Assembly: GCF_021560015.1 (NCBI RefSeq)
Contig: NZ_CP073588.1
Coordinates: forward strand, 2,170,001 to 2,234,000
Direction: 5' to 3'
DNA from: Shewanella vesiculosa
Lineage (GTDB): Bacteria; Pseudomonadota; Gammaproteobacteria; Enterobacterales; Shewanellaceae
Length of the DNA: 64,000 bases
Part shown: piece by piece, positions 1 to 64,000 of the stretch
Layout: every line of letters starts with the position of its first letter
How positions within the stretch are numbered: position 1 is the stretch's first letter
The notes under the pieces: generated by a model
What the model saw: the letters and a program-made list of their open reading frames with translations, nothing else
The model's database searches: none
Told to the model about the DNA's origin: nothing
Position numbers and translations under genes: made by a program

Positions 1-7
1 GAGTGAT

Positions 8-1799
8 ATGGCCTACTCTCCTGAAATCCGTGAAGCCGCAAAACGGCTTTATTTACGCAGACACACCCCTGATGAAATTCGGGACGAGTTAGCCCTGCCC
101 AATAATCGGGTGGTGTATTACTGGGCTGATAAATATGGCTGGCGTGATTTACTGCGAGAGGAAGAAGTAGACGAGGCAATTGCGCGTCGCATTGTGATGC
201 TGTCGGATATTCAGGACAAATCAGGTAATCAAATAAAAGAACTCGACATGCTGATTGAAAAGCATGTGAAGTTGAAAAAGCAGCGCTTAATCAGCGAGGG
301 CCATTCGTTTGGTTCCGGTTCAGGTTCCAAGTCTAGTAATAAAGGGAGTCCAAAAGGTGGCGAACGCTCTGGTAATGACGATAAACCACGTAAAGGCCGC
401 AAGCGCAAAAATGATGTGAGCCATTTAGACGCTGAAGACTTTGGCACCTGGTACGCATCGCTTTTTGAATACCAAAAAACCATGCATGAAAACTTGCATC
501 AGCGTATTCGTAACATTCTAAAAAGCCGTCAAATTGGTGCTACTTATTACTTTGCGGGTGAAGCATTTGAACAGGCAGTATTAACTGGGGATCCGCAAAT
601 ATTTTTGTCGGCGTCACGTTCGCAAGCTGAAGTATTCCGCAGTTACATTATTGCCATCGCGCAAGAATTTTTTTGAGATTGAATTAACCGGTAACCCGAT
701 TGTGTTGCACACCAAACACGGTGATGCCGAACTGCGCTTTTTAAGTACCAACAGTAAAACCGCCCAAAGTTATCACGGCCATGTGTACGTGGATGAATAC
801 TTTTGGATTGGCAAGTTTGATGTATTAAACAAATTAGCCTCTGCCATGGCGACCCACAAAAACTGGCGTAAAACCTACTTTTCAACCCCATCCACTAAAG
901 CGCATCCGGCTTATTCGTTTTGGACTGGCGACCATTGGCGACAAGGTAAACCCGACCGCGAAGAAGTTGAGTTTCCCACATTTAATGCCATGCGCGACCG
1001 TGGCCGATTATGCCCAGATAAACAATGGCGTTTTGTGGTCACGATTGAAGATGCATTGGCTGGCGGCTGCGGCTTGTTTGATATTGACGAACTGCGCGAT
1101 GAATACAACGGCGATGATTTTTCCAACTTGTTTATGTGCGTATTTGTTGATGATGCCGACAGTGTATTTAAGTTCAGCGACCTTGAGAAATGCATGGTTG
1201 ATGCGGCGCGATGGCAAGACCATAAACCCAATGATTTGCGGCCATTTGGCAACCGTGAAGTGTGGCTTGGATATGATCCGTCACGTACCCGCGACAATGC
1301 GACTTTGGTTGTGGTTGCACCAGGTGAAAAGAAAGGTGAAAAGTTCCGCGTATTAGAAAAACATTATTGGCGAGGGCTTAACTTCGCCCATCATGTTAGT
1401 GAAATTCAAAAGGTCTATTCACGTTACCGGGTGACCTACATTGGCGTTGATACCACAGGCATTGGTGCTGGGGTGTTTGACTCGATTAGTACCTTGTTCC
1501 CGCGTGAGGCCACGGCGATTCATTACAGTGTTGGCAGTAAAACCCGTTTGGTGCTGAAAATGATTGATGTAATTGAAGGTGGCCGCATTGAGTGGGATGC
1601 CTCACACAAAGACATTGCCATGAGTTGTTTAGCGATACGACGAACTACCACCGATACTGGCGGGGCCATTACCTTTAAAGCTAGCCGCGACAATGCCACT
1701 GGCCATGCCGACGTATTTTTTGCGATTGCCCACGCGGTGATCAACGAACCCCTTAATTATGAACACAAGAGATCATCATCATGGACAATGCAACACTAA
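8..1799 (+). pseudogene. P2-like phage terminase ATPase subunit (gpP), split by a +1 frameshift
   Basis: This is the large terminase subunit, which drives DNA packaging and cuts at cos. The N-terminal part has a helix-turn-helix-like segment (about residues 15-50), a Ser/Gly/Lys-rich linker (about 97-135) and a Walker-A-like KSRQIGAT (172-179). It stops at a TGA at 674-676, straight after a run of seven T (668-674). The next frame continues the same protein without loss: a Walker-B-like VYVDEYFW, then a nuclease domain with [19 protein letters not shown] and [11 protein letters not shown]. Six T would restore one ORF of about 596 residues. Rejoining needs a +1 shift, so the usual -1 slippery mechanism does not explain it. 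The end overlaps the portal gene by 19 bp. The defect is either a real inactivating insertion or a homopolymer sequencing error. Confidence 0.88.
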
Positions 1800-2812
1800 C
1801 TGCCGCGAACGACGACACGACTGACGCCACTGAGCAACCGAGCAGTAATGCACCTGTGGTGTTTAGTTTGCCCGAACAAGTGATGCCTAATATGTGGCTT
1901 ACCGATTACGACTCGTTGTATTACAACTCAAGCGATGAATATTGGGAACCGCCCATTGATAGGCATTTGCTGGCTAACCTTGTTCGCCGTAATGCGCAAC
2001 ACGGCGGCATAGTGCAAAGCCGCGCCAATATGGCCGCATCGCGTTTTGTGTCTGGCGGCATGAGTGCCCAAGAAGTAGGTGCAACGTTTTTAAATTGTGT
2101 GCAGTTTGGTGATGTGGCGTTAGTGAAGATCCGCAACGGTTTTGGGCAAACGGTGCGTTTATTCCCATTACCCAGTTATCGAACTCGCGTGGCTAAAGAT
2201 GGTGGCGCGGTGGTGTTAGAACGTGATCAGCAGTTTAAGCGCTATAAAGCTAAAGACATTATTTGGGTGCGCCAATATGACCCAGTACAGCAAGTATATG
2301 GTTGCCCCGATTATCTAGGCGGTTTACAGGCGGCCTTATTAAATGAAGATGCCACGTTATTTAGACGTAAATATTACATTAACGGTGCACACATGGGTTT
2401 CATTATGTATGCGACCGACCCGAACCTAGACCCCAATGTTGAAAAAGACATTAAAGAGAAAATTCAGGACTCAAAGGGCGTGGGTAACTTCCGTTCGCTG
2501 TTTGTGAATATTCCCAACGGAAAAGAAAAAGGCTTACAGATTATCCCTGTGGGTAATTTTGAATCTAAAGACGAGTTTATGAACGTTAAAAATGTGTCGG
2601 CTCAAGACGTGTTAAACGCGCACCGTTTTCCACCTGGACTCGCTGGCATTATTCCGGCTAATACTGCAGGCCTTGGCGACCCTGAAAAATATGACGGGGT
2701 GTATTTTAAAAATGAGACTAAGCCGTTGATCAACAACTTGGTTGATGCGGTAGCCCGTGACCCAGAAGTTGGCGGCAAGTTAAAGCTGGTTTTTGATCTA
2801 TCAGGCGCTTAG
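1781..2812 (+). CDS. P2-like phage portal protein (gpQ)
   Basis: This is a PBSX/P2-family portal vertex protein, which forms the ring through which terminase pumps DNA into the capsid. At 343 residues it has the usual family length. Recognisable parts are the N-terminal [14 protein letters not shown] region, the central [13 protein letters not shown] block, and the C-terminal [20 protein letters not shown] and [14 protein letters not shown] segments typical of gpQ. The ATG lies inside the end of the terminase gene, so the two are probably translationally coupled, matching the P-Q order of P2. The gene is intact and is the last rightward phage gene before the convergent cargo interval. Confidence 0.93.
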
Positions 2813-2832
2813 AGCGCCATGATCATCAAAAA

Positions 2833-3189
2833 TTACTTACTCATGATTTTCATCATGTTTCTTTGGCGCATCAGCGTTTGGTAATCCATTCGTTGATGGC
2901 AGAACATAAGTAAGTGAATGGTTAACTTACCATTACTATCTTTATCTACTTTGTAGACGGTTCGATAATCACCTTTTAGCAGCTCTAGATAATGTATACC
3001 AATTGGTACAAATTCTATCTTCTTCCCTGACTCAGGAAATAGCTTTAGTTGGTTATCAAAATCTCTAATCAACCCGATAATCAAATCTCTTGATTCGGCC
3101 AAGTTAATCATTTTTGATTTCCAGTTTATTGCAACTTTTACATCTGCTTTAAACTCTTTGGTGTACAGTATTTCTAGCGCATTGTTCAT
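2833..3189 (-). CDS. Type II toxin, RelE/ParE superfamily
   Basis: A 118-residue basic protein with the RelE/ParE layout: an N-terminal YTKEFKADVKVAIN helix, a central LIRDFDNQLKLFPE helix, and a C-terminal strand block KGDYRTVYKVDKDSN then IHLLMFCHQRMDYQ. The Arg/Tyr pair in DYRTVY is where family members keep active or partner-contacting residues. It follows a Phd/YefM-like antitoxin by 12 bp on the same strand, the normal operon order. Toxins of this fold either cleave ribosome-bound mRNA (RelE) or poison gyrase (ParE), and the sequence does not tell me which. Its position between gpQ and gpA marks it as phage cargo, probably a stabilisation or exclusion module. Confidence 0.8.
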   Translation of the reverse strand: MNNALEILYTKEFKADVKVAINWKSKMINLAESRDLIIGLIRDFDNQLKLFPESGKKIEFVPIGIHYLELLKGDYRTVYKVDKDSNGKLTIHLLMFCHQRMDYQTLMRQRNMMKIMSK

Positions 3190-3201
3190 TTCTGGTTGTC
3201 C

Positions 3202-3456
3202 TTATAAGTCGGACAGCATCTCATCTAAGGTCATTACATTTCCTGCTTTGATGCTGTTTTCGCTATCGATAACCAATTGCATGAATGCTAATTGCTCTTG
3301 CATTAAATGAAATGCTTCAGCAGTTTGAACAACTAACGTTTCTTCACCATTTTGGGTGACAAACATCGGTTCAAAGCCTAACTCTTCTCTTAATCTTGCA
3401 GCATTCGCTTTCATGTAACTGATTGGTTTTACTTTTGATTGTGAAGTTATATTCAT
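3202..3456 (-). CDS. Type II antitoxin, Phd/YefM family
   Basis: An 84-residue protein whose N-terminal half (VKPISYMKANAARLREEL, then FVTQNGEETLVVQT) fits the Phd/YefM DNA-binding fold. The C-terminal part, ending in LDEMLSDL, would be the toxin-wrapping tail. The ATG at 3456 has an AGGAG ribosome site eight bases upstream. It lies immediately upstream of the RelE/ParE-like toxin. A perfect 10-bp inverted repeat at 3473-3497, just upstream of the start, is a natural autoregulatory operator. Confidence 0.82.
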   Translation of the reverse strand: MNITSQSKVKPISYMKANAARLREELGFEPMFVTQNGEETLVVQTAEAFHLMQEQLAFMQLVIDSENSIKAGNVMTLDEMLSDL

Positions 3457-3472
3457 AAATCTTGCTCCTGGT

Positions 3473-3497
3473 ATACATTTCCCTAACGGAAATGTAT
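3473..3497. promoter_or_regulatory. Inverted repeat upstream of the antitoxin gene, likely operator
   Basis: ATACATTTCC and GGAAATGTAT form perfect 10-bp arms around a 5-bp spacer, starting 17 bp upstream of the antitoxin start codon. Phd-type antitoxins usually repress their own operon from such palindromes. The operator role is inferred from position. Confidence 0.6.
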
Positions 3498-3618
3498 TCC
3501 TCGCTGTCCAAATTAAACTAAGTTATTGATTCTTTTATATTTATAATAATGGTAATAGTGCCTATATTTTATAATATAAATCTATATAAATTACAGGCGA
3601 AAACTAAATTCAAACCAC

Positions 3619-3648
3619 AGGACTGAATATAGTCCTATTCTGTTTTTT
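3619..3648 (+). terminator. Weak hairpin followed by T7
   Basis: AGGACT and AGTCCT form a 6-bp stem around a 6-nt loop, followed within a few bases by seven T. It lies between the divergent antitoxin and ogr genes, where a rightward terminator has no obvious transcript to stop. It could be a control site instead. Confidence 0.3.
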
Positions 3649-3758
3649 TGTCAACTGAAATAAATCTATAGTCACTCCAATCACTGTTCAAAAAAACAGT
3701 ACTATGGAGTACACTAGATTAGTTGAAACTTTAGCGTTCAAACGATTGGGAGATCGAC

Positions 3759-4007
3759 ATGCGGGTGTTATGTACGTGCGGCAAAAAAGCCATTATTGGC
3801 AAAACAGACAGATTGAGTCTGGCACATGCTAATTTGTATTGTTCATGCTCTGACCCAGAGTGTGGCCATACATTCGTAGCGAACGTATCGTTTAGCCACA
3901 CTCTGAGCCCAAGCGCAAAAACATCGAGCCAGTTAGTTAAACAGTTGGTTAATGCGATGTCTCCGGAAAACCGCAAACAGCTACAGCAAGAGTTAAGATT
4001 ATTTTAA
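3759..4007 (+). CDS. ogr: Ogr/Delta-type late gene activator
   Basis: An 82-residue zinc-finger protein of the P2 Ogr / P4 Delta family, which recruits RNA polymerase to phage late promoters. The finger cysteines are visible as CTCGKKA near the N-terminus and CSCSDPECGHTF in the middle, and the tail MSPENRKQLQQELRLF is Ogr-like. The ATG follows an AACGATTGGGAGATCGAC leader with a GGGAG ribosome site. In P2 itself ogr lies beside the D gene near att, whereas here it sits alone in the gap between gpQ and gpA. A broken second copy of its C-terminus lies about 330 bp downstream. Confidence 0.88.
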   Translation: MRVLCTCGKKAIIGKTDRLSLAHANLYCSCSDPECGHTFVANVSFSHTLSPSAKTSSQLVKQLVNAMSPENRKQLQQELRLF

Positions 4008-4018
4008 TAAAAGTTGGA

Positions 4019-4297
4019 TTATCTCGGTTTATATAAGTTTGTGGTTTTGTTTGGTTCTAGTTCTGGTTCTGAATCATCTTTTTGCAACTCTGACTCAATC
4101 AAATCAGCTAGATCCCTACAAGATGTTTCCTCAGCCCAAGACAATGCATCTTTTAATATGTTAAACCCTGACATAATTACTTTTCCACTCTCGTCAAGTA
4201 CCGCATAATCTAGAATAACTTCTTTACCATTAACTATTTCATAAAAGTAGCCAACTTGATAATCACCCACTTTACTGTCACATTTAAATTCGGACAT
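4019..4297 (-). CDS. Hypothetical phage protein, 92 residues
   Basis: I do not recognise the family. The chosen ATG at 4297 has a GAGG ribosome site about six bases upstream, and a TTG at 4312 would add five residues. The protein is acidic and has no membrane segment or signal peptide. It begins with a strand-rich domain (about residues 5-50: VGDYQVGYFYEIVNGKEV, then DYAVLDESGKVI), followed by an acidic helix and a Glu/Pro-rich tail. It points left in the cargo interval, between ogr and the ogr relic. It may be a small phage accessory protein, but no function can be assigned. Confidence 0.6.
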   Translation of the reverse strand: MSEFKCDSKVGDYQVGYFYEIVNGKEVILDYAVLDESGKVIMSGFNILKDALSWAEETSCRDLADLIESELQKDDSEPELEPNKTTNLYKPR

Positions 4298-4337
4298 TGA
4301 AACCTCATACAATAAATCGATTAATTAGGTGCAGCGT

Positions 4338-4451
4338 TATAGCCACACTTTCAACCTTAATAGAAAAACCGTCAAGCCAATTACTCAGTTTGTGAGTGCA
4401 ATGTCTCCTGAGCATCGTTCTCAGCTTCAGCGTGAATTAAATTTGCTTTAA
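4338..4451 (+). pseudogene. C-terminal fragment of a second ogr gene
   Basis: Read from 4338, this stretch gives YSHTFNLNRKTVKPITQF and then VSAMSPEHRSQLQRELNLL before a TAA. It lines up end to end with the C-terminal part of the intact upstream Ogr (FSHTLS...VNAMSPENRKQLQQELRLF). The zinc-finger half is missing, because the upstream sequence has no start codon and no cysteines in this frame. It is therefore a relic of an ogr duplication, or of recombination with a related phage. Its last four bases overlap the end of the leftward 54-residue gene. Confidence 0.8.
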
Positions 4452-4612
4452 TCCTTTGTTGAGTTCCTTTGGCATTCAATAACATCTTTGGAAATTTCAA
4501 GTAGAGTGAATACTTGGGGTGGTATACATTCCCCATTATTTGCAAAGGCAGACTCAATCTGTATAAGTAGTTCAGCAACTTTATCAATAAAAACTCTTTC
4601 CATTAAAAACAT
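4448..4612 (-). CDS. Small hypothetical protein, 54 residues
   Basis: A short leftward ORF starting MFLMERVFIDKVAELL and ending VIECQRNSTKD. An AGAGG ribosome site lies seven bases before the ATG at 4612, better than at many neighbouring genes. A second in-frame ATG lies three codons in. It is one predicted amphipathic helix followed by a short Cys-containing segment (NNGECIPPQVF), with no membrane segment. The family is not recognised. It lies in the cargo interval and runs into the ogr relic. Confidence 0.5.
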   Translation of the reverse strand: MFLMERVFIDKVAELLIQIESAFANNGECIPPQVFTLLEISKDVIECQRNSTKD

Positions 4613-5142
4613 AATATACCTCTTAATTTAGGCGCTCCATTAACGGCGCCGTATCTATAACTAAATAATTAAATCGCACATTTCGGTGCGGACGACTCAA
4701 ATCTTAATGCGGAAATTTGCTTATAAATGTTTTTCAAATTTGATTTTGAATAAGGCGATGGGATAGAGCTTAAATATGTAACTGATTTTTTGATAGATGC
4801 TGTTTAGCTTTGCTTTTTCAGCCATTAGAAAACCTAATGATGCGGGTAAACATATTTGTTGTTAATGACGGTGAAATGTTAAAAACAGAATGATATCAAA
4901 ATAAAACCCTTCAATATCATATTGCTATCATAAAATCCTGCTTGATTAATTTTTTTTCGTTTCCGTTCGAATCCCTTCGTAATTAATTTTTTCACTCACG
5001 TAAATAAAAGCAAGGCTAACAAGTCTGATAACAATGCAATCGATTATTTTAAATCGCGCGAAAGTTTTCACTGAAAATTTTTTTGCCTTAATTTTAGTGG
5101 TTGCAAGTTTATAAAAATGTGTTTAGGGCAATAGAACACTAG
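4613..5142. other. AT-rich intergenic stretch in the Q/A cargo interval
   Basis: No convincing ORF. Two short hairpins stand near its left end: GGCGC/GCGCC around 4632-4650 and CGCAC/GTGCG around 4675-4690. The rest is AT-rich with no T-tailed terminator. It probably carries promoters for the leftward small genes and the end of the early operon transcript. Confidence 0.4.
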
Positions 5143-5400
5143 TTAACTAGTGTGATTTTCGCTTATTTTATGGTTATTGCTGTACTGCATGGCTAAGTCA
5201 GCGGCTTTGTTTAACCTGGCTAATGCATTGCTAAAATGCTGCTGGGTGACACCAAAACGGGCATAGGCTCTTTTTGCTGGCAGGCCATCAACCAAATAGG
5301 CCCGTAATGCATTTTGCTTTGCTTCACTTTCAATACGAGTCATCTTGAGTAATATTCCGAATTGCTCGGCACTTTCACAACCTTGAACGAGTGTTTTCAT
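5143..5400 (-). CDS. TrfB/KorA-like helix-turn-helix protein
   Basis: An 85-residue protein whose centre (YLVDGLPAKRAYARFGVTQQHFSNALARLNKA, about residues 35-65) has the helix-turn-helix pattern of TrfB/KorA- and PapB-related small regulators. It is the last gene of the leftward early operon, after gpA and a degenerate small ORF. Its ATG overlaps the stop of that ORF as ATGA, a sign of former translational coupling. A DNA-binding role is inferred from the motif, and the target is unknown. Confidence 0.6.
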   Translation of the reverse strand: MKTLVQGCESAEQFGILLKMTRIESEAKQNALRAYLVDGLPAKRAYARFGVTQQHFSNALARLNKAADLAMQYSNNHKISENHTS

Positions 5401-5529
5401 TTTCGCTTACCTTTTCTTGTAGCTACGATGGCCTTTAAGTCTGCTGGGTTATTACGGTCAAAAATCGGCATCTTCTATAGGAATAGGTTTTGCTGGTTCT
5501 TCTCAATCATCAAATATGCCGCCCATCAT
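5397..5529 (-). pseudogene. Degenerate small phage ORF between gpA and the TrfB-like gene
   Basis: A strong GGGGG ribosome site precedes ATG ATG at 5529, but the frame (MMGGIFDD) meets TGA after eight codons. It continues as EEPAKPIPIEDADF to a second TGA. A +1 shift there opens a frame reading FDRNNPADLKAIVATRKGKRK, whose stop overlaps the next start codon as ATGA. Good start and stop signals with a broken middle suggest a small early gene that decayed. Translation with readthrough is possible but less likely. Confidence 0.4.
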
Positions 5530-5544
5530 TTAATCCCCCACTTT

Positions 5545-8010
5545 TTAAGCGTAAATAAATGCTGATATGTCATGACAGCTCATGCACATACCAACGATTT
5601 GTGGCTGTGTTGTAATGTCACACTTACAAGCTGAACACGTACTGTTAATACTTGGATGCTGATGCGATTCCGGTACCGCTTTATTTAACCAGTTTGAAAG
5701 GTCTGGTTTATGGTCTCTGGTAAACGTGGTGTTTTCTTTTGAAGGCTCGACATATTTGTCGGCATACCTTTCACTCTTATTCAGGTCAACCACATGCTGA
5801 AGTTGCTCGAGTGCTAGCTTTGCCATGTCTGGCGACATATCTTGCAACCAGACATCAACGTCTAACTGCTTGTCGACGACTCTCCACGCTTGGGCGTTCA
5901 ATACTTGTTTGTTGGCATTGATGCTGGCTCGGGTAAATGCCTCAAATTGTGAATTAAGTGCAGGATCATCCCAATCACTATGGGCCTGATGGCTATTTGG
6001 TGGCCTGCGACTAACAAACAACATGCCCTGACGTAATGAAATATATTGGTCATGACCATTTACAACAGAGTTAATAATGGACCCCGCACGTAGGCGTTTA
6101 AGATCCTCGTTGTCTAACCCTAACTTTCTGCCCTCTTGTATTAACAACTGATCACCTTTGGCGATCTTTTTGCTAGTTTTGATCGAGTCCGTACAGTTAT
6201 TGTCAGAACTCCAAGGTGCGCGGCTGTCGCCGCTTTTAGAATCAAGATCAACAGACAAATCAAAAGCCACATCAAAAGCGCGTTCGTCTGATGTTGGCAC
6301 GTACATATCGGCCTGCGGCTTGCGGATTTCCCAACCCTCTAACCTGGTATTAATAGTGGTGTGGTTTTCCTGTGACATTACGCCCATGATTTTTGATACT
6401 TCTTCACCATAAACGTTTGTGTTGTCCTGAATAGACTTGGCTAGTTGCACAGGTCTGTCAGCACGTTTGCAATAAAGCCCGCCCATGACATCAACGTAAC
6501 GTTTCCAATTTTCAGATGAATTACCATCAGCTGCACATCTTGCACGCTCAACCACATCGTCAAAATCAATGGCCTCACGTAAACGACGCAGTTCACGCCA
6601 TACCGTAATCGATGGGCCACCAATTTGCTGAAACTGACGAATACTCCAAGTGCTAGACCACGCCGCAACATTTTGGGCACCATGTTTACCATTGGTTTCG
6701 GCCTCAAAGTCATCGTCAACCTGATAGCCATCGATGTTTTTAGCGATGTATTTGGCAATGTAGCCGGTAGCGCTCCCCTTATCGGGATCAATAGTTTTAA
6801 AATCGAAACGAGGTTTATACCCTTGGTGGCGTAAGCTCTTTTTACCTTTTGCTGGCGCAAGGTCGTGTTTGTCATGTTCTAATGCGTAACTGCGCATAAT
6901 TGAACGGGCATAACGAAGTTGTTCTGGTTTAAAAAACAGTAATAAATGCCAGTGCGGGGTGCCGTCATGATGGGGTTCAACTACACGAAAGCCGAATACT
7001 TCAATATCTTCACGAGCAAATTTGGCACGGCATTTAGCCCACTGACTACATAAATAGGCTTGAGTGTCTGAAGGGTTAGCACCATCGTATTTTTTATTAG
7101 AATACGTTGGCCCTTTAATACTTTTTTTCCAACTGTGATATCTACTTGGTGCTGTCCATGTGTAAAACTCACCAACATAACCTTGCTCAGTCGCTAGATC
7201 TTCAAACCCGCGCATACGCATCATTAATTCAGCTCGGCGTACTTCAGGGTTGGCAACTGATGCAGCAACCGCATCGGCTAGTGATAACTCAAGGCCGTAT
7301 TCGTCATTGACCACTTGCATTTCATTTAGCCACAACTTTGCTGCTTGCTTACGTTGTTGCCATTCTTTAAAAGCGTGATTGCTGACATAAGGTGAAACAC
7401 CGCTGCGCACTTTACCTACAACAATAGCGGTATGTTCCTCATATCTTCTGTGGGTTTTATTTAATTTACGTAGCCACCAATTTTCGTCTGTTAACCTGGC
7501 AATAGCACCTGCTATTTTGTCGTACATGCAGCTATCACTGTCAAAATAGCCGTCATGCTTATTTTGTGCATAACCTTTAAAGTTTGGCAGTACGGGACAA
7601 AAGCCCCACTGATCTGCAGGCTCTTTCACTGCAAGTAACAGCTCAAGTGCATCAACCTGTTTATTGCCATAGTCGGTCATGTTATTTAATACACCCGTGC
7701 AACGGTCTGCCCACTCGGTGGCAATAGCTTGACGGCGGTCTTCTGTATTGATGTGAAATATAGGGATGGGAAATTGATTAACCATGGCGGTTAATGTTTC
7801 AACGCGTTTACGCAACCAAATGTTTGGGCTACGGCCATTGTTTAAGGCGCGGCGTTTATAGCAATATTGGCCGAATAACGTCACGGCCACATGATCTGGC
7901 AAGTCGGCAACCAGTTTGGCCGACCATGCAAGATCTGCTTTGGCGTGAAAGGTGGTAAAAAAAGCCGACGTATTAACGCCAGCTTTACGGGTTAGGTCTT
8001 CCAGATTCAT
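5545..8010 (-). CDS. P2-like replication endonuclease gpA (rolling-circle initiator)
   Basis: This 821-residue HUH endonuclease of the phage GPA family nicks the phage origin and stays attached through tyrosine to start rolling-circle replication. The HUH metal motif is in EPHHDGTPHWHLLLFF, and the paired catalytic tyrosines are in YIAKYIAKN, with the usual spacing. The C-terminus carries a likely zinc ribbon (CSACKCD ... GMCMSCH). Length and motif order match gpA. Its ATG shares one base with the stop of the upstream methyltransferase gene (TAATG). In P2 the origin lies inside A itself; I did not locate it here. Confidence 0.93.
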   Translation of the reverse strand: MNLEDLTRKAGVNTSAFFTTFHAKADLAWSAKLVADLPDHVAVTLFGQYCYKRRALNNGRSPNIWLRKRVETLTAMVNQFPIPIFHINTEDRRQAIATEWADRCTGVLNNMTDYGNKQVDALELLLAVKEPADQWGFCPVLPNFKGYAQNKHDGYFDSDSCMYDKIAGAIARLTDENWWLRKLNKTHRRYEEHTAIVVGKVRSGVSPYVSNHAFKEWQQRKQAAKLWLNEMQVVNDEYGLELSLADAVAASVANPEVRRAELMMRMRGFEDLATEQGYVGEFYTWTAPSRYHSWKKSIKGPTYSNKKYDGANPSDTQAYLCSQWAKCRAKFAREDIEVFGFRVVEPHHDGTPHWHLLLFFKPEQLRYARSIMRSYALEHDKHDLAPAKGKKSLRHQGYKPRFDFKTIDPDKGSATGYIAKYIAKNIDGYQVDDDFEAETNGKHGAQNVAAWSSTWSIRQFQQIGGPSITVWRELRRLREAIDFDDVVERARCAADGNSSENWKRYVDVMGGLYCKRADRPVQLAKSIQDNTNVYGEEVSKIMGVMSQENHTTINTRLEGWEIRKPQADMYVPTSDERAFDVAFDLSVDLDSKSGDSRAPWSSDNNCTDSIKTSKKIAKGDQLLIQEGRKLGLDNEDLKRLRAGSIINSVVNGHDQYISLRQGMLFVSRRPPNSHQAHSDWDDPALNSQFEAFTRASINANKQVLNAQAWRVVDKQLDVDVWLQDMSPDMAKLALEQLQHVVDLNKSERYADKYVEPSKENTTFTRDHKPDLSNWLNKAVPESHQHPSINSTCSACKCDITTQPQIVGMCMSCHDISAFIYA

Positions 8011-8574
8011 TAAGCGACCTTTTTAATTTTTGGTGACTTAACAAGATCCGCACTAATGATATGGCTAAAACCTTGAGGGATATTTTGGAAGCGATTACCG
8101 TTGTCCCAAATGAACCAACTGTATTCACATGAGTCACTGCCACCACCTACAAAGCGTGGGCGTGGGATAATAATTGGCATTTTTTGAGGAAAGCCAATTT
8201 CAGCCCAAAACGGCACCCGTATTTTGCTGCCTAAAAAGTTAACCCGCTGTAAATAGGCCAAAGTGCCATTTGGTGCTAATTCACTAAGTGACTTTGTTAA
8301 AAACTCGCAAGTAAGTGAAAACGGTGGATTGGTGATAATTACATCGTGCTGACCAAATTCGGTGGTTAAATAGTTAACCCCGCGATCAAGTTCAGCCCAA
8401 CTTTTTTTGCGCTTCAGGTAAAGCAACTTTGCCATAAATGGCATCAGTTCCACGGCATGGTTCTAAAAAGCGGTCTGTGGGGTTAAGTAGCAATTGAGCC
8501 AATAAAGCATCGACTACATTATCAGGCGTTGGATAAAGTTCATTTGCACGGACATTGCCGTTAGTGCTGCTCAT
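8010..8574 (-). pseudogene. Phage DNA adenine methyltransferase, split by a frameshift
   Basis: The N-terminal part has the target-end motif ELYPTP and the AdoMet-loop block FLEPCRGTDAIYG. It then runs to TGA just after a run of seven A (complement of 8402-8408). The second part, in the next frame, resumes at SWAELDRGVNYL and carries the catalytic motif TNPPFS and a full C-terminal region. Six A would restore one protein of about 187 residues, the right size for small phage N6-adenine methyltransferases. The needed shift is +1, so the A7 run is not acting as a -1 slippery site. The start overlaps the upstream stop as ATGA, and the end overlaps gpA by one base. Confidence 0.83.
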
Positions 8575-9002
8575 ATTGCCCCCATGTCAGCTAGTGAAAC
8601 ACCCATTTCTTTGGCTAATTTCATGTCTTCAATTTTGCGTAAACGGTCATAACGAGCTTTTGCTTCTGCACTACGTTCGCGTTTTGCTGCTGCGGTTGGT
8701 CTGTTATGAGTGCGGTTAAATATGCGCAAACTTTCTGGAATATAACGGCTCATGCAAAAACCTCCCCCGGGGCGGTTAATACGTAACTTAGATTCAGCGA
8801 CGCTGGCAAAGAACTCAGCATCTGCTTGGCTAAAGTTCACTATTTCAATGCTGTTGTAGTTTTTAGTGATGCCCCAACCGCTATAATCATTAGGCTTATA
8901 GGTCACTTCGCTTTGCTTTAAGCAACACCCCAGTTTTGAAAAGCTATCCGATACCGTCACGATACCGAACTGAGTTTGAAAAATGGCAAATTGGCTAGTC
9001 AT
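8571..9002 (-). CDS. Hypothetical early-operon phage protein, 143 residues
   Basis: Not recognised. I chose the ATG at 9002 because it overlaps the stop of the previous gene as ATGA. The N-terminal two thirds look globular and strand-rich (FQTQFGIVTVSD, SGWGITKNYNSIEIVNFS). The last 50 residues are a charged helix (RPTAAAKRERSAEAKARYDRLRKIEDM) with a KLAKEMGVSLADMGA end that resembles a small helix-turn-helix. It lies in a run of tightly overlapping genes between CII and the methyltransferase, where P2-like phages keep small replication and regulation genes. Confidence 0.6.
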   Translation of the reverse strand: MTSQFAIFQTQFGIVTVSDSFSKLGCCLKQSEVTYKPNDYSGWGITKNYNSIEIVNFSQADAEFFASVAESKLRINRPGGGFCMSRYIPESLRIFNRTHNRPTAAAKRERSAEAKARYDRLRKIEDMKLAKEMGVSLADMGAI

Positions 9003-9265
9003 GCTGCCACCTCGATTCGTGCTATCGAGTCCATTCCGTGCAACGAACACGTCAATTCAAAACAAAGCTGGGTTAGTGTGTGATCAGCCAATACATACAG
9101 AGCTACTTTTTCAAGCCCTTGCGCCATACCTAAGTATCTAAGCGCCATGAGTGGCAATCCTTGTGAATGAGCTTCTACATGACGCGCATAAATATCGGCC
9201 ATCAACTTGCGCATGGCGACATGCTGAGGATTGGTTAAATCGAATTGAACAGTTGAGTTAGCCAT
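8999..9265 (-). CDS. Hypothetical early-operon phage protein, 88 residues
   Basis: The ATG at 9265 is preceded by GGAGG at a 7-base spacing, better placed than the GTG at 9271. The protein (MANSTVQFDLTN...) is mostly helical, with ADIYARHVEAHSQG and a hydrophobic LEKVALYVLADHTLTQL segment, and has no clear membrane span. The family is not recognised. It overlaps the following gene by 4 bp, so it belongs to the same operon. Confidence 0.6.
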   Translation of the reverse strand: MANSTVQFDLTNPQHVAMRKLMADIYARHVEAHSQGLPLMALRYLGMAQGLEKVALYVLADHTLTQLCFELTCSLHGMDSIARIEVAA

Positions 9266-9267
9266 GA

Positions 9268-9588
9268 TCACACCTCCACTTGATTTACTTGAATGTTATT
9301 GCGAATGGCAATCAAACGAATATTTAGCGTTTTAGCCAACTGTGGTGAGGTGGGTTCCGCGATGGCTTTTAGTGATTCAAGTACAGACTCAACCGCAGTG
9401 CGGTCAGCTGGATTGGGAAGCTGTAATGTGCGAATAACGCGATTAGCTTCTGCTGCAATCACTTGCGCAAAAGGATTAGATGCTGTTAATCTACTTTCCA
9501 TCATATCGATACCTTTCAATTTTGATTTGATACGAGCCATTACCGTTCCAGCGGTGGTGGCTTTTTTATGTCTAATGCTTATTGTCAT
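9268..9588 (-). CDS. Hypothetical early-operon phage protein, 106 residues
   Basis: Begins inside the end of the upstream gene (17-bp overlap) with ATG at 9588; the ribosome site is weak. A second in-frame ATG lies 16 codons in. The protein is helical and basic at its N-terminus (RHKKATTAG, MARIKSKLKG), and the rest is two long helices without membrane or signal features. No family is recognised. Its coupling to its neighbours indicates a role in the phage early programme. Confidence 0.6.
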   Translation of the reverse strand: MTISIRHKKATTAGTVMARIKSKLKGIDMMESRLTASNPFAQVIAAEANRVIRTLQLPNPADRTAVESVLESLKAIAEPTSPQLAKTLNIRLIAIRNNIQVNQVEV

Positions 9589-10045
9589 GGTCTAACTCAC
9601 TCATTAATTCCCGCGCTTGCTGACTAATCATGGTCAATGCATCGTCAACATGTCGTGAATCGTCCTGCTGTGCAGTATGTTGTGCTGCTATAGCGGTTTG
9701 ACGTGGTGAAATAAACTGGGCGCGGCTTAATGGCATGTTGCTAAATGCACGGCCTAAATCCGTTAACGCAATTAACGACTGTCGAACGGCTTCACGCTCG
9801 TTAGTTGATAAGCTGAGTAATGGACGATTTAAATATTCACTTGGCTTAAGTCGTGCACCAAAAAGCACTAATGCGCGTTGCTGTGCTGGTAGTTTGTCAA
9901 ACTGGCTTGCTGCACTGGTTTTACCCAACATTTTGCGCATTGCGGCAATGGCCTCACGCCCAACATCACCGTGCGGTTCGTTGGCTGCTGGTATTGCGCG
10001 GTTGTTTATCGTGTTAGATAACGGCTGTTTTATGGCTAAAGACAT
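9572..10045 (-). CDS. Hypothetical early-operon phage protein, 157 residues
   Basis: Start chosen at ATG 10045 with an AGAGGG ribosome site seven bases upstream; a TTG at 10051 would add two residues. The protein is helical and soluble. The segment REAIAAMRKMLGKTSAASQFDKLPAQQRALVLFGARLKPSEYLNRPL is the best-ordered part, and the tail is polar. It follows the CII-type regulator by 11 bp. I cannot name the family. Confidence 0.6.
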   Translation of the reverse strand: MSLAIKQPLSNTINNRAIPAANEPHGDVGREAIAAMRKMLGKTSAASQFDKLPAQQRALVLFGARLKPSEYLNRPLLSLSTNEREAVRQSLIALTDLGRAFSNMPLSRAQFISPRQTAIAAQHTAQQDDSRHVDDALTMISQQARELMSELDHDNKH

Positions 10046-10056
10046 AATCAATCCCT

Positions 10057-10596
10057 CTACATAAAGCCCGGTGTGGGCATGGTTTGTACTGCATCAAACG
10101 CCACCGATAACACAGGTATTGCTTGAAATTTTTGTTCAACGTCATGCATGAAAATGGCTAACTCGGTCATCACATAACTCGCACGTCTTATCGTTTCGTT
10201 GCGCATTCTGGCGGTTACTCTGCGCTGTGCTTTTGCATCTAATGCGAGAGCTCCAAGTTGCGCCGCGTTCGCATTAATATCGAGCGCTCTATCTGTTAAC
10301 GTCATCTTGTCTGCAGTTGCAAAATCGTCGGTACAAACAGACGGCATACAGTTCAAATCAAGTAACACCCCATCAATTAAGCAACGGTTTTTGCTTGCTC
10401 TAGTGATGGCAACTAACTCATGTACTGTCAGCTGATGTGGTTGTTCAGGTAACAGCTTGTTGCGCAACATCTGCCTGCTTTTCAGTCCTGCTGTATCAGC
10501 GATATTTTTCATCACTTCATCATTGGCAAACTGACGCATTGCGCCAACAACGTGTGGCTGTGATGCAAACTGTGTACTGCTCAATTGTGTATACAT
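10057..10596 (-). CDS. Phage regulatory protein CII (CP76 family)
   Basis: A regulator of the CII/CP76 family, which controls the lysogeny decision in P2/186-type phages. The block MLRNKLLPEQPHQLTVHELVAITRASKNRCLIDGVL is the family signature. I chose ATG 10596 because AAGGAG lies ten bases upstream; the ATG at 10623 lacks a ribosome site and would add nine residues. At 179 residues it has the usual length. It is the second gene of the leftward early operon, behind the Cox-like gene. Confidence 0.8.
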   Translation of the reverse strand: MYTQLSSTQFASQPHVVGAMRQFANDEVMKNIADTAGLKSRQMLRNKLLPEQPHQLTVHELVAITRASKNRCLIDGVLLDLNCMPSVCTDDFATADKMTLTDRALDINANAAQLGALALDAKAQRRVTARMRNETIRRASYVMTELAIFMHDVEQKFQAIPVLSVAFDAVQTMPTPGFM

Positions 10597-10670
10597 TGCT
10601 GCAAAACTCCTTTTTGCTAACATTCATTTGAATGAAAAGTCATTCAAATGACGAGATAAACGAATTAACG

Positions 10671-10880
10671 CTATCGACTGATAAAGGCTTGTGAGTCGGC
10701 TTCTTTAATCAGCGCCAACATATTGATAAAAGGCTTTTCTTGCGGCTTGTTTTTGGGACGAATTGGAAGGCGACCTTCACGCACTAGATGGCGCACTGTC
10801 GCTAAGGGGATGCCACTCAAGCGGGCGTACTCTTCAAATGAAACATAGGGTGCTGCAATTTGAACTGCAAAAGTGTTCAT
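10671..10880 (-). CDS. cox: Cox-like excisionase/repressor
   Basis: A 69-residue winged-helix/MerR-type DNA-binding protein (YVSFEEYARLSGIPLATVRHLVREGRLPIRPK, about residues 12-45). In P2-like phages, Cox represses the lysogenic promoter and directs excision by the integrase. It is the first gene of the leftward operon and is divergent from the CI repressor, the canonical genetic switch layout. ATG 10880 is supported by AGGA about nine bases upstream. Confidence 0.8.
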   Translation of the reverse strand: MNTFAVQIAAPYVSFEEYARLSGIPLATVRHLVREGRLPIRPKNKPQEKPFINMLALIKEADSQAFISR

Positions 10881-10978
10881 GTGGTGATATCCTATAATTA
10901 ACTGTGATTTGCTATCAGGCACTGTGAGAGGTTGGCTGATAACATCATTTAACATCTTGACACGGAGTATCACTCAAA
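10881..10978. promoter_or_regulatory. Divergent cox/cI control region
   Basis: The 98-bp gap between the divergent Cox and CI genes must hold both early and lysogenic promoters. Half-sites TATCAG (10913-10918) and CTGATA (10936-10941) face each other and are the most likely repressor contacts. The start sites themselves were not resolved. Confidence 0.55.
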
Positions 10979-11707
10979 ATGTCTGGCTACGTCAAGTACA
11001 AGAATGACAAAAAGTTTAAAAATTTAAACACACCGTTAAATTACAAGGGTGGAAAGGAACTAATTGAAAGGTTGATAGATCTTTTTGAGGTGCGAAGCAG
11101 AGTAGAATTAGGTGACTTAATCGGAGTCAGTTCTGCAACTCTTTCAACATGGACGACTCGTGAAACCACACCGCATGAATTGTTGATTCGCATTCATTTG
11201 TTAACCGGTTGGCCGATGGAATATTTGTGCTTTGGCACGGGTGACTTAACCAAATTAAAAGGTGATACCGACCAACACTTTTCCGAAAAAGCTAATAATG
11301 TGGCACCGCCAACACTCAGCTATGAGCGCGGTGTGTTACAGGTTTACACCATCGATAACGGCCATTTAGCACCATACGAAAAAATAGAAGCCACAGTTAA
11401 TTTATTGCAATACTGCAAAGTGCGCGGGAATGAAAACGACATAGTGGTAAAAGATGGTTGGGATTTGTTGTTTATTAATTCACGCGAAAATCAAGTTAAT
11501 CAAGGTCGATATTTATTTAAGGTTAACCAAACCCATCAGCTAGGCATGATGAAGTTATACCCTGATGGTAAAATCTATCTATTAGAGGAAGAAGAACGTT
11601 ATCTGGTAGATGAGACGGTAACTCAAATTGTGGGCAAAGTGGCAGCTACTTTAAAGCAAACCCCAATTAGCTTAATACGACCTAGAGGCTATAAGGCCAG
11701 AACGTAA
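10979..11707 (+). CDS. P2/186-like phage repressor CI
   Basis: A 242-residue lysogeny repressor. The helix-turn-helix lies in the first third (ELIERLIDLFEVRSRVELGDLIGVSSATLSTWTTRET), and LLTGWPMEYLCFGTGDL follows as in 186-type CI proteins. A longer C-terminal domain (about 120-240) would mediate oligomerisation. It has no LexA-like Ser-Lys cleavage motif that I can identify, consistent with a non-cleavable repressor controlled by an antirepressor. The gene is divergent from cox and immediately upstream of the FRG cargo operon, so that operon may be expressed from the lysogenic promoter. Confidence 0.85.
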   Translation: MSGYVKYKNDKKFKNLNTPLNYKGGKELIERLIDLFEVRSRVELGDLIGVSSATLSTWTTRETTPHELLIRIHLLTGWPMEYLCFGTGDLTKLKGDTDQHFSEKANNVAPPTLSYERGVLQVYTIDNGHLAPYEKIEATVNLLQYCKVRGNENDIVVKDGWDLLFINSRENQVNQGRYLFKVNQTHQLGMMKLYPDGKIYLLEEEERYLVDETVTQIVGKVAATLKQTPISLIRPRGYKART

Positions 11708-11735
11708 ACTTATTTAACAACACAAGGAAGTGAAT

Positions 11736-12689
11736 ATGGCCTCAGAGATAACAAATTTAGCTGATATTTTATCGCTTATATTTTCTGAATCTGATCCTGA
11801 AAAAAGTTATTGGTATAGAGGACATAGTAAAACCAGCTACCGATTACTCCCGTCAGTATTCAGGCCCACGGAAGCAGGAAAGTATTTTAATGAAGCAAAA
11901 CTAATAAGTGAGTTTTTGAGAATACACCCTGAAGCTAAAACTCAACATTCTTCAACTATAGAGTTGCTTACCTATGCGCAACATTATGGTTTACCAACTA
12001 GACTATTAGATTGGACAGAAAATTTATTAGTAGCATTATATTTTTGCTGCGTTGAAAATATTAACGAGAATGGTAGTTTATACACATTGCAGGTAGAAAG
12101 AGACAATAGCCATAACATTAATTTTTATGAAAAAATAGCCACATCATCATCTGTGAGCGAAGTTTGCAATAAAATTATAGAGTATTTAAACAATGCAAAC
12201 TCTAGAACAGATAAAACACTAAGAAATATAATAAAATTAAATGGTCACGATTTAAATTATTATTCTGAAACAGATGGTTTTGAAATTTTCTGTAATTTGA
12301 ATAAAATGGTTAGGGACAAAGAAAAATTTCTTATTGATTCTCCATACGATTACAACCCTTTATTGTATGGTGTTTGCACTTATACGCCACCAATTATTAA
12401 TCATCGGTTAAAAGCTCAAAAAGGATGTTTCACTATTCACGGTGGAAAAATCATATCTGGCAATGAAGTTATAAATGTATTAGATATAAAAGAATGCGTA
12501 GCGATGCATGAACATCGCAGTTCTAATTTTGTACAAATACTCAATAACAACTTTAATGAATACATTATTCCATCCTCTGCAAAAGGTAAGATCTTAAGTG
12601 AATTATCAAACTGCGGTATAAATAAAGCAAGTTTGTTTCCAGAATTAGAGCATCAAGTTAATTCACTCAAAGAAAAGTTTTTTGATTAG
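11736..12689 (+). CDS. FRG-domain protein (prophage cargo, candidate defence protein)
   Basis: A 317-residue soluble protein with the FRG domain: YWYRGHSKTSYRLLPSVFR (about residues 25-45) and YAQHYGLPTRLLDWTENLLVALYFC (about 85-108) are its hallmarks. FRG proteins are common in prophages and defence islands, but their biochemical activity is not settled. The ATG at 11736 has AAGGAAG five bases upstream. Codon use is AT-rich compared with the repressor before it, as expected for recently acquired cargo. It starts 28 bp after cI and leads two small membrane-protein genes, so a membrane-linked exclusion function is plausible but inferred. Confidence 0.85.
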   Translation: MASEITNLADILSLIFSESDPEKSYWYRGHSKTSYRLLPSVFRPTEAGKYFNEAKLISEFLRIHPEAKTQHSSTIELLTYAQHYGLPTRLLDWTENLLVALYFCCVENINENGSLYTLQVERDNSHNINFYEKIATSSSVSEVCNKIIEYLNNANSRTDKTLRNIIKLNGHDLNYYSETDGFEIFCNLNKMVRDKEKFLIDSPYDYNPLLYGVCTYTPPIINHRLKAQKGCFTIHGGKIISGNEVINVLDIKECVAMHEHRSSNFVQILNNNFNEYIIPSSAKGKILSELSNCGINKASLFPELEHQVNSLKEKFFD

Positions 12690-12706
12690 ATTTCAAGGAA
12701 GAAAAA

Positions 12707-13348
12707 ATGAATAAACAAGACTATGAAGATGAATTAGCTCGATTAAAAGCTAGCAACATTGATTCACCAGCACAAGCAAAAGCCCGAAAACTTATTAAGC
12801 CTGTTATGACAATCATTGCAGTCATATTTACAATACTGCTTATTGCCCTGATTGTTGATATCAGCAATGATCCAAAACCAGTCGAAACACCCATAGTTAA
12901 GCAGTCTTCACAAGATAAAGATGCATTCAATAAACTAGAAGCCGCTAAATGGGAAAAGGTCAGCAACCTTACTGACTGCCAACTAGCCTATAAAATTTAT
13001 AGCGACTACTCCCCTATCATGGCTGAGCTAATGGACTTCGCTGAAACAAAGTCATACTTTGCTAAACAAGAAGCTGTAAACTGGAAAGAGAACACAAAAC
13101 TAGACCAACGTTTAGAAGCCCTTAATAATATTTACCCCTCCACTTATAACGTAGATTATCCAAATGCCATCATTGCTCACGGAATGAACTTCGCCATAGG
13201 CCAATACTGGCGAGACATCTTCTTTCATGTCATCAATGAACGCGAAGCTAAACCAGCAGTAAGCGAACAAACACAGCTAATGCAAGATGACTTAAACGTC
13301 TTAAAGTCACAATGCCCAAACGAATTTGAAGGTTTAAGTAACCTATGA
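12707..13348 (+). CDS. Single-span membrane protein in the FRG operon
   Basis: A 213-residue protein with a charged cytoplasmic N-terminus, one membrane segment at about residues 34-53 (MTIIAVIFTILLIALIVDI), and a C-terminal region containing cysteines (DCQLAYKIYSDYSP, SQCPNEFEGL) that could face the periplasm. No named family is recognised. An AAGGAAG ribosome site precedes the ATG. It lies 17 bp after the FRG gene and overlaps the next gene as ATGA, so the three genes form one operon. Confidence 0.7.
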   Translation: MNKQDYEDELARLKASNIDSPAQAKARKLIKPVMTIIAVIFTILLIALIVDISNDPKPVETPIVKQSSQDKDAFNKLEAAKWEKVSNLTDCQLAYKIYSDYSPIMAELMDFAETKSYFAKQEAVNWKENTKLDQRLEALNNIYPSTYNVDYPNAIIAHGMNFAIGQYWRDIFFHVINEREAKPAVSEQTQLMQDDLNVLKSQCPNEFEGLSNL

Positions 13349-13929
13349 GCATAGAAACACTATTTTCATCTAACATAATTGTTCCGATTATCGTCGCATT
13401 TATCGGTTTTTTAATTGCAGTGACAACGGCGGTTATTGCAAAAGAGCAAAAGATATCTGAATTTAGGCAAAAATGGATTGATGAATTAAGGAATGATATC
13501 GCAAACTCACTTCGATATGCTTTTGACTGTATGTATGAATCTAGCAATCATATAACCGACGAGAGTATAGAGCGTTATAACAGTTCATTTAGTAAATTCG
13601 AATTCCATTTAATACTTATAAAATTAAGGCTTAATCCTATAAAAGATGAACAGTTTATATTACTAATTAATAATACTCTTGAACTAGTAAGTGAACTAAA
13701 TCATACAAATATTGAAATAAATTTCAAAAAAGTAACAGAATCAACAAAGCTATTTGAAAAACATTCACATGCAATAATAAAAAGAGAATGGGAAATAACA
13801 AAAAAAGGAGAAAAACGTTTTATTCTTTTTGTAACCGTGGGTGAGTTTTTCGGAGGTGCATTTATCACTGCTTTTTTTGTGCTGCTCTATTTAGCAAAAT
13901 TCCCTGAATACTTCCCTGGTATTAATTAG
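13345..13929 (+). CDS. Two-span membrane protein in the FRG operon
   Basis: A 194-residue protein with membrane segments at both ends: about residues 10-32 (NIIVPIIVAFIGFLIAVTTAVI) and about 158-180 (FILFVTVGEFFGGAFITAFFVLLYL). Between them is a helical cytoplasmic domain starting KEQKISEFRQKWIDELRNDI. Similar N-terminal membrane plus QKWI-helix proteins occur in accessory regions, but I cannot assign a function. Translation is coupled to the preceding gene by a 4-bp overlap. The topology suggests a membrane effector or anchor for the FRG protein. Confidence 0.7.
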   Translation: MSIETLFSSNIIVPIIVAFIGFLIAVTTAVIAKEQKISEFRQKWIDELRNDIANSLRYAFDCMYESSNHITDESIERYNSSFSKFEFHLILIKLRLNPIKDEQFILLINNTLELVSELNHTNIEINFKKVTESTKLFEKHSHAIIKREWEITKKGEKRFILFVTVGEFFGGAFITAFFVLLYLAKFPEYFPGIN

Positions 13930-13978
13930 TAAAAAGCATTCGAAATCGACAAACGTATACTTTAACAACTAGCGAGTA

Positions 13979-14458
13979 TTAGGCTTTTAATGGGGGAATA
14001 GGGGTTGCTGCGGCAATAAGTTCGCCCCAGCTATTTGGGACACGGTTACCCTCAAGCATTTTTTCAAATACATAATAAACATCTGTTTTACTCCCAGCCT
14101 TGCGCTGAGTCGTTTCATCGTTTATCCATGCATAGATAATGGCTTTTGGGGCATCTGTTTTAAATTGAAAGAATAACCGATATCTAGTTGGCAATGATTT
14201 TTTCTTGATGCGACGCCAAGATGTGTATTTTTTACCGAGAGTTTTACCTAACCTAAAATCTGGGTGATTAGGCTCAGCTGGTACATTAGTAAAAATATTA
14301 GTTTGAATTGCTTCGAAGAGTTTATAAGTTGGATGGTGAAAAAATTCGTCTGGATCTTTGATTGCTAAGGCTTCAGCTAATTCAGTTATGCGGGTCAGTT
14401 CGGCAGTAAAAATATCAAGCGCATGAAGTTCGTAGCCATTTTTTATAATTACTTCCAT
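13979..14458 (-). CDS. YhaV-family toxin (ribonuclease)
   Basis: A 159-residue toxin close in length and sequence to YhaV, the E. coli mRNA/rRNA-cleaving toxin. It shows HPTYKLFEAIQTNIFTNVPAEPNHPDFRLGKTLG, YRLFFQF, IIYAWINDETTQRKAG and YYVFEKMLEGNRVPNSW, all family signatures. It follows a short partner gene by 11 bp. In E. coli the partner is the AbrB-fold antitoxin PrlF, but the partner here is unrelated in sequence. It lies between the FRG operon and the integrase, as addiction or exclusion cargo. Confidence 0.88.
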   Translation of the reverse strand: MEVIIKNGYELHALDIFTAELTRITELAEALAIKDPDEFFHHPTYKLFEAIQTNIFTNVPAEPNHPDFRLGKTLGKKYTSWRRIKKKSLPTRYRLFFQFKTDAPKAIIYAWINDETTQRKAGSKTDVYYVFEKMLEGNRVPNSWGELIAAATPIPPLKA

Positions 14459-14469
14459 GTATAAAACGA

Positions 14470-14664
14470 CTACCCTTCTAGGATAACAGAGCGTGCTCTA
14501 GCAAGATCTGCTTTTGCTTTTAAAGCGTCCATTCTTGATAATAATGACATAGGTAAAGGTTTAACTTTCCCGTCAATTTTTGTTTCGTTATCAAGTAATT
14601 CCACAAATTTAGATTCAACTTTTGCTTCATTACTTGCCGTTGCAAAAGAAAATACATTTGTCAT
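14470..14664 (-). CDS. Probable antitoxin to YhaV, not PrlF-like
   Basis: A 64-residue protein (start ATG 14664, with TAGGTG about eight bases upstream) ending KAKADLARARSVILEG. It has no recognisable AbrB swapped-hairpin pattern. The sequence looks like a flexible N-terminus (NVFSFATASNEAKVESKF) followed by one long C-terminal helix. Position, order and 11-bp spacing before the YhaV toxin make it the antitoxin. Three 10-bp tandem repeats lie just upstream. The function is inferred from context. Confidence 0.65.
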   Translation of the reverse strand: MTNVFSFATASNEAKVESKFVELLDNETKIDGKVKPLPMSLLSRMDALKAKADLARARSVILEG

Positions 14665-14689
14665 AATGTGCACCTACTTAAGATTGTTT

Positions 14690-14719
14690 CTGGTTGTAGC
14701 TGGTTGTAGCTGGTTGTAA
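14690..14719. repeat. Three tandem 10-bp repeats upstream of the YhaV module
   Basis: The unit CTGGTTGTAG occurs three times head to tail, with the last base changed to A in the third copy. The array begins 26 bp upstream of the antitoxin start. A 10-bp period places each copy on the same face of the helix, as expected for cooperative operator binding by the toxin-antitoxin complex. Confidence 0.75.
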
Positions 14720-14744
14720 CTATGTTTTTGCATTTAGGAAAGAT

Positions 14745-14757
14745 TACCATATTGGTA
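14745..14757. promoter_or_regulatory. Short inverted repeat upstream of the integrase gene
   Basis: TACCA and TGGTA flank TAT, a 13-bp palindrome about 63 bp before the int start and 81 bp upstream of the antitoxin start on the other strand. It could be an operator for either gene or an integrase or Cox arm site. Confidence 0.35.
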
Positions 14758-14820
14758 TAGCACAGATCAAAATAAGTTGACATTATTTAATCGAAATCAT
14801 CTTAAGAAGAGTGGTTAGCA

Positions 14821-15849
14821 GTGGCAGTAAGAAACACTAAAGACGGTAGCGACAAACCTTGGCTTTGCGAGTGCTATCCTAATGGGCGTGATGGTAAACG
14901 CATTCGCAAAAAGTTTGCTACTAAAGGCGAAGCGACTGCGTTTGAACTTTATACCATGAAAAAGGTGGACGAAAAGCCGTGGCTAGGTGAAAAGGTCGAT
15001 AATCGTAAGTTATCGGAACTGATCAAACGCTGGTATGACTTGCATGGCCAACAACTGGCACAACCTGAAACACGTTTACGAAAATTACAGTTAACCTGCG
15101 ATGGAATGAACGACCCAGTTGCCAGCAAAATAACCGTTAACGATTTTGCTAATTACCGCCAAATGCGACTTGATGGTGAAATAGAAGATTTTCAAGGTAA
15201 AAAGACCAAGGTTAAACCGAATACAATTAACCACGAACACGCCTATTTGAACGCGGTGTTTTCGGAGTTAAAGCGTTTAGGTGAATGGACTCACCCTAAC
15301 CCGCTTGAGGGTTTACCTCAGTTCAAAATTGAAGATACTGAACTGGCCTACCTTTACCCAGAAGAAATACCCATAGTATTGGACGAATGCCGCAATGCAG
15401 AATATGAACACCTGGTAACAATAGTAATGGTGTGTTTGGCAACCGGCTGCCGATGGTCAGAAGCTGAAAACCTCAAAGGCAGTCAAATAGCGCATAACCG
15501 CATTACCTTTGTAAAAACCAAAGGTAAGAAAAACCGGACAGTACCAATAGCGCAAGAACTGGCAAACATGCTGCCAAGAGTCCGCGGCCCATTATTCAGA
15601 CCGTGCCGCAGATCATTTGAACGTGCAATAAAACGAACCGGTTTAATATTCCCAGAAGGCCAAATGACCCACATTTTACGCCACACATTCGCCAGCCATT
15701 TTATGATGAACGGTGGCAATATTTTGGTACTTAAACAAGTATTAGGTCATTCAGATATTAAAGACACAATGCGCTACGCCCACTTCGCACCAGATCACTT
15801 AGACGATGCGATAACTAAAAACCCGATAGCAGGATTACTAAATAAATAA
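14821..15849 (+). CDS. int: P2-like tyrosine-recombinase integrase
   Basis: A 342-residue integrase with a short N-terminal arm-binding domain, a core-binding domain (about 60-170) and a catalytic domain. The catalytic residues are visible: Arg in CLATGCRWSEAENL, HILRHTF (His-x-x-Arg), His in VLGHSD and the nucleophile Tyr in MRYAHF. The start is GTG at 14821. It points away from the phage body toward the tmRNA 3' fragment, the P2 arrangement in which attP follows int. A membrane-protein gene lies between int and that candidate site. Confidence 0.93.
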   Translation: MAVRNTKDGSDKPWLCECYPNGRDGKRIRKKFATKGEATAFELYTMKKVDEKPWLGEKVDNRKLSELIKRWYDLHGQQLAQPETRLRKLQLTCDGMNDPVASKITVNDFANYRQMRLDGEIEDFQGKKTKVKPNTINHEHAYLNAVFSELKRLGEWTHPNPLEGLPQFKIEDTELAYLYPEEIPIVLDECRNAEYEHLVTIVMVCLATGCRWSEAENLKGSQIAHNRITFVKTKGKKNRTVPIAQELANMLPRVRGPLFRPCRRSFERAIKRTGLIFPEGQMTHILRHTFASHFMMNGGNILVLKQVLGHSDIKDTMRYAHFAPDHLDDAITKNPIAGLLNK

Positions 15850-15894
15850 TGGATATTCTTGCACACAAATCTGATTTGATATTTCTCAAACACT

Positions 15895-15990
15895 TTATCG
15901 TTTTACATCAAAGATATAGAAAATGTAGTATGATATTAATCAATAACTTAACGGCCTACTTTAGCTGGCGAGCCGTTGAAAGGCAGTTAT
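15895..15990 (+). repeat. Repeat copy A: conserved leader with attC-like hairpin
   Basis: The first 56 bases (15895-15950) match 17765-17820 with five mismatches. They are followed by a hairpin: ATAAC (15943-15947) then TTAACGGC, and GCCGTTGA then, after a spacer, GTTAT (15986-15990). Nested ATAAC/GTTAT outer arms and TTAACGGC/GCCGTTGA inner arms resemble the R and L boxes of an integron attC site. It lies directly upstream of the 16010 gene. The alternative is a shared promoter/leader. Confidence 0.6.
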
Positions 15991-16009
15991 ATTCGACTTG
16001 GTAATTATA

Positions 16010-16987
16010 ATGAATGATGATAAAAAAATGGGAATATTTATTTCCTTTAGTTTTCCTTTATGTCTAGGCCTAATTTTAGGACTTATTATATTCAATCCAT
16101 CAGAAGGCTTTATTATCTGGTGGAAAACCATCGATTGGAACGCTCAAAGTGTCGCAAATGTAGGTGCATGGGTTGCAGGTATTGCAACGTCCTTAGCGGC
16201 TTTAGCAACAGCATCCGCTGCTCGTTCATCATCAAAAGCAGCCGATGCAGCCACACAAGCAGCTAATCAATGGAAAGAACATGCATCATATGAAAAGTAT
16301 ATTGATGTTGGGGTTAAAGCTAGAATTAAACTTAGATGGCTAGAAGCACATTTACAATGTATGTGTGAAAAAGAATTTCAAGTATTTTTTGACAATGAGT
16401 CAGTGATTGCCGGCGACTACACACCAAACAGTGTAAATTCATTTTTAATTTGTTTGGATAGTAACTCTGTTTATGAAGGTTTAGAGGCCTATGATCATTT
16501 TAAGAAATATAAAAAGGTATTCAAATATCAATCTGATGCTATAAATAATTTATACCCAGAAATATTTAACCTTATTGAAGAAACATTTGAGTTAAGTAAA
16601 AATCATATTGGACTATCAGAGACTGAAAAAAATGTAATTCATAAAACAATAGAAAAACTGATCACTCAGATTCGTATAATAGGGGGGTTATATGAAAATG
16701 TCATTGAAAAAAAACATAGTAATAATAGTAAAAAAATTGACATAGACAGTTGCTTAAATTGTATAGACTCAAGTCGTCACTATTATTTTTCCACACTATC
16801 TAATTTGAAACTAATCTCAGGTTATATCGACAACTTAGTTATTGATTCAGATGTGGTAAGTTGGGAGAAGACCAAAAAAAATCATATTTTAGAACAACAA
16901 GATATTCATCGGATAATTACAAAAGATAAAGGAGGGTTTAACGAGAATATAATAACTTATCTAAATGATAAGTTTGATAATAAGTAA
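16010..16987 (+). CDS. Membrane protein of unknown function, prophage-end cargo
   Basis: A 325-residue protein. Residues about 6-26 (FISFSFPLCLGLILGLIIF) are one membrane span. The Ala/Ser-rich stretch at about 48-72 (VAGIATSLAALATASAARSSS) may be a second span or a helix along the membrane. The rest is a long helical soluble domain with scattered cysteines. The ATG at 16010 was chosen over a TTG at 15998; the ribosome site is weak. The family is not recognised. AT-rich composition and a place between int and the tmRNA fragment make it accessory cargo. Its leader duplicates that of the DUF6602-type gene. Confidence 0.65.
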   Translation: MNDDKKMGIFISFSFPLCLGLILGLIIFNPSEGFIIWWKTIDWNAQSVANVGAWVAGIATSLAALATASAARSSSKAADAATQAANQWKEHASYEKYIDVGVKARIKLRWLEAHLQCMCEKEFQVFFDNESVIAGDYTPNSVNSFLICLDSNSVYEGLEAYDHFKKYKKVFKYQSDAINNLYPEIFNLIEETFELSKNHIGLSETEKNVIHKTIEKLITQIRIIGGLYENVIEKKHSNNSKKIDIDSCLNCIDSSRHYYFSTLSNLKLISGYIDNLVIDSDVVSWEKTKKNHILEQQDIHRIITKDKGGFNENIITYLNDKFDNK

Positions 16988-17270
16988 CAACCAGATTCAA
17001 CTCAAAAAATCTAGCACGCCTGATTATAACAATAGACATATTGGAAAACTCACCAATAATTGGTTAGTAAATTATCAAACACTAGTCTCTTTTGTGCCAG
17101 CAAGGTAGCCATTATTTATCAAAATTGATGCTGTTCATAAACAAATGAAAACCCTTCCAAATGGCGACATAGTGGCGGCAAAATTTCACAGCATGTAATA
17201 CACACCGATACCAACCAGCCGATAAAGTATTGAATAATATATAAAGTGTTATTTTTTAACATGCTCATTT

Positions 17271-17318
17271 AGGATGTAGGCTTTCTGGACGCGGGTTCAA
17301 GTCCCGCCGCCTCCACCA
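17271..17318 (+). other. 3' end of tmRNA (ssrA), probable prophage attachment site
   Basis: The sequence GGATGTAGG, then GGACGCGGGTTCAAGTCCCG and CCTCCACCA, matches the 3' end of tmRNA genes, including the T-arm and encoded CCA. The 5' tRNA-like half and the tag-peptide region are not in the window. An ssrA 3' fragment on the integrase side of a prophage is the classic remnant left when a phage integrates into ssrA and restores the gene at its other end. A matching terminator follows. Confidence 0.8.
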
Positions 17319-17329
17319 ATTAAAACAAA

Positions 17330-17360
17330 GGGTTAGCCGAAAGGCTAACCCTTTTTCTTT
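17330..17360 (+). terminator. Rho-independent terminator after the tmRNA fragment
   Basis: GGGTTAGCC and GGCTAACCC form a perfect 9-bp stem with a GAAA tetraloop, followed by TTTTTCTTT. It is probably the native ssrA terminator, which supports 17271-17318 being the original chromosomal 3' end. Confidence 0.88.
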
Positions 17361-17764
17361 GCCTAATGTCCACAAATTGCCCACACAGCTTCAAATGTTC
17401 TACTCATAATTAATCACATTGTTATGATGAGCTAACACTTAGATACCCCAAAGTTACTTAGAACCAAAACTCTATTTAACACTGCTAGCCTTCGTTTTCC
17501 ATACAAATTCAATTGATAATACTCTTTTACAGAGACCATTTTTTCCGGCTAGATTACATAAATCTAATAAACTGGTTTTATATACATTTATAATACGTTT
17601 CGGCTTAATTTATATCTAACAACCCAACAAGTAAGTCTAAAGTAGTAATTACCAATTATGAAATTGAAACTGACTGACTGATATTGTATTAAAAAAAATT
17701 ACCTGATAATTTTGTGAACACTATATTTTAGCTATCTCGGTTTGTTTTGGGATTTGCGAAAAAC
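17361..17764. other. Gene-free AT-rich stretch after the tmRNA fragment
   Basis: No ORF with a credible start, no tRNA fold and no strong hairpin seen. It separates the ssrA 3' end from repeat copy B. Confidence 0.4.
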
Positions 17765-17864
17765 TTATCGTTTTACATCAACGACATAGAAGATTTAGGA
17801 TGATATTAATCAATAACTTAAGCGGCCGGCTTTATTTGGCTAGCCGTTAAACAAGCCGTTACGT
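17765..17864 (+). repeat. Repeat copy B: conserved leader with attC-like hairpin
   Basis: Second copy of the 56-bp leader (17765-17820), followed by ATAAC (17813-17817), TTAAGCGGC, a loop, GCCGTTAA (17843-17850), a spacer and GTTACGT (17858-17864). The left inner arm has one extra G relative to the right arm, like the extrahelical G of attC sites. It ends 15 bp before the DUF6602-type start codon. Confidence 0.6.
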
Positions 17865-17879
17865 TCCATGGGAGTTAAA

Positions 17880-18680
17880 ATGATTAAGGCGCACTTAGAG
17901 GCCGTAGAAGAGCAGTTACTCGCAACCTCGAAAATTCCAGCAAACTCCGGACATTCTTTACATAAAGGAACTCCCCGAGAGGCTTTTATTAAAGAGTTCC
18001 TTGTGAACCATTTAAGTGAAACCGTTTCTATTGGCACAGGTGAAATTGTAGATTGTGACTCTAAACCAAATGAACAGCGCAATCAGTTTGATATTGTCAT
18101 CTATAAAAAAAACTACCCTAAGCTTGATTTCGGGGGGGGTATATCAGGTTTTCTTGCAGAATCTGTAGTGGCAACAATAGAAGTTAAGTCAACTCTTGAT
18201 AATCAGGGTTTAATTCAATCAATTAATGCAGCTAGAAATGCGAAAGGCTTAAAGCAAAACCTCAATAGCAGTTTCTCTACGGGTTGGCTTCCTCCAACTA
18301 TTATGAATTATGTTGTGGCTTACGCTGGTCCAGCACAGATGCAAACGGTCTTTGGGTGGCTTGGAAATCACCATATTCAGAATAGTATTGCAATAGAAAA
18401 TGCCGAAGAAAGATGCAGTAAAAAAAGTCCTTCTCTAGATGGAATATTTGTTTTGGGTAAAGGTTTTATAAAGTTTGATAACTCCCCAACAACTAACATT
18501 TCAGCGGAAATCCGACAAAAGTACCCAGACATAAACTGGTCAATAACGGATATAGAAAATGGCTCATTACTAATGCTTTTTTTATCACTATTAGAGGCTA
18601 CAAATAATATTCAGGGGGCGTGGTTAGATCCGCTGCCATATCTCAAAAACGTTCGATTCCACAAGATAGCATATGCATAA
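17880..18680 (+). CDS. DUF6602-type nuclease-fold protein
   Basis: A 266-residue protein with the DUF6602 pattern: HKGTPREAFIKEFLVNHL (about 30-45), GTGEIVD, then QRNQFDIVIYKK and, after an AESVV stretch, TIEVKS. The Asp in FDIVIY with EVK downstream fits a PD-(D/E)xK restriction-endonuclease-like core. GGGAG lies five bases before the ATG at 17880. It is a lone gene with no methyltransferase or helicase partner nearby. It is bounded upstream by GTTACGT and downstream by ACGTAAC, exactly complementary heptamers, which suggests a mobile cassette. A defence role is plausible but not shown. Confidence 0.75.
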   Translation: MIKAHLEAVEEQLLATSKIPANSGHSLHKGTPREAFIKEFLVNHLSETVSIGTGEIVDCDSKPNEQRNQFDIVIYKKNYPKLDFGGGISGFLAESVVATIEVKSTLDNQGLIQSINAARNAKGLKQNLNSSFSTGWLPPTIMNYVVAYAGPAQMQTVFGWLGNHHIQNSIAIENAEERCSKKSPSLDGIFVLGKGFIKFDNSPTTNISAEIRQKYPDINWSITDIENGSLLMLFLSLLEATNNIQGAWLDPLPYLKNVRFHKIAYA

Positions 18681-18740
18681 ACGTAACAAATCACAGAATC
18701 ACTTCGTGTGCTGGACAGTTTTCAAGTCGCTTAGCTCTGC
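18681..18740 (+). other. attC-like left half-site after the DUF6602-type gene
   Basis: Starts right after the stop codon with ACGTAACAAATCACAG, then CACTTCGTG and TGGACAGTTTTCAAG. The opening ACGTAAC-AAA is laid out like the R'' box and following bases of large Vibrio/Shewanella attC sites, and it complements GTTACGT at the gene's 5' boundary. The expected right half is absent; other sequence and a group II intron follow. Confidence 0.45.
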
Positions 18741-19399
18741 TTTACCGTATATCCGATTGGTATACTTCCCCTAATGACTACAATCAACTATAGAGCTTGA
18801 ACCTTAACTCATTTTTGTCCGTGCGACCTGAAGTCGTATGAAGCGCTGTTCACCGCGATAAGAGTGAACCATCTGTATCACCAGATGACCCTAAGACTCT
18901 GAATAAAGCAGCGAGTCTGACAATGTAACGATATTTGGCTTTATGCCGAATGGGAACAGAATCGTGAGAGGACGTTCTTCCTGATAACCACAAATCGGGT
19001 AAGTGCTAGGGTGTCAGTATGATGAACTTAAGTGAATCCATGTAAGGTGCGTTATATGAGAAACAGCGGAAGTGGTTAATACGCTGTGGCCAAAAGGCAA
19101 CGAGAGTAGGAAAGAAATTGGACAGTATTCTTTCGTGATCAATTAACTCTCCGCACTATAGTGGGCATCTAACCTGACGTTGCGCGACATACGGAACAGG
19201 GTAAGCCTGTATTGCTCCCTTTGGGAAAGTGGTCTGTGAAGGCTGCCGATAGTAATGCAGGTAAAGGAGGCTAGAAAAAGCGAATGTCGCATTGTAATGA
19301 TGCGGATACAGACTTCTATCTGGCGCGAAAGCGAGCTGACTTCTAGCTGGTCTCCCGTTGCAAGATGATTTGAAGAACTTTATTCAAGGAGAAACGCAA

Positions 19400-20871
19400 A
19401 TGATGGCTTCAATCGAAGTTAGTGCATCTCCTGACTGCACTCAATGGCAATCCATTAACTGGAAAGTGGTTAAGCAACATGTATTAAAGCTTCAAATGCG
19501 CATTGCAAAAGCAACCCGAGAAGGTAAACACGGCAGGGCGAAAGCATTGCAGTGGATATTAACCCACTCTACATCAGCAAAATTGCTTGCTGTTAAAAGA
19601 GTTTCTCAAAATAAAGGCAGCAAAACACCTGGAATAGACGGGATCGTTTGGAACAGTGATGCTCGTTGTATAGGTGCGGTCAATCAACTGAGTAGAAAGG
19701 GCTACCATGCCCAACCGCTCAGGCGTATCTACATCCCCAAGAAAAACGGCAAACTCAGACCTTTAGGCATTCCTTGCATGATAGATAGAGCGCAGCAAGC
19801 GCTTCATCTTCTCGCCTTGGAGCCTATTTCGGAAACGGTGGCCGACCTCAATAGCTATGGCTTTCGACCTAAGCGAAGCGCAGCTGATGCAATTGCACAG
19901 TGCTTCAAATGTTTATGTATGAAGCGCTCTAGCCAATGGGTTCTTGAGGGTGACATCAAAGCTTGTTTCGATAAGATAGGTCATCAATGGCTCATCGACA
20001 ACATTCAATTAGATAAGCGAATGCTGAAACAATGGCTTGGATGTGGTTATGTTGATAAAGGATTGTTCTACAAAACAGCAGAAGGAACGCCGCAAGGCGG
20101 GATAATCTCCCAACGCTGATGTTGCTCACGCTGGCTGGGTTAGAACAATTGGTTAAGTCTATTGCCTGTAAAACAGGGAATAGGGTCAACTTTATCGGAT
20201 ATGCAGACGATTTTGTTATCACAGGTTCTTCGAAGGAAGTGCTCGTTAATGAAATCAAGCCGCAACTAATTGGTTTTCTACAGGAAAGAGGCTTAACACT
20301 CTCTGATGAGAAAACGCACATTACTCATATCGATGATGGTTTTGACTTTCTGGGATTCAATCTTAGAAAGTACAAAGGCAAACTGCTCATTAAACCGAGC
20401 AAGAGCAACGTTCTATCATTTTTGAGTAATCTACGTGAATTTATTAGAAAACATCCAACAATCCCCGTTAACGATTTAATTAAAATATTGAATCCGAAAC
20501 TGAGAGGATGGGCGAACTATTATCGCCACAGTGTTGCAAAGCAAGTTTTCGGTTATGTAGGGCATCAACTTTTCTGGCTGTTATGGCGTTGGGCCGTTAG
20601 GCGTCATCCAACTAAAAGTAAGGACTGGGTGAGGCGTAAATACTATATGAATCGCATAGGAGGATGGCAATTCCACGGCTGGCAGAAAATCGCCAACATG
20701 GACTGCCATTTTAATCTGGTTCAGATAGCTCAAACGCTGATAAAGAGACATGTGAAAATCAGGAGCGCAGCCATACCTTACGACCCCGAGTACGAAGCTT
20801 ACTTAAGTAAGCGGAAACGGGCAAAGGAAGGTCGAAACTCTTGGTTCGATCCTGTCTTAGCTGCTATGTAG
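19400..20871 (+). pseudogene. Group II intron reverse transcriptase/maturase, frameshifted
   Basis: Starts at ATG 19400 (AAGGAG eight bases upstream). The first part has the N-terminal WQSINWKVVKQHVLKLQ region and the RT blocks IYIPKKNGKLRPLGIP, YGFRPKRSA and GDIKACFD. The frame breaks in EGTPQGGIIS, where TCCCAACGC replaces the TCCCCAACGC needed for SPTL (loss of one C near 20110). The second frame continues with MLLTLAGLEQL, the catalytic YADD (FIGYADDFVITG) and the maturase domain (LNPKLRGWANYYRHSV). No HNH endonuclease domain is visible at the C-terminus. Confidence 0.9.
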
Positions 20872-20907
20872 GGTGCTGGGTAACAGAACACGCCTTAGCG
20901 GAGGCTT

Positions 20908-20941
20908 GAGCCGTATGCAGTGAAAGTTGCACGTACGGTTC
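20908..20941 (+). ncRNA. Group II intron domain V
   Basis: A 34-nt hairpin opening GAGCCGTATG and closing CGTACGGTTC around a GAAA loop, with the AGC catalytic triad. It matches the domain V consensus, so the ribozyme core is intact although the maturase is not. Confidence 0.9.
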
Positions 20942-21035
20942 TTAGGAGGGCTGCACTTGGTAACATGTGCCGCCTATCCGACAAAAATGAGTTAGATCGC
21001 TTAGTTACAAACAAGGTTGAATCGAAGATAACTAA

Positions 21036-21215
21036 ACGACAGGTGTAATCGCGGCTGTGACCATCGAAAACATCGATATTTTCGCACAGCGCCCAGGGAT
21101 GGGTTTACAGCGTGTCACGGAAGTGATTGCACTTGGGGAGCAAAACTGGGCAAACATGCGTTCGGGCATTGCTAAACAATATACTTTAGAACAACAAGAA
21201 CATGTTCAGATGTGA
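21036..21215 (+). other. Orphan ORF tail of unknown identity
   Basis: An open frame with richer codon use than its surroundings, read as TIENIDIFAQRPGMGLQRVT then EVIALGEQNWANMRSGIAKQ and ending EHVQM. The only start-like codon is GTG at 21057 (52 residues), without a clear ribosome site, so it is more likely the C-terminal end of a gene lost upstream. It ends exactly where the inverted tmRNA T-arm begins. I cannot identify the family. A recombinase-associated protein of an older island is one possibility. Confidence 0.4.
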
Positions 21216-21238
21216 CGGCGGGACTTGAACCTGAGTCC
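21214..21238 (-). other. Inverted degenerate copy of the tmRNA T-arm
   Basis: The complement reads GGACTCAGGTTCAAGTCCCG then CCGTC. It matches the tmRNA fragment at 17287-17311 with three mismatches in 25, including a 16-base identical core. The orientation is opposite. It may be an old attachment site or a relic of another ssrA-targeting element. Confidence 0.6.
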
Positions 21239-21241
21239 ATA

Positions 21242-21281
21242 AAAAAATCCCTGCTGGCATTACTGCCTGCAGGGATTTTTT
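21242..21281. terminator. Bidirectional rho-independent terminator
   Basis: AAAAAATCCCTGC and GCAGGGATTTTTT are exact complements with a 14-nt loop. It separates the accessory mosaic from the core chromosome. Confidence 0.85.
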
Positions 21282-21336
21282 GTTAATCAGCCTCAAGCTG
21301 ATTAATGGTCACATATAACGACTAGTTCAATCGTTA

Positions 21337-21681
21337 TTAGCTTTGTTTTTTAACAAACTTCGATTTCAGCATCATTTGGCCATTGCCATCCACTTTACAA
21401 TCGATGTCGTGGTCGCCGTCGACAAAATGGTTGATCACTGCTTTAGTGCCAACTTTAAGCACGAGTGATGAACCTTTTACTTTAAGGTCTTTGATTAAGG
21501 TGACTTTGTCGCCTTCTGCTAATAAGTTGCCGTTGGCATCTTTTAAAATGATAGCGTCTGGATCAACCACTTCTTCATTTGGGTTCCACTCATTGGCGCA
21601 TTCTGGGCAAATTAATAATGTGCCGTCGGAATAAGCGTACGGAGACTCACATTTTGGGCATGGCGGGATTACATCACTCAT
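21337..21681 (-). CDS. yjdM: YjdM/PhnA-family zinc-ribbon protein
   Basis: A 114-residue protein with an N-terminal zinc ribbon ([10 protein letters not shown], then [10 protein letters not shown]; four Cys in two CxxC knuckles) and a compact C-terminal domain ([44 protein letters not shown]) diagnostic of the family once called PhnA. Despite the old name it is not the phosphonoacetate hydrolase, and its function is poorly known. Length and sequence are typical. It is the first clearly chromosomal gene to the right of the mosaic region. Confidence 0.9.
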
Positions 21682-21931
21682 ATCTTTACTCTCTGTGTTC
21701 TTGGCAGTTGTCGAACACGTTAACAGCGCTAATACGCAGTTCGACAGGCTTTATCGATTGGCGTGAGATAGAAAAGTATCTACCCTGCCGAATATTGTAA
21801 TGACATTATAATGCTATTATCACAAATTGACTACCCTAGGATAATAAACCAGCTGATCCACTCACCTACTAACGTAACGATTGGGATTACCACTAACGTC
21901 ACCAATAGCCTAACAATAGGCGAATTAAAGC

Positions 21932-22123
21932 TTAGCTTTTTACCTGAGGATTGGGACGACTTTGATTGTCAGCAAAACTCACATCATGCTTTTCGAGGTA
22001 TTCGCGAATAAGCTGACGGGTGACTTGTGATGGGGTGAGATCTTGCGCAGCACACAGTTGTTCAAATGCCTGCTTTTTTAGCGGGTCCATTAATACAGTA
22101 AAACGTGCAGTTTTATTTTCCAC
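21932..22123 (-). CDS. Ribbon-helix-helix (CopG/Arc-like) protein
   Basis: A 63-residue protein with the RHH layout: the strand TARFTVLMD, then helices PLKKQAFEQLCAAQD and TPSQVTRQLIREYLEKH. The start is taken as GTG at 22123 because it keeps the DNA-contacting strand; AAGG lies about ten bases upstream. The polar tail (NQSRPNPQVKS) is probably disordered. It has no toxin gene beside it, so it may be a stand-alone regulator. Confidence 0.7.
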   Translation of the reverse strand: MENKTARFTVLMDPLKKQAFEQLCAAQDLTPSQVTRQLIREYLEKHDVSFADNQSRPNPQVKS

Positions 22124-22310
22124 AGTGGGCTAGCCTTTCATTACGACATGATAATCTGATTATAATCCAGTGTGTGGCTAAAGACCATATTCTGGATTTT
22201 TTATTCGCCGTACGATTAGCTAGAGCCATTAGCTTGGGGCATTCACCCGAGTTAAGAAATAACTAGGCAGGGTAAACCTAATGATGCCTTAGCCCGAGTG
22301 TGTTTATCTG

Positions 22311-23636
22311 TTACACAATGCTCGCTAAACGGGGTAACAACGCCTCAAAACTCGGTCTAGTTGATACACTATGCTGCAAGCAATCTTGTACTAACTGGCG
22401 CAACATTGTCGCTTGTGGTGTGTTTGGGTTATCGATGAGGTTTAGCATGTCATCGACCAAATAACCAAACGCCCTCACCTCAATCGCTTGCATTAATTGC
22501 AAATGCTGTGGGGTGAACTGCTTTAAATTTGAGGCGGCGCCAAAGTCACCAAACAATACGTTATCTTGAGTATTTATCATGATGTTGTGGGCATAGATAT
22601 CGCCATGGCTAATCCCATTTTGATGTAAATGAGCCAAAATATCAGCCATTTGGCTGGCAATATAAGTTATGCGAGCCCAAGTAAATACGGTTTGCGCTTC
22701 AAAGGTGTCGCGGCTACAGGTTTGCAACGACGGCGGTAAACCTAAATTGCCATAGCTTGGCGGGATAAGTTGCATCACTAAACCCAGTTGCTCTGGTTGA
22801 TTAATTTGTGCCACGACATTGATTAAATTTGGGTGTTCGCCGGCGGTTAAGCAGCAATCAAGCTCATCTGCTGGGTAACCATCGCTGGTCACCATGCCTT
22901 TAAACAACTTAATCGCAACATCAGTCTGGCAGCTAAAGCTTGCCTCATCTGATTGTTCAGCATGGTGAGTGGCTTGGTAAATCAGTCCAGATGCGCCCTG
23001 CCCGAGTAACTGACCTAAAGTAAACTGGCTTAATGGCACTACAGGTACGCGAGTATTATCGCAATGTTCAACATGACTGAACGCGTTACCTGCAAAGGCT
23101 AACCAGGCTAAGTTAGGTAACTCAAATAACCAATGTGGTAAAGCGGTAAGCTGGTTAGCCGATAATCGGATCAGGGCTAATTGATGGCAGTTTGCCATGC
23201 TATTAGGTAATGCTGTTAATCGGTTACCCGCAAGCGCAAGCTTTTCGAGCCGATGACATTGACCTAAACTGTCTGGCAATTGCTCAATTTGGTTATCGGT
23301 TAAAATTAACCAACGGGTTTGTTTCGGAATGGATGCTTCTGGTACGGTGCGAATTTGATTGGCTTTAAAACCTATCATTTCGAGCTTTGGACACTGACCT
23401 AATACAGCTGGAAGATGTTCAAATAGGTTATTCGACACAAACAAGATTTTAAGTTGATGTAAATCAGCAAAATTATCCGGCAACGACGACAACTGGTTAT
23501 TGCTAAGATCGAGTACTTCTAGGGTATCGGCTAATTCAAACAGTTTTGTAGGAAATTGCGTAAGTTGTTCAGCGATACTGACCCGTTGATAACCCAGTAA
23601 CAAACCATCATTTAATTGTTGCAGTGTCTGCATCAT
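22311..23636 (-). CDS. Leucine-rich-repeat protein kinase
   Basis: A 441-residue protein joining an LRR domain (about residues 15-205, with repeats such as LEVLDLSNNQLSSLP, LKILFVSNNLFEHLP and LEKLALAGNRLTALP) to a Ser/Thr-type kinase domain (about 215-441). The kinase has the Gly-rich loop LGQGASGLIYQA, the lysine strand VAIKLFK, the catalytic loop HGDIYAHN (HRD changed to HGD) and DFG in FGDFGAAS. The start is ATG 23636, after AAAGAGAAAC. No signal peptide or membrane segment is seen, so it is probably cytosolic. LRR-kinase fusions are rare in bacteria. Its substrate is unknown and it is not in an operon. Confidence 0.88.
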   Translation of the reverse strand: MMQTLQQLNDGLLLGYQRVSIAEQLTQFPTKLFELADTLEVLDLSNNQLSSLPDNFADLHQLKILFVSNNLFEHLPAVLGQCPKLEMIGFKANQIRTVPEASIPKQTRWLILTDNQIEQLPDSLGQCHRLEKLALAGNRLTALPNSMANCHQLALIRLSANQLTALPHWLFELPNLAWLAFAGNAFSHVEHCDNTRVPVVPLSQFTLGQLLGQGASGLIYQATHHAEQSDEASFSCQTDVAIKLFKGMVTSDGYPADELDCCLTAGEHPNLINVVAQINQPEQLGLVMQLIPPSYGNLGLPPSLQTCSRDTFEAQTVFTWARITYIASQMADILAHLHQNGISHGDIYAHNIMINTQDNVLFGDFGAASNLKQFTPQHLQLMQAIEVRAFGYLVDDMLNLIDNPNTPQATMLRQLVQDCLQHSVSTRPSFEALLPRLASIV

Positions 23637-23710
23637 GTTTCTCTTTGCCGAAAATTGTCGCCATAGTAATAGACTGCGCCCACGGAGACAAATTTCTGCT
23701 AAATTTTTAC

Positions 23711-23738
23711 CAAAAAAAACCACAGCAGTAGCTGTGGT
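23711..23738 (-). terminator. Rho-independent terminator
   Basis: On the minus strand, ACCACAGC and GCTGTGGT form an 8-bp stem with a TACT loop, followed by eight T. It ends the oxidoreductase transcript before the LRR-kinase gene. Confidence 0.85.
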
Positions 23739-23832
23739 CAAAACGGAGGCTAAAAAACACAAATTGGGGTTGATAATTTTAGCGCCATTTCTAGTACATC
23801 AAGTACTGCTTAGAAATGGATTCCTACACACT

Positions 23833-23864
23833 AGGTTACTAACCTCCATTGACGTTAGTAACCT
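23833..23864. repeat. 11-bp perfect inverted repeat
   Basis: AGGTTACTAAC and GTTAGTAACCT flank a 10-base loop, 17 bp downstream of the oxidoreductase stop. There is no T-run on either strand, so it may protect the mRNA 3' end rather than terminate transcription. Confidence 0.55.
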
Positions 23865-23880
23865 AAAACAACAAATAACG

Positions 23881-24924
23881 TTAAATCAGTTCCGCTAACA
23901 TGCTGTCAGCGTATGTCACTAATTCGCCGCCATCACGCACTTTTGCCACGTAATCTGGATTGGCAATAAATGGACGGCCAATTGCCAACAAATCAAATTT
24001 GTTGTCGGCTATGGCTGCACTGCCCGTTTCAGCGGTATAGCTACCGACACCCACTAAGGTGCCAGTATAAACACTGCGCAAATAGGTCGATATATTGCCG
24101 CCTAAGTAATCAAACTGCATTGAGTCGTCAAAAATACCACCATGTAAAAACGCTAAATGGCGTTTAGCCAACTCAGGTAATAAATAATCAAACACATCAC
24201 GGTCGCGTGGATCGGCGGCCATATTAAAATAGGCACCAGGAGAAACTCGAATAGCAGTGCGATCTGCGCCAATTGTGGCAACCACTGCATCGACAACTTC
24301 TAAAGCAAAGCGTGACATGTTTGCCGGAGTTTGGCCGTATTCGTCTTCACGGCGATTGTTGTCATGATGCAAAAATTGGTCAATTAAATAGCCATTCGCT
24401 GCATGAATTTCAACGCCGTCAAAGCCAGCATCAATCGCATTTGCCGCGGCTTGAGCATAATCAACCACTAACTGCTTAATATCATCTAAGGTGGCCGCTT
24501 TTGGTGTTTGATAAACAAGTTCGCGCATTCTAGGCACTGTGCCTTCAACCGCTTGTGCAGAAGAAGAAAGTACATCACCACCATCGAAAAAATGTGGGTG
24601 TGCTACACGGCCAGTGTGCCAAAGTTGAGCAAAGATTTTACCGCCACTTTTATGCACGGCATCGGTCACTTCACGCCAACCGTCAATTTGAGCTGGAGTA
24701 AATAAGCCAGGGGTGTTTGGGTAGCCTTGAGCATCGGGGCGGATAATTGTCGCTTCACTGATAATTAAACCAGCTTCAGCTCGACGAGCATAGTAATCAA
24801 CCATCTTCAGTGTTGGCACAAGGTCATCATCCGCCATACAACGCGTTAATGGTGCCATTAAAATCTTGTTTGATAATGTTAAGGTGTCATTGAGTTTGTA
24901 AGGGGTAAATAAACTGGCCGTCAT
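23881..24924 (-). CDS. Old Yellow Enzyme-family alkene reductase (NemA-like)
   Basis: A 347-residue FMN-dependent ene-reductase that uses NAD(P)H to reduce activated C=C bonds or nitro compounds. Family features are MAPLTRCMADDD, AQLWHTGRV, the substrate-binding HAAN (His/Asn pair) in GVEIHAANGYLIDQF, and the C-terminal IGRPFIANPD. The start at ATG 24924 has GGAG nine bases upstream; the frame is open further upstream but lacks a ribosome site there. It is divergent from a TetR regulator, with palindromic operators in between, the nemRA-like arrangement for electrophile or quinone detoxification. Confidence 0.92.
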   Translation of the reverse strand: MTASLFTPYKLNDTLTLSNKILMAPLTRCMADDDLVPTLKMVDYYARRAEAGLIISEATIIRPDAQGYPNTPGLFTPAQIDGWREVTDAVHKSGGKIFAQLWHTGRVAHPHFFDGGDVLSSSAQAVEGTVPRMRELVYQTPKAATLDDIKQLVVDYAQAAANAIDAGFDGVEIHAANGYLIDQFLHHDNNRREDEYGQTPANMSRFALEVVDAVVATIGADRTAIRVSPGAYFNMAADPRDRDVFDYLLPELAKRHLAFLHGGIFDDSMQFDYLGGNISTYLRSVYTGTLVGVGSYTAETGSAAIADNKFDLLAIGRPFIANPDYVAKVRDGGELVTYADSMLAELI

Positions 24925-24939
24925 GTAGTTAACTCCATT

Positions 24940-24984
24940 CTTGAATATGCGTTCAAGATTAATCGTATTTGAATAGACATTCAA
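24940..24984. promoter_or_regulatory. Two TTGAAT-type palindromes between the OYE and TetR genes
   Basis: CTTGAA-N6-TTCAAG (24940-24957) and TTGAAT-N4-ATTCAA (24969-24984) share the TTGAA/TTCAA half-site. A third half-site, TTGAAT, follows at about 24991. They are probable operators for the adjacent TetR protein. Confidence 0.7.
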
Positions 24985-25069
24985 GTATTTTTTGAATAGT
25001 CGGTAAAATTTAGTTAGACTCAAGTGTGATGAGTTATCACGCTTTGTTGTTGACCAGAAGTGACCAGAT

Positions 25070-25666
25070 ATGAGACACGCTGAATTTAATAGAGAAACTG
25101 TTTTACGTGCTGCTATGAGCACCTTTTTAGTGAATGGATTCGCTAAAACCAGTATGCAAGATCTCACCAAAGCAACGGGACTACATCCGGGATCAATTTA
25201 CTGTGCCTTTGATAATAAAAAAGGCTTATTTATTGCTGCAATTGAGCAATATCAACAAGATCGCAGTAAGCAATTTGAGCAGCTATTTGCCAATGATGAT
25301 TCAGCGGTAGACAACTTAGGTGCATATTTAGCCCTAATCGTACAAGAATGTTTAAGCTGCGATGCGACCCAGTCATGCTTACTGACCAAATCACTCAGTG
25401 AAATGGGCGAGCAAGATGAGCAAATTAGACTTATGGCCTGTGAATTTTTGCAGTTGTGGCAGCAGTCGTTAGCGCAAGTATTTGATACAGCAAAAAAACA
25501 GAAGTTAATCGCACAAGACAGTGACAGCCAATTTTTAGCGCAATATTTGGTGATGGGAATATACGGTTTAAGAACGGTGGCTCATACAGAACCTAATATG
25601 CAAGTATTACAGCCTTTGGCAGATAAGCTATTAAATGATTTATTACGCTGTGAATCAAATGATTAA
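25070..25666 (+). CDS. TetR/AcrR-family transcriptional regulator
   Basis: A 198-residue regulator. The N-terminal helix-turn-helix (TVLRAAMSTFLVNGFAKTSMQDLTKATGLHPGSIYCAFDNKKGLFIAAI, about residues 10-57) is typical. The ligand domain includes cysteines in ECLSCDATQSCLL (about 100-112) that could sense electrophiles, as in NemR. It is transcribed away from the Old Yellow Enzyme gene across an operator-containing gap, so it most likely represses that gene and itself. The inducer is inferred from the partner enzyme. Confidence 0.88.
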   Translation: MRHAEFNRETVLRAAMSTFLVNGFAKTSMQDLTKATGLHPGSIYCAFDNKKGLFIAAIEQYQQDRSKQFEQLFANDDSAVDNLGAYLALIVQECLSCDATQSCLLTKSLSEMGEQDEQIRLMACEFLQLWQQSLAQVFDTAKKQKLIAQDSDSQFLAQYLVMGIYGLRTVAHTEPNMQVLQPLADKLLNDLLRCESND

Positions 25667-25706
25667 TCCCCATATTGCTAAATAGCAAACCTCATAGCAA
25701 TAACCT

Positions 25707-25734
25707 AAAAAAGACACATTATAGTGTCTTTTTT
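25707..25734. terminator. Bidirectional terminator
   Basis: AAAAAAGACAC and GTGTCTTTTTT with an ATTATA loop. It serves both converging genes, the TetR regulator and the small protein at 25756. Confidence 0.85.
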
Positions 25735-25755
25735 AGTTTTAGAATCAATAAGTGC

Positions 25756-26001
25756 TTAGCTCAATACACGCTGTGAATAAACACGCTCACCTAACGAGTT
25801 AAGTATTTTGCACTCACCCTCTAACACCGCAATAATTGACTTACCTCGACGAAATGATTCTGGGATCATTACGCGTCCTGTTTTACTAACATGTAAACCG
25901 GTCATGACAGCATTATGCATTTCTAAACCAACAGGCGCTTCATAATACAAAATAGTCACAGTGGCAGTTGATGTTTGACCTTCAGCAGATTCAGATTTCA
26001 T
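25756..26001 (-). CDS. Small conserved protein, TIGR02922-like
   Basis: An 81-residue protein with a strand-rich core (TVTILYYEAPVGLEMHNAV, HVSKTGRVMIPESFRRGKSIIAVLEGECKILN). It resembles the TIGR02922 group described from Shewanella and Colwellia; this is recognition from memory, not a search. No signal peptide or membrane segment. The function is unknown. The ATG at 26001 has only a weak GAG upstream. It stands alone and converges on the TetR gene. Confidence 0.6.
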   Translation of the reverse strand: MKSESAEGQTSTATVTILYYEAPVGLEMHNAVMTGLHVSKTGRVMIPESFRRGKSIIAVLEGECKILNSLGERVYSQRVLS

Positions 26002-26402
26002 ATTCGCATTCTCATTTACAGCATACTGGTTCAGGGTAGAAATGATATTGATAACCTAGCTCATCAACTCATCTATTTATCAAAAGGTAAACACTTAATC
26101 TATTGATTTTAGACAACAAAAACACCTTTCAACTTATTATTGTATTTTATCATTAAATGATAATTATGTTTAAATTGTATTATTGATTCAAAGTAATTGA
26201 TACATAAAATTAACAGGCTTGAGATGTTAGTATAAAAATTATTCACTAATGAGACGAGGTGCGAATACTGGATTTAATAATATTTATCGTATTATCAAGC
26301 CTATTTACGTGAAATTTAGATCCTGCACCTAAACAGCACAACTTATTCCTGTTAGAATCGATGACAATTTTTAGCCTTAAACATTTAAAAAACGAGATTA
26401 AG
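26002..26402. other. Intergenic region upstream of the YebC-family gene
   Basis: AT-rich. No ORF with start signals and no terminator seen. It should contain promoters for the two flanking divergent genes, but I could not pick a convincing -35/-10 pair. Confidence 0.4.
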
Positions 26403-27125
26403 ATGGGCAGAGCATATCAAAATAAAAAAGAGTCCATGGCGAAAACCGCCGGCCAAAAGACACGAATTTACTCACGCTATGGTAAAGAGATTTACATTTG
26501 CGCTAAAGGTGGCGTTGACCCAGATGGTAACCTAGCTCTTCGTAGCTTGATTGCCCGCGCAAAGAAAGATCAAGTTCCGGCACACGTTATTGAACGTGCT
26601 ATTGAAAAAGCTCGTGGTGGTGGTGGTGAAGATTACGATACCGCCCGCTATGAAGGTTTTGGACCTGGCGGTTGTATGGTGATTGTTGATTGCTTAACAG
26701 ACAACGGTAACCGTACTTTTACTCAGGTTCGCCAAGCATTTGTTAAAAATGATGCCAAGTTAGGTAGCCCTGGTACTGTTGGCCATATGTTCGAACATCA
26801 AGCAGTATTTGTATTTGATGGTGATGACGATGAAGCTATTTTAGAACTGCTTATGATGGCTGACGTCGACGTTGCCGATGTAGAGCTTGAAGATGGCATC
26901 ATCAGCGTATTTGCGCCAGTGTCAGAGTTTAACAATGCCCGCACAGTGTTAACTGAAGCCTTTCCAGAGATTGATTTTAAGGTAGAAAATTTAGCATTTG
27001 TGCCACAAACCATGACAGAACTTACTGGCGAAGACATTGAAAGTTTTGAAAAATTCTTAGCCGCTCTTGATGATTGTGACGACGTACAGAACGTTTATCA
27101 CAACGCTGAGATTAACGAAGAATAA
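26403..27125 (+). CDS. YebC/PmpR-family protein (YeeN-type)
   Basis: A 240-residue member of the YebC/PmpR/TACO1 family. The start [17 protein letters not shown] is typical of the YeeN branch rather than YebC proper (MAGHSKW). Conserved blocks include [35 protein letters not shown] and GTVGHMF. Family members have been described as transcription regulators and, more recently, as ribosome-associated factors that ease translation of difficult motifs; the role of this one is not settled. The ATG at 26403 fits the family start. It is followed by a terminator and stands alone. Confidence 0.9.
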
Positions 27126-27243
27126 AACTCGCTGAAACGAGAAACGCTACAAGTCTAGGAACTAGATGACTTAGCCGCGAGCCAAACGTCATCTTCCCTA
27201 GCATTAGTGTTTTGAAGCATTAGTATTTTGAGCAGACCAAACT

Positions 27244-27271
27244 AAAAAACGCAGCTTAGGCTGCGTTTTTT
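27244..27271. terminator. Bidirectional terminator
   Basis: AAAAAACGCAGC and GCTGCGTTTTTT with a TTAG loop. It lies between the converging YebC-family and hpf genes. Confidence 0.88.
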
Positions 27272-27296
27272 AATGTCGTTTAATCAACGAATGTAC

Positions 27297-27653
27297 TTAA
27301 CGTAAGTCCATTTCTTGAACTTTTTCGTAAGCAATTTCTGGTGCAGTTACATCTGGTTTTTCATGTAAATCTGCTTTCAATTGACCTTTACGATGCTTTA
27401 GTGCCGCATCGAGTTTTTTAGCAGCGCTTGTTATAGCGGGATACATGACTAAATCAGTACCTTTAGCAGCAATGCGAGTTCCTTCATAGTTAGTTCTAAT
27501 TTCAACATCATATTCACCATGCTCTTTAGCAATGATGATATCTAGCGAGATAAGCGTGGGGAAATGGCTAGCTATTTTAGCGAATTTTTCATCTACGTGT
27601 TGTTTGACAGTGTCTGTAACATCAACATGGTGACCAGAAAGATTTATTTTCAT
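27297..27653 (-). CDS. hpf: Ribosome hibernation promoting factor (HPF/RaiA family)
   Basis: A 118-residue protein with the S30AE/HPF fold: MKINLSGHHVDVTDTVKQHVDEKFAKI, then EVEIRTN-like DVEIRTNYEG, and the basic AAKKLDAALKHRKGQLK helix that contacts 16S rRNA. It dimerises or silences 70S ribosomes in stationary phase. The length is that of the short HPF/YfiA class, without the long C-terminal dimerisation domain. It is not beside rpoN here, so it may be the RaiA-like paralogue. Confidence 0.88.
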   Translation of the reverse strand: MKINLSGHHVDVTDTVKQHVDEKFAKIASHFPTLISLDIIIAKEHGEYDVEIRTNYEGTRIAAKGTDLVMYPAITSAAKKLDAALKHRKGQLKADLHEKPDVTAPEIAYEKVQEMDLR

Positions 27654-28078
27654 AGATTGTCCTTAAAAGAATTTACTTGCCAAATTTATCGCGTGTCACA
27701 ACTGCATGCTGACATAAATAATGGTGTTGCACAAATGCAGACTGACATATTTAGACATAGGGCATGTGCTTTGCGTCACAAGTACTCAAGTCTATAATGT
27801 GTTTTATATCTCCTTGCGTACTTTATCACTGTGCCATTAATAAACGTGCATGGGGTATATCAAATTGACCTAACCCCTACATTGATTAAACATCAGATTA
27901 CTGATTAAGTATAGACACAATAATGTCACAAAGGTTGCAACTTTTGGCTTGTTCTCACAAGTGATTACAAACCAAACAAATAACCACTAAAAGCAGTTAC
28001 TTTGTAAGCAACTATACATTTTTTATCTGTTTATACTTTAGTAAATGAAGTCGAATTAATTTTTTATAAAGGATCCCT
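27654..28078. other. Divergent promoter region, hpf / dsbA-family gene
   Basis: No ORF on either strand that looks real. The AT-rich 425 bp should hold promoters for both flanking genes. No clear operator was recognised. Confidence 0.4.
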
Positions 28079-28729
28079 ATGGCAACGAATCAACTGCAAA
28101 TCGATATTATTTCTGACGTAATGTGCCCTTGGTGCATTGTTGGTTATCGCCGACTTGAACGAGCATTGAGTCAATTTGACGATTTAGAGGTTAAATTGCA
28201 GTGGCATCCGTTTGAGCTAAACCCCGCAATGGGGCCTGAAGGGCAACACTTAGGTGAACATATTGCCGAGAAATACGGCTCAACACCGGAACAAAGTACA
28301 CAAAATCGACAACGATTAACCCAAATGGGTGCCGATTTAGGCTTTGAGTTTAACTTTTCTGACGCATCGCGAATTTACAACACGCTACAGGCCCACCAGC
28401 TACTTTATTGGGCGGCGGAGTCTGGCAAGCAAACTGAATTGAAACTGGCGTTGTTCAGCAGCTACTTTACTGATCAGAAAAACCCAGATGACATTGAAGT
28501 TCTCATTGAAGCAGCCACAAAGGTAGGCTTAGATGCTGATGAGGCACGAGCAGTGCTCACAGAAAAACGCTTTGAAACAGCGGTAAAAGAGGAAGAGCAA
28601 CTGTGGATCAGTCGCGGGATCCAAGCCGTCCCCGCCATTGTGTTTAATCAACAATATTTAATCTCTGGCGCACAAGATCCCGACACTATTGCTGAATTAA
28701 TTAGTAAACTGACGACAGAAGACGCTTAA
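28079..28729 (+). CDS. DsbA-family oxidoreductase (FrnE-like)
   Basis: A 216-residue cytosolic thioredoxin-fold protein with the active site CPWC in ISDVMCPWCIVGYRRLE (about residues 15-18). It also has the FrnE/polyketide-isomerase-type blocks WHPFELNPAMGPEG and YNTLQAHQLLYWA, and the cis-Pro region QAVPAIVFN. No signal peptide, unlike true periplasmic DsbA. AAGG lies eight bases before the ATG. A terminator follows. It probably acts in cytosolic thiol redox chemistry or 2-hydroxychromene-type isomerisation. Confidence 0.9.
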   Translation: MATNQLQIDIISDVMCPWCIVGYRRLERALSQFDDLEVKLQWHPFELNPAMGPEGQHLGEHIAEKYGSTPEQSTQNRQRLTQMGADLGFEFNFSDASRIYNTLQAHQLLYWAAESGKQTELKLALFSSYFTDQKNPDDIEVLIEAATKVGLDADEARAVLTEKRFETAVKEEEQLWISRGIQAVPAIVFNQQYLISGAQDPDTIAELISKLTTEDA

Positions 28730-28750
28730 ACCGTTTTAATTAAACAAATA

Positions 28751-28773
28751 AAACCCAGCTTGCGCTGGGTTTT
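28751..28773 (+). terminator. Terminator after the DsbA-family gene
   Basis: AAACCCAGC and GCTGGGTTT with a TTGC loop, serving the converging dsbA-family and pullulanase genes. Confidence 0.75.
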
Positions 28774-28797
28774 GTGTTTACTGGATAATCACTAAAC

Positions 28798-31700
28798 CTA
28801 GTTCAACTTTGTCACTAATAAAGTAGGTGACTCAGAGCTTGGACCTGTTACCGTAAAGCGATAGGTACCGGCGCTTGTTGCATTAAAATGCATGTTTGCG
28901 CCTTTTTTCGCTAAGGTTTTCAACAAACCTTCACTCACAGCGTCATCGCCTGCTATGGCACCAAAATCAATTGTCGACCAATCTGCTGTCGCGATTTTAA
29001 ATTCATTATCACCGGCGGCTAACACAATATCGACTTGGTAAATAGATGATCCCTGATAGGCCAATGCATCTACTTCGCCCCAGCCATTCATGCCACCACG
29101 AATGTAAACGGTATTACCGACAAACATGTCTGTTTTGTCGATGGTCAAAATAGGGGCATTACGATTACTCATATCAAAGGTAAAACTGTACATCGCATCT
29201 GCTTCAATATTGATGCTTAAATTGCCACCTTTTACAGCCAGTGCTTTGCCAATACTCAGCTGCACTGTGCCATCTGCATCTAAGCTACCATAATCGACGC
29301 TATCCCAGTCGCTAGAGGCCATTTTAAAGCCTTTGGTTCCAGCGGTAACCATGACTTCAGCACGATATATACTGCCACCTAAATAGACCATTTCATTATC
29401 GGTAGACCAGCCATTCATGTCACCGCGTAAATATACTGGAGTGTCAGCAAAAGGCTCTTGGTTATATACCGATAACACAGGGTTCTGCTTGTCTGCCGCA
29501 TTTAATGAGAACACGTAGGTTGCGTCACGTGATGCTGTAAAGGTCATGTTAGCTCCTTTGGCAGCAAGCAATTCAGCCACGTTTTCATCAACAACGGCCA
29601 CATCACTAGAAATTGCACCAAAATCAACGGTGTTCCAATCTGCTGATGCCAGTTTAAAATTATAACTATTTGCAGTTAAGGTAATCGCAATACGGTATTC
29701 GCCATTACCGATATAAGTGAGCTTATCAACCTCACCCCAGCCATTCATATCGCCACGCACAAATACATCTGTACTGCCAAAAGGGACAACATCTGGTGCG
29801 CCTGCTGTAGCATTGGCTGTTAAGCCCTCGCCTTGCATTTCGCCTTGTACTTTAACAAACACAGCAGTGGTGTAAGCGGGTACGGTAAATGTGCCTTCAC
29901 CATCTCCTTGAGTAAAGCTAGCGTTTTGCACCTCGTTGTCTATCGACACTTGCTGCTTTGCATGCAAGCTAAAACCGCTAGCGGTGGCAATGGTCTGAGT
30001 TTGCTCTTGGGCACTACCATTAACCATCACCACAATGGCATCAACGCTTGGATCGATATCGGTTAAGCCTGCGCCGTCGTCAATGCTCATCACAATCACG
30101 CCCTGCTTTTGGTTTTTACCGATATTATGAAAGCCCACTCGGTCGATAATGTCTTGCGCTGTGGTTAAACGGAACAATTTACTTTGGTGACGGATGGCCA
30201 AGAACTCATTGAATACCGATGATGCAAAATCGATTTCAGACATAGATGCAGCAGCATTGGGGTTAGCCGAAATCCCACTAATCACACTCCACTTAGTCTC
30301 GTTATCTTGTGCTAACGGTAAACCAACATTCCAATTATTGCTGTTTTTGGTAAAGTCGACCCAGTTAAACCAATCGCCGGCATCATAGGTGTTACGGTCC
30401 ATCGATTTAGAGCGCAACATGTCGCCACCCATTTGTAAAAAGGGGATACCTTGGCTCATTAATGGAATGGTTGCGGCAATGTTTTGTACCCGAACGCGGT
30501 GTTCAAGTGATAAACCAACATCATGTTTGTATTGTAAAATATCCCATAATGTTTCGTTGTCGTGCTTGGACACATAGTTAATGCTGTCGGCAGGGTCTAA
30601 CGCGTAAGCTGTTGGCTGGCTGTTCCAGCTAAAGCTACTGCCTTTAGCTGAGTTACCGTTAAAGTCTTTTAACACGTAGTTTTGTAAGTTACCTGCCATG
30701 GATAAACGTAAGGTGTCTTGATCACGTAAGTAATCATCTTTTTTGTCTGTAGCAAATAATGCCCCACCGCGCACAGCTTCACGGATACGATCGTTAAACG
30801 TTCCTACTTCAGAACCCGCCATATTCGCTTGTACAGCTTGCTCAAATAAGCGATTGTCGGCAACCTCACCAAAGTTCCAACCTTCGCCATAGAAATAGTT
30901 ATCAGGATCAACCGCTTGCACAGCATCACGCGCGGCTAAAATACTGCTTTTAGGCATGTGCCCCATCACATCAAAACGGAAGCCGTCGTAACCGTACTCT
31001 TTAGCTAAAATCACCAGAGAGTCGGTGACAAACTTATCCATCATACGATGCTCGGTAGCAGTATTATCGCAACAGGTAGAGGTTTCTATTTTACCGCTGA
31101 TTTCGTTATATCTGTGGTAGTAACCCGGTACAAGCTTATCAAATACTGAGTTATCCCATAGGCCCGATGCGCTAGTATGGTTATAGACCACATCGAGTAC
31201 CACACGTAAGCCAAGTTCATGCAGCGCTTGGTTCATGGCGCGCAGTTCTTTAACGCGTGCAATACCCTCTGGGCTTGAGGCATAACTGCCTTCTGGTGCA
31301 ATAAAGTGATGCGGATCGTAACCCCAGTTAAAACCGTCATAACTGCGTAGCGCGCCGACTAAATCTTGTGCGTCTGCAGAACCAGGTAAGAAGTCAGCTA
31401 AAATAGATGCGATTGTCGCGGCTTTATCTTGAGTTTTACAGGCGTTAGCTGCATCGCTAATTTGAGAGCACAATTTGCCGAGTGTATCGGTGATCTCAAT
31501 GCGTTTTGTGGCATCTTCATCGATAGTGGCAATATCCGTTGTTGGTAGCACATGAAAATGTGTTACCCCTGTTTCAGCCAATTTACGTAAATGCTCAACT
31601 GGCGCACTCCCCGTCTCGGTAAATGCTAGGTACTTACCACGGTTAGCTGCAGAAGTGCTTTCATCCCGAGCACTGAAGTCACGCACATGACCTTCGTATA

Positions 31701-33135
31701 TCACGATATCTTCAGGATTTTCAACAGTCATTACCGTATGACCGTCCCACCCAGCGGGCTTGAGATCAGCATCGCTTAAATGAATAAACTGACTATAACG
31801 GCCATTAGTAGACACATTTAATGAGTAAGGATCGGTGCTTTCTAGGGTTTCTATTTTCTTCGAAATGGGGTGATATACCTTCAGCTCATAGCGATAGTAT
31901 TGGCGGTCTAAGCTCATGTCACCGCTAAAGGACCAAATACCGCTTGCTGCATTTAAGGTCATTGCGTGGGTTTTAGTGAGTTTTTTAGCGCTGTCAAAAA
32001 TCTTTACATTAACGGATATTGCCGTTGGTGCCCATACGTTGGCGCTGATATTGCTGCCGTCATAAATCACACCTAAATTAGCCTCGTCGGCGTCATTATC
32101 ACCTTTGGTATACAAGTCATCGAGCACTTTAGCGACCTGCACATTTGTTGCTGCTATGGGTTTGTTATCACTATCGTAAGCCACCAGCACCAGCTGCTCT
32201 TTGGCCATGGCTTTCGCTTCATCGGCAGTAAAGCTAGCTTGGTAGGCTGGCCAACTTGCTAAATGTGGCACTAATAATTTTTGTGCATCACTGAGTTCAG
32301 TTTCGATTAACTCTAGCTGCGCCCCATTGATATTACCGTCGTTATCGACCTCAATACCCGCGGCGGCTGAGTGATGTAAGACAAACTTCGCCACGCCGTC
32401 GGCAGGCTCATTCCATACAAAAGTGTTTTGATCTAACCAATGCGCACTGGCACCGTCAATAGAAAACCCAACGTCTAAAATAGGATAATCATACACATCT
32501 CCTTCACCATGAATAGTGAAGTTAGCCCGATTAAACTGTGCTTCTGGCGCACTATCATCTTCATAGGCTTTAAGGTTCATGGTTAAGTCAGTGTCACCCA
32601 GCGCTTTACCCGAACCTTCGGTCCCAACATGGATAATAAAGTTGCCGCAGTCGCTATAGCCATCTTTTAGGTTAATTAGCCAATAAGCACCATAGTTGGG
32701 ATCGATACCATCGAACGAGTGACCATTGGCCCAGTCGCTTGAGTCATATGGAGGCGCATAGGCATCGCAGGTGTCGTTGTTCCAAGTGTGGAGTTTATAA
32801 CCGGGATAATTTGGATTACTGCTACTGTTGTCTTTATCTTTAATACGGTTGTAATACAACACAGCCTGATTTGGCCCAGCCAACACAACAGGCATAGGTA
32901 GTTCAGAATTGTAGCCAACGATACAACTCTCATTTTTAGCATCTGGAAATTTAGGTGCTGGGCAGCTTAGTGGCGGCGGCGCCACACATTCAGTCCCCGC
33001 GGCATTAGGCACATTGGGTACATTACAAGTTAATAATACTTCCCCTGGTGTTGACGAATCACCACCACAACCCATCAGTGTGGCCATACTTAGCGCAAAT
33101 ACACTGATCGTCGACATTATTGATTTAATCATCAT
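28798..33135 (-). CDS. Pullulanase-type GH13 lipoprotein with three C-terminal repeats
   Basis: A 1445-residue outer-surface lipoprotein: signal peptide with lipobox LMGC (Cys 23). The middle carries an N-terminal starch-binding/E-set region and a GH13 catalytic domain. Active-site blocks are visible: YNHTSASG, the nucleophile in GFRFDVMGH, the acid/base in GEGWNFG, and SKHDNETLWD. These point to hydrolysis of alpha-1,6 branches of pullulan or starch. The last 325 or so residues are three copies, each about 105 residues, opening VFVRGDMNGW / VYLRGDMNGW / VYIRGGMNGW, probably carbohydrate-binding. GGGAG precedes the ATG at 33135. It is downstream of a TonB receptor on the same strand, forming an alpha-glucan uptake locus. 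Confidence 0.92.
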   Translation of the reverse strand: MMIKSIMSTISVFALSMATLMGCGGDSSTPGEVLLTCNVPNVPNAAGTECVAPPPLSCPAPKFPDAKNESCIVGYNSELPMPVVLAGPNQAVLYYNRIKDKDNSSSNPNYPGYKLHTWNNDTCDAYAPPYDSSDWANGHSFDGIDPNYGAYWLINLKDGYSDCGNFIIHVGTEGSGKALGDTDLTMNLKAYEDDSAPEAQFNRANFTIHGEGDVYDYPILDVGFSIDGASAHWLDQNTFVWNEPADGVAKFVLHHSAAAGIEVDNDGNINGAQLELIETELSDAQKLLVPHLASWPAYQASFTADEAKAMAKEQLVLVAYDSDNKPIAATNVQVAKVLDDLYTKGDNDADEANLGVIYDGSNISANVWAPTAISVNVKIFDSAKKLTKTHAMTLNAASGIWSFSGDMSLDRQYYRYELKVYHPISKKIETLESTDPYSLNVSTNGRYSQFIHLSDADLKPAGWDGHTVMTVENPEDIVIYEGHVRDFSARDESTSAANRGKYLAFTETGSAPVEHLRKLAETGVTHFHVLPTTDIATIDEDATKRIEITDTLGKLCSQISDAANACKTQDKAATIASILADFLPGSADAQDLVGALRSYDGFNWGYDPHHFIAPEGSYASSPEGIARVKELRAMNQALHELGLRVVLDVVYNHTSASGLWDNSVFDKLVPGYYHRYNEISGKIETSTCCDNTATEHRMMDKFVTDSLVILAKEYGYDGFRFDVMGHMPKSSILAARDAVQAVDPDNYFYGEGWNFGEVADNRLFEQAVQANMAGSEVGTFNDRIREAVRGGALFATDKKDDYLRDQDTLRLSMAGNLQNYVLKDFNGNSAKGSSFSWNSQPTAYALDPADSINYVSKHDNETLWDILQYKHDVGLSLEHRVRVQNIAATIPLMSQGIPFLQMGGDMLRSKSMDRNTYDAGDWFNWVDFTKNSNNWNVGLPLAQDNETKWSVISGISANPNAAASMSEIDFASSVFNEFLAIRHQSKLFRLTTAQDIIDRVGFHNIGKNQKQGVIVMSIDDGAGLTDIDPSVDAIVVMVNGSAQEQTQTIATASGFSLHAKQQVSIDNEVQNASFTQGDGEGTFTVPAYTTAVFVKVQGEMQGEGLTANATAGAPDVVPFGSTDVFVRGDMNGWGEVDKLTYIGNGEYRIAITLTANSYNFKLASADWNTVDFGAISSDVAVVDENVAELLAAKGANMTFTASRDATYVFSLNAADKQNPVLSVYNQEPFADTPVYLRGDMNGWSTDNEMVYLGGSIYRAEVMVTAGTKGFKMASSDWDSVDYGSLDADGTVQLSIGKALAVKGGNLSINIEADAMYSFTFDMSNRNAPILTIDKTDMFVGNTVYIRGGMNGWGEVDALAYQGSSIYQVDIVLAAGDNEFKIATADWSTIDFGAIAGDDAVSEGLLKTLAKKGANMHFNATSAGTYRFTVTGPSSESPTLLVTKLN

Positions 33136-33204
33136 GACTGACTTCTCCCTATCGCATGTTGCCCATTGGCAATCGGATAATTTTTATTTGTTTTTATAAG
33201 TAAC

Positions 33205-33395
33205 CTGAACTCGAGATAATAAACGCCTTTCAAACAGCCCTTTGTCTTGCTAACTGCGTTGAATTAATTTGCCATAGGCTCGCTATTGACGCGTTAATTC
33301 GCCTTGTAAGTTAAACAAATGACAAGTTTGACAGTGAAATCTAGTTAAGGTTTTGATTATTATCGTTATAAATACACACTTCATCCCGAGTTCAG
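33205..33395. mobile_element. MITE-like element with terminal inverted repeats
   Basis: CTGAACTCGAGAT at the left end and ATCCCGAGTTCAG at the right end are near-perfect terminal inverted repeats bounding 191 bp with no coding capacity. The inner part contains GCGTTGAATTAA and GCGTTAATTCGCC-like sub-repeats. TAA flanks may be a target duplication. It sits between the TonB receptor and the pullulanase gene. Similar intergenic repeats are, from memory, frequent in Shewanella genomes. Confidence 0.65.
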
Positions 33396-33420
33396 ATTAA
33401 GCAATAAACCCGCTTGTTGG

Positions 33421-36411
33421 TTACATGGCATAAGTGAACCCCAAATAAAATTCGCGGCCAAAGTACTGTAAAGTGCCGGTTTTATTTTGGTTACCAAAAT
33501 AACTTTTAGTCGGTTCATCGGTGAGGTTATTGACTTGAAACAGCAGGCCTAAGCCGTCATTCACTTGGTACGATGCTTGATAGTCGATGACGGTTTCTGC
33601 GTCAAAGTTCACCACTTGCTCATTAATGGCCACTTGCTCAGACACAAATTCGTCGCGAAAACGCGCACTGACACGAGTTTCAAACCCTTCATAGGAATAA
33701 AACAAGGTTGCACTGACCACGTTATTAGACAAGCCCGGTAGGTCTTGAGTTGTGGTGTCACCACCAAGACTGGTAATAGACTGCACTTCTGATTCGGTAT
33801 ACGAATAGCTGGCATTAAAGCCTAAGCCAGACCATGCATCAGGAAGTGAGGCAAACACTTGGGTGTAAGCCAGTTCTAAGCCGCGAATATAACCGCCTTT
33901 GGCATTATTAACGGCGGTGGTATAGGTACCGTTAGTGGTGGCAATTTGTTCACCACTGATCTCATCGACAATGTAATCTGGCACGTTAAAACCATTCGCT
34001 TGAAAATCGAAGTTTTCAATGGCAATCGTGTCGATAAATGAGTCTATATTTTTGTAGAATACCGCCGCAACAAAGGCGCCTTCATCAAAATAATACTCGT
34101 AAGACAGGTCATATTGATCGGCATAAAATGGCATTAAAAATGGGTTATTAGTGCTCGAACCATTAATCTTGCCATCGTCTGATACCGACGCACTGATATC
34201 GCCCGCTAAGCGGTTAATTGGCGGGCGTGACATGACTTTGGCAGCCGCGACGCGGATTTGAGAGTCATCGGTGATTTTAAAATTTAAGTTAATCGATGGT
34301 AGGTAGTCGGTGTAGCTGATACCTTGAACCGTCGACACATAATTTTGGTTGATAATGCCAATACTGTCAGTAATATTTTGCGCACCGAGATTAATATCGC
34401 CATCAACGTTTTGTAGCATAGTGGCAGATTGATCGGTATCAACCATGCGCACACCAATATTACCGGTCACTGGCATGCCGCCAATTTCAGTATTGATATT
34501 GGCCATCACATAGGCAGATATCACTTTTTCATACACTTCACCACTTTGCAAAACAGTCCAAGAGTAGTTAGTGGTATAGCCTTGAGGATCAACAACCCCG
34601 TCAGCATTACCCCAAGTTTGTACCGGTTGTGGAATACCATCAGGGAACCAAGCATTTAATGCTGCGTCCAAATCAATCGCTAAGTAAGAAGGAAAGTAGC
34701 TAAAATCACCTTGCCAATCGACAACTGTGGTCATGTCTTCGGTCAGTTTAAGCGGTGGCTCAGACTTTGAAAAAGCACCGTCGTTACCGTATTCAAATAC
34801 CGAACGATTATTAGAGTAAGTACGATCTGAATAACGGGCACCAAATTCTACACTGGATATAATGTCGGTTTCTAAATCGTATTTAAAATCGACTCGGTAG
34901 GCTTTCATTTCATCCTCATTCACAAAAGGATAAATACCGTATTTGCTGACCATCACTCGGTCTACATCAGAAAAAGCCTCCGCTTGATTAAAACCGATAT
35001 CGGGTAAATCTAGACCATTGAGCAAGTAACTAATTGACACATTCTCATCGAATATCGGTGTGTCGGCATTGGCATCGACGGCCACATTTGACCACAATAA
35101 CCCATTACGGAAGTCACTTTTGGCTGACGACAACGACACATCAAGATTGACATTTAGCTTATCGGTAACTTGCCAATCCGCATTGACACCAAAACTGTTT
35201 ACTTCATCAAAATCTTGGTTGTCATCGTTAACAATTTCAACTCGAGTGTAGCTTTTGGAGGTGCGATTAAACGTACCACCAATCACGCTGTTGCCATCAT
35301 ATACAGGGTTGGCGACACTGGCATTGCGACCACCCAATTTTGCTCGAAATCCTCGTGCAAATGATTCGCTGTCAAAACGAGACATAAATGCATCGGCTTT
35401 AACCACAAAGTTATCAACGGGTGCCCACTCAATTGCGCCCATGTAACCATTGCGAGTTTCAACGCCACCTAAATGCTGCATTTCAAACCCTTCGCTGATG
35501 TATTCAAAGTCTGGGTTATCAACCGGGCCGTTAGTGTCGTTTGCCAGACCATCTAGCTCTTTTGAGTCGTTGTACGCTAGGCCAATAAATTGGGTGGCAA
35601 CACTGGGCTGTTCTAGGCGGGCATAACCGACTGCAATACCTAAGGTATCTTCTAAAAACTTACCTTGGTAAGAAAAGCTTAAACGGCTGCCATATTCTTC
35701 TGCGCCAAACACTTCACTGGCACGATCGTTATGCATACCCCGGGCATTAATAACAAAGCTATAATCTTTATCGATACTCAGTGGGCTGACGGTTTGTAAC
35801 TCAACCGTACCTGCAACGCCGCCTTCTATAAGCGATGCTTTAGGCGATTTATAAACCGCTGCTGAGCTAATCAACTCAGAGGGATATTGATCAAACTCAA
35901 TACTGCGCGAACCGCTGGTTGATACCTGCTCGCGGCCATTTAAGGTCGAAAATACAAACCCACCAGACATGCCGCGAATGTTAATTTCTGCCGCCTGCCC
36001 ACCAGTACGTACTGCAGAAATCCCCGGTAAGCGTGTTAATGCATCTGCCATTGATACATCAGGCAATGCCCCCAAATCATCTGCCGACAACTGCTCTGAC
36101 ACTGTGTCACTAAACCGTTTTGAGTTAAGTGAATCAATGAGGCTGCGGCTGTAACCTTTGACCGCAATACGTTCAATCGGCTCGTCACTTGCTGCAAGAC
36201 TGACTACAGCACTGGTGGCGACAAGCTCACTTGCATTAGCGTCATCGGCCGTCGTAGCAGGCTTATTGACTTCAATACTTTGTTTTGCGGCACTTGGCTG
36301 TTCAAGCGGATTAACATCATCATTAGCCATTGCAATATGAGGCATGAACATCACGCTCACACCTGCTGCCACTAGGGCTAATGACAATAAACTGGGTTTG
36401 CTTTTGAGCAT
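33421..36411 (-). CDS. TonB-dependent outer-membrane receptor, probably for alpha-glucans
   Basis: A 996-residue receptor. Signal peptide (LLSLALVAAGVSVMFMPHIAMA), then a spacer, a likely TonB box near ERIAVKGYSRSL, a plug domain (LPDVSMADALTRLPGISAVRTGGQAAEINIRGM) and a C-terminal beta-barrel ending FYLGFTYAM. The ATG at 36411 has GAGGG eight bases upstream and fits the signal peptide; a start at 36429 would not. It precedes the pullulanase gene, so the likely cargo is maltodextrin released from starch or glycogen. The substrate is inferred from context only. Confidence 0.9.
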   Translation of the reverse strand: MLKSKPSLLSLALVAAGVSVMFMPHIAMANDDVNPLEQPSAAKQSIEVNKPATTADDANASELVATSAVVSLAASDEPIERIAVKGYSRSLIDSLNSKRFSDTVSEQLSADDLGALPDVSMADALTRLPGISAVRTGGQAAEINIRGMSGGFVFSTLNGREQVSTSGSRSIEFDQYPSELISSAAVYKSPKASLIEGGVAGTVELQTVSPLSIDKDYSFVINARGMHNDRASEVFGAEEYGSRLSFSYQGKFLEDTLGIAVGYARLEQPSVATQFIGLAYNDSKELDGLANDTNGPVDNPDFEYISEGFEMQHLGGVETRNGYMGAIEWAPVDNFVVKADAFMSRFDSESFARGFRAKLGGRNASVANPVYDGNSVIGGTFNRTSKSYTRVEIVNDDNQDFDEVNSFGVNADWQVTDKLNVNLDVSLSSAKSDFRNGLLWSNVAVDANADTPIFDENVSISYLLNGLDLPDIGFNQAEAFSDVDRVMVSKYGIYPFVNEDEMKAYRVDFKYDLETDIISSVEFGARYSDRTYSNNRSVFEYGNDGAFSKSEPPLKLTEDMTTVVDWQGDFSYFPSYLAIDLDAALNAWFPDGIPQPVQTWGNADGVVDPQGYTTNYSWTVLQSGEVYEKVISAYVMANINTEIGGMPVTGNIGVRMVDTDQSATMLQNVDGDINLGAQNITDSIGIINQNYVSTVQGISYTDYLPSINLNFKITDDSQIRVAAAKVMSRPPINRLAGDISASVSDDGKINGSSTNNPFLMPFYADQYDLSYEYYFDEGAFVAAVFYKNIDSFIDTIAIENFDFQANGFNVPDYIVDEISGEQIATTNGTYTTAVNNAKGGYIRGLELAYTQVFASLPDAWSGLGFNASYSYTESEVQSITSLGGDTTTQDLPGLSNNVVSATLFYSYEGFETRVSARFRDEFVSEQVAINEQVVNFDAETVIDYQASYQVNDGLGLLFQVNNLTDEPTKSYFGNQNKTGTLQYFGREFYLGFTYAM

Positions 36412-36868
36412 TGGTTTTTCCCTCACCATATCGACTTATTAGTGACCCAATACTCAGTTATCTCGCGCAGACAAATCTAAATATTGGACATTTATTATTC
36501 CGATATACTAGGCATTAGCTTGAATAACACACAACACAATGCATACGTATTCATTACAAATTGATAACATGACCTTGTTTTAAAACACATAACAAAATAG
36601 TCATGTTAATCATGTAAGCAACTGATTTTAAAGTTATCTGATTCACTTTGATGCATAGCGGTTTCGCAACATTGATTACCACGATTTAGTTACATTAGGT
36701 GGGTGTTTCAATTTGACTATTCAGATCAAATTAATGGACATTGGGGTACGCTTGGTGTTGAATCAATACAGATGTGTTACCGTTTGGTAAGTACCCGCTG
36801 TTCAGCGGTAATACACGCTATATTAAGTTGTTATAAATACCACTTTAATGGGGTTTGGGGAGTACAAA
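36412..36868. other. Divergent promoter region, TonB receptor / OsmC
   Basis: An AT-rich 457-bp gap with no ORF. It should carry the regulated promoter of the glucan locus; I saw no convincing MalT-type or MalR-type operator. Confidence 0.4.
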
Positions 36869-37306
36869 ATGGGCTTTAAATTAACGGTAAATTGGCAGTC
36901 TTCACCTAGTGAAGAAGGTGAATTTAATCGCGATCATGAGGTTAAGTTTGGCACAGGGCAAAGCATTCAAGCGTCATCTGCGCCAGAATACAAAGGCAAT
37001 GCGGATAAAGTGAATCCAGAAGAAAGTTTGCTCGCGGCTTTGTCTTCATGCCATATGTTGACCTTTTTAGCTATTGCCCATTTAAAGCGGCTGCCTGTGG
37101 CCAGTTATGTTGATAATGCCACTGCTGATTTAGGTAAAAATGAAGCGGGCAAAGTGGCCGTGGTTAAAATGACATTAGCGCCAAAAGTGACATTTGCACA
37201 AGGGGTTGACGTTGACGAAGAAACGTTAGCTAAAATACATGAAAAAGCCCATGCAAATTGCTTTATTGCTAACTCATTAGCATGCGAAGTTGAAATAAAA
37301 CACTAA
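36869..37306 (+). CDS. OsmC-family peroxiredoxin
   Basis: A 145-residue protein of the OsmC/Ohr superfamily, which reduces organic peroxides with paired cysteines. The two are visible in LSSCHMLTF and HANCFIANS. Start at ATG 36869, seven bases after GGGGAG. It lacks the Ohr-specific signature, so it belongs to the general OsmC branch. It stands alone and is followed by a strong terminator. Confidence 0.88.
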   Translation: MGFKLTVNWQSSPSEEGEFNRDHEVKFGTGQSIQASSAPEYKGNADKVNPEESLLAALSSCHMLTFLAIAHLKRLPVASYVDNATADLGKNEAGKVAVVKMTLAPKVTFAQGVDVDEETLAKIHEKAHANCFIANSLACEVEIKH

Positions 37307-37331
37307 GTATTTGTTGTGATAAATCAATAAT

Positions 37332-37370
37332 AATAACCCTCTCAGCATTATGCGTGAGAGGGTTATTTTT
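37332..37370. terminator. Bidirectional terminator after osmC
   Basis: AATAACCCTCTCA and TGAGAGGGTTATT form a 13-bp perfect stem followed by T residues. It separates the OsmC gene from the converging protease gene. Confidence 0.88.
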
Positions 37371-37397
37371 TACTGTTTTACTTAAACCAATGTGAGG

Positions 37398-40300
37398 TTA
37401 CTTGGTTTTAATGTCTGCCGCAGAACCTGTTTTAGGTATAGGTAATCCGCTCAATGGCTTTATAGGTTGCTGTACTAGTTCATCTTTTAAATAACTGATC
37501 GCAGCTTCAAGTTGTGCATCTTTACCGCTAAAAGTGGCATAAGGTAAATTATCCACTTCAATGTCGGGTTCCACCCCATGACCTTCAACAATCCAACGAC
37601 CATCGATGGCATATTGTGGGTATTCTGCTACCCGCGCCATGCCTTTGTCGGTCACCGAATTTCGACCCGATAACCACACTCCAGCGCCTGCAGTTTGTTT
37701 ACCAATAATAGGCGCAATGTTTAGCGCTCTAATTCCCGCAGAAAAAGTCTCACCATCTGAATAGGTCATTTGATCAGCTAATACGACTAAGTGGCCTCTG
37801 AAAGTTTGCTGCATGTTTGCATTCGTGCTGCCATGGGTTGGCTGCCAAAATGCCCACGCACGACGTAACAGTTTTTCGATAATCCAGCTGTCGATATTAC
37901 CACCACGATTGCGGCGAACATCAATGATTAACCCCTCTTTGTCGTAGTTGGTATAAAACTCGCGAGCAAAGCTTTCAACATCACCGCTGCCCATGGCATA
38001 CAAGTGCAAATAACCAATGTTACCTTTAGAAGCTTTGGCTACTTTGTCACCGTTATGCTCAACCCAATCAAGGTAACGTAGCTTGGCATCGGTACCAATA
38101 TCATGGGGCGTTACTATGGTATTGATGGCCGTTTTTCCACGTACTAAACCCAGCAACACTTGCTTATTACCTTGATTACGCAGTAATTGCGTTACATCAG
38201 CAATGTTAGTGACTTTCTTGCCATTGAGGCTGGCAATCACATCACCTTCTTGAGCGTCCACTTCAATTCGTGCTAGGGGTGATGCCGACAATGGCAACTC
38301 AGGGTCGGTTTGATAAATATGGCTTATCACGACACCTTTGTCGGTTTGTGTCAGCCTAGCCCCTAATGCAGCAGCTTTGGCGGCATCGGCGTCTTGAGCA
38401 ATATCACCACCACGCACCTGTGAATGTAATGAGTTAAGTTCACCCATCATTTGCATGAAAATGTCATTCAGCTCATTACGATCGGTCAGCCTATCAACCA
38501 AAGGCTGATACTTGGCTTTGGCTGCTTGCCAATCCACACCACGCATTTTCGGGTCAAAAAATGAATCACGATGCATTAACCATGCATCTTCAAAAATTTG
38601 CTGCCATTCTTGTGGTGGCGAAATGCTTAACTGCCATTGGTCAGTACTGACTTTGGCGCGTGATACATCGCTGGGCAGTTTGTCTCCGGCATCAACAATC
38701 AAAAGGTTTTTAGGGTCAGACTGTTTGCGCAGCATAATTTTACTGCCATCTTTTGATAACGAATATTGGCCGACATCTTCGCTAAAGGTATCAACCTTAA
38801 TATTGAGCGGATCAAACTTAATCAGTTTTAACTCACTTTTATCTTGGCTGCCATCCAATAAATACAGCTTATCTTTAGTTGCGACTAAACTATTGTAGTT
38901 ACCAGAATCTACTGGCACTTGCCATAAGCGTTGGTTTAATCCGTCCCACTCTACTTTGACTTTTGCTGGGGTGTTCTGATCTTTACTGTCGACTTTTTTA
39001 GCGTCTTTGTTAACAGTAAGCTCGGTTGGTTTGGCAAACGGAAACGACGCTTTAGCATCTAATGCTAAGGCAAACACTTGCGTGCGTTTGTCAAATATCG
39101 GCCCCATGTTACGGTCACCCCAAGGCGAGTCTGGGGTGGCTTTAAATTCGCGATTAGACAAGAAATACAACCATTTACCGTCGTGACTAAAACTGGGTGA
39201 AAACGACTCGTATTTGTCTGAGGTCAAGGTTTGTGCTTTTGATTCGTTAATGGAATACAACACAATTTGCGGACGCTGTTTGCCAATTTCGGCCTTGGTT
39301 AGGGCAATAAACTGACTGTCGCCAGACCAGGTAATATCTTGATAAGGGCCTAACCCCTCGCCGTTTTGAATAATTTTTTGGTTATTGTTGCGGCTTAAAT
39401 CGTATAACCACACATTGCCCATGTAATCATCATGCACTAAATAACGGCCATTTGGCGATAACGACAAGCTGGTGCGTAAGGTGCTGCCATCTTTGGTGAG
39501 CTGTTTCGCGCCAGCTGAACCGTCGGCTGGATATTGCCAAATTTCTTGCTCACCAGATGCATCGCTAATGCCATAAACCCATTTGCCATCATCGCTTAAT
39601 AGTGCATCGCGTACTCGGCTATCGGCAGGAGAGTCTATTTGCACTAAACGGCGACCATCGTTACTGGCAATTGCCACATGGCTGCGGGCGGTAATGACCA
39701 CGTTATCGCCTTGATGCGAAAACACTGTCGAGGTGGCATAATCCATTGGGTCGTTAACCCACTGCTCGCGGCGATGAGTAAAGTCGCTAGTAAGCTCGAT
39801 GTCTAATGTTGACTCAGTAAAATTCGCTAAGTTGAGTAACTTAATGTCGGCGCCCTGCTGAAATACAATACGACCATTATTAAGTTGGGCATCACGCACT
39901 TGCCAGTCGGTATATTTGGTGTGCTGTATAAAATCTTTGCCATCGACTGTCATTGACCAAATATTGTCATTACCGGACTGATCACTAACAAAATAAACTC
40001 GACCATTAGATAACATCGGCTGTTTAACTGAGCCGTCATGGATTGCAGTTAACCGCTGGGCTTCTTGTTTACTGCCTAGCTTATAACGCCAAATCTCACC
40101 TTTAGCGCCGCCGCGATATACTTTGACATTATCGCCACTGACTTGCAGACCAAATTGGGTAAAGTACACATACTCGCCTTTATCATCTATGGTGCCTTCA
40201 ACGGCGTCAGCTAACGGTAAATCAGTGATGGTTAAGGTTTGTGGGTCAACGGTTTTAAGCACCCAAAAGTTAGCTGGGCCAAAGGCGTTGTCAGTGGAAT

Positions 40301-40694
40301 ACAATACTTCGCCAGATGCGGTCCAGCCTTGTAATCGCACTCGGCTGTTTTCAAAGCTGACGCGTTTAGCTACGCCGCCTTCAATAGGCATCACATACAC
40401 TTCGGTTGCGCCTTCATAATTGGCCGTATACGCCACCCATTTACCATCTTTAGAAATTGTTGCGTCCAACTCTTCTGCCGCCAAACTGGTTAAGCGACTG
40501 GCTTTAGTTTGGTTCTGGTTTTGACTGAGTTCAGTAGTCCAAAGATCGCCTTCGGCAGTAAACACTAAGGTTTGATCGTGTAATGCAGGAGCGCGGTAAT
40601 AACCTTGATTAGAGGCATTGGCGAATATCATTGATGAACACGCTAAAGTACCTAAAGCCAGCATACAATGCGCAACAGAGCGGCGAAGTTTCAT
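37398..40694 (-). CDS. Tricorn-like S41 peptidase, exported
   Basis: A 1098-residue exported protease. Signal peptide (HCMLALGTLACSSMIFANA), two WD40/TolB-like beta-propeller regions (about 35-680), then a Tricorn core, a PDZ domain (about 800-880) and the S41 catalytic domain. The nucleophile serine lies in MTYSDGETFSAG, with RRNRGGNIDSWI nearby. It is likely periplasmic and degrades peptides passed through the propellers. Length and order match Tricorn homologues of Shewanella-type bacteria. It is a single gene downstream of the ECF sigma operon, separated from it by a terminator. Confidence 0.9.
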   Translation of the reverse strand: MKLRRSVAHCMLALGTLACSSMIFANASNQGYYRAPALHDQTLVFTAEGDLWTTELSQNQNQTKASRLTSLAAEELDATISKDGKWVAYTANYEGATEVYVMPIEGGVAKRVSFENSRVRLQGWTASGEVLYSTDNAFGPANFWVLKTVDPQTLTITDLPLADAVEGTIDDKGEYVYFTQFGLQVSGDNVKVYRGGAKGEIWRYKLGSKQEAQRLTAIHDGSVKQPMLSNGRVYFVSDQSGNDNIWSMTVDGKDFIQHTKYTDWQVRDAQLNNGRIVFQQGADIKLLNLANFTESTLDIELTSDFTHRREQWVNDPMDYATSTVFSHQGDNVVITARSHVAIASNDGRRLVQIDSPADSRVRDALLSDDGKWVYGISDASGEQEIWQYPADGSAGAKQLTKDGSTLRTSLSLSPNGRYLVHDDYMGNVWLYDLSRNNNQKIIQNGEGLGPYQDITWSGDSQFIALTKAEIGKQRPQIVLYSINESKAQTLTSDKYESFSPSFSHDGKWLYFLSNREFKATPDSPWGDRNMGPIFDKRTQVFALALDAKASFPFAKPTELTVNKDAKKVDSKDQNTPAKVKVEWDGLNQRLWQVPVDSGNYNSLVATKDKLYLLDGSQDKSELKLIKFDPLNIKVDTFSEDVGQYSLSKDGSKIMLRKQSDPKNLLIVDAGDKLPSDVSRAKVSTDQWQLSISPPQEWQQIFEDAWLMHRDSFFDPKMRGVDWQAAKAKYQPLVDRLTDRNELNDIFMQMMGELNSLHSQVRGGDIAQDADAAKAAALGARLTQTDKGVVISHIYQTDPELPLSASPLARIEVDAQEGDVIASLNGKKVTNIADVTQLLRNQGNKQVLLGLVRGKTAINTIVTPHDIGTDAKLRYLDWVEHNGDKVAKASKGNIGYLHLYAMGSGDVESFAREFYTNYDKEGLIIDVRRNRGGNIDSWIIEKLLRRAWAFWQPTHGSTNANMQQTFRGHLVVLADQMTYSDGETFSAGIRALNIAPIIGKQTAGAGVWLSGRNSVTDKGMARVAEYPQYAIDGRWIVEGHGVEPDIEVDNLPYATFSGKDAQLEAAISYLKDELVQQPIKPLSGLPIPKTGSAADIKTK

Positions 40695-40794
40695 GGTGAG
40701 GAGCTTCCTTTATTAAGTCTAATAGACTGTTTTTATTTATCGCTTCACGTTAGCAGAGTTATGGCTGTTTTTGCAGCACAAAAATGTAACCAAA

Positions 40795-40823
40795 AACGGC
40801 TAAGCAGTATTTGCTTAGCCGTT
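40795..40823 (-). terminator. Terminator of the sigma/anti-sigma operon
   Basis: On the minus strand AACGGCTAAGCA and TGCTTAGCCGTT form a 12-bp perfect stem, followed by TTTTTGG. Confidence 0.85.
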
Positions 40824-40861
40824 GGGTTATTGAGAGTATTTTCACGAGTGTTATGCGTGAA

Positions 40862-41644
40862 TTATCGAGAGGTTAGCTGCAGTTTAATTTTATGGTATTG
40901 CTCATAAAGTGGATGCGACGGATCTGATAGCTCAGGGAAGCGTTGATCGATAGTGAGCATATAACGTTCCGCCTGAATCAGCTTATTGTCTGCCATTAAT
41001 ACGGTTAATCGGGCCAATGCGACATCAGGCGTATCTAAATGAATATCACCTTTTAGTGAACTTTCATCTTGCTGCTTCATTAATTGCACCTCGTTTTTAT
41101 TAGCAAGCGATTGTAATCCAAGCGCATTTTTTGGCGATTGGGCTTCATTGTCTTTGGGGACAACAGCTTGTTTTGTATCCGATTGTGCTGGTGCAGCACT
41201 GGCGGACTCGATATTGGCGGCGCCACGACTGAGAGGTTGATTTTCACCACGCTCGGCACTGCTCGATAAACCTTCTACCACTATCGACTTTTCGGTTGCA
41301 GCATCAGCTGAAAGCCTCTTAGTCTGTTGTAATAAAGCAGGCTGCACCGATGAACTCGGCTCAAGGTTGATACCCACTTGCTGCTGTATGCTTGGATTTA
41401 ACATAAACAATCCAGCCACTAGCAACACTGATGCAGCACTTGAAAATGCCCAGGCATTACGTTGCCACAGTGACTTTGTCGACTTTTTGCCTTGAGCAGA
41501 TACATGAGATCCCGCTCGCGCCTTGGCTAAAATAGCCTCATCCAGTTCAGCCGATGGCTGCTCTAAAGGTTGCTGATGGTAAGCATCTTTGATTTCTGTT
41601 TGTAATGCAGTGAACTCTGCATCATGATCTTGTTGCTGACTCAT
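40862..41644 (-). CDS. Membrane protein, probable anti-sigma factor
   Basis: A 260-residue single-span protein with an acidic cytoplasmic N-terminus (DHDAEFTALQTEIKDAYHQQP), a membrane segment at about 65-85 (AWAFSSAASVLLVAGLFML), and a periplasmic Ser/Gln-rich stretch with a conserved C-terminal helix pair. Start at ATG 41644, which overlaps the sigma-factor stop as ATGA. The order sigma then membrane protein, and the translational coupling, make it the likely regulator of that sigma factor. It lacks a recognisable zinc-binding (ZAS) motif, so the call rests on context. Confidence 0.65.
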   Translation of the reverse strand: MSQQQDHDAEFTALQTEIKDAYHQQPLEQPSAELDEAILAKARAGSHVSAQGKKSTKSLWQRNAWAFSSAASVLLVAGLFMLNPSIQQQVGINLEPSSSVQPALLQQTKRLSADAATEKSIVVEGLSSSAERGENQPLSRGAANIESASAAPAQSDTKQAVVPKDNEAQSPKNALGLQSLANKNEVQLMKQQDESSLKGDIHLDTPDVALARLTVLMADNKLIQAERYMLTIDQRFPELSDPSHPLYEQYHKIKLQLTSR

Positions 41645-42255
41645 AATGATGTCTCCTGCCATTGGTTAGCGATACATTGCTTAATACTTTGATAAGCATA
41701 TCGAATACGACTTTTTGTGGCTTCTAAAGTCACATTAGCAATATCGCTTATCGCGGCAGCGGTCATACCCATTTCGATATTGAGTAAAAAAGCCTCTTTT
41801 TGTACAGGCGGCAGTTTTGCAATGCATTGCTTCATCATATCGACTTGTTGCTGTTGCTGTAATTGCGACTCTGGTGAGGCTTGGCTATCAGCTTCTAGGC
41901 TATCCATAGTCTCGTCTTCACCAAGTGGGGCCAACTTGTCCAGTGGCTTAACTGCACGTACATGATCTATCAATAAGTTGTGGGCAATTTTATATAACCA
42001 TGTGGTGAATTTAGCCGTTACCTGATATTGCGCTGCAGCAGTAATCACTTTACCCCAAGTATCTTGATATAAATCTTCTGCTAACTGCTGTTGATGTAAT
42101 TGGCGGACAAAATAACGATACAAAGGTCCTTTATGCTTACGGTACAAGGTTTCAAAGGCATTCATATCGCCGGCCTGATAATCTAACATCAGCTGCTCGT
42201 CACTGCCGGCTTGTATGGCAAAAGTCTGTTGCGTAGGCTGTTTCAATGTTGACAC
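41641..42255 (-). CDS. ECF-family RNA polymerase sigma factor
   Basis: A 204-residue sigma-70-family factor with region 2 (FETLYRKHKGPLYRYFVRQL, AEDLYQDTWGKVI, FTTWLYKIAHNLLIDHVR) and region 4 (LPPVQKEAFLLNIEMGMTAAAISDIANVTLEATKSRIRYA). A Gln-rich linker joins them. It is coupled to the downstream membrane protein and follows a VWA lipoprotein gene on the same strand by 24 bp, so the three genes probably form one operon. Its regulon is unknown; envelope stress is a reasonable guess. Confidence 0.9.
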   Translation of the reverse strand: MSTLKQPTQQTFAIQAGSDEQLMLDYQAGDMNAFETLYRKHKGPLYRYFVRQLHQQQLAEDLYQDTWGKVITAAAQYQVTAKFTTWLYKIAHNLLIDHVRAVKPLDKLAPLGEDETMDSLEADSQASPESQLQQQQQVDMMKQCIAKLPPVQKEAFLLNIEMGMTAAAISDIANVTLEATKSRIRYAYQSIKQCIANQWQETSL

Positions 42256-42279
42256 TATTTAATCCTTTTAATTATGCAC

Positions 42280-44142
42280 TTATTGATTAAGCCGATTGAC
42301 ACCCGGCGCTAACGCTTGGGAAAGTACACTCGCGGTTTTAAGCATTTGCACAAATTCATGGCGATAACCAAAATGGTCTTGGCCCATAGCTGACTCTGCA
42401 AGGGTAATTAACTTAGTATAATCAGTATCGTGGACATAATCATTATGATTAAGTAATTGGCCAAATCCGGCGACGGCGGCAGCAAAGCGAAAATCATCAC
42501 TGGCTTGGTGTAAATGTGTTAACTGCTGATCACGGCTGATCGAATAAGTTATTAATTGGCTAGCTTGTTCGCCAATAGCTTTATAGCGCAACTTTAAAAA
42601 TGCCACTTCATTCACAGTACTTAACTGCCCGCTTCGACTTTCATTAGTGTCTTTAGCCCCACTAACCGACTCAGACTGGCTCTGAGCATAACGCAGTGGA
42701 TCAACTAAGCGCTGATGGCTGTCGTTATAACGCAGTTCATATAAAGCAGTCACAGTATGCCCCGCACCAATTTCGCCAGCATCGACGGCATCATTGTTAA
42801 AGTCGCTGCGATTTAACATGCGATTCTCATAACCAATTAAGCGATATTCTGACACGACAGCAGGATTAAACTCGATTTGTATTTTGACATCATGAGCAAT
42901 GGTTAGCAGGGTGGCATGAAGTTGGTCAACAAGGACTTTTCTGGCCTCATTGAGGGTATCAATATAGGCATACTGACCATTGGCTTTGTTTGATAATTGC
43001 TCTAACAAATGGTCGTTATAACTGGCAGTGCCGGAGCCTAGACCAAAACCTAGGGTTGATAAGCCAATCCCCTTTTTGCTTTGACTGGCAACGTAATCAA
43101 CTAATTGTTGATGATCTGTCATACCGAGGTTGAAGTCACCATCTGTGGCCAAAATAACGCGGTTACTGCCGTTTTCGATAAAGTGCTTTTGTGCTATTTG
43201 ATACGCCAGCTGAATCCCTTGGCTACCGTTAGTGCCGCCTTGCGCACTTAACTGACTGAGTGCGATGTTAATCGCGCTAAAGTCATTACCAGCGACACCG
43301 TCTAACACCACACCACTGGCTCCCGCATACACCACAATCGACACTTTATCTTGCGCCGATAACTGCTGACTGAGCATCAGCAGTGCTTGTTTCAATAAGG
43401 GCAATTTATCGTTAGATGACATTGAACCAGACACGTCCAGAAGTAACACTAAATTGCTGGCTCCGAGCTTGTCGGGCGCAATGTCATAACCTTTAATACC
43501 AATCCGCAGTAACTGAGTATCTTGATTATAAGGTGAAGGAGCAAGCTCTGTTGTCACACTAAATGGCGTATTCTCTCTTGTTGGTGCGGGATAATCATAA
43601 CTAAAATAATTAACCAGCTCTTCTACTCTGACGCTATTTTTAAGCGGCAACTGACCTTGATTAATCAATTTTCTCGTGGTGCTGTAACTGCCTGTATCAA
43701 CATCAATTGAAAAGGTTGATACAGGTGTTTCACCCGCAACCATATTGCCGTTTTGCACTACCGATGCAAACTTATCATTATTGCTTGGCAGCAATGTCAT
43801 GCTACGACTCGTGGCCTCCAAGGAAGTGACATTGCGATAACCAGCTGGATGATCAATGGCTTTTGTGCGTGTTAATTGCCGTTCTTCAGTGACAAGACTG
43901 GCTGCTTGTTGGTATGAAACTGGTGATGCATTATTCAAAGCCTGTATCTGCCCCTGTTTGCTTGACGCTTGCTGAAGTGATGATTCAACTTCAATCGTCG
44001 CATCTTGCGCCTTAGATTGAGAGCCTTCTTTAGGTTCTGGTGCGCAGCCACTAACAATCATGGCACTTATCGTTATGGTTAACACACTGTGCTGTAACCG
44101 CTTGCAGTGATAACTTAGGTTATGACTTATTTTAGTGTTCAT
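42280..44142 (-). CDS. VWA-domain lipoprotein (YfbK-like)
   Basis: A 620-residue lipoprotein: signal peptide with lipobox VSGC (Cys about 33), a linker, an N-terminal YfbK-type domain (FSIDVDTGSYSTTRKLINQGQLP), then a von Willebrand A domain with MIDAS motif DVSGSM and RVILATDGDFNLG, and a C-terminal DUF3520-like region (VAFLKLRYK). It is likely on the periplasmic face of a membrane and binds a protein partner through Mg2+. It is the first gene of the sigma/anti-sigma set, as in several marine gammaproteobacteria. Confidence 0.88.
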   Translation of the reverse strand: MNTKISHNLSYHCKRLQHSVLTITISAMIVSGCAPEPKEGSQSKAQDATIEVESSLQQASSKQGQIQALNNASPVSYQQAASLVTEERQLTRTKAIDHPAGYRNVTSLEATSRSMTLLPSNNDKFASVVQNGNMVAGETPVSTFSIDVDTGSYSTTRKLINQGQLPLKNSVRVEELVNYFSYDYPAPTRENTPFSVTTELAPSPYNQDTQLLRIGIKGYDIAPDKLGASNLVLLLDVSGSMSSNDKLPLLKQALLMLSQQLSAQDKVSIVVYAGASGVVLDGVAGNDFSAINIALSQLSAQGGTNGSQGIQLAYQIAQKHFIENGSNRVILATDGDFNLGMTDHQQLVDYVASQSKKGIGLSTLGFGLGSGTASYNDHLLEQLSNKANGQYAYIDTLNEARKVLVDQLHATLLTIAHDVKIQIEFNPAVVSEYRLIGYENRMLNRSDFNNDAVDAGEIGAGHTVTALYELRYNDSHQRLVDPLRYAQSQSESVSGAKDTNESRSGQLSTVNEVAFLKLRYKAIGEQASQLITYSISRDQQLTHLHQASDDFRFAAAVAGFGQLLNHNDYVHDTDYTKLITLAESAMGQDHFGYRHEFVQMLKTASVLSQALAPGVNRLNQ

Positions 44143-44545
44143 GCTGTTTCCCTCATCATTTTGCTTTTATTAAGCGATTTTCATCAACTCATTGGTGATC
44201 ACTCGATTGGCTATAAGCCGATTGGCGATAATCAAACAAGATGGCGTTTGCGACTAATAACGACGAGATAAGTAAAAAGGGTTATTTAAATGATCATTTC
44301 GTCGCGATTGAAACCAGCACCAATAAAAATCTGAGCGAGTGATAACTTGGATGTTCCAGCTTAGTTTTCGTATTTAGAAACTGAGTGTTAGCCTCATAAA
44401 ACACTGAATTGCAGCCAACAGAGCACGGCTTATGCTATTATCTAGCACCTTTTTTATCGCCTTAATATTGACGTTAATCGCCGCGGTATCCTGATGAGCG
44501 AATTAACTAAATATACTAATAGAATAAGTACGTTAAGGAGTTAAC
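44143..44545. other. Divergent promoter region, VWA lipoprotein / purE
   Basis: No ORF. CGATTGGC occurs twice near 44205-44227. I saw no PurR box (ACGCAAACGTTTGCGT-like) before purE. Confidence 0.4.
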
Positions 44546-45037
44546 ATGCAAGCCCTAGTTGCTGTTGTAATGGGTTCGAAAAGTGATTGGCCTACGATGG
44601 AAGCCGCCGCTGAAATTATGGATAAGTTACAAGTGCCTTACCATGTTGAAGTCGTTTCAGCTCACAGAACACCTGACAAGCTAATGGAATTTGCAAGTTC
44701 CGCTGCCAATAAAGGCTATAAAGTCATTATTGGTGGCGCAGGTGGTGCAGCCCATTTACCTGGCATGATCGCCTCTAAAACTCGTTTGCCTGTGCTGGGT
44801 GTCCCAGTACAAAGCAAAGCACTATCTGGCATGGACAGTCTATTGTCTATTGTACAGATGCCTAAAGGGATTGCCGTTGGCACCTTGGCTATCGGTACTG
44901 CTGGTGCATTTAACGCCGGTTTATTAGCCAGTCAAATTTTGGCGATTAGCGATGCCGCTTTAGCTGAACGTTTAGAAGCATTTCGTGATGAGCAAACCCG
45001 CTCGGTCCTTGATAATCCCGATCCGAGAGAAGACTAA
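44546..45037 (+). CDS. purE: N5-CAIR mutase PurE
   Basis: A 163-residue enzyme that converts N5-carboxyaminoimidazole ribonucleotide to CAIR in purine synthesis. Conserved blocks: [23 protein letters not shown], and the nucleotide loop [14 protein letters not shown]. The ATG follows TAAGGAGTTAAC, a strong ribosome site. Its stop shares one base with the purK start (TAATG). Confidence 0.96.
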
Positions 45038-46122
45038 TGACTTTGCCAAAAAATCTTTGGGTATTGGGTGACGGTCAATTAGGCGCCATGCTCAGTCATG
45101 CTGGCCAGCCGTTAGGCATTAATGTGCGTCCAGTTGACATTATGACGCCATCAGATGCGCAATTACCGCTAGAAGCTGATGACATCATTACCGCTGAACG
45201 CGAGCAATGGCCAGAGTCACAGCTCAGTTTACAACTCAGCCAACACCCACATTTTATTAATGGTCCAGTATTTGGTCGTTTAGCGGATCGCTTTACTCAA
45301 AAAAGTCTGCTCGATGAATTAGCTGTCGCCACATCACCTTGGCAATTAGTCGATGACAATACCAGCACCGAAGCCCTGCATAAGGCTTATGGTGAGCGGG
45401 TATTATTAAAACGTCGCACCGGCGGTTATGACGGTAAAGGCCAACATTGGTTAAAACAGGCAGAATCGACAACCATCCCTGCCGATTGGCGCAACGAAGC
45501 AATTGCCGAACAAGCGATTAACTTCGATGAAGAAGTGTCGATAGTTGGTGTTCGCACTCAAGATGGCCGCTGTTTGTTCTACCCACTAACACTTAACTTG
45601 CACCAAGACGGTATTTTAATGGCCTCTATCGCGCCATTAAGCCGCTTAGCACCTTTGCAAGCTGAAGCGGAAGACATGCTAAGCAAGGTCATGCATGGTC
45701 TTGAATACGTCGGTGTAATGGCAATGGAATGTTTCCGTGTTGGTGAACACTTAATGGTGAATGAGTTAGCACCGCGGGTGCATAATTCTGGCCATTGGAC
45801 CCAAGCGGGTTGTCATATCAATCAGTTTGAATTGCATTTACGGGCTTTATGTAACTTACCTTTGCATCAGCCACAAGTGAATTTTCAATGCGTGATGGTA
45901 AACCTTATCGGCGTTGATAAAGACGATCGCTGGTTAAGCCTGCCTAATGCGGAGCTGTTTTGGTATAACAAAGACGTTCGCGTGGGGCGCAAAGTGGGTC
46001 ATTTGAATCTGTCTGTGCATAATAACCCTATGCTGACTGACAGTATCAATCAGCTTAAAACGTGGATGCCACAACAGTATCAAGCACCATTAGATTGGAT
46101 TTTAGCTGAGTTTGCCAAGTAA
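45037..46122 (+). CDS. purK: N5-CAIR synthetase PurK
   Basis: A 361-residue ATP-grasp enzyme that carboxylates AIR with bicarbonate and ATP to give N5-CAIR, the substrate of PurE. Features include GDGQLGAMLSHAGQPLGI at the N-terminus, LKRRTGGYDGKGQ in the ATP-grasp loop, and NELAPRVHNSGHWT at the metal site. It overlaps purE by one base and forms a purEK operon ended by a strong terminator. Confidence 0.96.
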   Translation: MTLPKNLWVLGDGQLGAMLSHAGQPLGINVRPVDIMTPSDAQLPLEADDIITAEREQWPESQLSLQLSQHPHFINGPVFGRLADRFTQKSLLDELAVATSPWQLVDDNTSTEALHKAYGERVLLKRRTGGYDGKGQHWLKQAESTTIPADWRNEAIAEQAINFDEEVSIVGVRTQDGRCLFYPLTLNLHQDGILMASIAPLSRLAPLQAEAEDMLSKVMHGLEYVGVMAMECFRVGEHLMVNELAPRVHNSGHWTQAGCHINQFELHLRALCNLPLHQPQVNFQCVMVNLIGVDKDDRWLSLPNAELFWYNKDVRVGRKVGHLNLSVHNNPMLTDSINQLKTWMPQQYQAPLDWILAEFAK

Positions 46123-46170
46123 ACTTTGCCCGGTCAATTTGCCAAGCGCTTGGCAATAAACACGTTAATC

Positions 46171-46194
46171 AAAAAGGAGCCTAGGCTCCTTTTT
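46171..46194. terminator. Terminator of purEK
   Basis: AAAAAGGAGC and GCTCCTTTTT with a CTAG loop; also serves the converging chemotaxis gene. A 14-bp palindrome, GCCAAGCGCTTGGC, lies just upstream at 46141-46154. Confidence 0.88.
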
Positions 46195-46223
46195 GTGTCA
46201 GGTTTTTTTAGCGGCAAACACAA

Positions 46224-47402
46224 CTACACGCACACTCGGGTTAACTCTTGATCAAGCTTGTTAGCGGTGACTTTTTGCTGTTGTGCCCGCTCGGCAATCA
46301 CAGTTAAATGGTCATGAACATCTTGGCTTAAACTCGACATTTTTGCCGCGCGTTGATTAATTGAATTAGTCGATGCTTGCTGGCCCAAAATACTATCAGC
46401 AATGTTGCTAGCGACACTATCAAGCTGGGTAAATACCACTTCAATATTATCAAATGCTTGAGTGACTCGCTGGCATTGTTGCAGGCCGACTTGACTTATC
46501 TGCTGGCTTTTACTGATGCCATTAACCGCATTATTAGCTTTAATTTGCAGTGCTTCCACTATGGTTTGTATCTCGACGGTGGACTCTTGGGTGCGCGAGG
46601 CTAATGCACGCACTTCGTCGGCAACCACAGCAAAACCTCGGCCTTGCTCACCCGCACGAGCGGCTTCGATAGCGGCATTAAGTGCCAATAAGTTAGTTTG
46701 CTCTGCAATACTTTTAATCACCTCAAGTACGCTACCAATTTTCTGACTGTCTTTATTGAGTAGATCTAAGTCGTTCACCATAACGTCAATGCCATTGGTG
46801 AAATCAGTCATACTTTGGTGATTGGCGATGGCGTCTTGATTACCAGACTGTAATAACTGGGTCAGGTTAACTGAGGTCGATTTAAGTTCATCAGCACTTA
46901 AGGATAAGTCATCTGCGGTTTGAGTAATGGCGTTTAAAGATAAGGTGATATGTTCGTTCTCACCATGACTATTGCTAATCGACTGCTCGGCTAAACTCAT
47001 TCGCTCAGTGAGTACCTGTGAGCCATGGTGAAAAGTTTGTACATCTTGTCTAATCTCAGCTAAAACGACTTTTAAGCCTTCAATAAAGGCACTGAACTGG
47101 TTAGTAATGTGACCGAGTTGATCATCAATCGGATCGACTAGGCGCTTCTGTGGTGCGGTTTCAGTACTCACGACCAAGGCTAAATAATCTTGAAGTGCCG
47201 CTAAACGCTGGTTAATCGCTTGATTAAATAACAACCAGCCAAGCCCTGACTGGATCGCTAAAGTGCACCCTAGCAAGATTAACACCGTAGATTGATCAAC
47301 TGGCGCTGACATAAAAAAAATCGCCAACATTGCTAGCATCAGGCATAACGCCGGAAGTAGCACCACTTTTAACTGCAATTTATTATTATTTTGGGTTTGC
47401 AT
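46224..47402 (-). CDS. Methyl-accepting chemotaxis protein with minimal periplasmic loop
   Basis: A 392-residue transducer. Two membrane segments (about residues 11-31 and 38-60) are separated by only a few residues, so there is no periplasmic sensing domain. After a short HAMP-like linker, the signalling domain carries the conserved hairpin [32 protein letters not shown]. It would couple to CheW/CheA. Sensing must be through the membrane, the short cytoplasmic region or a partner. No C-terminal CheR-tethering pentapeptide is visible. Confidence 0.92.
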
Positions 47403-47554
47403 ATTGGGATCCGCAATATCGTTGACAACATTTTACACAATGCAGGATATTGACGATTTAACAAAATGTAAACACAACTATTACAATCGAGTGTATTTAA
47501 GGAGTAAGTGGATGTTTTACGCACAATAAATAGCCTCACAAGGAGGCTATATGG

Positions 47555-48172
47555 TTAATCAAAAAATAATCGCCACAACCATGACGAATCTAAATTCTCT
47601 TTGCATTGATGATATTGCGCAGCATAACGTTTTGAACGTTGATCGACTTTATTCGCTACCGGGACTAACCATTTTTTGGCTTTATAGCTGCCACGTTTAT
47701 AACCGCCCCAGCCTTCATGGTAATTTAAGTATTGGTTTTTAGCATCCCATTTGGATACACCATTAATTTTATTTGTTTTGTAGATAAACCAACCCATAAA
47801 ATCCATCGCATCGTCAAAGTCGCTGCGGCTAGACCAACTGTTACCTGTTTCACGAACATAATCGTTCCAAGTCATGGTTTTGGCTTGCGCATATCCATAA
47901 GCGTCACTGGCACGTCCTGTGGGGATAAAACCTAAAAAGTATTCCATTGGTGGTGCAGCATTATGCTTGAAAGAACTTTCTTGATACATCATCGCTAAAG
48001 GAACATGTACAGGCACGCCCCATTTTTCACGTGTATTAACCGCTGCGTCATACCACGAACGATGTTCTTTAAAAATAGAACATAAATTATCAGGCTCTTT
48101 TGGAGGCGAAGTGGCACAGCCCGCTAATGACAGAGATAAAACAACGCTAACGATACCTAAAAAACACTTCAT
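47555..48172 (-). CDS. Transglycosylase-like lipoprotein
   Basis: A 205-residue lipoprotein: lipobox LAGC (Cys 19) after MKCFLGIVSVVLSLS. The body has the lysozyme-fold SLT pattern, with the catalytic Glu in MMYQESSFKHNA and the AYGYAQAKTMTWNDYV block, plus YLNYHEGWGGYKRGSY. It probably trims peptidoglycan from the outer-membrane side. It is a single gene with its own promoter region; the neighbouring lipoprotein gene is not coupled to it. Confidence 0.85.
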   Translation of the reverse strand: MKCFLGIVSVVLSLSLAGCATSPPKEPDNLCSIFKEHRSWYDAAVNTREKWGVPVHVPLAMMYQESSFKHNAAPPMEYFLGFIPTGRASDAYGYAQAKTMTWNDYVRETGNSWSSRSDFDDAMDFMGWFIYKTNKINGVSKWDAKNQYLNYHEGWGGYKRGSYKAKKWLVPVANKVDQRSKRYAAQYHQCKENLDSSWLWRLFFD

Positions 48173-48246
48173 AACACCTCTACCAGCACCTAAGATATTG
48201 ATTCTGGATTTAGTTTTACATCAATTAAAAATCAATGCAATTATGC

Positions 48247-48681
48247 TTAGCGTTTCATTTCACATTGATGGAATTCGGTTTGCCAAACTATTGGCTGCCA
48301 ATAGCCTTGATTTTGACCAATATAGATTTTATCGGTATTGAATTTAGCCGCTATATGGTATTGCTGCTCGGCAACGACATTAACCGAAAGCATTTTTACC
48401 TTACGAGCTGATAATGACACTTTCAAATCTGGTGAGTTAATCAGTTCTGCCACAGTAAATGTATGTTCGCCTGGCGATAATAGATAATTCGGTCTTGAAA
48501 TAACTGGCTCGCCGTCTAAATGAGTGACCACGACACGATATAAATTAGCACTGTTGTCGGGCTCTACATAGCTCGACACAGTACCACATTCAACCATATC
48601 ATCTGGCGATGAGGCACAGCCCTGAATAGCCAATGCCGCGCCCGCAACCAGCAGTGCTCGCCAAGATGAATAAAATTGCAT
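48247..48681 (-). CDS. Small lipoprotein of unknown function
   Basis: A 144-residue lipoprotein: signal peptide with lipobox IQGC (Cys about 22), then a beta-rich body (YRVVVTHLDGEPV, LLSPGEHTFTVAELI, VNVVAEQQYHIAAKFN) of a PEGA-like or transthyretin-like type. It contains CGTVSSYV and a C-terminal Cys (EFHQCEMKR) that could form a disulfide. It starts 3 bp after gshA on the same strand, so it is probably cotranscribed with it, but there is no known functional link. Confidence 0.7.
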   Translation of the reverse strand: MQFYSSWRALLVAGAALAIQGCASSPDDMVECGTVSSYVEPDNSANLYRVVVTHLDGEPVISRPNYLLSPGEHTFTVAELINSPDLKVSLSARKVKMLSVNVVAEQQYHIAAKFNTDKIYIGQNQGYWQPIVWQTEFHQCEMKR

Positions 48682-48684
48682 CGC

Positions 48685-50310
48685 TTATTTCGCCTCGAAA
48701 GTGCCAGCAGGAACAACATCATTAAAATAATTTTGTAAGAAAACCGCAAAATTATCTTGTGGTTGAGCCTCTAAACTTTGTAATTCAAGTAAAGATTTTT
48801 TCGCCTCATCCTCATAAGATTTTGTAATCTCATCACTTAATGGGTAATGGCTTAAAAACTCGTGGTAATCATTAGCCAATTGTTTAACCCACACGCCGTG
48901 GTCGGTACCTTTAAGGACGACCTCATTCATCACTCGACCTGATAACGTTTTGTTTGGGTTATCAATGGCTTCTGACCAAGTATTCAATGCAGTTTTGTAG
49001 GCATAGCTATCATCGCCGTCGAGCAGCTTAGCGATAGTGTCTAATTGTGCAAAGAGTTCATGCATCCATTGCGTTAATCCAATATTTTTGCCATTACGCT
49101 GTAGTTCAAGTCCTGGCTTACGGCCTTCTAATACGACGGCTTTTAAGTTAGCGGCAATTTCAGCCTCACCGACCTCATCAGTATTTTCAGAAGGAGATAA
49201 TAGGCAATACAACAAGAACAGATCAAGAAAACGCACTTGAGTGGCGTCTATACCAACTGGGCTAAATGGATTCACATCCAAAGCGCGCACTTCAATATAC
49301 TCAACCCCTGCACGCGATAAAGCTTGTGAAGGTTTCTCGCCTTTCTTGGTCACACGCTTAGCGCGTATGGGGGCGTAAAACTCATTTTCAATTTGTAATA
49401 TATTGCTGTTGAGTTGGCGATACTCTCCATCGACATTAATGCCGATTTTAGCAAAACTTTTCGAGGGCATCTTAATCGCAGCGCCCACACCCTCAAGGTA
49501 TTCAGGCAATGAGTTGTAACTAATATTCAGCGTGTCTTGTTCTTTATTGGTATAACCTAAATCACTCATGCGCAGTGACGTTGCATAAGGCAGATACAAG
49601 GTGCCTTTACCGGTTTTTTGAAACTCAAAATCGACATCTTGATCTTTAATAAACGAACTGCATAATGCCGGCGTCGAGCCAAACAAATACGGTAATACCC
49701 ACACTAAACGACGATAATTTCGAATAAGGCCGAAGTAGGATTCTGAGATAAAATCTTCAAGGCTAATATTTTTACTGCAACAAGCGCTGCCATTGCCATT
49801 AGCAATTTTGTCGTCATACAGGCGTTGCCATAACTCTTGCGACACAGAAAAATTAAAATGCACCCCGGAAATAATTTGCATTAACGCACCATAGCGATGG
49901 GTTAATCCTTTGCGGTATAGCGTTTTCATTTTTCCGTTATTGGAACTACCATAACGTGCAACCGGAATATCACTGACGTCACCGACGTAACATGGCATGC
50001 TGACAGGCCACAATTTTTGACCGTTTAAATTGCGCACACTATATGCATGGGTTTGGGTTAACCCATCTAATAACTCATCAACACTGTGGCTTACCGGCGT
50101 AATAAATTCTAATAAAGCTTCACTATAATCGGTAGTGATACGCGAATGAGTAAGAGCAGAACCAAGCGCTTTTGGGTGTTCGTCTTGTGCTAGATGGCCA
50201 TTTTCATCAATACGCAATGCTTCACGTTCAATACCACGTGACATGCCCAATAAAGCCTCACGGCCTTGAGTGTCGCTTAAGTGTTCGACTTTTTCATTGA
50301 AAGACTTCAA
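48685..50310 (-). CDS. gshA: Glutamate-cysteine ligase GshA
   Basis: A 541-residue gamma-glutamylcysteine synthetase of the proteobacterial type, which catalyses the first step of glutathione synthesis. Family blocks are GIEREALRIDENGHLAQDEHP, ITTDYSEALLEFITP, MPCYVGD, GVHFNFSVS and YIEVRALDVNPFSPVGID. Length and order match E. coli GshA. It is followed closely by the small lipoprotein gene. Confidence 0.95.
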   Translation of the reverse strand: MKSFNEKVEHLSDTQGREALLGMSRGIEREALRIDENGHLAQDEHPKALGSALTHSRITTDYSEALLEFITPVSHSVDELLDGLTQTHAYSVRNLNGQKLWPVSMPCYVGDVSDIPVARYGSSNNGKMKTLYRKGLTHRYGALMQIISGVHFNFSVSQELWQRLYDDKIANGNGSACCSKNISLEDFISESYFGLIRNYRRLVWVLPYLFGSTPALCSSFIKDQDVDFEFQKTGKGTLYLPYATSLRMSDLGYTNKEQDTLNISYNSLPEYLEGVGAAIKMPSKSFAKIGINVDGEYRQLNSNILQIENEFYAPIRAKRVTKKGEKPSQALSRAGVEYIEVRALDVNPFSPVGIDATQVRFLDLFLLYCLLSPSENTDEVGEAEIAANLKAVVLEGRKPGLELQRNGKNIGLTQWMHELFAQLDTIAKLLDGDDSYAYKTALNTWSEAIDNPNKTLSGRVMNEVVLKGTDHGVWVKQLANDYHEFLSHYPLSDEITKSYEDEAKKSLLELQSLEAQPQDNFAVFLQNYFNDVVPAGTFEAK

Positions 50311-50538
50311 TTTACTACTCTCTTTTATGGATTCGCATTGCGAGTAAACAGCTGGACCTGATAATAAACGAGATTATTACTGAAAACGCGAAAAAAGTGT
50401 AACTCAGTATAATTAGCGTGTTTATGAGGGTGAAATTAAAAACGGCAACACTCTATGTCACCGTTAATGGATCCTTAAACATTCTCTGCTATTCACTCAT
50501 TAACCGACACAGAATGATATTACGATTAAAGCATACGA

Positions 50539-50574
50539 TATAGCCCAACCTATTTTAAAATAGCTTGGGCTATA
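50539..50574. repeat. Near-perfect 36-bp palindrome
   Basis: TATAGCCCAA and TTGGGCTATA flank CTATTTTAAAATAG, itself a palindrome, so all but one pair of the 36 bp is symmetric. It lies in a 330-bp gene-free gap (50311-50640) downstream of the M16 peptidase gene. It may be its terminator or a cruciform-forming site; no T-run follows. Confidence 0.7.
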
Positions 50575-50640
50575 TCTATATAGGGTTAACATTAACTTAT
50601 TTCAAGGCGACTGTTAACCCTATTAGGAACAAGTGTTCAA

Positions 50641-53497
50641 CTAGTCAGCAAGCCTGACCATTTCAACCTGATATCCTAGCGCTTTTAGTTGCGGTTCAAC
50701 TGTGGTTTTATCTCCCACCACCAACATAACCATATCGTTGATATTAAGTAACTTACTGGCCAATTTATTTAGTTCATCCGTCGAAATACTGTTGACGATT
50801 TGGTCTTGCTCAGCGGTAAAATCTTGAGCTAACTGATAGCGTTGGATCATTCTTAAAAAGCCCGCTTTTTGATACGGTGTTTCGTATTCTAATGCTTGGC
50901 TTTGGGCAATTGAACTGCGCATAAAGGCACTTTCTTCGTCTGTCATACCTGACGCTTGGTAAGCGTTAATTTCTTTGACAAACTCAGCCAAAGATAAGCC
51001 TGTGACATCACTTCTCACACTGGCATAAGCCATAAATTTACCGGTATCTTCACCACCACTAAATTGAGTGCGAGCACCATAGGTGTAACCTTTATCTTCA
51101 CGTAAATTTAGATTAACTCGACTATTAAACGCATCACCTAATGGATAGTTCATCAAATAGGCTTTAAAGAAATCACCGGTAGCATCATAGGGTAACGACA
51201 CCTGACCAATATTAATAACCGATTGAGCCGCACCCGGTTTATCAATCAGATAAACGATATTTTTAGGGTGGGTTGGCAAGGCAGGTAATGCAGCAAAGTG
51301 CGTTGCCTCACCTTGCCACTGAGCAAACATCGACAACTTCGGCATGATCTGCTGCTGGCTTAAGTCTGATACCACCACCATCTGAGCATTACCGGCACGG
51401 TACTGCTGATGATAAAACTGCTTCACGTCATCAAGAGTTAATGCTGATATGGTGTTAATCGTACCATCACTGCTGATGCCCAACGGACTATTTTCACCAT
51501 ACAACAAAGCAGAAAAACCAGTGCTAGCGAGATAGTTAGCATCGGACAGCTGATGTTGTAAGCCTTGCAATTGTTGTTGCTTAACCCGTTCAAAATCAGC
51601 GGCAACAAAACCTGGACTAAACAAACGCTCCTTAACCAGTGCCAGCGTAGCATCAAGGTTTTCGGTCAAACTCGACACCTTGATATAACTTTGTGAATCA
51701 CTGGAACCGAAGCTAATGGATGACCCAAGCATATCAAGCGCGCCAGCTAAATCTTCACTGCTTCGCAGCTCGCTTGACTCATTAAGCATAGATGCAGTTA
51801 ATTCTGCTAAACCGGCTTTGTTAGCTGGGTCTAATCGATGACCACCATCAAGATAAATAAGCAGTTCAACGGTTGGGGTTTCATCACTTTCAGTGCCCAT
51901 CACTTCGATGCCATTGGCAAGCTTGCTGTCCCACAATTGCGGAACGGTTAACAAAGGTGCTGCAGCAGATGAAGGCATTTTATTGCGATTAAATGAAGAC
52001 TTTGCAAAAGTGATGCCGGTTAATCCTGTGACCGCTTCTTGTGCAATAGGCATAGTGGTTGGTATAAAATTGTCTGCATGAGCAATCAATTGCGTTTGCC
52101 CTTCAGGGACAATACTCATCACCACCATGGGTTTGTTTTTAATGTAAGTATTGAAAACGCGCATCACATCGGCTTTGGTGACGTTAGCATAACGAGCTAA
52201 ATCAGATGCCACCATGTCAGGCTGACCAAAGAAGGTTTGGTTTGCAGCAAGGGTGGACACTTTACCGGCCACACTCTGCATACCAAAAATAGTATTGGCT
52301 TCGAACTGCACTTTCACTTTTTGTAAGTCATCGTCGGTTACGCCACGTTGTTCAAACTCATTGATCGTCTGATTAATTCGAGTTTCAAGATCGGCAAGAC
52401 TGCCACCTTTAGCGGGATTGGCCACTGCATAAAGTGATAACTGGCAGGCCAGCTCTTGGCATGGATGACTGACCGCAGCTTGCACTGCATAGCCATCTTT
52501 AACTAAATTCTTATAAATCAGTGATGTTTTACCGCCGCCAAGAATATTAGCCAGTAAATCGAGGGCAGCCTCGTCTTTGTGCTGCGCATAAACGGTTGGA
52601 AACCCGATGTAAATAAGCGGTAGGTGTACTTTATCTTCCATCGAGATATAGCGAGTTTTATCCAATGTGACCATGGTTTTCGCTTCAGGCTTGACGACTG
52701 GTCCCGCAGGAATTTCCCCAAAATATTTATTCACCCACGCCAATGTTTGCATTTCATCAATGTCACCACCAATGGTTAAGGTGGCATTGTTAGGTCCATA
52801 CCAACGTTGGAAAAAATGTTTAACGTCATCGACTGTGGCGCGATCTAAGTCGTCTGGCCAACCAATAACAGGCCATGAATAAGGATGGCTCGCGGGATAG
52901 AATGCTTGGTTAAAACGTTCATTCAAACGACCATAAGGGCGGTTATCGATGCGCTGTGCGCGCTCATTTTTAACGGTTTCACGTTGCACCTCAAATTTTT
53001 CGCTGGTGAGCGCTGGCAGTAAAAAACCCATACGATCCGACTCTAACCACAGCATTTTTTCTAACTGGTTACTCGGAACCGTTTCAAAGTAATTGGTTCT
53101 ATCAGTATTAGTACTGCCGTTTAATGTTCCGCCCGCTTCGGTCACCACTTTAAAATGTTGTTCATCCTCAACGTGCTGTGAACCTTGAAACATCATGTGC
53201 TCAAATAAATGGGCAAAACCACTGCGCCCTGCTAGTTCTCGCGCCGATCCCACATGATAAGTCACATCGACATGAGCCAAAGGATCTGACTTATCTTGAT
53301 GTAAAATAACCGTTAGACCATTGGCTAACTGATATTTTTTTATAGGGAATACTCACTTGGTTTTCTTGCGGGGTCGCGATTTCGATTAAGGTGACACCTT
53401 GGGGTAAACTCGATGCTTGCTGAGCGTTATATGCACAACCACTCAACGCTGCGCTGATGGCAGCAGCCAATATCCATTTATTTACATTTAGTTTCAA
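50641..53497 (-). pseudogene. M16 (insulinase-type) zinc peptidase lipoprotein, 5' frameshift
   Basis: The intact 3' part (from 53280) has the inverted zinc motif HLFEH in FAHLFEHMMFQGSQ, the downstream metal Glu region ETVKNERAQRIDNRPYG, and two M16 halves. The 5' part at 53291-53497 encodes the lipoprotein signal (AISAALSGC) and VSIPYKK. The frames differ at a run of seven A (complement of 53335-53341). Six A would read IPYKKYQLANGLTVILHQDKSD straight into the peptidase. The joined protein would have about 950 residues. The core is otherwise undamaged, so this looks like a recent indel or a sequence error. Confidence 0.88.
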
Positions 53498-53555
53498 AAC
53501 TGATTCCTTCCTTTTATAACAAATATAACCATGACGGTTATACAGATAATGGCTA

Positions 53556-53984
53556 TCAAAAATCGACCGAATACATCACCAGTAACACTATGAGGCTATA
53601 ACGGATAAGCTTACCGACAAACATAAAAAATGATGCCGGCACAATAGGAATGTTAAGCCATCCAGCCAGTAAACATAATAAATCACCAATTATTGGTAAC
53701 CAAGATAACAGTAACGCCCACGTACCATATTTTTCTATCCACGCAAGCGCATAACGATATTGTCGGCTTTGAATATCTTGAGGATTTTTGGCTAATCGCC
53801 CTGCTCGACCAAGACCATAACTGGTTATCGCCCCGAGTGTATTTCCGATACTAGCCAGTATCAATAATTCAAGCCATGAAGAGGGGGTTTGATTAAGTAA
53901 AGCTACCAGTAAGACTTCAGAGCCACCAGGCAGTAAGGTGGCGGCTAAAAACGCGCCGCTGAACATTAACCATAAATTTGTCAT
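53556..53984 (-). CDS. yqaA: YqaA-family membrane protein
   Basis: A 142-residue inner-membrane protein of the YqaA branch of the DedA/VTT superfamily. It shows FLAATLLPGGSEVLLVALL, the conserved IGNTLGAITSYGLGR and LLSWLPIIGDLLCLLAGWL, and about four hydrophobic segments. DedA-type proteins are linked to lipid scrambling and envelope maintenance. The ATG at 53984 was chosen; a TTG three bases upstream is also open. A single gene. Confidence 0.88.
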   Translation of the reverse strand: MTNLWLMFSGAFLAATLLPGGSEVLLVALLNQTPSSWLELLILASIGNTLGAITSYGLGRAGRLAKNPQDIQSRQYRYALAWIEKYGTWALLLSWLPIIGDLLCLLAGWLNIPIVPASFFMFVGKLIRYSLIVLLVMYSVDF

Positions 53985-54550
53985 CAATAGACCTTAATAC
54001 GCATTAATAGTTTCATTATGTTCACTATTCAATTTATTTTTATTGAGCCTTTAATATGAATGTAAGCCCTACATATCTCGCTCAAGATCCGGTGCATCAA
54101 TCTTAAAATGATGTATCTCAGGCCAAGATATTGACCTAAACACCCTAGTGGTAAAACGATGAATTACGCAAAAAACGCAAGCTTTTCTGACTAAACTGAC
54201 AAAATTAAAGTCGTTATCATGCAAATACGTTAATAGGGAGTGAAATACTTAAAGTTATAATAACAAATTTATTTATTCTTATAAGTTATAATAAAATAAC
54301 GTTGTTTGTCATTCGATCACTTCATACAATACGATTAATATTTATTAACCTTAACGAATTTAATTGATCGTTATTAAGCGTTAACACCGGCTATTTTTTT
54401 AAAGACTAGCCAGTAATATCGCACGATGTCGCCAATAGAGGGGTTAACTTTTTAGTAATTCATAACTCATTAATAAACATAATGAGTCTCGCACAACGAC
54501 CTTGTCTACTCAAATTGAGTAGCGCCATAATGACATAATTTGGAACTTTC
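53985..54550. other. Gene-free AT-rich region before the symporter gene
   Basis: 566 bp without a credible ORF, AT-rich, with scattered ATAACAA/TTATTA tracts. It probably contains the divergent yqaA and symporter promoters. No specific operator was recognised. Confidence 0.4.
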
Positions 54551-55798
54551 ATGATATTGCAAACCCTCAAACGCATCCCTTTTTGGCAGAAAGTCATTGC
54601 TGGCTTTGTTTTAGGCACACTCACAGGTGTCGGATTAGGCGAATCGGCGATAATGTTAAAACCGCTGGGTGATTTGTTTATTAGTGCCATTAAAATGCTG
54701 GTCGCGCCTTTAGTATTTTGTGCCATTGTGGTCAGCATTACCTCTCTAGGCTCGCAGGGTAATTTAAAGCGTTTAAGCTTTAAAACGTTAGCCATGTTTA
54801 TGTTTACCGGCACAATTGCTTCATTTATTGGCTTAACGGTCGGCAGTCTGATCGATATGGGCGGCAATCTTGCTTTAGCCACAACAGAGGTGCGCGAGCG
54901 TGATATTCCAGGCTTCGCCCAAGTGTTGCTCAACATGATCCCAGTCAACCCGTTTGCATCATTAGCTGATGGCAATGTGTTGCAAATCATCGTATTTGCC
55001 GCGTTAGTTGGTATTGCCATTAATGCTGTCGGCGAAAAAGCCACACCGTTAAAGAACGTTATTGAAGCTGGTGCTGAAGTGATGTTTCAATTAACCCGTA
55101 TGGTGCTAAAACTGACACCAATTGGCGTATTTGGCCTAATGGCGTGGGTTGTAGGTGAGTATGGGTTGAGCACATTATTACCATTAGGTAAGTTTATTAT
55201 GGCGATTTATATTGCCGCACTCATCCATATCATTTTTGTTTACGGCGGGTTAGTAAAGTTTGCTGCAGGGTTAAGTCCTGTGCAGTTTTTCCGTAAAGCC
55301 ATGCCAGCGCAAATCGTAGCCTTCAGTACTGCATCAAGTTTCGGAACCTTACCTGCCAGTACCCGTTGTTCAGAGGCGATGGGCGTATCAAAACGATACA
55401 GTGCGTTTGTATTACCCTTGGGCGCAACAATGAACATGGACGGTTGTGGTGGTATTTACCCTGCGATTGCCGCCATTTTTATTGCACAAATTTACGGTAT
55501 TCCGCTCGACATGACCGACTATATGTTAATTGCAGTCACGGCAACGGTTGCTTCTGTCGGTACCGCAGGTGTGCCAGGTAGCGCGATGGTGATGTTAACT
55601 GTGACATTAGGCGTGATAGGCTTACCACTTGAAGGTATCGCCTTTATTGCGGCTATTGACCGTATTATTGACATGATCCGCACGGCAACGAATGTCACTG
55701 GCGACATGATGACCGCGGTTGTTATTGGTAAGAGCGAAGGTCAGCTTGATGTTGAACAGTTTTACTCGGATGACAAGCCAATTGAACAAACAGCTTAA
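54551..55798 (+). CDS. Dicarboxylate/amino acid:cation symporter (DAACS family)
   Basis: A 415-residue transporter of the GltP/DctA family. It has about eight membrane spans plus the two re-entrant hairpins: the serine-rich HP1 motif FSTASSFGTLPAST, and the MNMDGCGG stretch in TM7 (usually MNMDGTA) that binds substrate and Na+. It imports acidic amino acids or C4-dicarboxylates. The GCG variant at the binding motif may shift substrate choice. It stands alone and ends at a strong terminator. Confidence 0.92.
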   Translation: MILQTLKRIPFWQKVIAGFVLGTLTGVGLGESAIMLKPLGDLFISAIKMLVAPLVFCAIVVSITSLGSQGNLKRLSFKTLAMFMFTGTIASFIGLTVGSLIDMGGNLALATTEVRERDIPGFAQVLLNMIPVNPFASLADGNVLQIIVFAALVGIAINAVGEKATPLKNVIEAGAEVMFQLTRMVLKLTPIGVFGLMAWVVGEYGLSTLLPLGKFIMAIYIAALIHIIFVYGGLVKFAAGLSPVQFFRKAMPAQIVAFSTASSFGTLPASTRCSEAMGVSKRYSAFVLPLGATMNMDGCGGIYPAIAAIFIAQIYGIPLDMTDYMLIAVTATVASVGTAGVPGSAMVMLTVTLGVIGLPLEGIAFIAAIDRIIDMIRTATNVTGDMMTAVVIGKSEGQLDVEQFYSDDKPIEQTA

Positions 55799-55826
55799 TA
55801 ACACCGAAAACAATATTGTATAAATG

Positions 55827-55858
55827 AATAAGCCAGCACTTTATCGTGCTGGCTTATT
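55827..55858. terminator. Terminator after the symporter gene
   Basis: AATAAGCCAGCAC and GTGCTGGCTTATT form a 13-bp stem with a 6-nt loop. Confidence 0.88.
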
Positions 55859-56021
55859 GTTATTAATTGCAGAGACAAATCTCTCTTCGTACGACTAAAT
55901 ACCACAGTAACCGCTTTGAAGATTAAAACAGCTAAGGAAAATTAGACCATTAAAATCCCACCATCTCCATAATAATCAACAGTAAACAGACGAATCAAAT
56001 CAACTTAGTGGACTCACTAAA

Positions 56022-56049
56022 CAGCCTAAAGCCATTAAGATTTAGGCTG
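56022..56049 (-). terminator. Probable terminator of the oad operon
   Basis: CAGCCTAAA and TTTAGGCTG form a 9-bp stem 38 bp downstream of oadB. The T-tract on the minus side is short (TTTAG), so termination is likely but not strong. Confidence 0.5.
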
Positions 56050-56086
56050 CATATCGATGAGTCTGCTTAAGCAGAAAATAGACGCT

Positions 56087-57217
56087 TTAGCCCAAAACAG
56101 CCAATAACACACCAGCAGCGACAGCACTGCCCAAAACACCGGCAACGTTAGGTCCCATCGCGTGCATCAGCAAGAAGTTTTGGTTGTTAGCCTCTAAACC
56201 AACTTTATTAACCACACGGGCAGCCATTGGCACGGCAGAAACCCCAGCGGCACCAATAAGTGGATTAATTTTTCCACCAGAAAGCTTACTCATTAATTTA
56301 GCCATCAATACACCAGAAGCGGTACCAATGCTGAATGCAACCGCCCCCAGGATTAAAATACCTAACGTTTCGATACGTAGAAATTGATCCGCAGATAACT
56401 TAGACCCAACGGCTAGACCTAAAAAGATCGTTACGATATTAATTAACTCGTTCTGAGCTGTCTTTGATAAACGATCAACTACGCCAGACTCGCGCATTAA
56501 ATTACCCAAACAGAACATGCCGATTAAGGGCGTTGCCGCGGGTAAAAACAAAATGGTTAAACCAAGCACCATCAGTGGGAAAATAATTTTCTCTTTCTTA
56601 CTGACCTCACGCAATTGCTCCATTTTGATTTCACGCTCGGCTTTGGTCGTGAGCAGTTTCATAATTGGCGGCTGAATAAGCGGCACGAGTGCCATATATG
56701 AATATGCAGCAACAGCAATTGCCCCTAACAATTCTGGCGCGAGTTTAGAGGCTAAGAAAATCGCCGTTGGACCGTCTGCACCACCAATAATCGCAATGGC
56801 TGCAGCATCTTGCATACTAAACTCAAACCCAGGCACCCAATTTAAGGCAATAGCACCGAGCAAGGTGGCAAAAATACCAAATTGTGCAGCCGCACCCAGT
56901 AGTAGCGTTTTAGGGTTAGCAATTAGTGCGCCGAAATCAGTTAATGCACCGACACCCATGAAGATGAGTAACGGGAACACCCCAGTCTCGATCCCAACAT
57001 GATAAGCGTAAAATAATAAACCACCTTCATCAGTAAAGCCGGCATTAGGAATGTTGGCTAATATTGCCCCAAATCCAATGGGTAATAATAATAACGGTTC
57101 AAAACCTTTCATTATTGCTAAAAATAATAGCAAACAACCAACAGCCATCATTAGTAGTTGGCCACCAGTAAAGTTAGCGATACCCGTTTCTGCCCAAAAG
57201 GCCAATAATCCTTCCAT
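56087..57217 (-). CDS. oadB: Oxaloacetate decarboxylase sodium pump, beta subunit
   Basis: A 376-residue membrane subunit with about nine spans. It performs carboxybiotin decarboxylation coupled to Na+ export. Family blocks are [16 protein letters not shown], the Asp-containing [12 protein letters not shown] of the ion path, and [18 protein letters not shown] lies five bases before the ATG. It is the last gene of oadGAB. Confidence 0.95.
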
Positions 57218-57226
57218 CTCGACCTC

Positions 57227-59011
57227 TTATGCTAATGATAACAATGCTGAACCTACGGTTACACTGTCACCTTGTTTAACTAATAACTGAGTGACAACAC
57301 CATCTTGTTGAGCGCGAATTTCAGTTTCCATTTTCATTGCTTCAAGGATGATGATCACTTCACCGCTTGTTACCGCTTGACCATTGCTCACTAGCACTTT
57401 AAAAATATTACCCGATAATGGCGCAGCCATAGTGCACTTAACCTCGCCTGCAGGCGGTGAGGCAATTTGAGTTGGCGTTGCAACTGCTGGCGCGGCTGAA
57501 GCGGAAGCTGGCGCAATGTGACTTATTTCCCCTCCTTCGCTGACTTCGACGACAAAATGCTGACCTTCTACATTGACGCGATACGTTGCAGGGCCGCTAT
57601 CGACTTTAACGTTAAGATCGTCGGCGCTTGGTATAGGTTCAAATGCATCCGGATTACCGCGATTTTTAAGAAATTGCAGACCAATTTGATTGAACAAGGC
57701 GTAAGTCATTACATCATCGTCAACGTCTGCAGCTAACGAGATACCTTGATCTGCAGATATTTCAGCTAACTCAGTACGTAGTTTGTCGAGTTCGGGTGCA
57801 ATCAAATCTGCCGGCCGACAAGTGATAGGCTGCTCGCCTTTTAACACTCTAGCCTGAAGCTCAGCATTAACCGGCGCTGGCGTCGCACCGTATTCGCCTT
57901 TTAGCACGCCTTCGGTTTCTTTGGTCATGGACTTATAACGCTCGCCCATTAATACGTTAATCACCGATTGCGAACCAACAATTTGTGATGTTGGGGTGAC
58001 TAATGGAAGAAATCCTAAGTCTTCACGCACCCGCGGGATCTCCTCAAGCACGGCATCCATTTTATCAGCAGCGCCCTGCTCTTTTAATTGATTTTCCATG
58101 TTGGTTAACATGCCACCAGGCACTTGAGCGCGTAAAATACGTGAGTCGATACCTTTTAATGCACCTTCGAAACGCACATACTTTTTACGCACCTCACGAA
58201 AGTAAGCGGCAATCTCTTCTAGCAACACCATATCGTAACCGGTTGCTCTGTCAGTATCTTCAACCATAGCCACTAAGGTTTCTGTGGCGCTGTGGCCGTA
58301 AGTCTGGCTCATTGAAGAGATAGCGGTATCGAGCACATCAACACCCGCTTCAATGGCTTTTTGATATGTAGCCGTGCTCAGGCCCGTTGTTGCATGACAA
58401 TGCATCGACACCATTAGGTCTGTTTGCGATTTTAAACGGCTGATCAGATCGTAAGCTTGCATCGGTTTAAGTAAACCAGCCATGTCTTTAATGCATAATG
58501 AATCAGCGCCCATATCTTCTAAACGCTTTGCCATATCGACCCAAGTATCAACAGAATGAACTGGGCTAGTAGTGAAAGAAATTGTTCCTTGAGCATGACC
58601 GCCAACATTTTTAACCGCTTTAACCGCGGTTTCAAGATTACGCACGTCGTTCATCGCATCAAAAATACGAAATACATCGACACCATTGGCATGCGCTCGT
58701 TCGACAAAACGCGTAACAACATCATCGGCATAATGACGATAACCTAATAAATTTTGGCCTCGAAGCAACATTTGCTGCGGGGTATTAGGCATGGCTTTTT
58801 TGAGTTCACGAATGCGATCCCAAGGGTCTTCACCTAAATAGCGAATACAAGAGTCAAATGTGGCCCCTCCCCATGACTCAAGAGACCAAAAGCCTATTTT
58901 GTCTAACAGTGGTGCAATAGGTAGCATATCGTCAATACGTAAACGTGTTGCGAGTATTGATTGGTGTGCGTCACGCAGGACAACATCGGTTAATGCTAAC
59001 GGCTTGATCAT
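57227..59011 (-). CDS. oadA: Oxaloacetate decarboxylase, alpha subunit
   Basis: A 594-residue biotin-dependent carboxyltransferase. The N-terminal TIM-barrel domain has [14 protein letters not shown], the metal-ligand motif MHCHAT and DTAISSMS. The C-terminal biotin-carrier domain (about 525-594) has the biotinyl lysine in EAMKME, after a Pro/Ala-rich hinge. It moves CO2 from oxaloacetate to biotin for the beta subunit. The ATG at 59011 follows GGAG by six bases. Confidence 0.95.
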
Positions 59012-59024
59012 AATGACTCCAAAA

Positions 59025-59267
59025 TTATTTTGCACGGTATTGATGTATCGCAGAAGTGATAGCGGCAACCAACTTAGGATCTATCCCAACGGTTTTTGCA
59101 CAACCTGTCGTTGCTGGCCCAGTGACAGGCTCCTCGATAGGTGCAGGAAAAAGCTTGGCAACAATGCCAATACCAATAATTAAAATACTCAAAAAAATAA
59201 ATACTAAGCCCATGCCCATTACCATAATGCCAAGTGCATCAGATAACTGCTCTGATATCGATGTCAT
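59025..59267 (-). CDS. oadG: Oxaloacetate decarboxylase, gamma subunit
   Basis: An 80-residue subunit with one N-terminal membrane segment (about residues 11-37: [30 protein letters not shown]) and a short soluble tail that assembles alpha on beta. The tail ends [15 protein letters not shown], typical for the family. It is the first gene of the operon, 13 bp before oadA. Confidence 0.92.
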
Positions 59268-59831
59268 GTGTCCTCACTTTTTCTATTAAACATCAAACTA
59301 TCGCGCTGGCTATTATGTATCGTGCGCTAATGCGCGATCGCGGTGCAATATCACAAACCTGCACCAAGACAGGAACACCGTTAACGATTACATAAAGCGC
59401 ATCAACTATTCAATAAAGCATAAATATTCATATTGAACGCGTATTCAATGAAGTTGTATTTTCATGGTAAAACAGCAAACTGAGATTAAAACCCAAAAAA
59501 CCGTCACAAAATATAAACAAATTAGCGCCACAATGCTATCTTTTTGTAAATTGGTCTTACCAAATTAGTGATATTAAATGAGGTTGGATCAATAAATCTC
59601 AATAAATACAGGCATAATTTATTAAATCATCAATGAATTTCGCTTAATAAGCTTTAAATTAGTAAAACCATGATAAGAACAACGATATGAGTCATATTTT
59701 ATTGATTTAACAGCTTGATAAAATGAATAACAAATCACGACTTGGGAGATAAGTGAATAAAGATGTAAATATCAGCTTTTGTTGATAAAGGGCTTAGGCG
59801 TGGATAAGAAAATAGTCTAAAAATGAACCAT
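59268..59831. other. oadG promoter region
   Basis: 564 bp between oadG and the tRNA cluster terminator, with no ORF. It should contain the oad promoter. I did not identify a clear Crp/Fnr palindrome. Confidence 0.4.
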
Positions 59832-59864
59832 AAAAAAAGCCCTGCAATAATGCAGGGCTTTTTT
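59832..59864 (-). terminator. Terminator of the tRNA cluster
   Basis: On the minus strand, AAAAAAGCCCTGCA, an ATAA-complement loop and TGCAGGGC then T7; stem GCCCTGCA/TGCAGGGC. It is three bases downstream of the last tRNA. Confidence 0.9.
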
Positions 59865-59868
59865 ATTA

Positions 59869-59945
59869 TGGTGCGCGTGGGAGGAGTCGAACCTCCGACC
59901 GCCTGGTTCGTAGCCAGGTACTCTATCCAGCTGAGCTACACGCGC
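59869..59945 (-). tRNA. tRNA-Arg (ACG)
   Basis: 77 nt, CCA encoded. Acceptor GCGCGTG pairs with CACGCGC. Anticodon loop CTACGAA gives ACG (wobble A34 to inosine), reading CGU, CGC and CGA. Last gene of the cluster. Confidence 0.97.
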
Positions 59946-60016
59946 AAAATCGTTACAACATGCCATTCATCAGTATCGCTGTAGTTAGCATTAAACTGCT
60001 AACTATACTTAATGAA

Positions 60017-60108
60017 TGGCGGAGAAGGAGGGATTCGAACCCTCGATGGGATTTAAAGCCCATACTCCCTTAGCAGGGGAGCGCCTTCGGCCACTCGGCC
60101 ACCTCTCC
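60017..60108 (-). tRNA. tRNA-Ser (GCT)
   Basis: 92 nt, CCA encoded, long variable arm (GGAGTATGGGCTTTAAATCC region). Anticodon GCT in CTGCTAA, reading AGC and AGU. Identical to the copy at 60424-60515. Confidence 0.96.
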
Positions 60109-60116
60109 GCAATATA

Positions 60117-60193
60117 TGGTGCGCGTGGGAGGAGTCGAACCTCCGACCGCCTGGTTCGTAGCCAGGTACTCTATCCAGCTGAGCTACACGCGC
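60117..60193 (-). tRNA. tRNA-Arg (ACG)
   Basis: 77 nt, CCA encoded, same acceptor and body as the copy at 59869. Confidence 0.97.
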
Positions 60194-60220
60194 ATAAATT
60201 GGGTTTTAGTGAAACATGAA

Positions 60221-60297
60221 TGGTGCGCGTGGGAGGAGTCGAACCTCCGACCGCCTGGTTCGTAGCCAGGTACTCTATCCAGCTGAGCTACACGCGC
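60221..60297 (-). tRNA. tRNA-Arg (ACG)
   Basis: 77 nt, CCA encoded, GCGCGTG acceptor type. Third identical copy. Confidence 0.97.
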
Positions 60298-60324
60298 ATT
60301 CATGTTTAACACTATAATAGATAA

Positions 60325-60401
60325 TGGTGCGGATGGGAGGAGTCGAACCTCCGACCGCCTGGTTCGTAGCCAGGTACTCTATCCAGCTGAGCTACATCCG
60401 C
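60325..60401 (-). tRNA. tRNA-Arg (ACG), variant acceptor stem
   Basis: 77 nt, CCA encoded. Body identical to the other three, but the acceptor stem is GCGGATG/CATCCGC instead of GCGCGTG/CACGCGC; compensatory changes keep it paired. Confidence 0.97.
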
Positions 60402-60423
60402 ATCGTATATCTATTGTAAGAAA

Positions 60424-60515
60424 TGGCGGAGAAGGAGGGATTCGAACCCTCGATGGGATTTAAAGCCCATACTCCCTTAGCAGGGGAGCGCCTTCGGCCA
60501 CTCGGCCACCTCTCC
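60424..60515 (-). tRNA. tRNA-Ser (GCT)
   Basis: 92 nt, CCA encoded. First gene of the cluster in transcription order and identical to the copy at 60017-60108. Confidence 0.96.
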
Positions 60516-61390
60516 GTTTCTTGGCGCACATATTACTGTTTGATGAAAATAAGTCAAACCCTTTTTAGGAAACCTAACTTCATTTGGAGTGTTTTTAAGC
60601 ACATTGGGGATAATAGACTCAAATAGTCACAAAAACAGTGTTCTTTTCAGTGAAAATTGATTTAAATAATCTTCCTTCATCTCATTATCTGGCTGTTAAG
60701 TCTGTTAGAAATTTAGCGATAAAAAACTTTTTTTACAAACGACATTATCAGCATATCAATTAACTAACTTAGACGAGGTTTTGAAGATTAAAATTTCGCC
60801 AGGCCATTTGTCATAATTAATGTGACCATAATGATTAACATGAACGGTTTAAGTATTTTTTATGTAGTTGATAATCTGAACGATAATTGACCACTTAATG
60901 CCAGCTCAACTAGGGTAAAACCTTTGAGGTAGATTAATGCTGACTCAACACAATAAAACCAAGCGATTTCTAATGCTCATATTAGAGTGTCAGTAAGATA
61001 CTTCAACAAGATCTTAATCAAAGCGATGGAGGCTTGTTTTTAATATCACTCGCGTAGAGCTAATACTTCAACCTCGTCTGGAGAGTAAGCCAAGAGACAA
61101 AGCATTTTGCTTTGCAACATAGAATAGGCATCCTCCTATTGGATCACTACGATAACGGATTGGGCTCGTCGTTGAAGAAAGGGCAACTAACACGCCTGAG
61201 CGCTCCTGTATTTAGTCTTCGCCCGTGTATCGATGAATGTGCTATCTATTATCAATATAATCACTCTGCTGTGGTACACAGATGCGAGTAAGCCTTAACT
61301 TAAATAATATGAAGCGCTTTGACTAACCATACTGGATATAAACTTAACCGCCCTGTTTAACCGCCAGAAATATCTCACATGCAGAAAACA
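60516..61390. other. Long gene-free region between csrA and the tRNA cluster
   Basis: About 875 bp with no credible ORF and no sixth-frame match to a known protein. The stretch 61000-61260 is less AT-rich than its flanks and has several small inverted repeats (for example AATAGG/CCTATT near 61125-61140), so it could hold a decayed gene or a structured RNA. The tRNA promoter should lie at its left end. Confidence 0.4.
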
Positions 61391-61417
61391 AAAAAGTCAG
61401 CAAATGCTGACTTTTTT
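61391..61417. terminator. Terminator of csrA
   Basis: AAAAAGTCAGCA and TGCTGACTTTTT with a 2-base loop, 24 bp after the csrA stop. Confidence 0.85.
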
Positions 61418-61441
61418 GATATCGATCAAATATGCTCGAAC

Positions 61442-61639
61442 TTAGTAATTACCACCTTCAGAAGGGGTACCTGACTTCTCAGACTGAATACGTTGATAGA
61501 TCTCTTCACGATGAACAGAGACTTCTTTAGGTGCATTGACACCAATACGTACCTGGTTACCTTTAACACCTAACACAGTAACTGTGACTTCGTCACCGAT
61601 CATTAATGTTTCGCCTACACGACGAGTCAAAATTAGCAT
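61442..61639 (-). CDS. csrA: Carbon storage regulator CsrA
   Basis: A 65-residue RNA-binding dimer that blocks or stabilises mRNAs through GGA motifs. The family core is complete: [57 protein letters not shown] lies six bases before the ATG. It lies downstream of alaS and upstream of Ser/Arg tRNA genes, the conserved gammaproteobacterial order. Confidence 0.97.
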
Positions 61640-62095
61640 TCGACTGCTCCTTTAAGTTCAATCTGCATAACACGCTTTATCCGTAATATGCGCTCATTAT
61701 AAGGTCTGCTTTACATAAAATCATAGTATCAATTTCTGAATACGTCGGTTTATAAAGCATATTCTCTTAAGAAATCATAAAACTTGATGATTTTCATCTT
61801 TTGAAACGAGGTTAACCGTCAATTAATCACATTCACGATACGACTCGCTGGTTAAACAATCCAATACGGCAAACCAATAACAAAAACGCTAGCAATGGAA
61901 AACAAATACCAAATCAGAGTACTACACTTGAGCACAAAAAAAAGCATTGTCTGACACTGGTAATCCTTTTAAACGCTTTTACTGTTAGCAAGTTAGTTCA
62001 CTATGCCAAATCTACTGATAGCACTCAAGTCATAAAGCTGCATATAGTAGACTTTATGACTCAATTGCCGATAAATCGTTAATTTACAGATTTAA
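61640..62095. other. alaS-csrA intergenic region
   Basis: 456 bp without an ORF. The csrA promoters are expected here; in E. coli several csrA promoters lie in the equivalent gap. None could be assigned with confidence. Confidence 0.4.
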
Positions 62096-64000
62096 TTAGC
62101 TTAAACGTTCGTTTACCCAAGGTGCAACCAAGGCTAATGCAGCGGCTAAATTCTCAGGCTGAGTACCACCCGCTTGAGCCATATCTGGGCGTCCGCCGCC
62201 CTTACCGCCAACCTGCTGTGCGACCATTGCCACTAACTCACCCGCTTTAACTTTTTTAGTTAAATCATTGCTGACACCAACAATTAAGTTAACTTTACCG
62301 TCTTTAGACGTACCTAAGACAATAATCGCAGATTTAAGCTTTTGTTTCAGCTCATCTTGTAAACCACGAAGTGAACCAGGATCAATGCCATCAAGCTGCT
62401 TAACTAACAACTTAACCCCATTGATGTCGACTGCATCACCCGCCATATCGGCACTGGCTGCTGCAGCTAACTTATCTTTTAACTGCGACAAATCTTTTTC
62501 TAATTGCTTCACTTTATCTAACTGGGCTTTTAACTTAGCCACAACTGAAGCACTGTCTGATTTAAGTAATTGCGCGGCTTCATCTAATACTGCTTGTTGA
62601 TCGGCAATATAAGCCATTGCTGCGATACCTGTGACAGCTTCAATACGACGCACACCGGCAGCAATACCGCCCTCAGAAGTGATTTTAAATAACCCAATAT
62701 CACCAGTACGGCCAACATGAGTACCACCACATAGCTCGATAGAGAAATCCCCCATAGTCACCACGCGAACTTGGTCATCGTATTTCTCACCAAATAATGC
62801 CATGGCGCCTTTTTCTTTGGCTTCGTCAATGGCCATTTCAGTGGTGCAAAGTTCATGGTTACGGCGAATTTGAGTATTGACTAGATCTTCTACCGCTTTT
62901 AACTCTGAAGCTTTAACCGCTTCAAAATGAGCAAAGTCAAAACGTAAGCGCTCAGGGTTAACTAATGAGCCCTTCTGAGACACATGCGAGCCTAACACTT
63001 GACGTAATGCAGCATGCAGTAAGTGAGTGACGGAATGATTTAACTGAGTACGATGACGTAAATTTTTATCCACTTGCGCAATTAACTGCTGACCAATAAC
63101 TAATTTGCCTTGGCTTAATTGACCTTCATGACCAATAGCAGGGCCAAACTTTTGCGTGTCGTTAACAATAAACAGTAAACCTTCAGCTGTCAGTTGACCT
63201 TTATCGCCCACCTGTCCACCTGACTCTGCATAGAATGGCGTATTATCTAGCACAACAACGGCATCTTGACCGGCAACCACAGTATCAACCGCTTTACCGT
63301 CAACATATAAACCAATCACATTAGGCTGACCAGTTAACTCGGTATAACCACTGAATGCGGTTTCTGCATCAATAATTAATTGGCTATTATAATCTGCGCC
63401 AAAGTTACCTGCGGCTTGTGCGCGACTTCTTTGCTCCGCCATTGCGACTTCAAAGCCTGCTTCATCAACATTAATATCACGTTCACGACAAACATCAGCG
63501 GTTAAATCAACTGGAAAACCATAAGTGTCATACAGTTTAAATACCGTTTCACCATCTAAAGTATTACCTTGTAGCGTATTTAGCGCACCATCCAAAATCA
63601 CTAAGCCACGCTCAAGTGTACGAGCAAACTGCTCTTCTTCTGCTTTTAAGGCTTTTTCAACAATGGCTTGTGTTTGTTTTAACCCATTAGCTGCATCACC
63701 CATAACGCTAATGAGTGTTGGGACTAACTTATAGAAAAATGCATCGGTAGCACCAAGCTTATTACCGTGACGAACTGCGCGACGAATAATACGACGCAAT
63801 ACATAACCACGGCCTTCGTTTGATGGCATAACACCATCGGCAATTAAAAATGCACAAGAACGTATATGATCAGCAATAACCCGTAATGATTTATTTTCTG
63901 AATCAGATACACCAATAATTTCAGCCGTTTTTGCGATGAGTTGTTTAAAGATATCGATTTCGTAGTTTGAATGCACACCTTGCATAATTGCTGCAATACG
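62096..64000 (-). CDS. alaS: Alanyl-tRNA synthetase, C-terminal part (runs off the right edge)
   Basis: The frame is open through base 64000, so the N-terminal catalytic domain's start is outside the window; about 634 C-terminal residues are present. Visible are the tRNA-recognition region ([13 protein letters not shown]), the editing domain with its zinc-binding [12 protein letters not shown] and [13 protein letters not shown], a coiled coil ([25 protein letters not shown]) and the C-Ala domain ([19 protein letters not shown]). It charges tRNA-Ala and clears mischarged Ser and Gly. Confidence 0.96.

Follow-up and report, generated by a model that had tools for sequence, protein, structure and literature searches.

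Directly behind the CI repressor gene of a prophage in Shewanella vesiculosa lie three genes which are very likely phage-exclusion cargo. The second of them, g2, was previously without identity and can now be described as a membrane-anchored relative of Glo. Our preferred explanation, to which we give a probability of roughly 45%, is that the Glo-like g2, a candidate NAD-consuming FRG-domain protein and an auxiliary protein, g3, are exclusion cargo expressed during lysogeny, in which g2 licenses the FRG protein. The exclusion role is supported by the position of the genes between cI and int, where phage K139 carries glo, by the Glo-family domain of g2 and by the PDC-S15 class of the FRG protein, PDC denoting a PADLOC defence candidate. 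The first-pass annotation of this DNA had proposed a candidate phage-exclusion system; its exclusion part is supported, but the idea of a single three-gene system, as stated there, is not.

The window analysed here is a stretch of 64,000 nucleotides, positions 2170001-2234000 of the chromosome in the 4.78-Mb S. vesiculosa genome (one contig). A P2-related, K139-type prophage fills its left end up to position 17368, and the tmRNA gene (2150788-2151143) overlaps at its 3' end with the copy of attR at the other prophage end (chromosome 2151096-2151193); judging from these sequences, the prophage is inserted at the tmRNA gene. The rep, CII and Cox genes run leftward, divergent from CI. Rightward from CI, the order is FRG, g2, g3, a YhaV-type toxin with a small partner (opposite strand) and the integrase:

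10979..11707, + strand: CI repressor (Pfam Phage_CI_repr PF07022, 4.2e-17), first gene of the presumed lysogenic operon
11736..12689, + strand: FRG-domain protein, 317 aa (Pfam FRG PF08867, 1.9e-23; PADLOC PDC-S15, 8.1e-50)
12707..13348, + strand: g2, 213 aa, one span by hydropathy, C-terminal Glo-family domain
13345..13929, + strand: g3, 194 aa, two spans by hydropathy, no Pfam match
13979..14458, - strand: YhaV-type toxin within the cI-int slot (Pfam Toxin_YhaV, 3.8e-40)
14470..14673, - strand: small gene beside yhaV, probable antitoxin by position only (PHROG 18497, unknown function, 8.7e-16)
14821..15849, + strand: integrase, far border of the slot (Pfam Int_N, 1.5e-35; Phage_integrase, 3.6e-21)
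17271..17368, no strand: attR, 98-bp exact copy of chromosome 2151096-2151193

A gap of 28 bp separates the end of CI (11707) from the ATG of FRG, and g2 and g3 share a 4-bp ATGA overlap (13345-13348). No span is predicted by hydropathy in the FRG protein, one in g2 (residues 32-50) and two in g3 (11-29 and 163-181). The first-pass annotation was accurate in these respects, i.e. in the three reading frames with their coordinates and overlap, in the succession of an FRG protein, a one-span and a two-span membrane protein, and in placing them directly downstream of CI in a P2-like prophage. It had also called the genes AT-rich relative to the phage genes, which is true of FRG (GC 0.309, GC3 0.236) and g3 (0.299, 0.226) but hardly of g2 (0.386, 0.355), given that CI has a GC content of 0.398, int 0.433 and rep 0.447. 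Promoter and terminator scans gave no enrichment over shuffled sequence.

There are a few further features around the integrase gene. A 57-nt repeat is found behind int within the prophage (window 15895-15951) and again beyond attR (17765-17821), the copies being 91% alike. A 151-bp query around this repeat finds eight sites in the genome, three of which (1489406-1500529) lie around the genome's second g3 relative (1492602-1493147). A membrane protein of unknown family is encoded between int and attR (window 15998-16987). Directly behind int, the Shewanella prophages L049, L050, L063, L064 and L101 have different membrane proteins, and L100 carries a KAP NTPase (PADLOC PDC-S20, 1.2e-82).

The slot between cI and int was surveyed through the CII gene, which has a match in 19 of 195 related genomes, the IMG/VR loci being the best 80 of 270. 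This gave 38 candidate Shewanella-type loci, 26 of them with both CI and int, and 21 slots were left once near-identical CII genes had been removed; the loci omitted lack int (8), CI (3) or both (1). A second count of 24 adds the three slots lacking CI to the 21 intact ones. Reading frames were called mechanically and the slot labels used for the co-occurrence statistics were assigned by hand. All three genes are present in three of the 21 distinct intact slots (window, L102/L203 and L100/L210), FRG with g2 in one, FRG alone in one, g2 with g3 in one, g2 alone in one, g3 without FRG or g2 in one and none of the three in 13, so that FRG is present in five, g2 in six and g3 in five. The slots also carry BRCT, WYL-like, zinc-ribbon and bacterial-PH proteins as well as genes without a match, some of the labels (L195, L198) being based on Pfam scores below the cut-off, and two slots contain no gene of at least 60 codons. 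With such variable cargo in 21 distinct intact slots, the region belongs to the cI-int hotspot of K139-type phages. The integrase and CI of the window are 44% and 24% identical to their K139 counterparts, and among eight Shewanella-type BRCT slot proteins compared with that of K139, seven are 39.6-42.0% identical and one is 27.7% identical.

Several slot proteins (L195 1484-2005, L205 1-510, L208 2072-2614, L198 7540-8505 and L199 2811-3740) share one plan, in which a zinc-ribbon or WYL-like module in the cytosol, in some cases scoring below cut-off, is followed by one span and a C-terminal outside part; by eye, the cytosolic modules and the outside parts look exchangeable. A distant K139-type slot (L228 1241-4746) encodes a three-span protein and a protein of 661 aa that combines repeats with FRG, as its PADLOC matches to TPR and PDC-S15 show.

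The order CI-FRG-g2-g3-int is repeated in two other IMG/VR prophages, L102 and L100, at 39-46% protein identity, L100 having one extra gene between CI and FRG. Genome G109 has BRCT-FRG on one contig and the FRG end, g2, g3 and int on another, with the FRG pieces at two contig ends; its CII was not found and its int is a fragment. All three genes are present in these three prophages and the window, i.e. in four, and this recurrence in the same order puts the trio beyond chance. The conservation of the trio as a unit, which that annotation had proposed to check, does not hold: an obligate FRG-g2-g3 unit was rejected, as three of the 21 slots hold all three genes and each gene is also found without the others.

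The tightest pair is FRG-g2. The two genes are adjacent, FRG before g2, in five prophages (window, L063, L100, L102 and G109), with gaps of 14-29 bp. Among the 21 slots, g2 is found in four of the five that have FRG (Fisher p 0.011; 0.0027 in 24 slots), g2 and g3 share four slots (p 0.011; 0.021 in 24 slots) and FRG and g3 share three (p 0.063; 0.069 in 24 slots), and since the prophages are related these values are descriptive, not proof. L064 has FRG on its own between CI and int, with neither g2 nor g3, and relatives of g2 occur without FRG in L075, L076 and L077, so each of the two is independent of the presence of the other.

The g2 protein begins with a short cytosolic tail, which is followed by the span and by a Glo-family domain (residues about 89-205) with two invariant cysteines. 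The first-pass annotation saw no structural or replication role in the phage to assign to the genes; this needs correcting for g2, whose C-terminal domain, judged by profile comparison, belongs to a family with a phage-exclusion member. The profile of g2 aligns with a two-sequence Glo profile over 112 columns (pairwise hhalign 92.4%, E 5e-7); the homology covers the whole Glo domain, both cysteines are kept, and 10 out of 10 sequences conserve D, C, A, W and the last C. A bridge is provided by a protein of Vibrio phage vB_ValM-yong1, encoded in the same slot: it aligns with Glo through its C-terminal domain (27%, E 8e-10), and the protein scores 36.5 bits against the g2 profile, where the best of 2000 shuffles (1818 scored) reaches 7.0. 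The direct match of Glo to the g2 profile is weak, as its 8.4 bits are reached by two plain and two cysteine-keeping shuffles out of 2000 each (1895 and 1891 scored, respectively) and by two reading frames outside the g2 family (1998 scored).

As to the topology, the part before the span has 7 basic and 5 acidic residues, and the 30 residues after it include 4 basic and 6 acidic ones. Because of this charge pattern the Glo domain of g2 is predicted to lie outside the cytosol, i.e. in the periplasm. One relative of g2 (L076, genome G021) is made up of the Glo-family domain behind a start which by eye resembles a signal peptide. The cytosolic tail is of a conserved DSPAQAKAR type in all five FRG-linked g2 proteins and is missing in the three relatives without FRG. 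It is not FRG-specific, because a similar segment (20.7 bits) is present in L198, which has no FRG. L198, matched at the E 1e-3 threshold, was rejected as a carrier of g2: its membrane protein is weakly WYL-like (with a Pfam E of 0.0049, below cut-off) and resembles g2 around the span and in the first residues beyond. The match of g2 to a Wzz-like fold, likewise below cut-off at E 0.0027, was taken as chance.

The occurrence of g2 is narrow. It is present in 7 of 129 genomes of the genus (one a fragment), in 1 of 369 genomes of the class, namely that of the window itself, at three loci in viral contigs and at two in genome contigs, apparently those of G109 and G027, which means that among the sets searched it is restricted to Shewanella-type genomes and prophages. 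In G060 the g2-like match is short. A tblastn search with g2 found no match among annotated phages and plasmids even though the phages searched include the one with the yong1 relative, so the detection of g2 relatives needs a profile. Glo itself had no match in 321 genomes of the class, a negative that carries no weight. A sequence search of solved structures with all three proteins returned chance-level matches alone (E 0.33-0.69).

The FRG protein is a clear member of its family (Pfam score 83.6 bits against a curated cut-off of 25; for PDC-S15, at 8.1e-50, no cut-off is given). Ten residues are invariant in an alignment of 70 sequences (R28, G29, Q82, H83, T88, D92, R224, Q228, F232 and L290), and we point to R28, H83, R224 and Q228 as candidates for NAD binding and turnover. 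An AF2 model built from 70 aligned sequences out of 74 listed has a pLDDT of 91.5 and a pTM of 0.88; an earlier one, based on just 9 sequences, reached a poor pLDDT of 53.2 and its fold search was not used. Among the 12 best of 20 Foldseek matches to the good model, 11 belong to ADP-ribosyltransferase entries (toxin domains, rifampin transferase and pierisin), classified as whole entries by title or by the activity of the named toxin. The matches have E-values from 0.22 to 6.1, none at or below 0.001, and TM-scores to the target of at most 0.34, and the rest of the list is unrelated. The model suggests that the protein likely has an ADP-ribosyltransferase fold, which makes it a candidate NAD-consuming effector. 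A passage in PMC9503650 places Frg in the ART superfamily and states that it might be an NADase.

In other phages the surroundings of FRG genes are different. We kept 80 of 113 phage FRG loci and judged the neighbourhoods by eye; trio carriers apart, no consistent membrane partner was seen among them, and many of the FRG proteins exceed 400 aa in length or lack an evident partner on the same strand. In Escherichia phages (L191 320-1684, L192 3485-4819 and L193 2003-3373) FRG is fused behind an unknown N-terminal part of about 170-200 aa; the fusion gene of Peduovirus P22H1 lies three genes from the replication gene. No paper testing an FRG protein in phage defence was found among the titles and beginnings of abstracts by which the literature was judged, or in the passages of PMC9503650.

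The two spans of g3 flank a region predicted to be cytosolic, and the motifs KEQKxSEFRQxWI and LKxEWExVKxGE adjoin the membrane. A match to an RT-associated domain (E 0.021) was taken as chance. Relatives are widespread in other phages and were found in 14 of 195 genomes; 86 distinct proteins of the family were viewed in context by eye, some of them with BRCT or bSEFIR neighbours. The window g3 has its closest relatives in L199 (52%, beside a weakly WYL-like gene) and L049 (51%, beside a BRCT gene), the trio members being 39-43% identical, and by these sequence relationships g3 shuffles independently of FRG and g2. In a defence island (L053 3062-10781) a g3 relative comes after OloA and OloB, 4 bp behind the latter, and is followed by GajA and GajB. 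In L101 (4167-7461) the order is BRCT-bSEFIR-g3-int, without g2, and bSEFIR (PADLOC 2.4e-75; Pfam TIR_2 4e-19) lies between the BRCT gene and g3, in a position taken in G109 by FRG and g2.

We propose that CI, FRG, g2 and g3 would be co-transcribed in the lysogen, and that the Glo domain of g2 would meet an incoming phage at the inner membrane, where it might block or report DNA entry. The adjacency of FRG and g2 in the same order in five prophages is the reason for proposing that g2 licenses the cytosolic FRG enzyme, which, once licensed, would consume NAD or transfer ADP-ribose from it, so that phage growth stops. In this scheme g3 would be an auxiliary, independently moving two-span module that is not required. 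That FRG and g2 act jointly at all is an inference to which we give slightly less than even odds. The main rival is that the slot is merely a landing place, where single-gene functions are stacked on a shared lysogenic promoter, g2 excluding phages as Glo does, FRG being a stand-alone defence protein and g3 doing something else. This is a serious contender, although we do not favour it: each of the three genes is found without the others, the closest relatives of the window g3 have other partners and are not trio members, the GC content of g2 is unlike that of its neighbours, and the often long or apparently partnerless FRG proteins of other phages (judged by eye) fit it. It does not lead one to expect the FRG-g2 adjacency in five prophages, above what the slot frequencies predict, or a g2 tail that tracks FRG linkage in all eight aligned g2 proteins.

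The joint action of FRG and g2 might also take a more specific form, which we consider rather unlikely. Here the periplasmic Glo domain would sense the DNA-ejection apparatus and trigger the NAD-consuming FRG protein through the cytosolic tail, as a transmembrane sensor-effector pair, and the cI-int slot would swap effectors (FRG, bSEFIR, WYL-like, zinc-ribbon) behind periplasmic domains. If true, an exclusion protein that was passive would have become what sets off an abortive response. An arrangement in which FRG kills the cell and g2 and/or g3 silence it, stabilising the prophage like a toxin-antitoxin locus, seems improbable to us. The overlapping and closely spaced genes would suit it, as would the second toxin-antitoxin pair, of YhaV type, in the same slot. 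Against it, FRG stands by itself in L064, with no adjoining g2 or g3, and we know of no antitoxin of the Glo type. Least probable of all is a service to the host or the prophage unrelated to other phages, e.g. in envelope physiology or the response to stress. The cargo genes of lysogens can serve such ends, but this slot is one in which defence genes are found, such as bSEFIR in L101 and glo in K139, the FRG protein falls in a PADLOC candidate class and a relative of g3 sits between OloAB and GajAB.

It is instructive to compare the locus with known systems, since the slot, FRG and Glo have all been described before. In the annotation of K139 the slot consists of cI, a BRCT gene (orf2), glo and int, the operon is transcribed from the lysogenic promoter PL, and glo is given as 'periplasmic protein; involved in phage exclusion'; a passage in PMC4870250 calls it an immunity gene of the K139 family. 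The C-terminal domain of g2 is in the same family as Glo and its gene in the same slot. Differences are that K139 Glo has 137 aa and a secreted-like start, whereas g2 is anchored by a span, has a cytosolic tail and lies behind an FRG gene, and that K139 has a BRCT gene where the window has FRG. According to PMC9122126, the cI-int place of K139/PhiO18P-like, P2-related phages is an antiviral hotspot prevalent in Vibrionaceae. The window has the same borders and variable cargo including known defence genes, but it is a Shewanella case, and the main text of PMC9122126 contains neither 'Shewanella' nor 'FRG'; the hotspot is thereby extended to Shewanella. Our literature searches turned up no earlier report of a membrane-anchored Glo-like protein paired with FRG, or of an exchange of FRG and bSEFIR beside g3.

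The FRG protein resembles other FRG-domain proteins (PF08867, PDC-S15) in a match over the protein and in shared invariant residues, and differs from other phage FRG loci in being paired with a Glo-like membrane protein, which places it beside a family that has a phage-exclusion member. In L101 the place of FRG between the BRCT gene and g3 is occupied by bSEFIR, and so by an NADase class, SEFIR being named as NAD-cleaving in a passage of PMC12774641 and as NAD-depleting in one of PMC11559045. The two are nevertheless different in that bSEFIR has a TIR-related domain and L101 contains no g2. The comparison raises the question whether a membrane exclusion protein can control an NAD-consuming enzyme.
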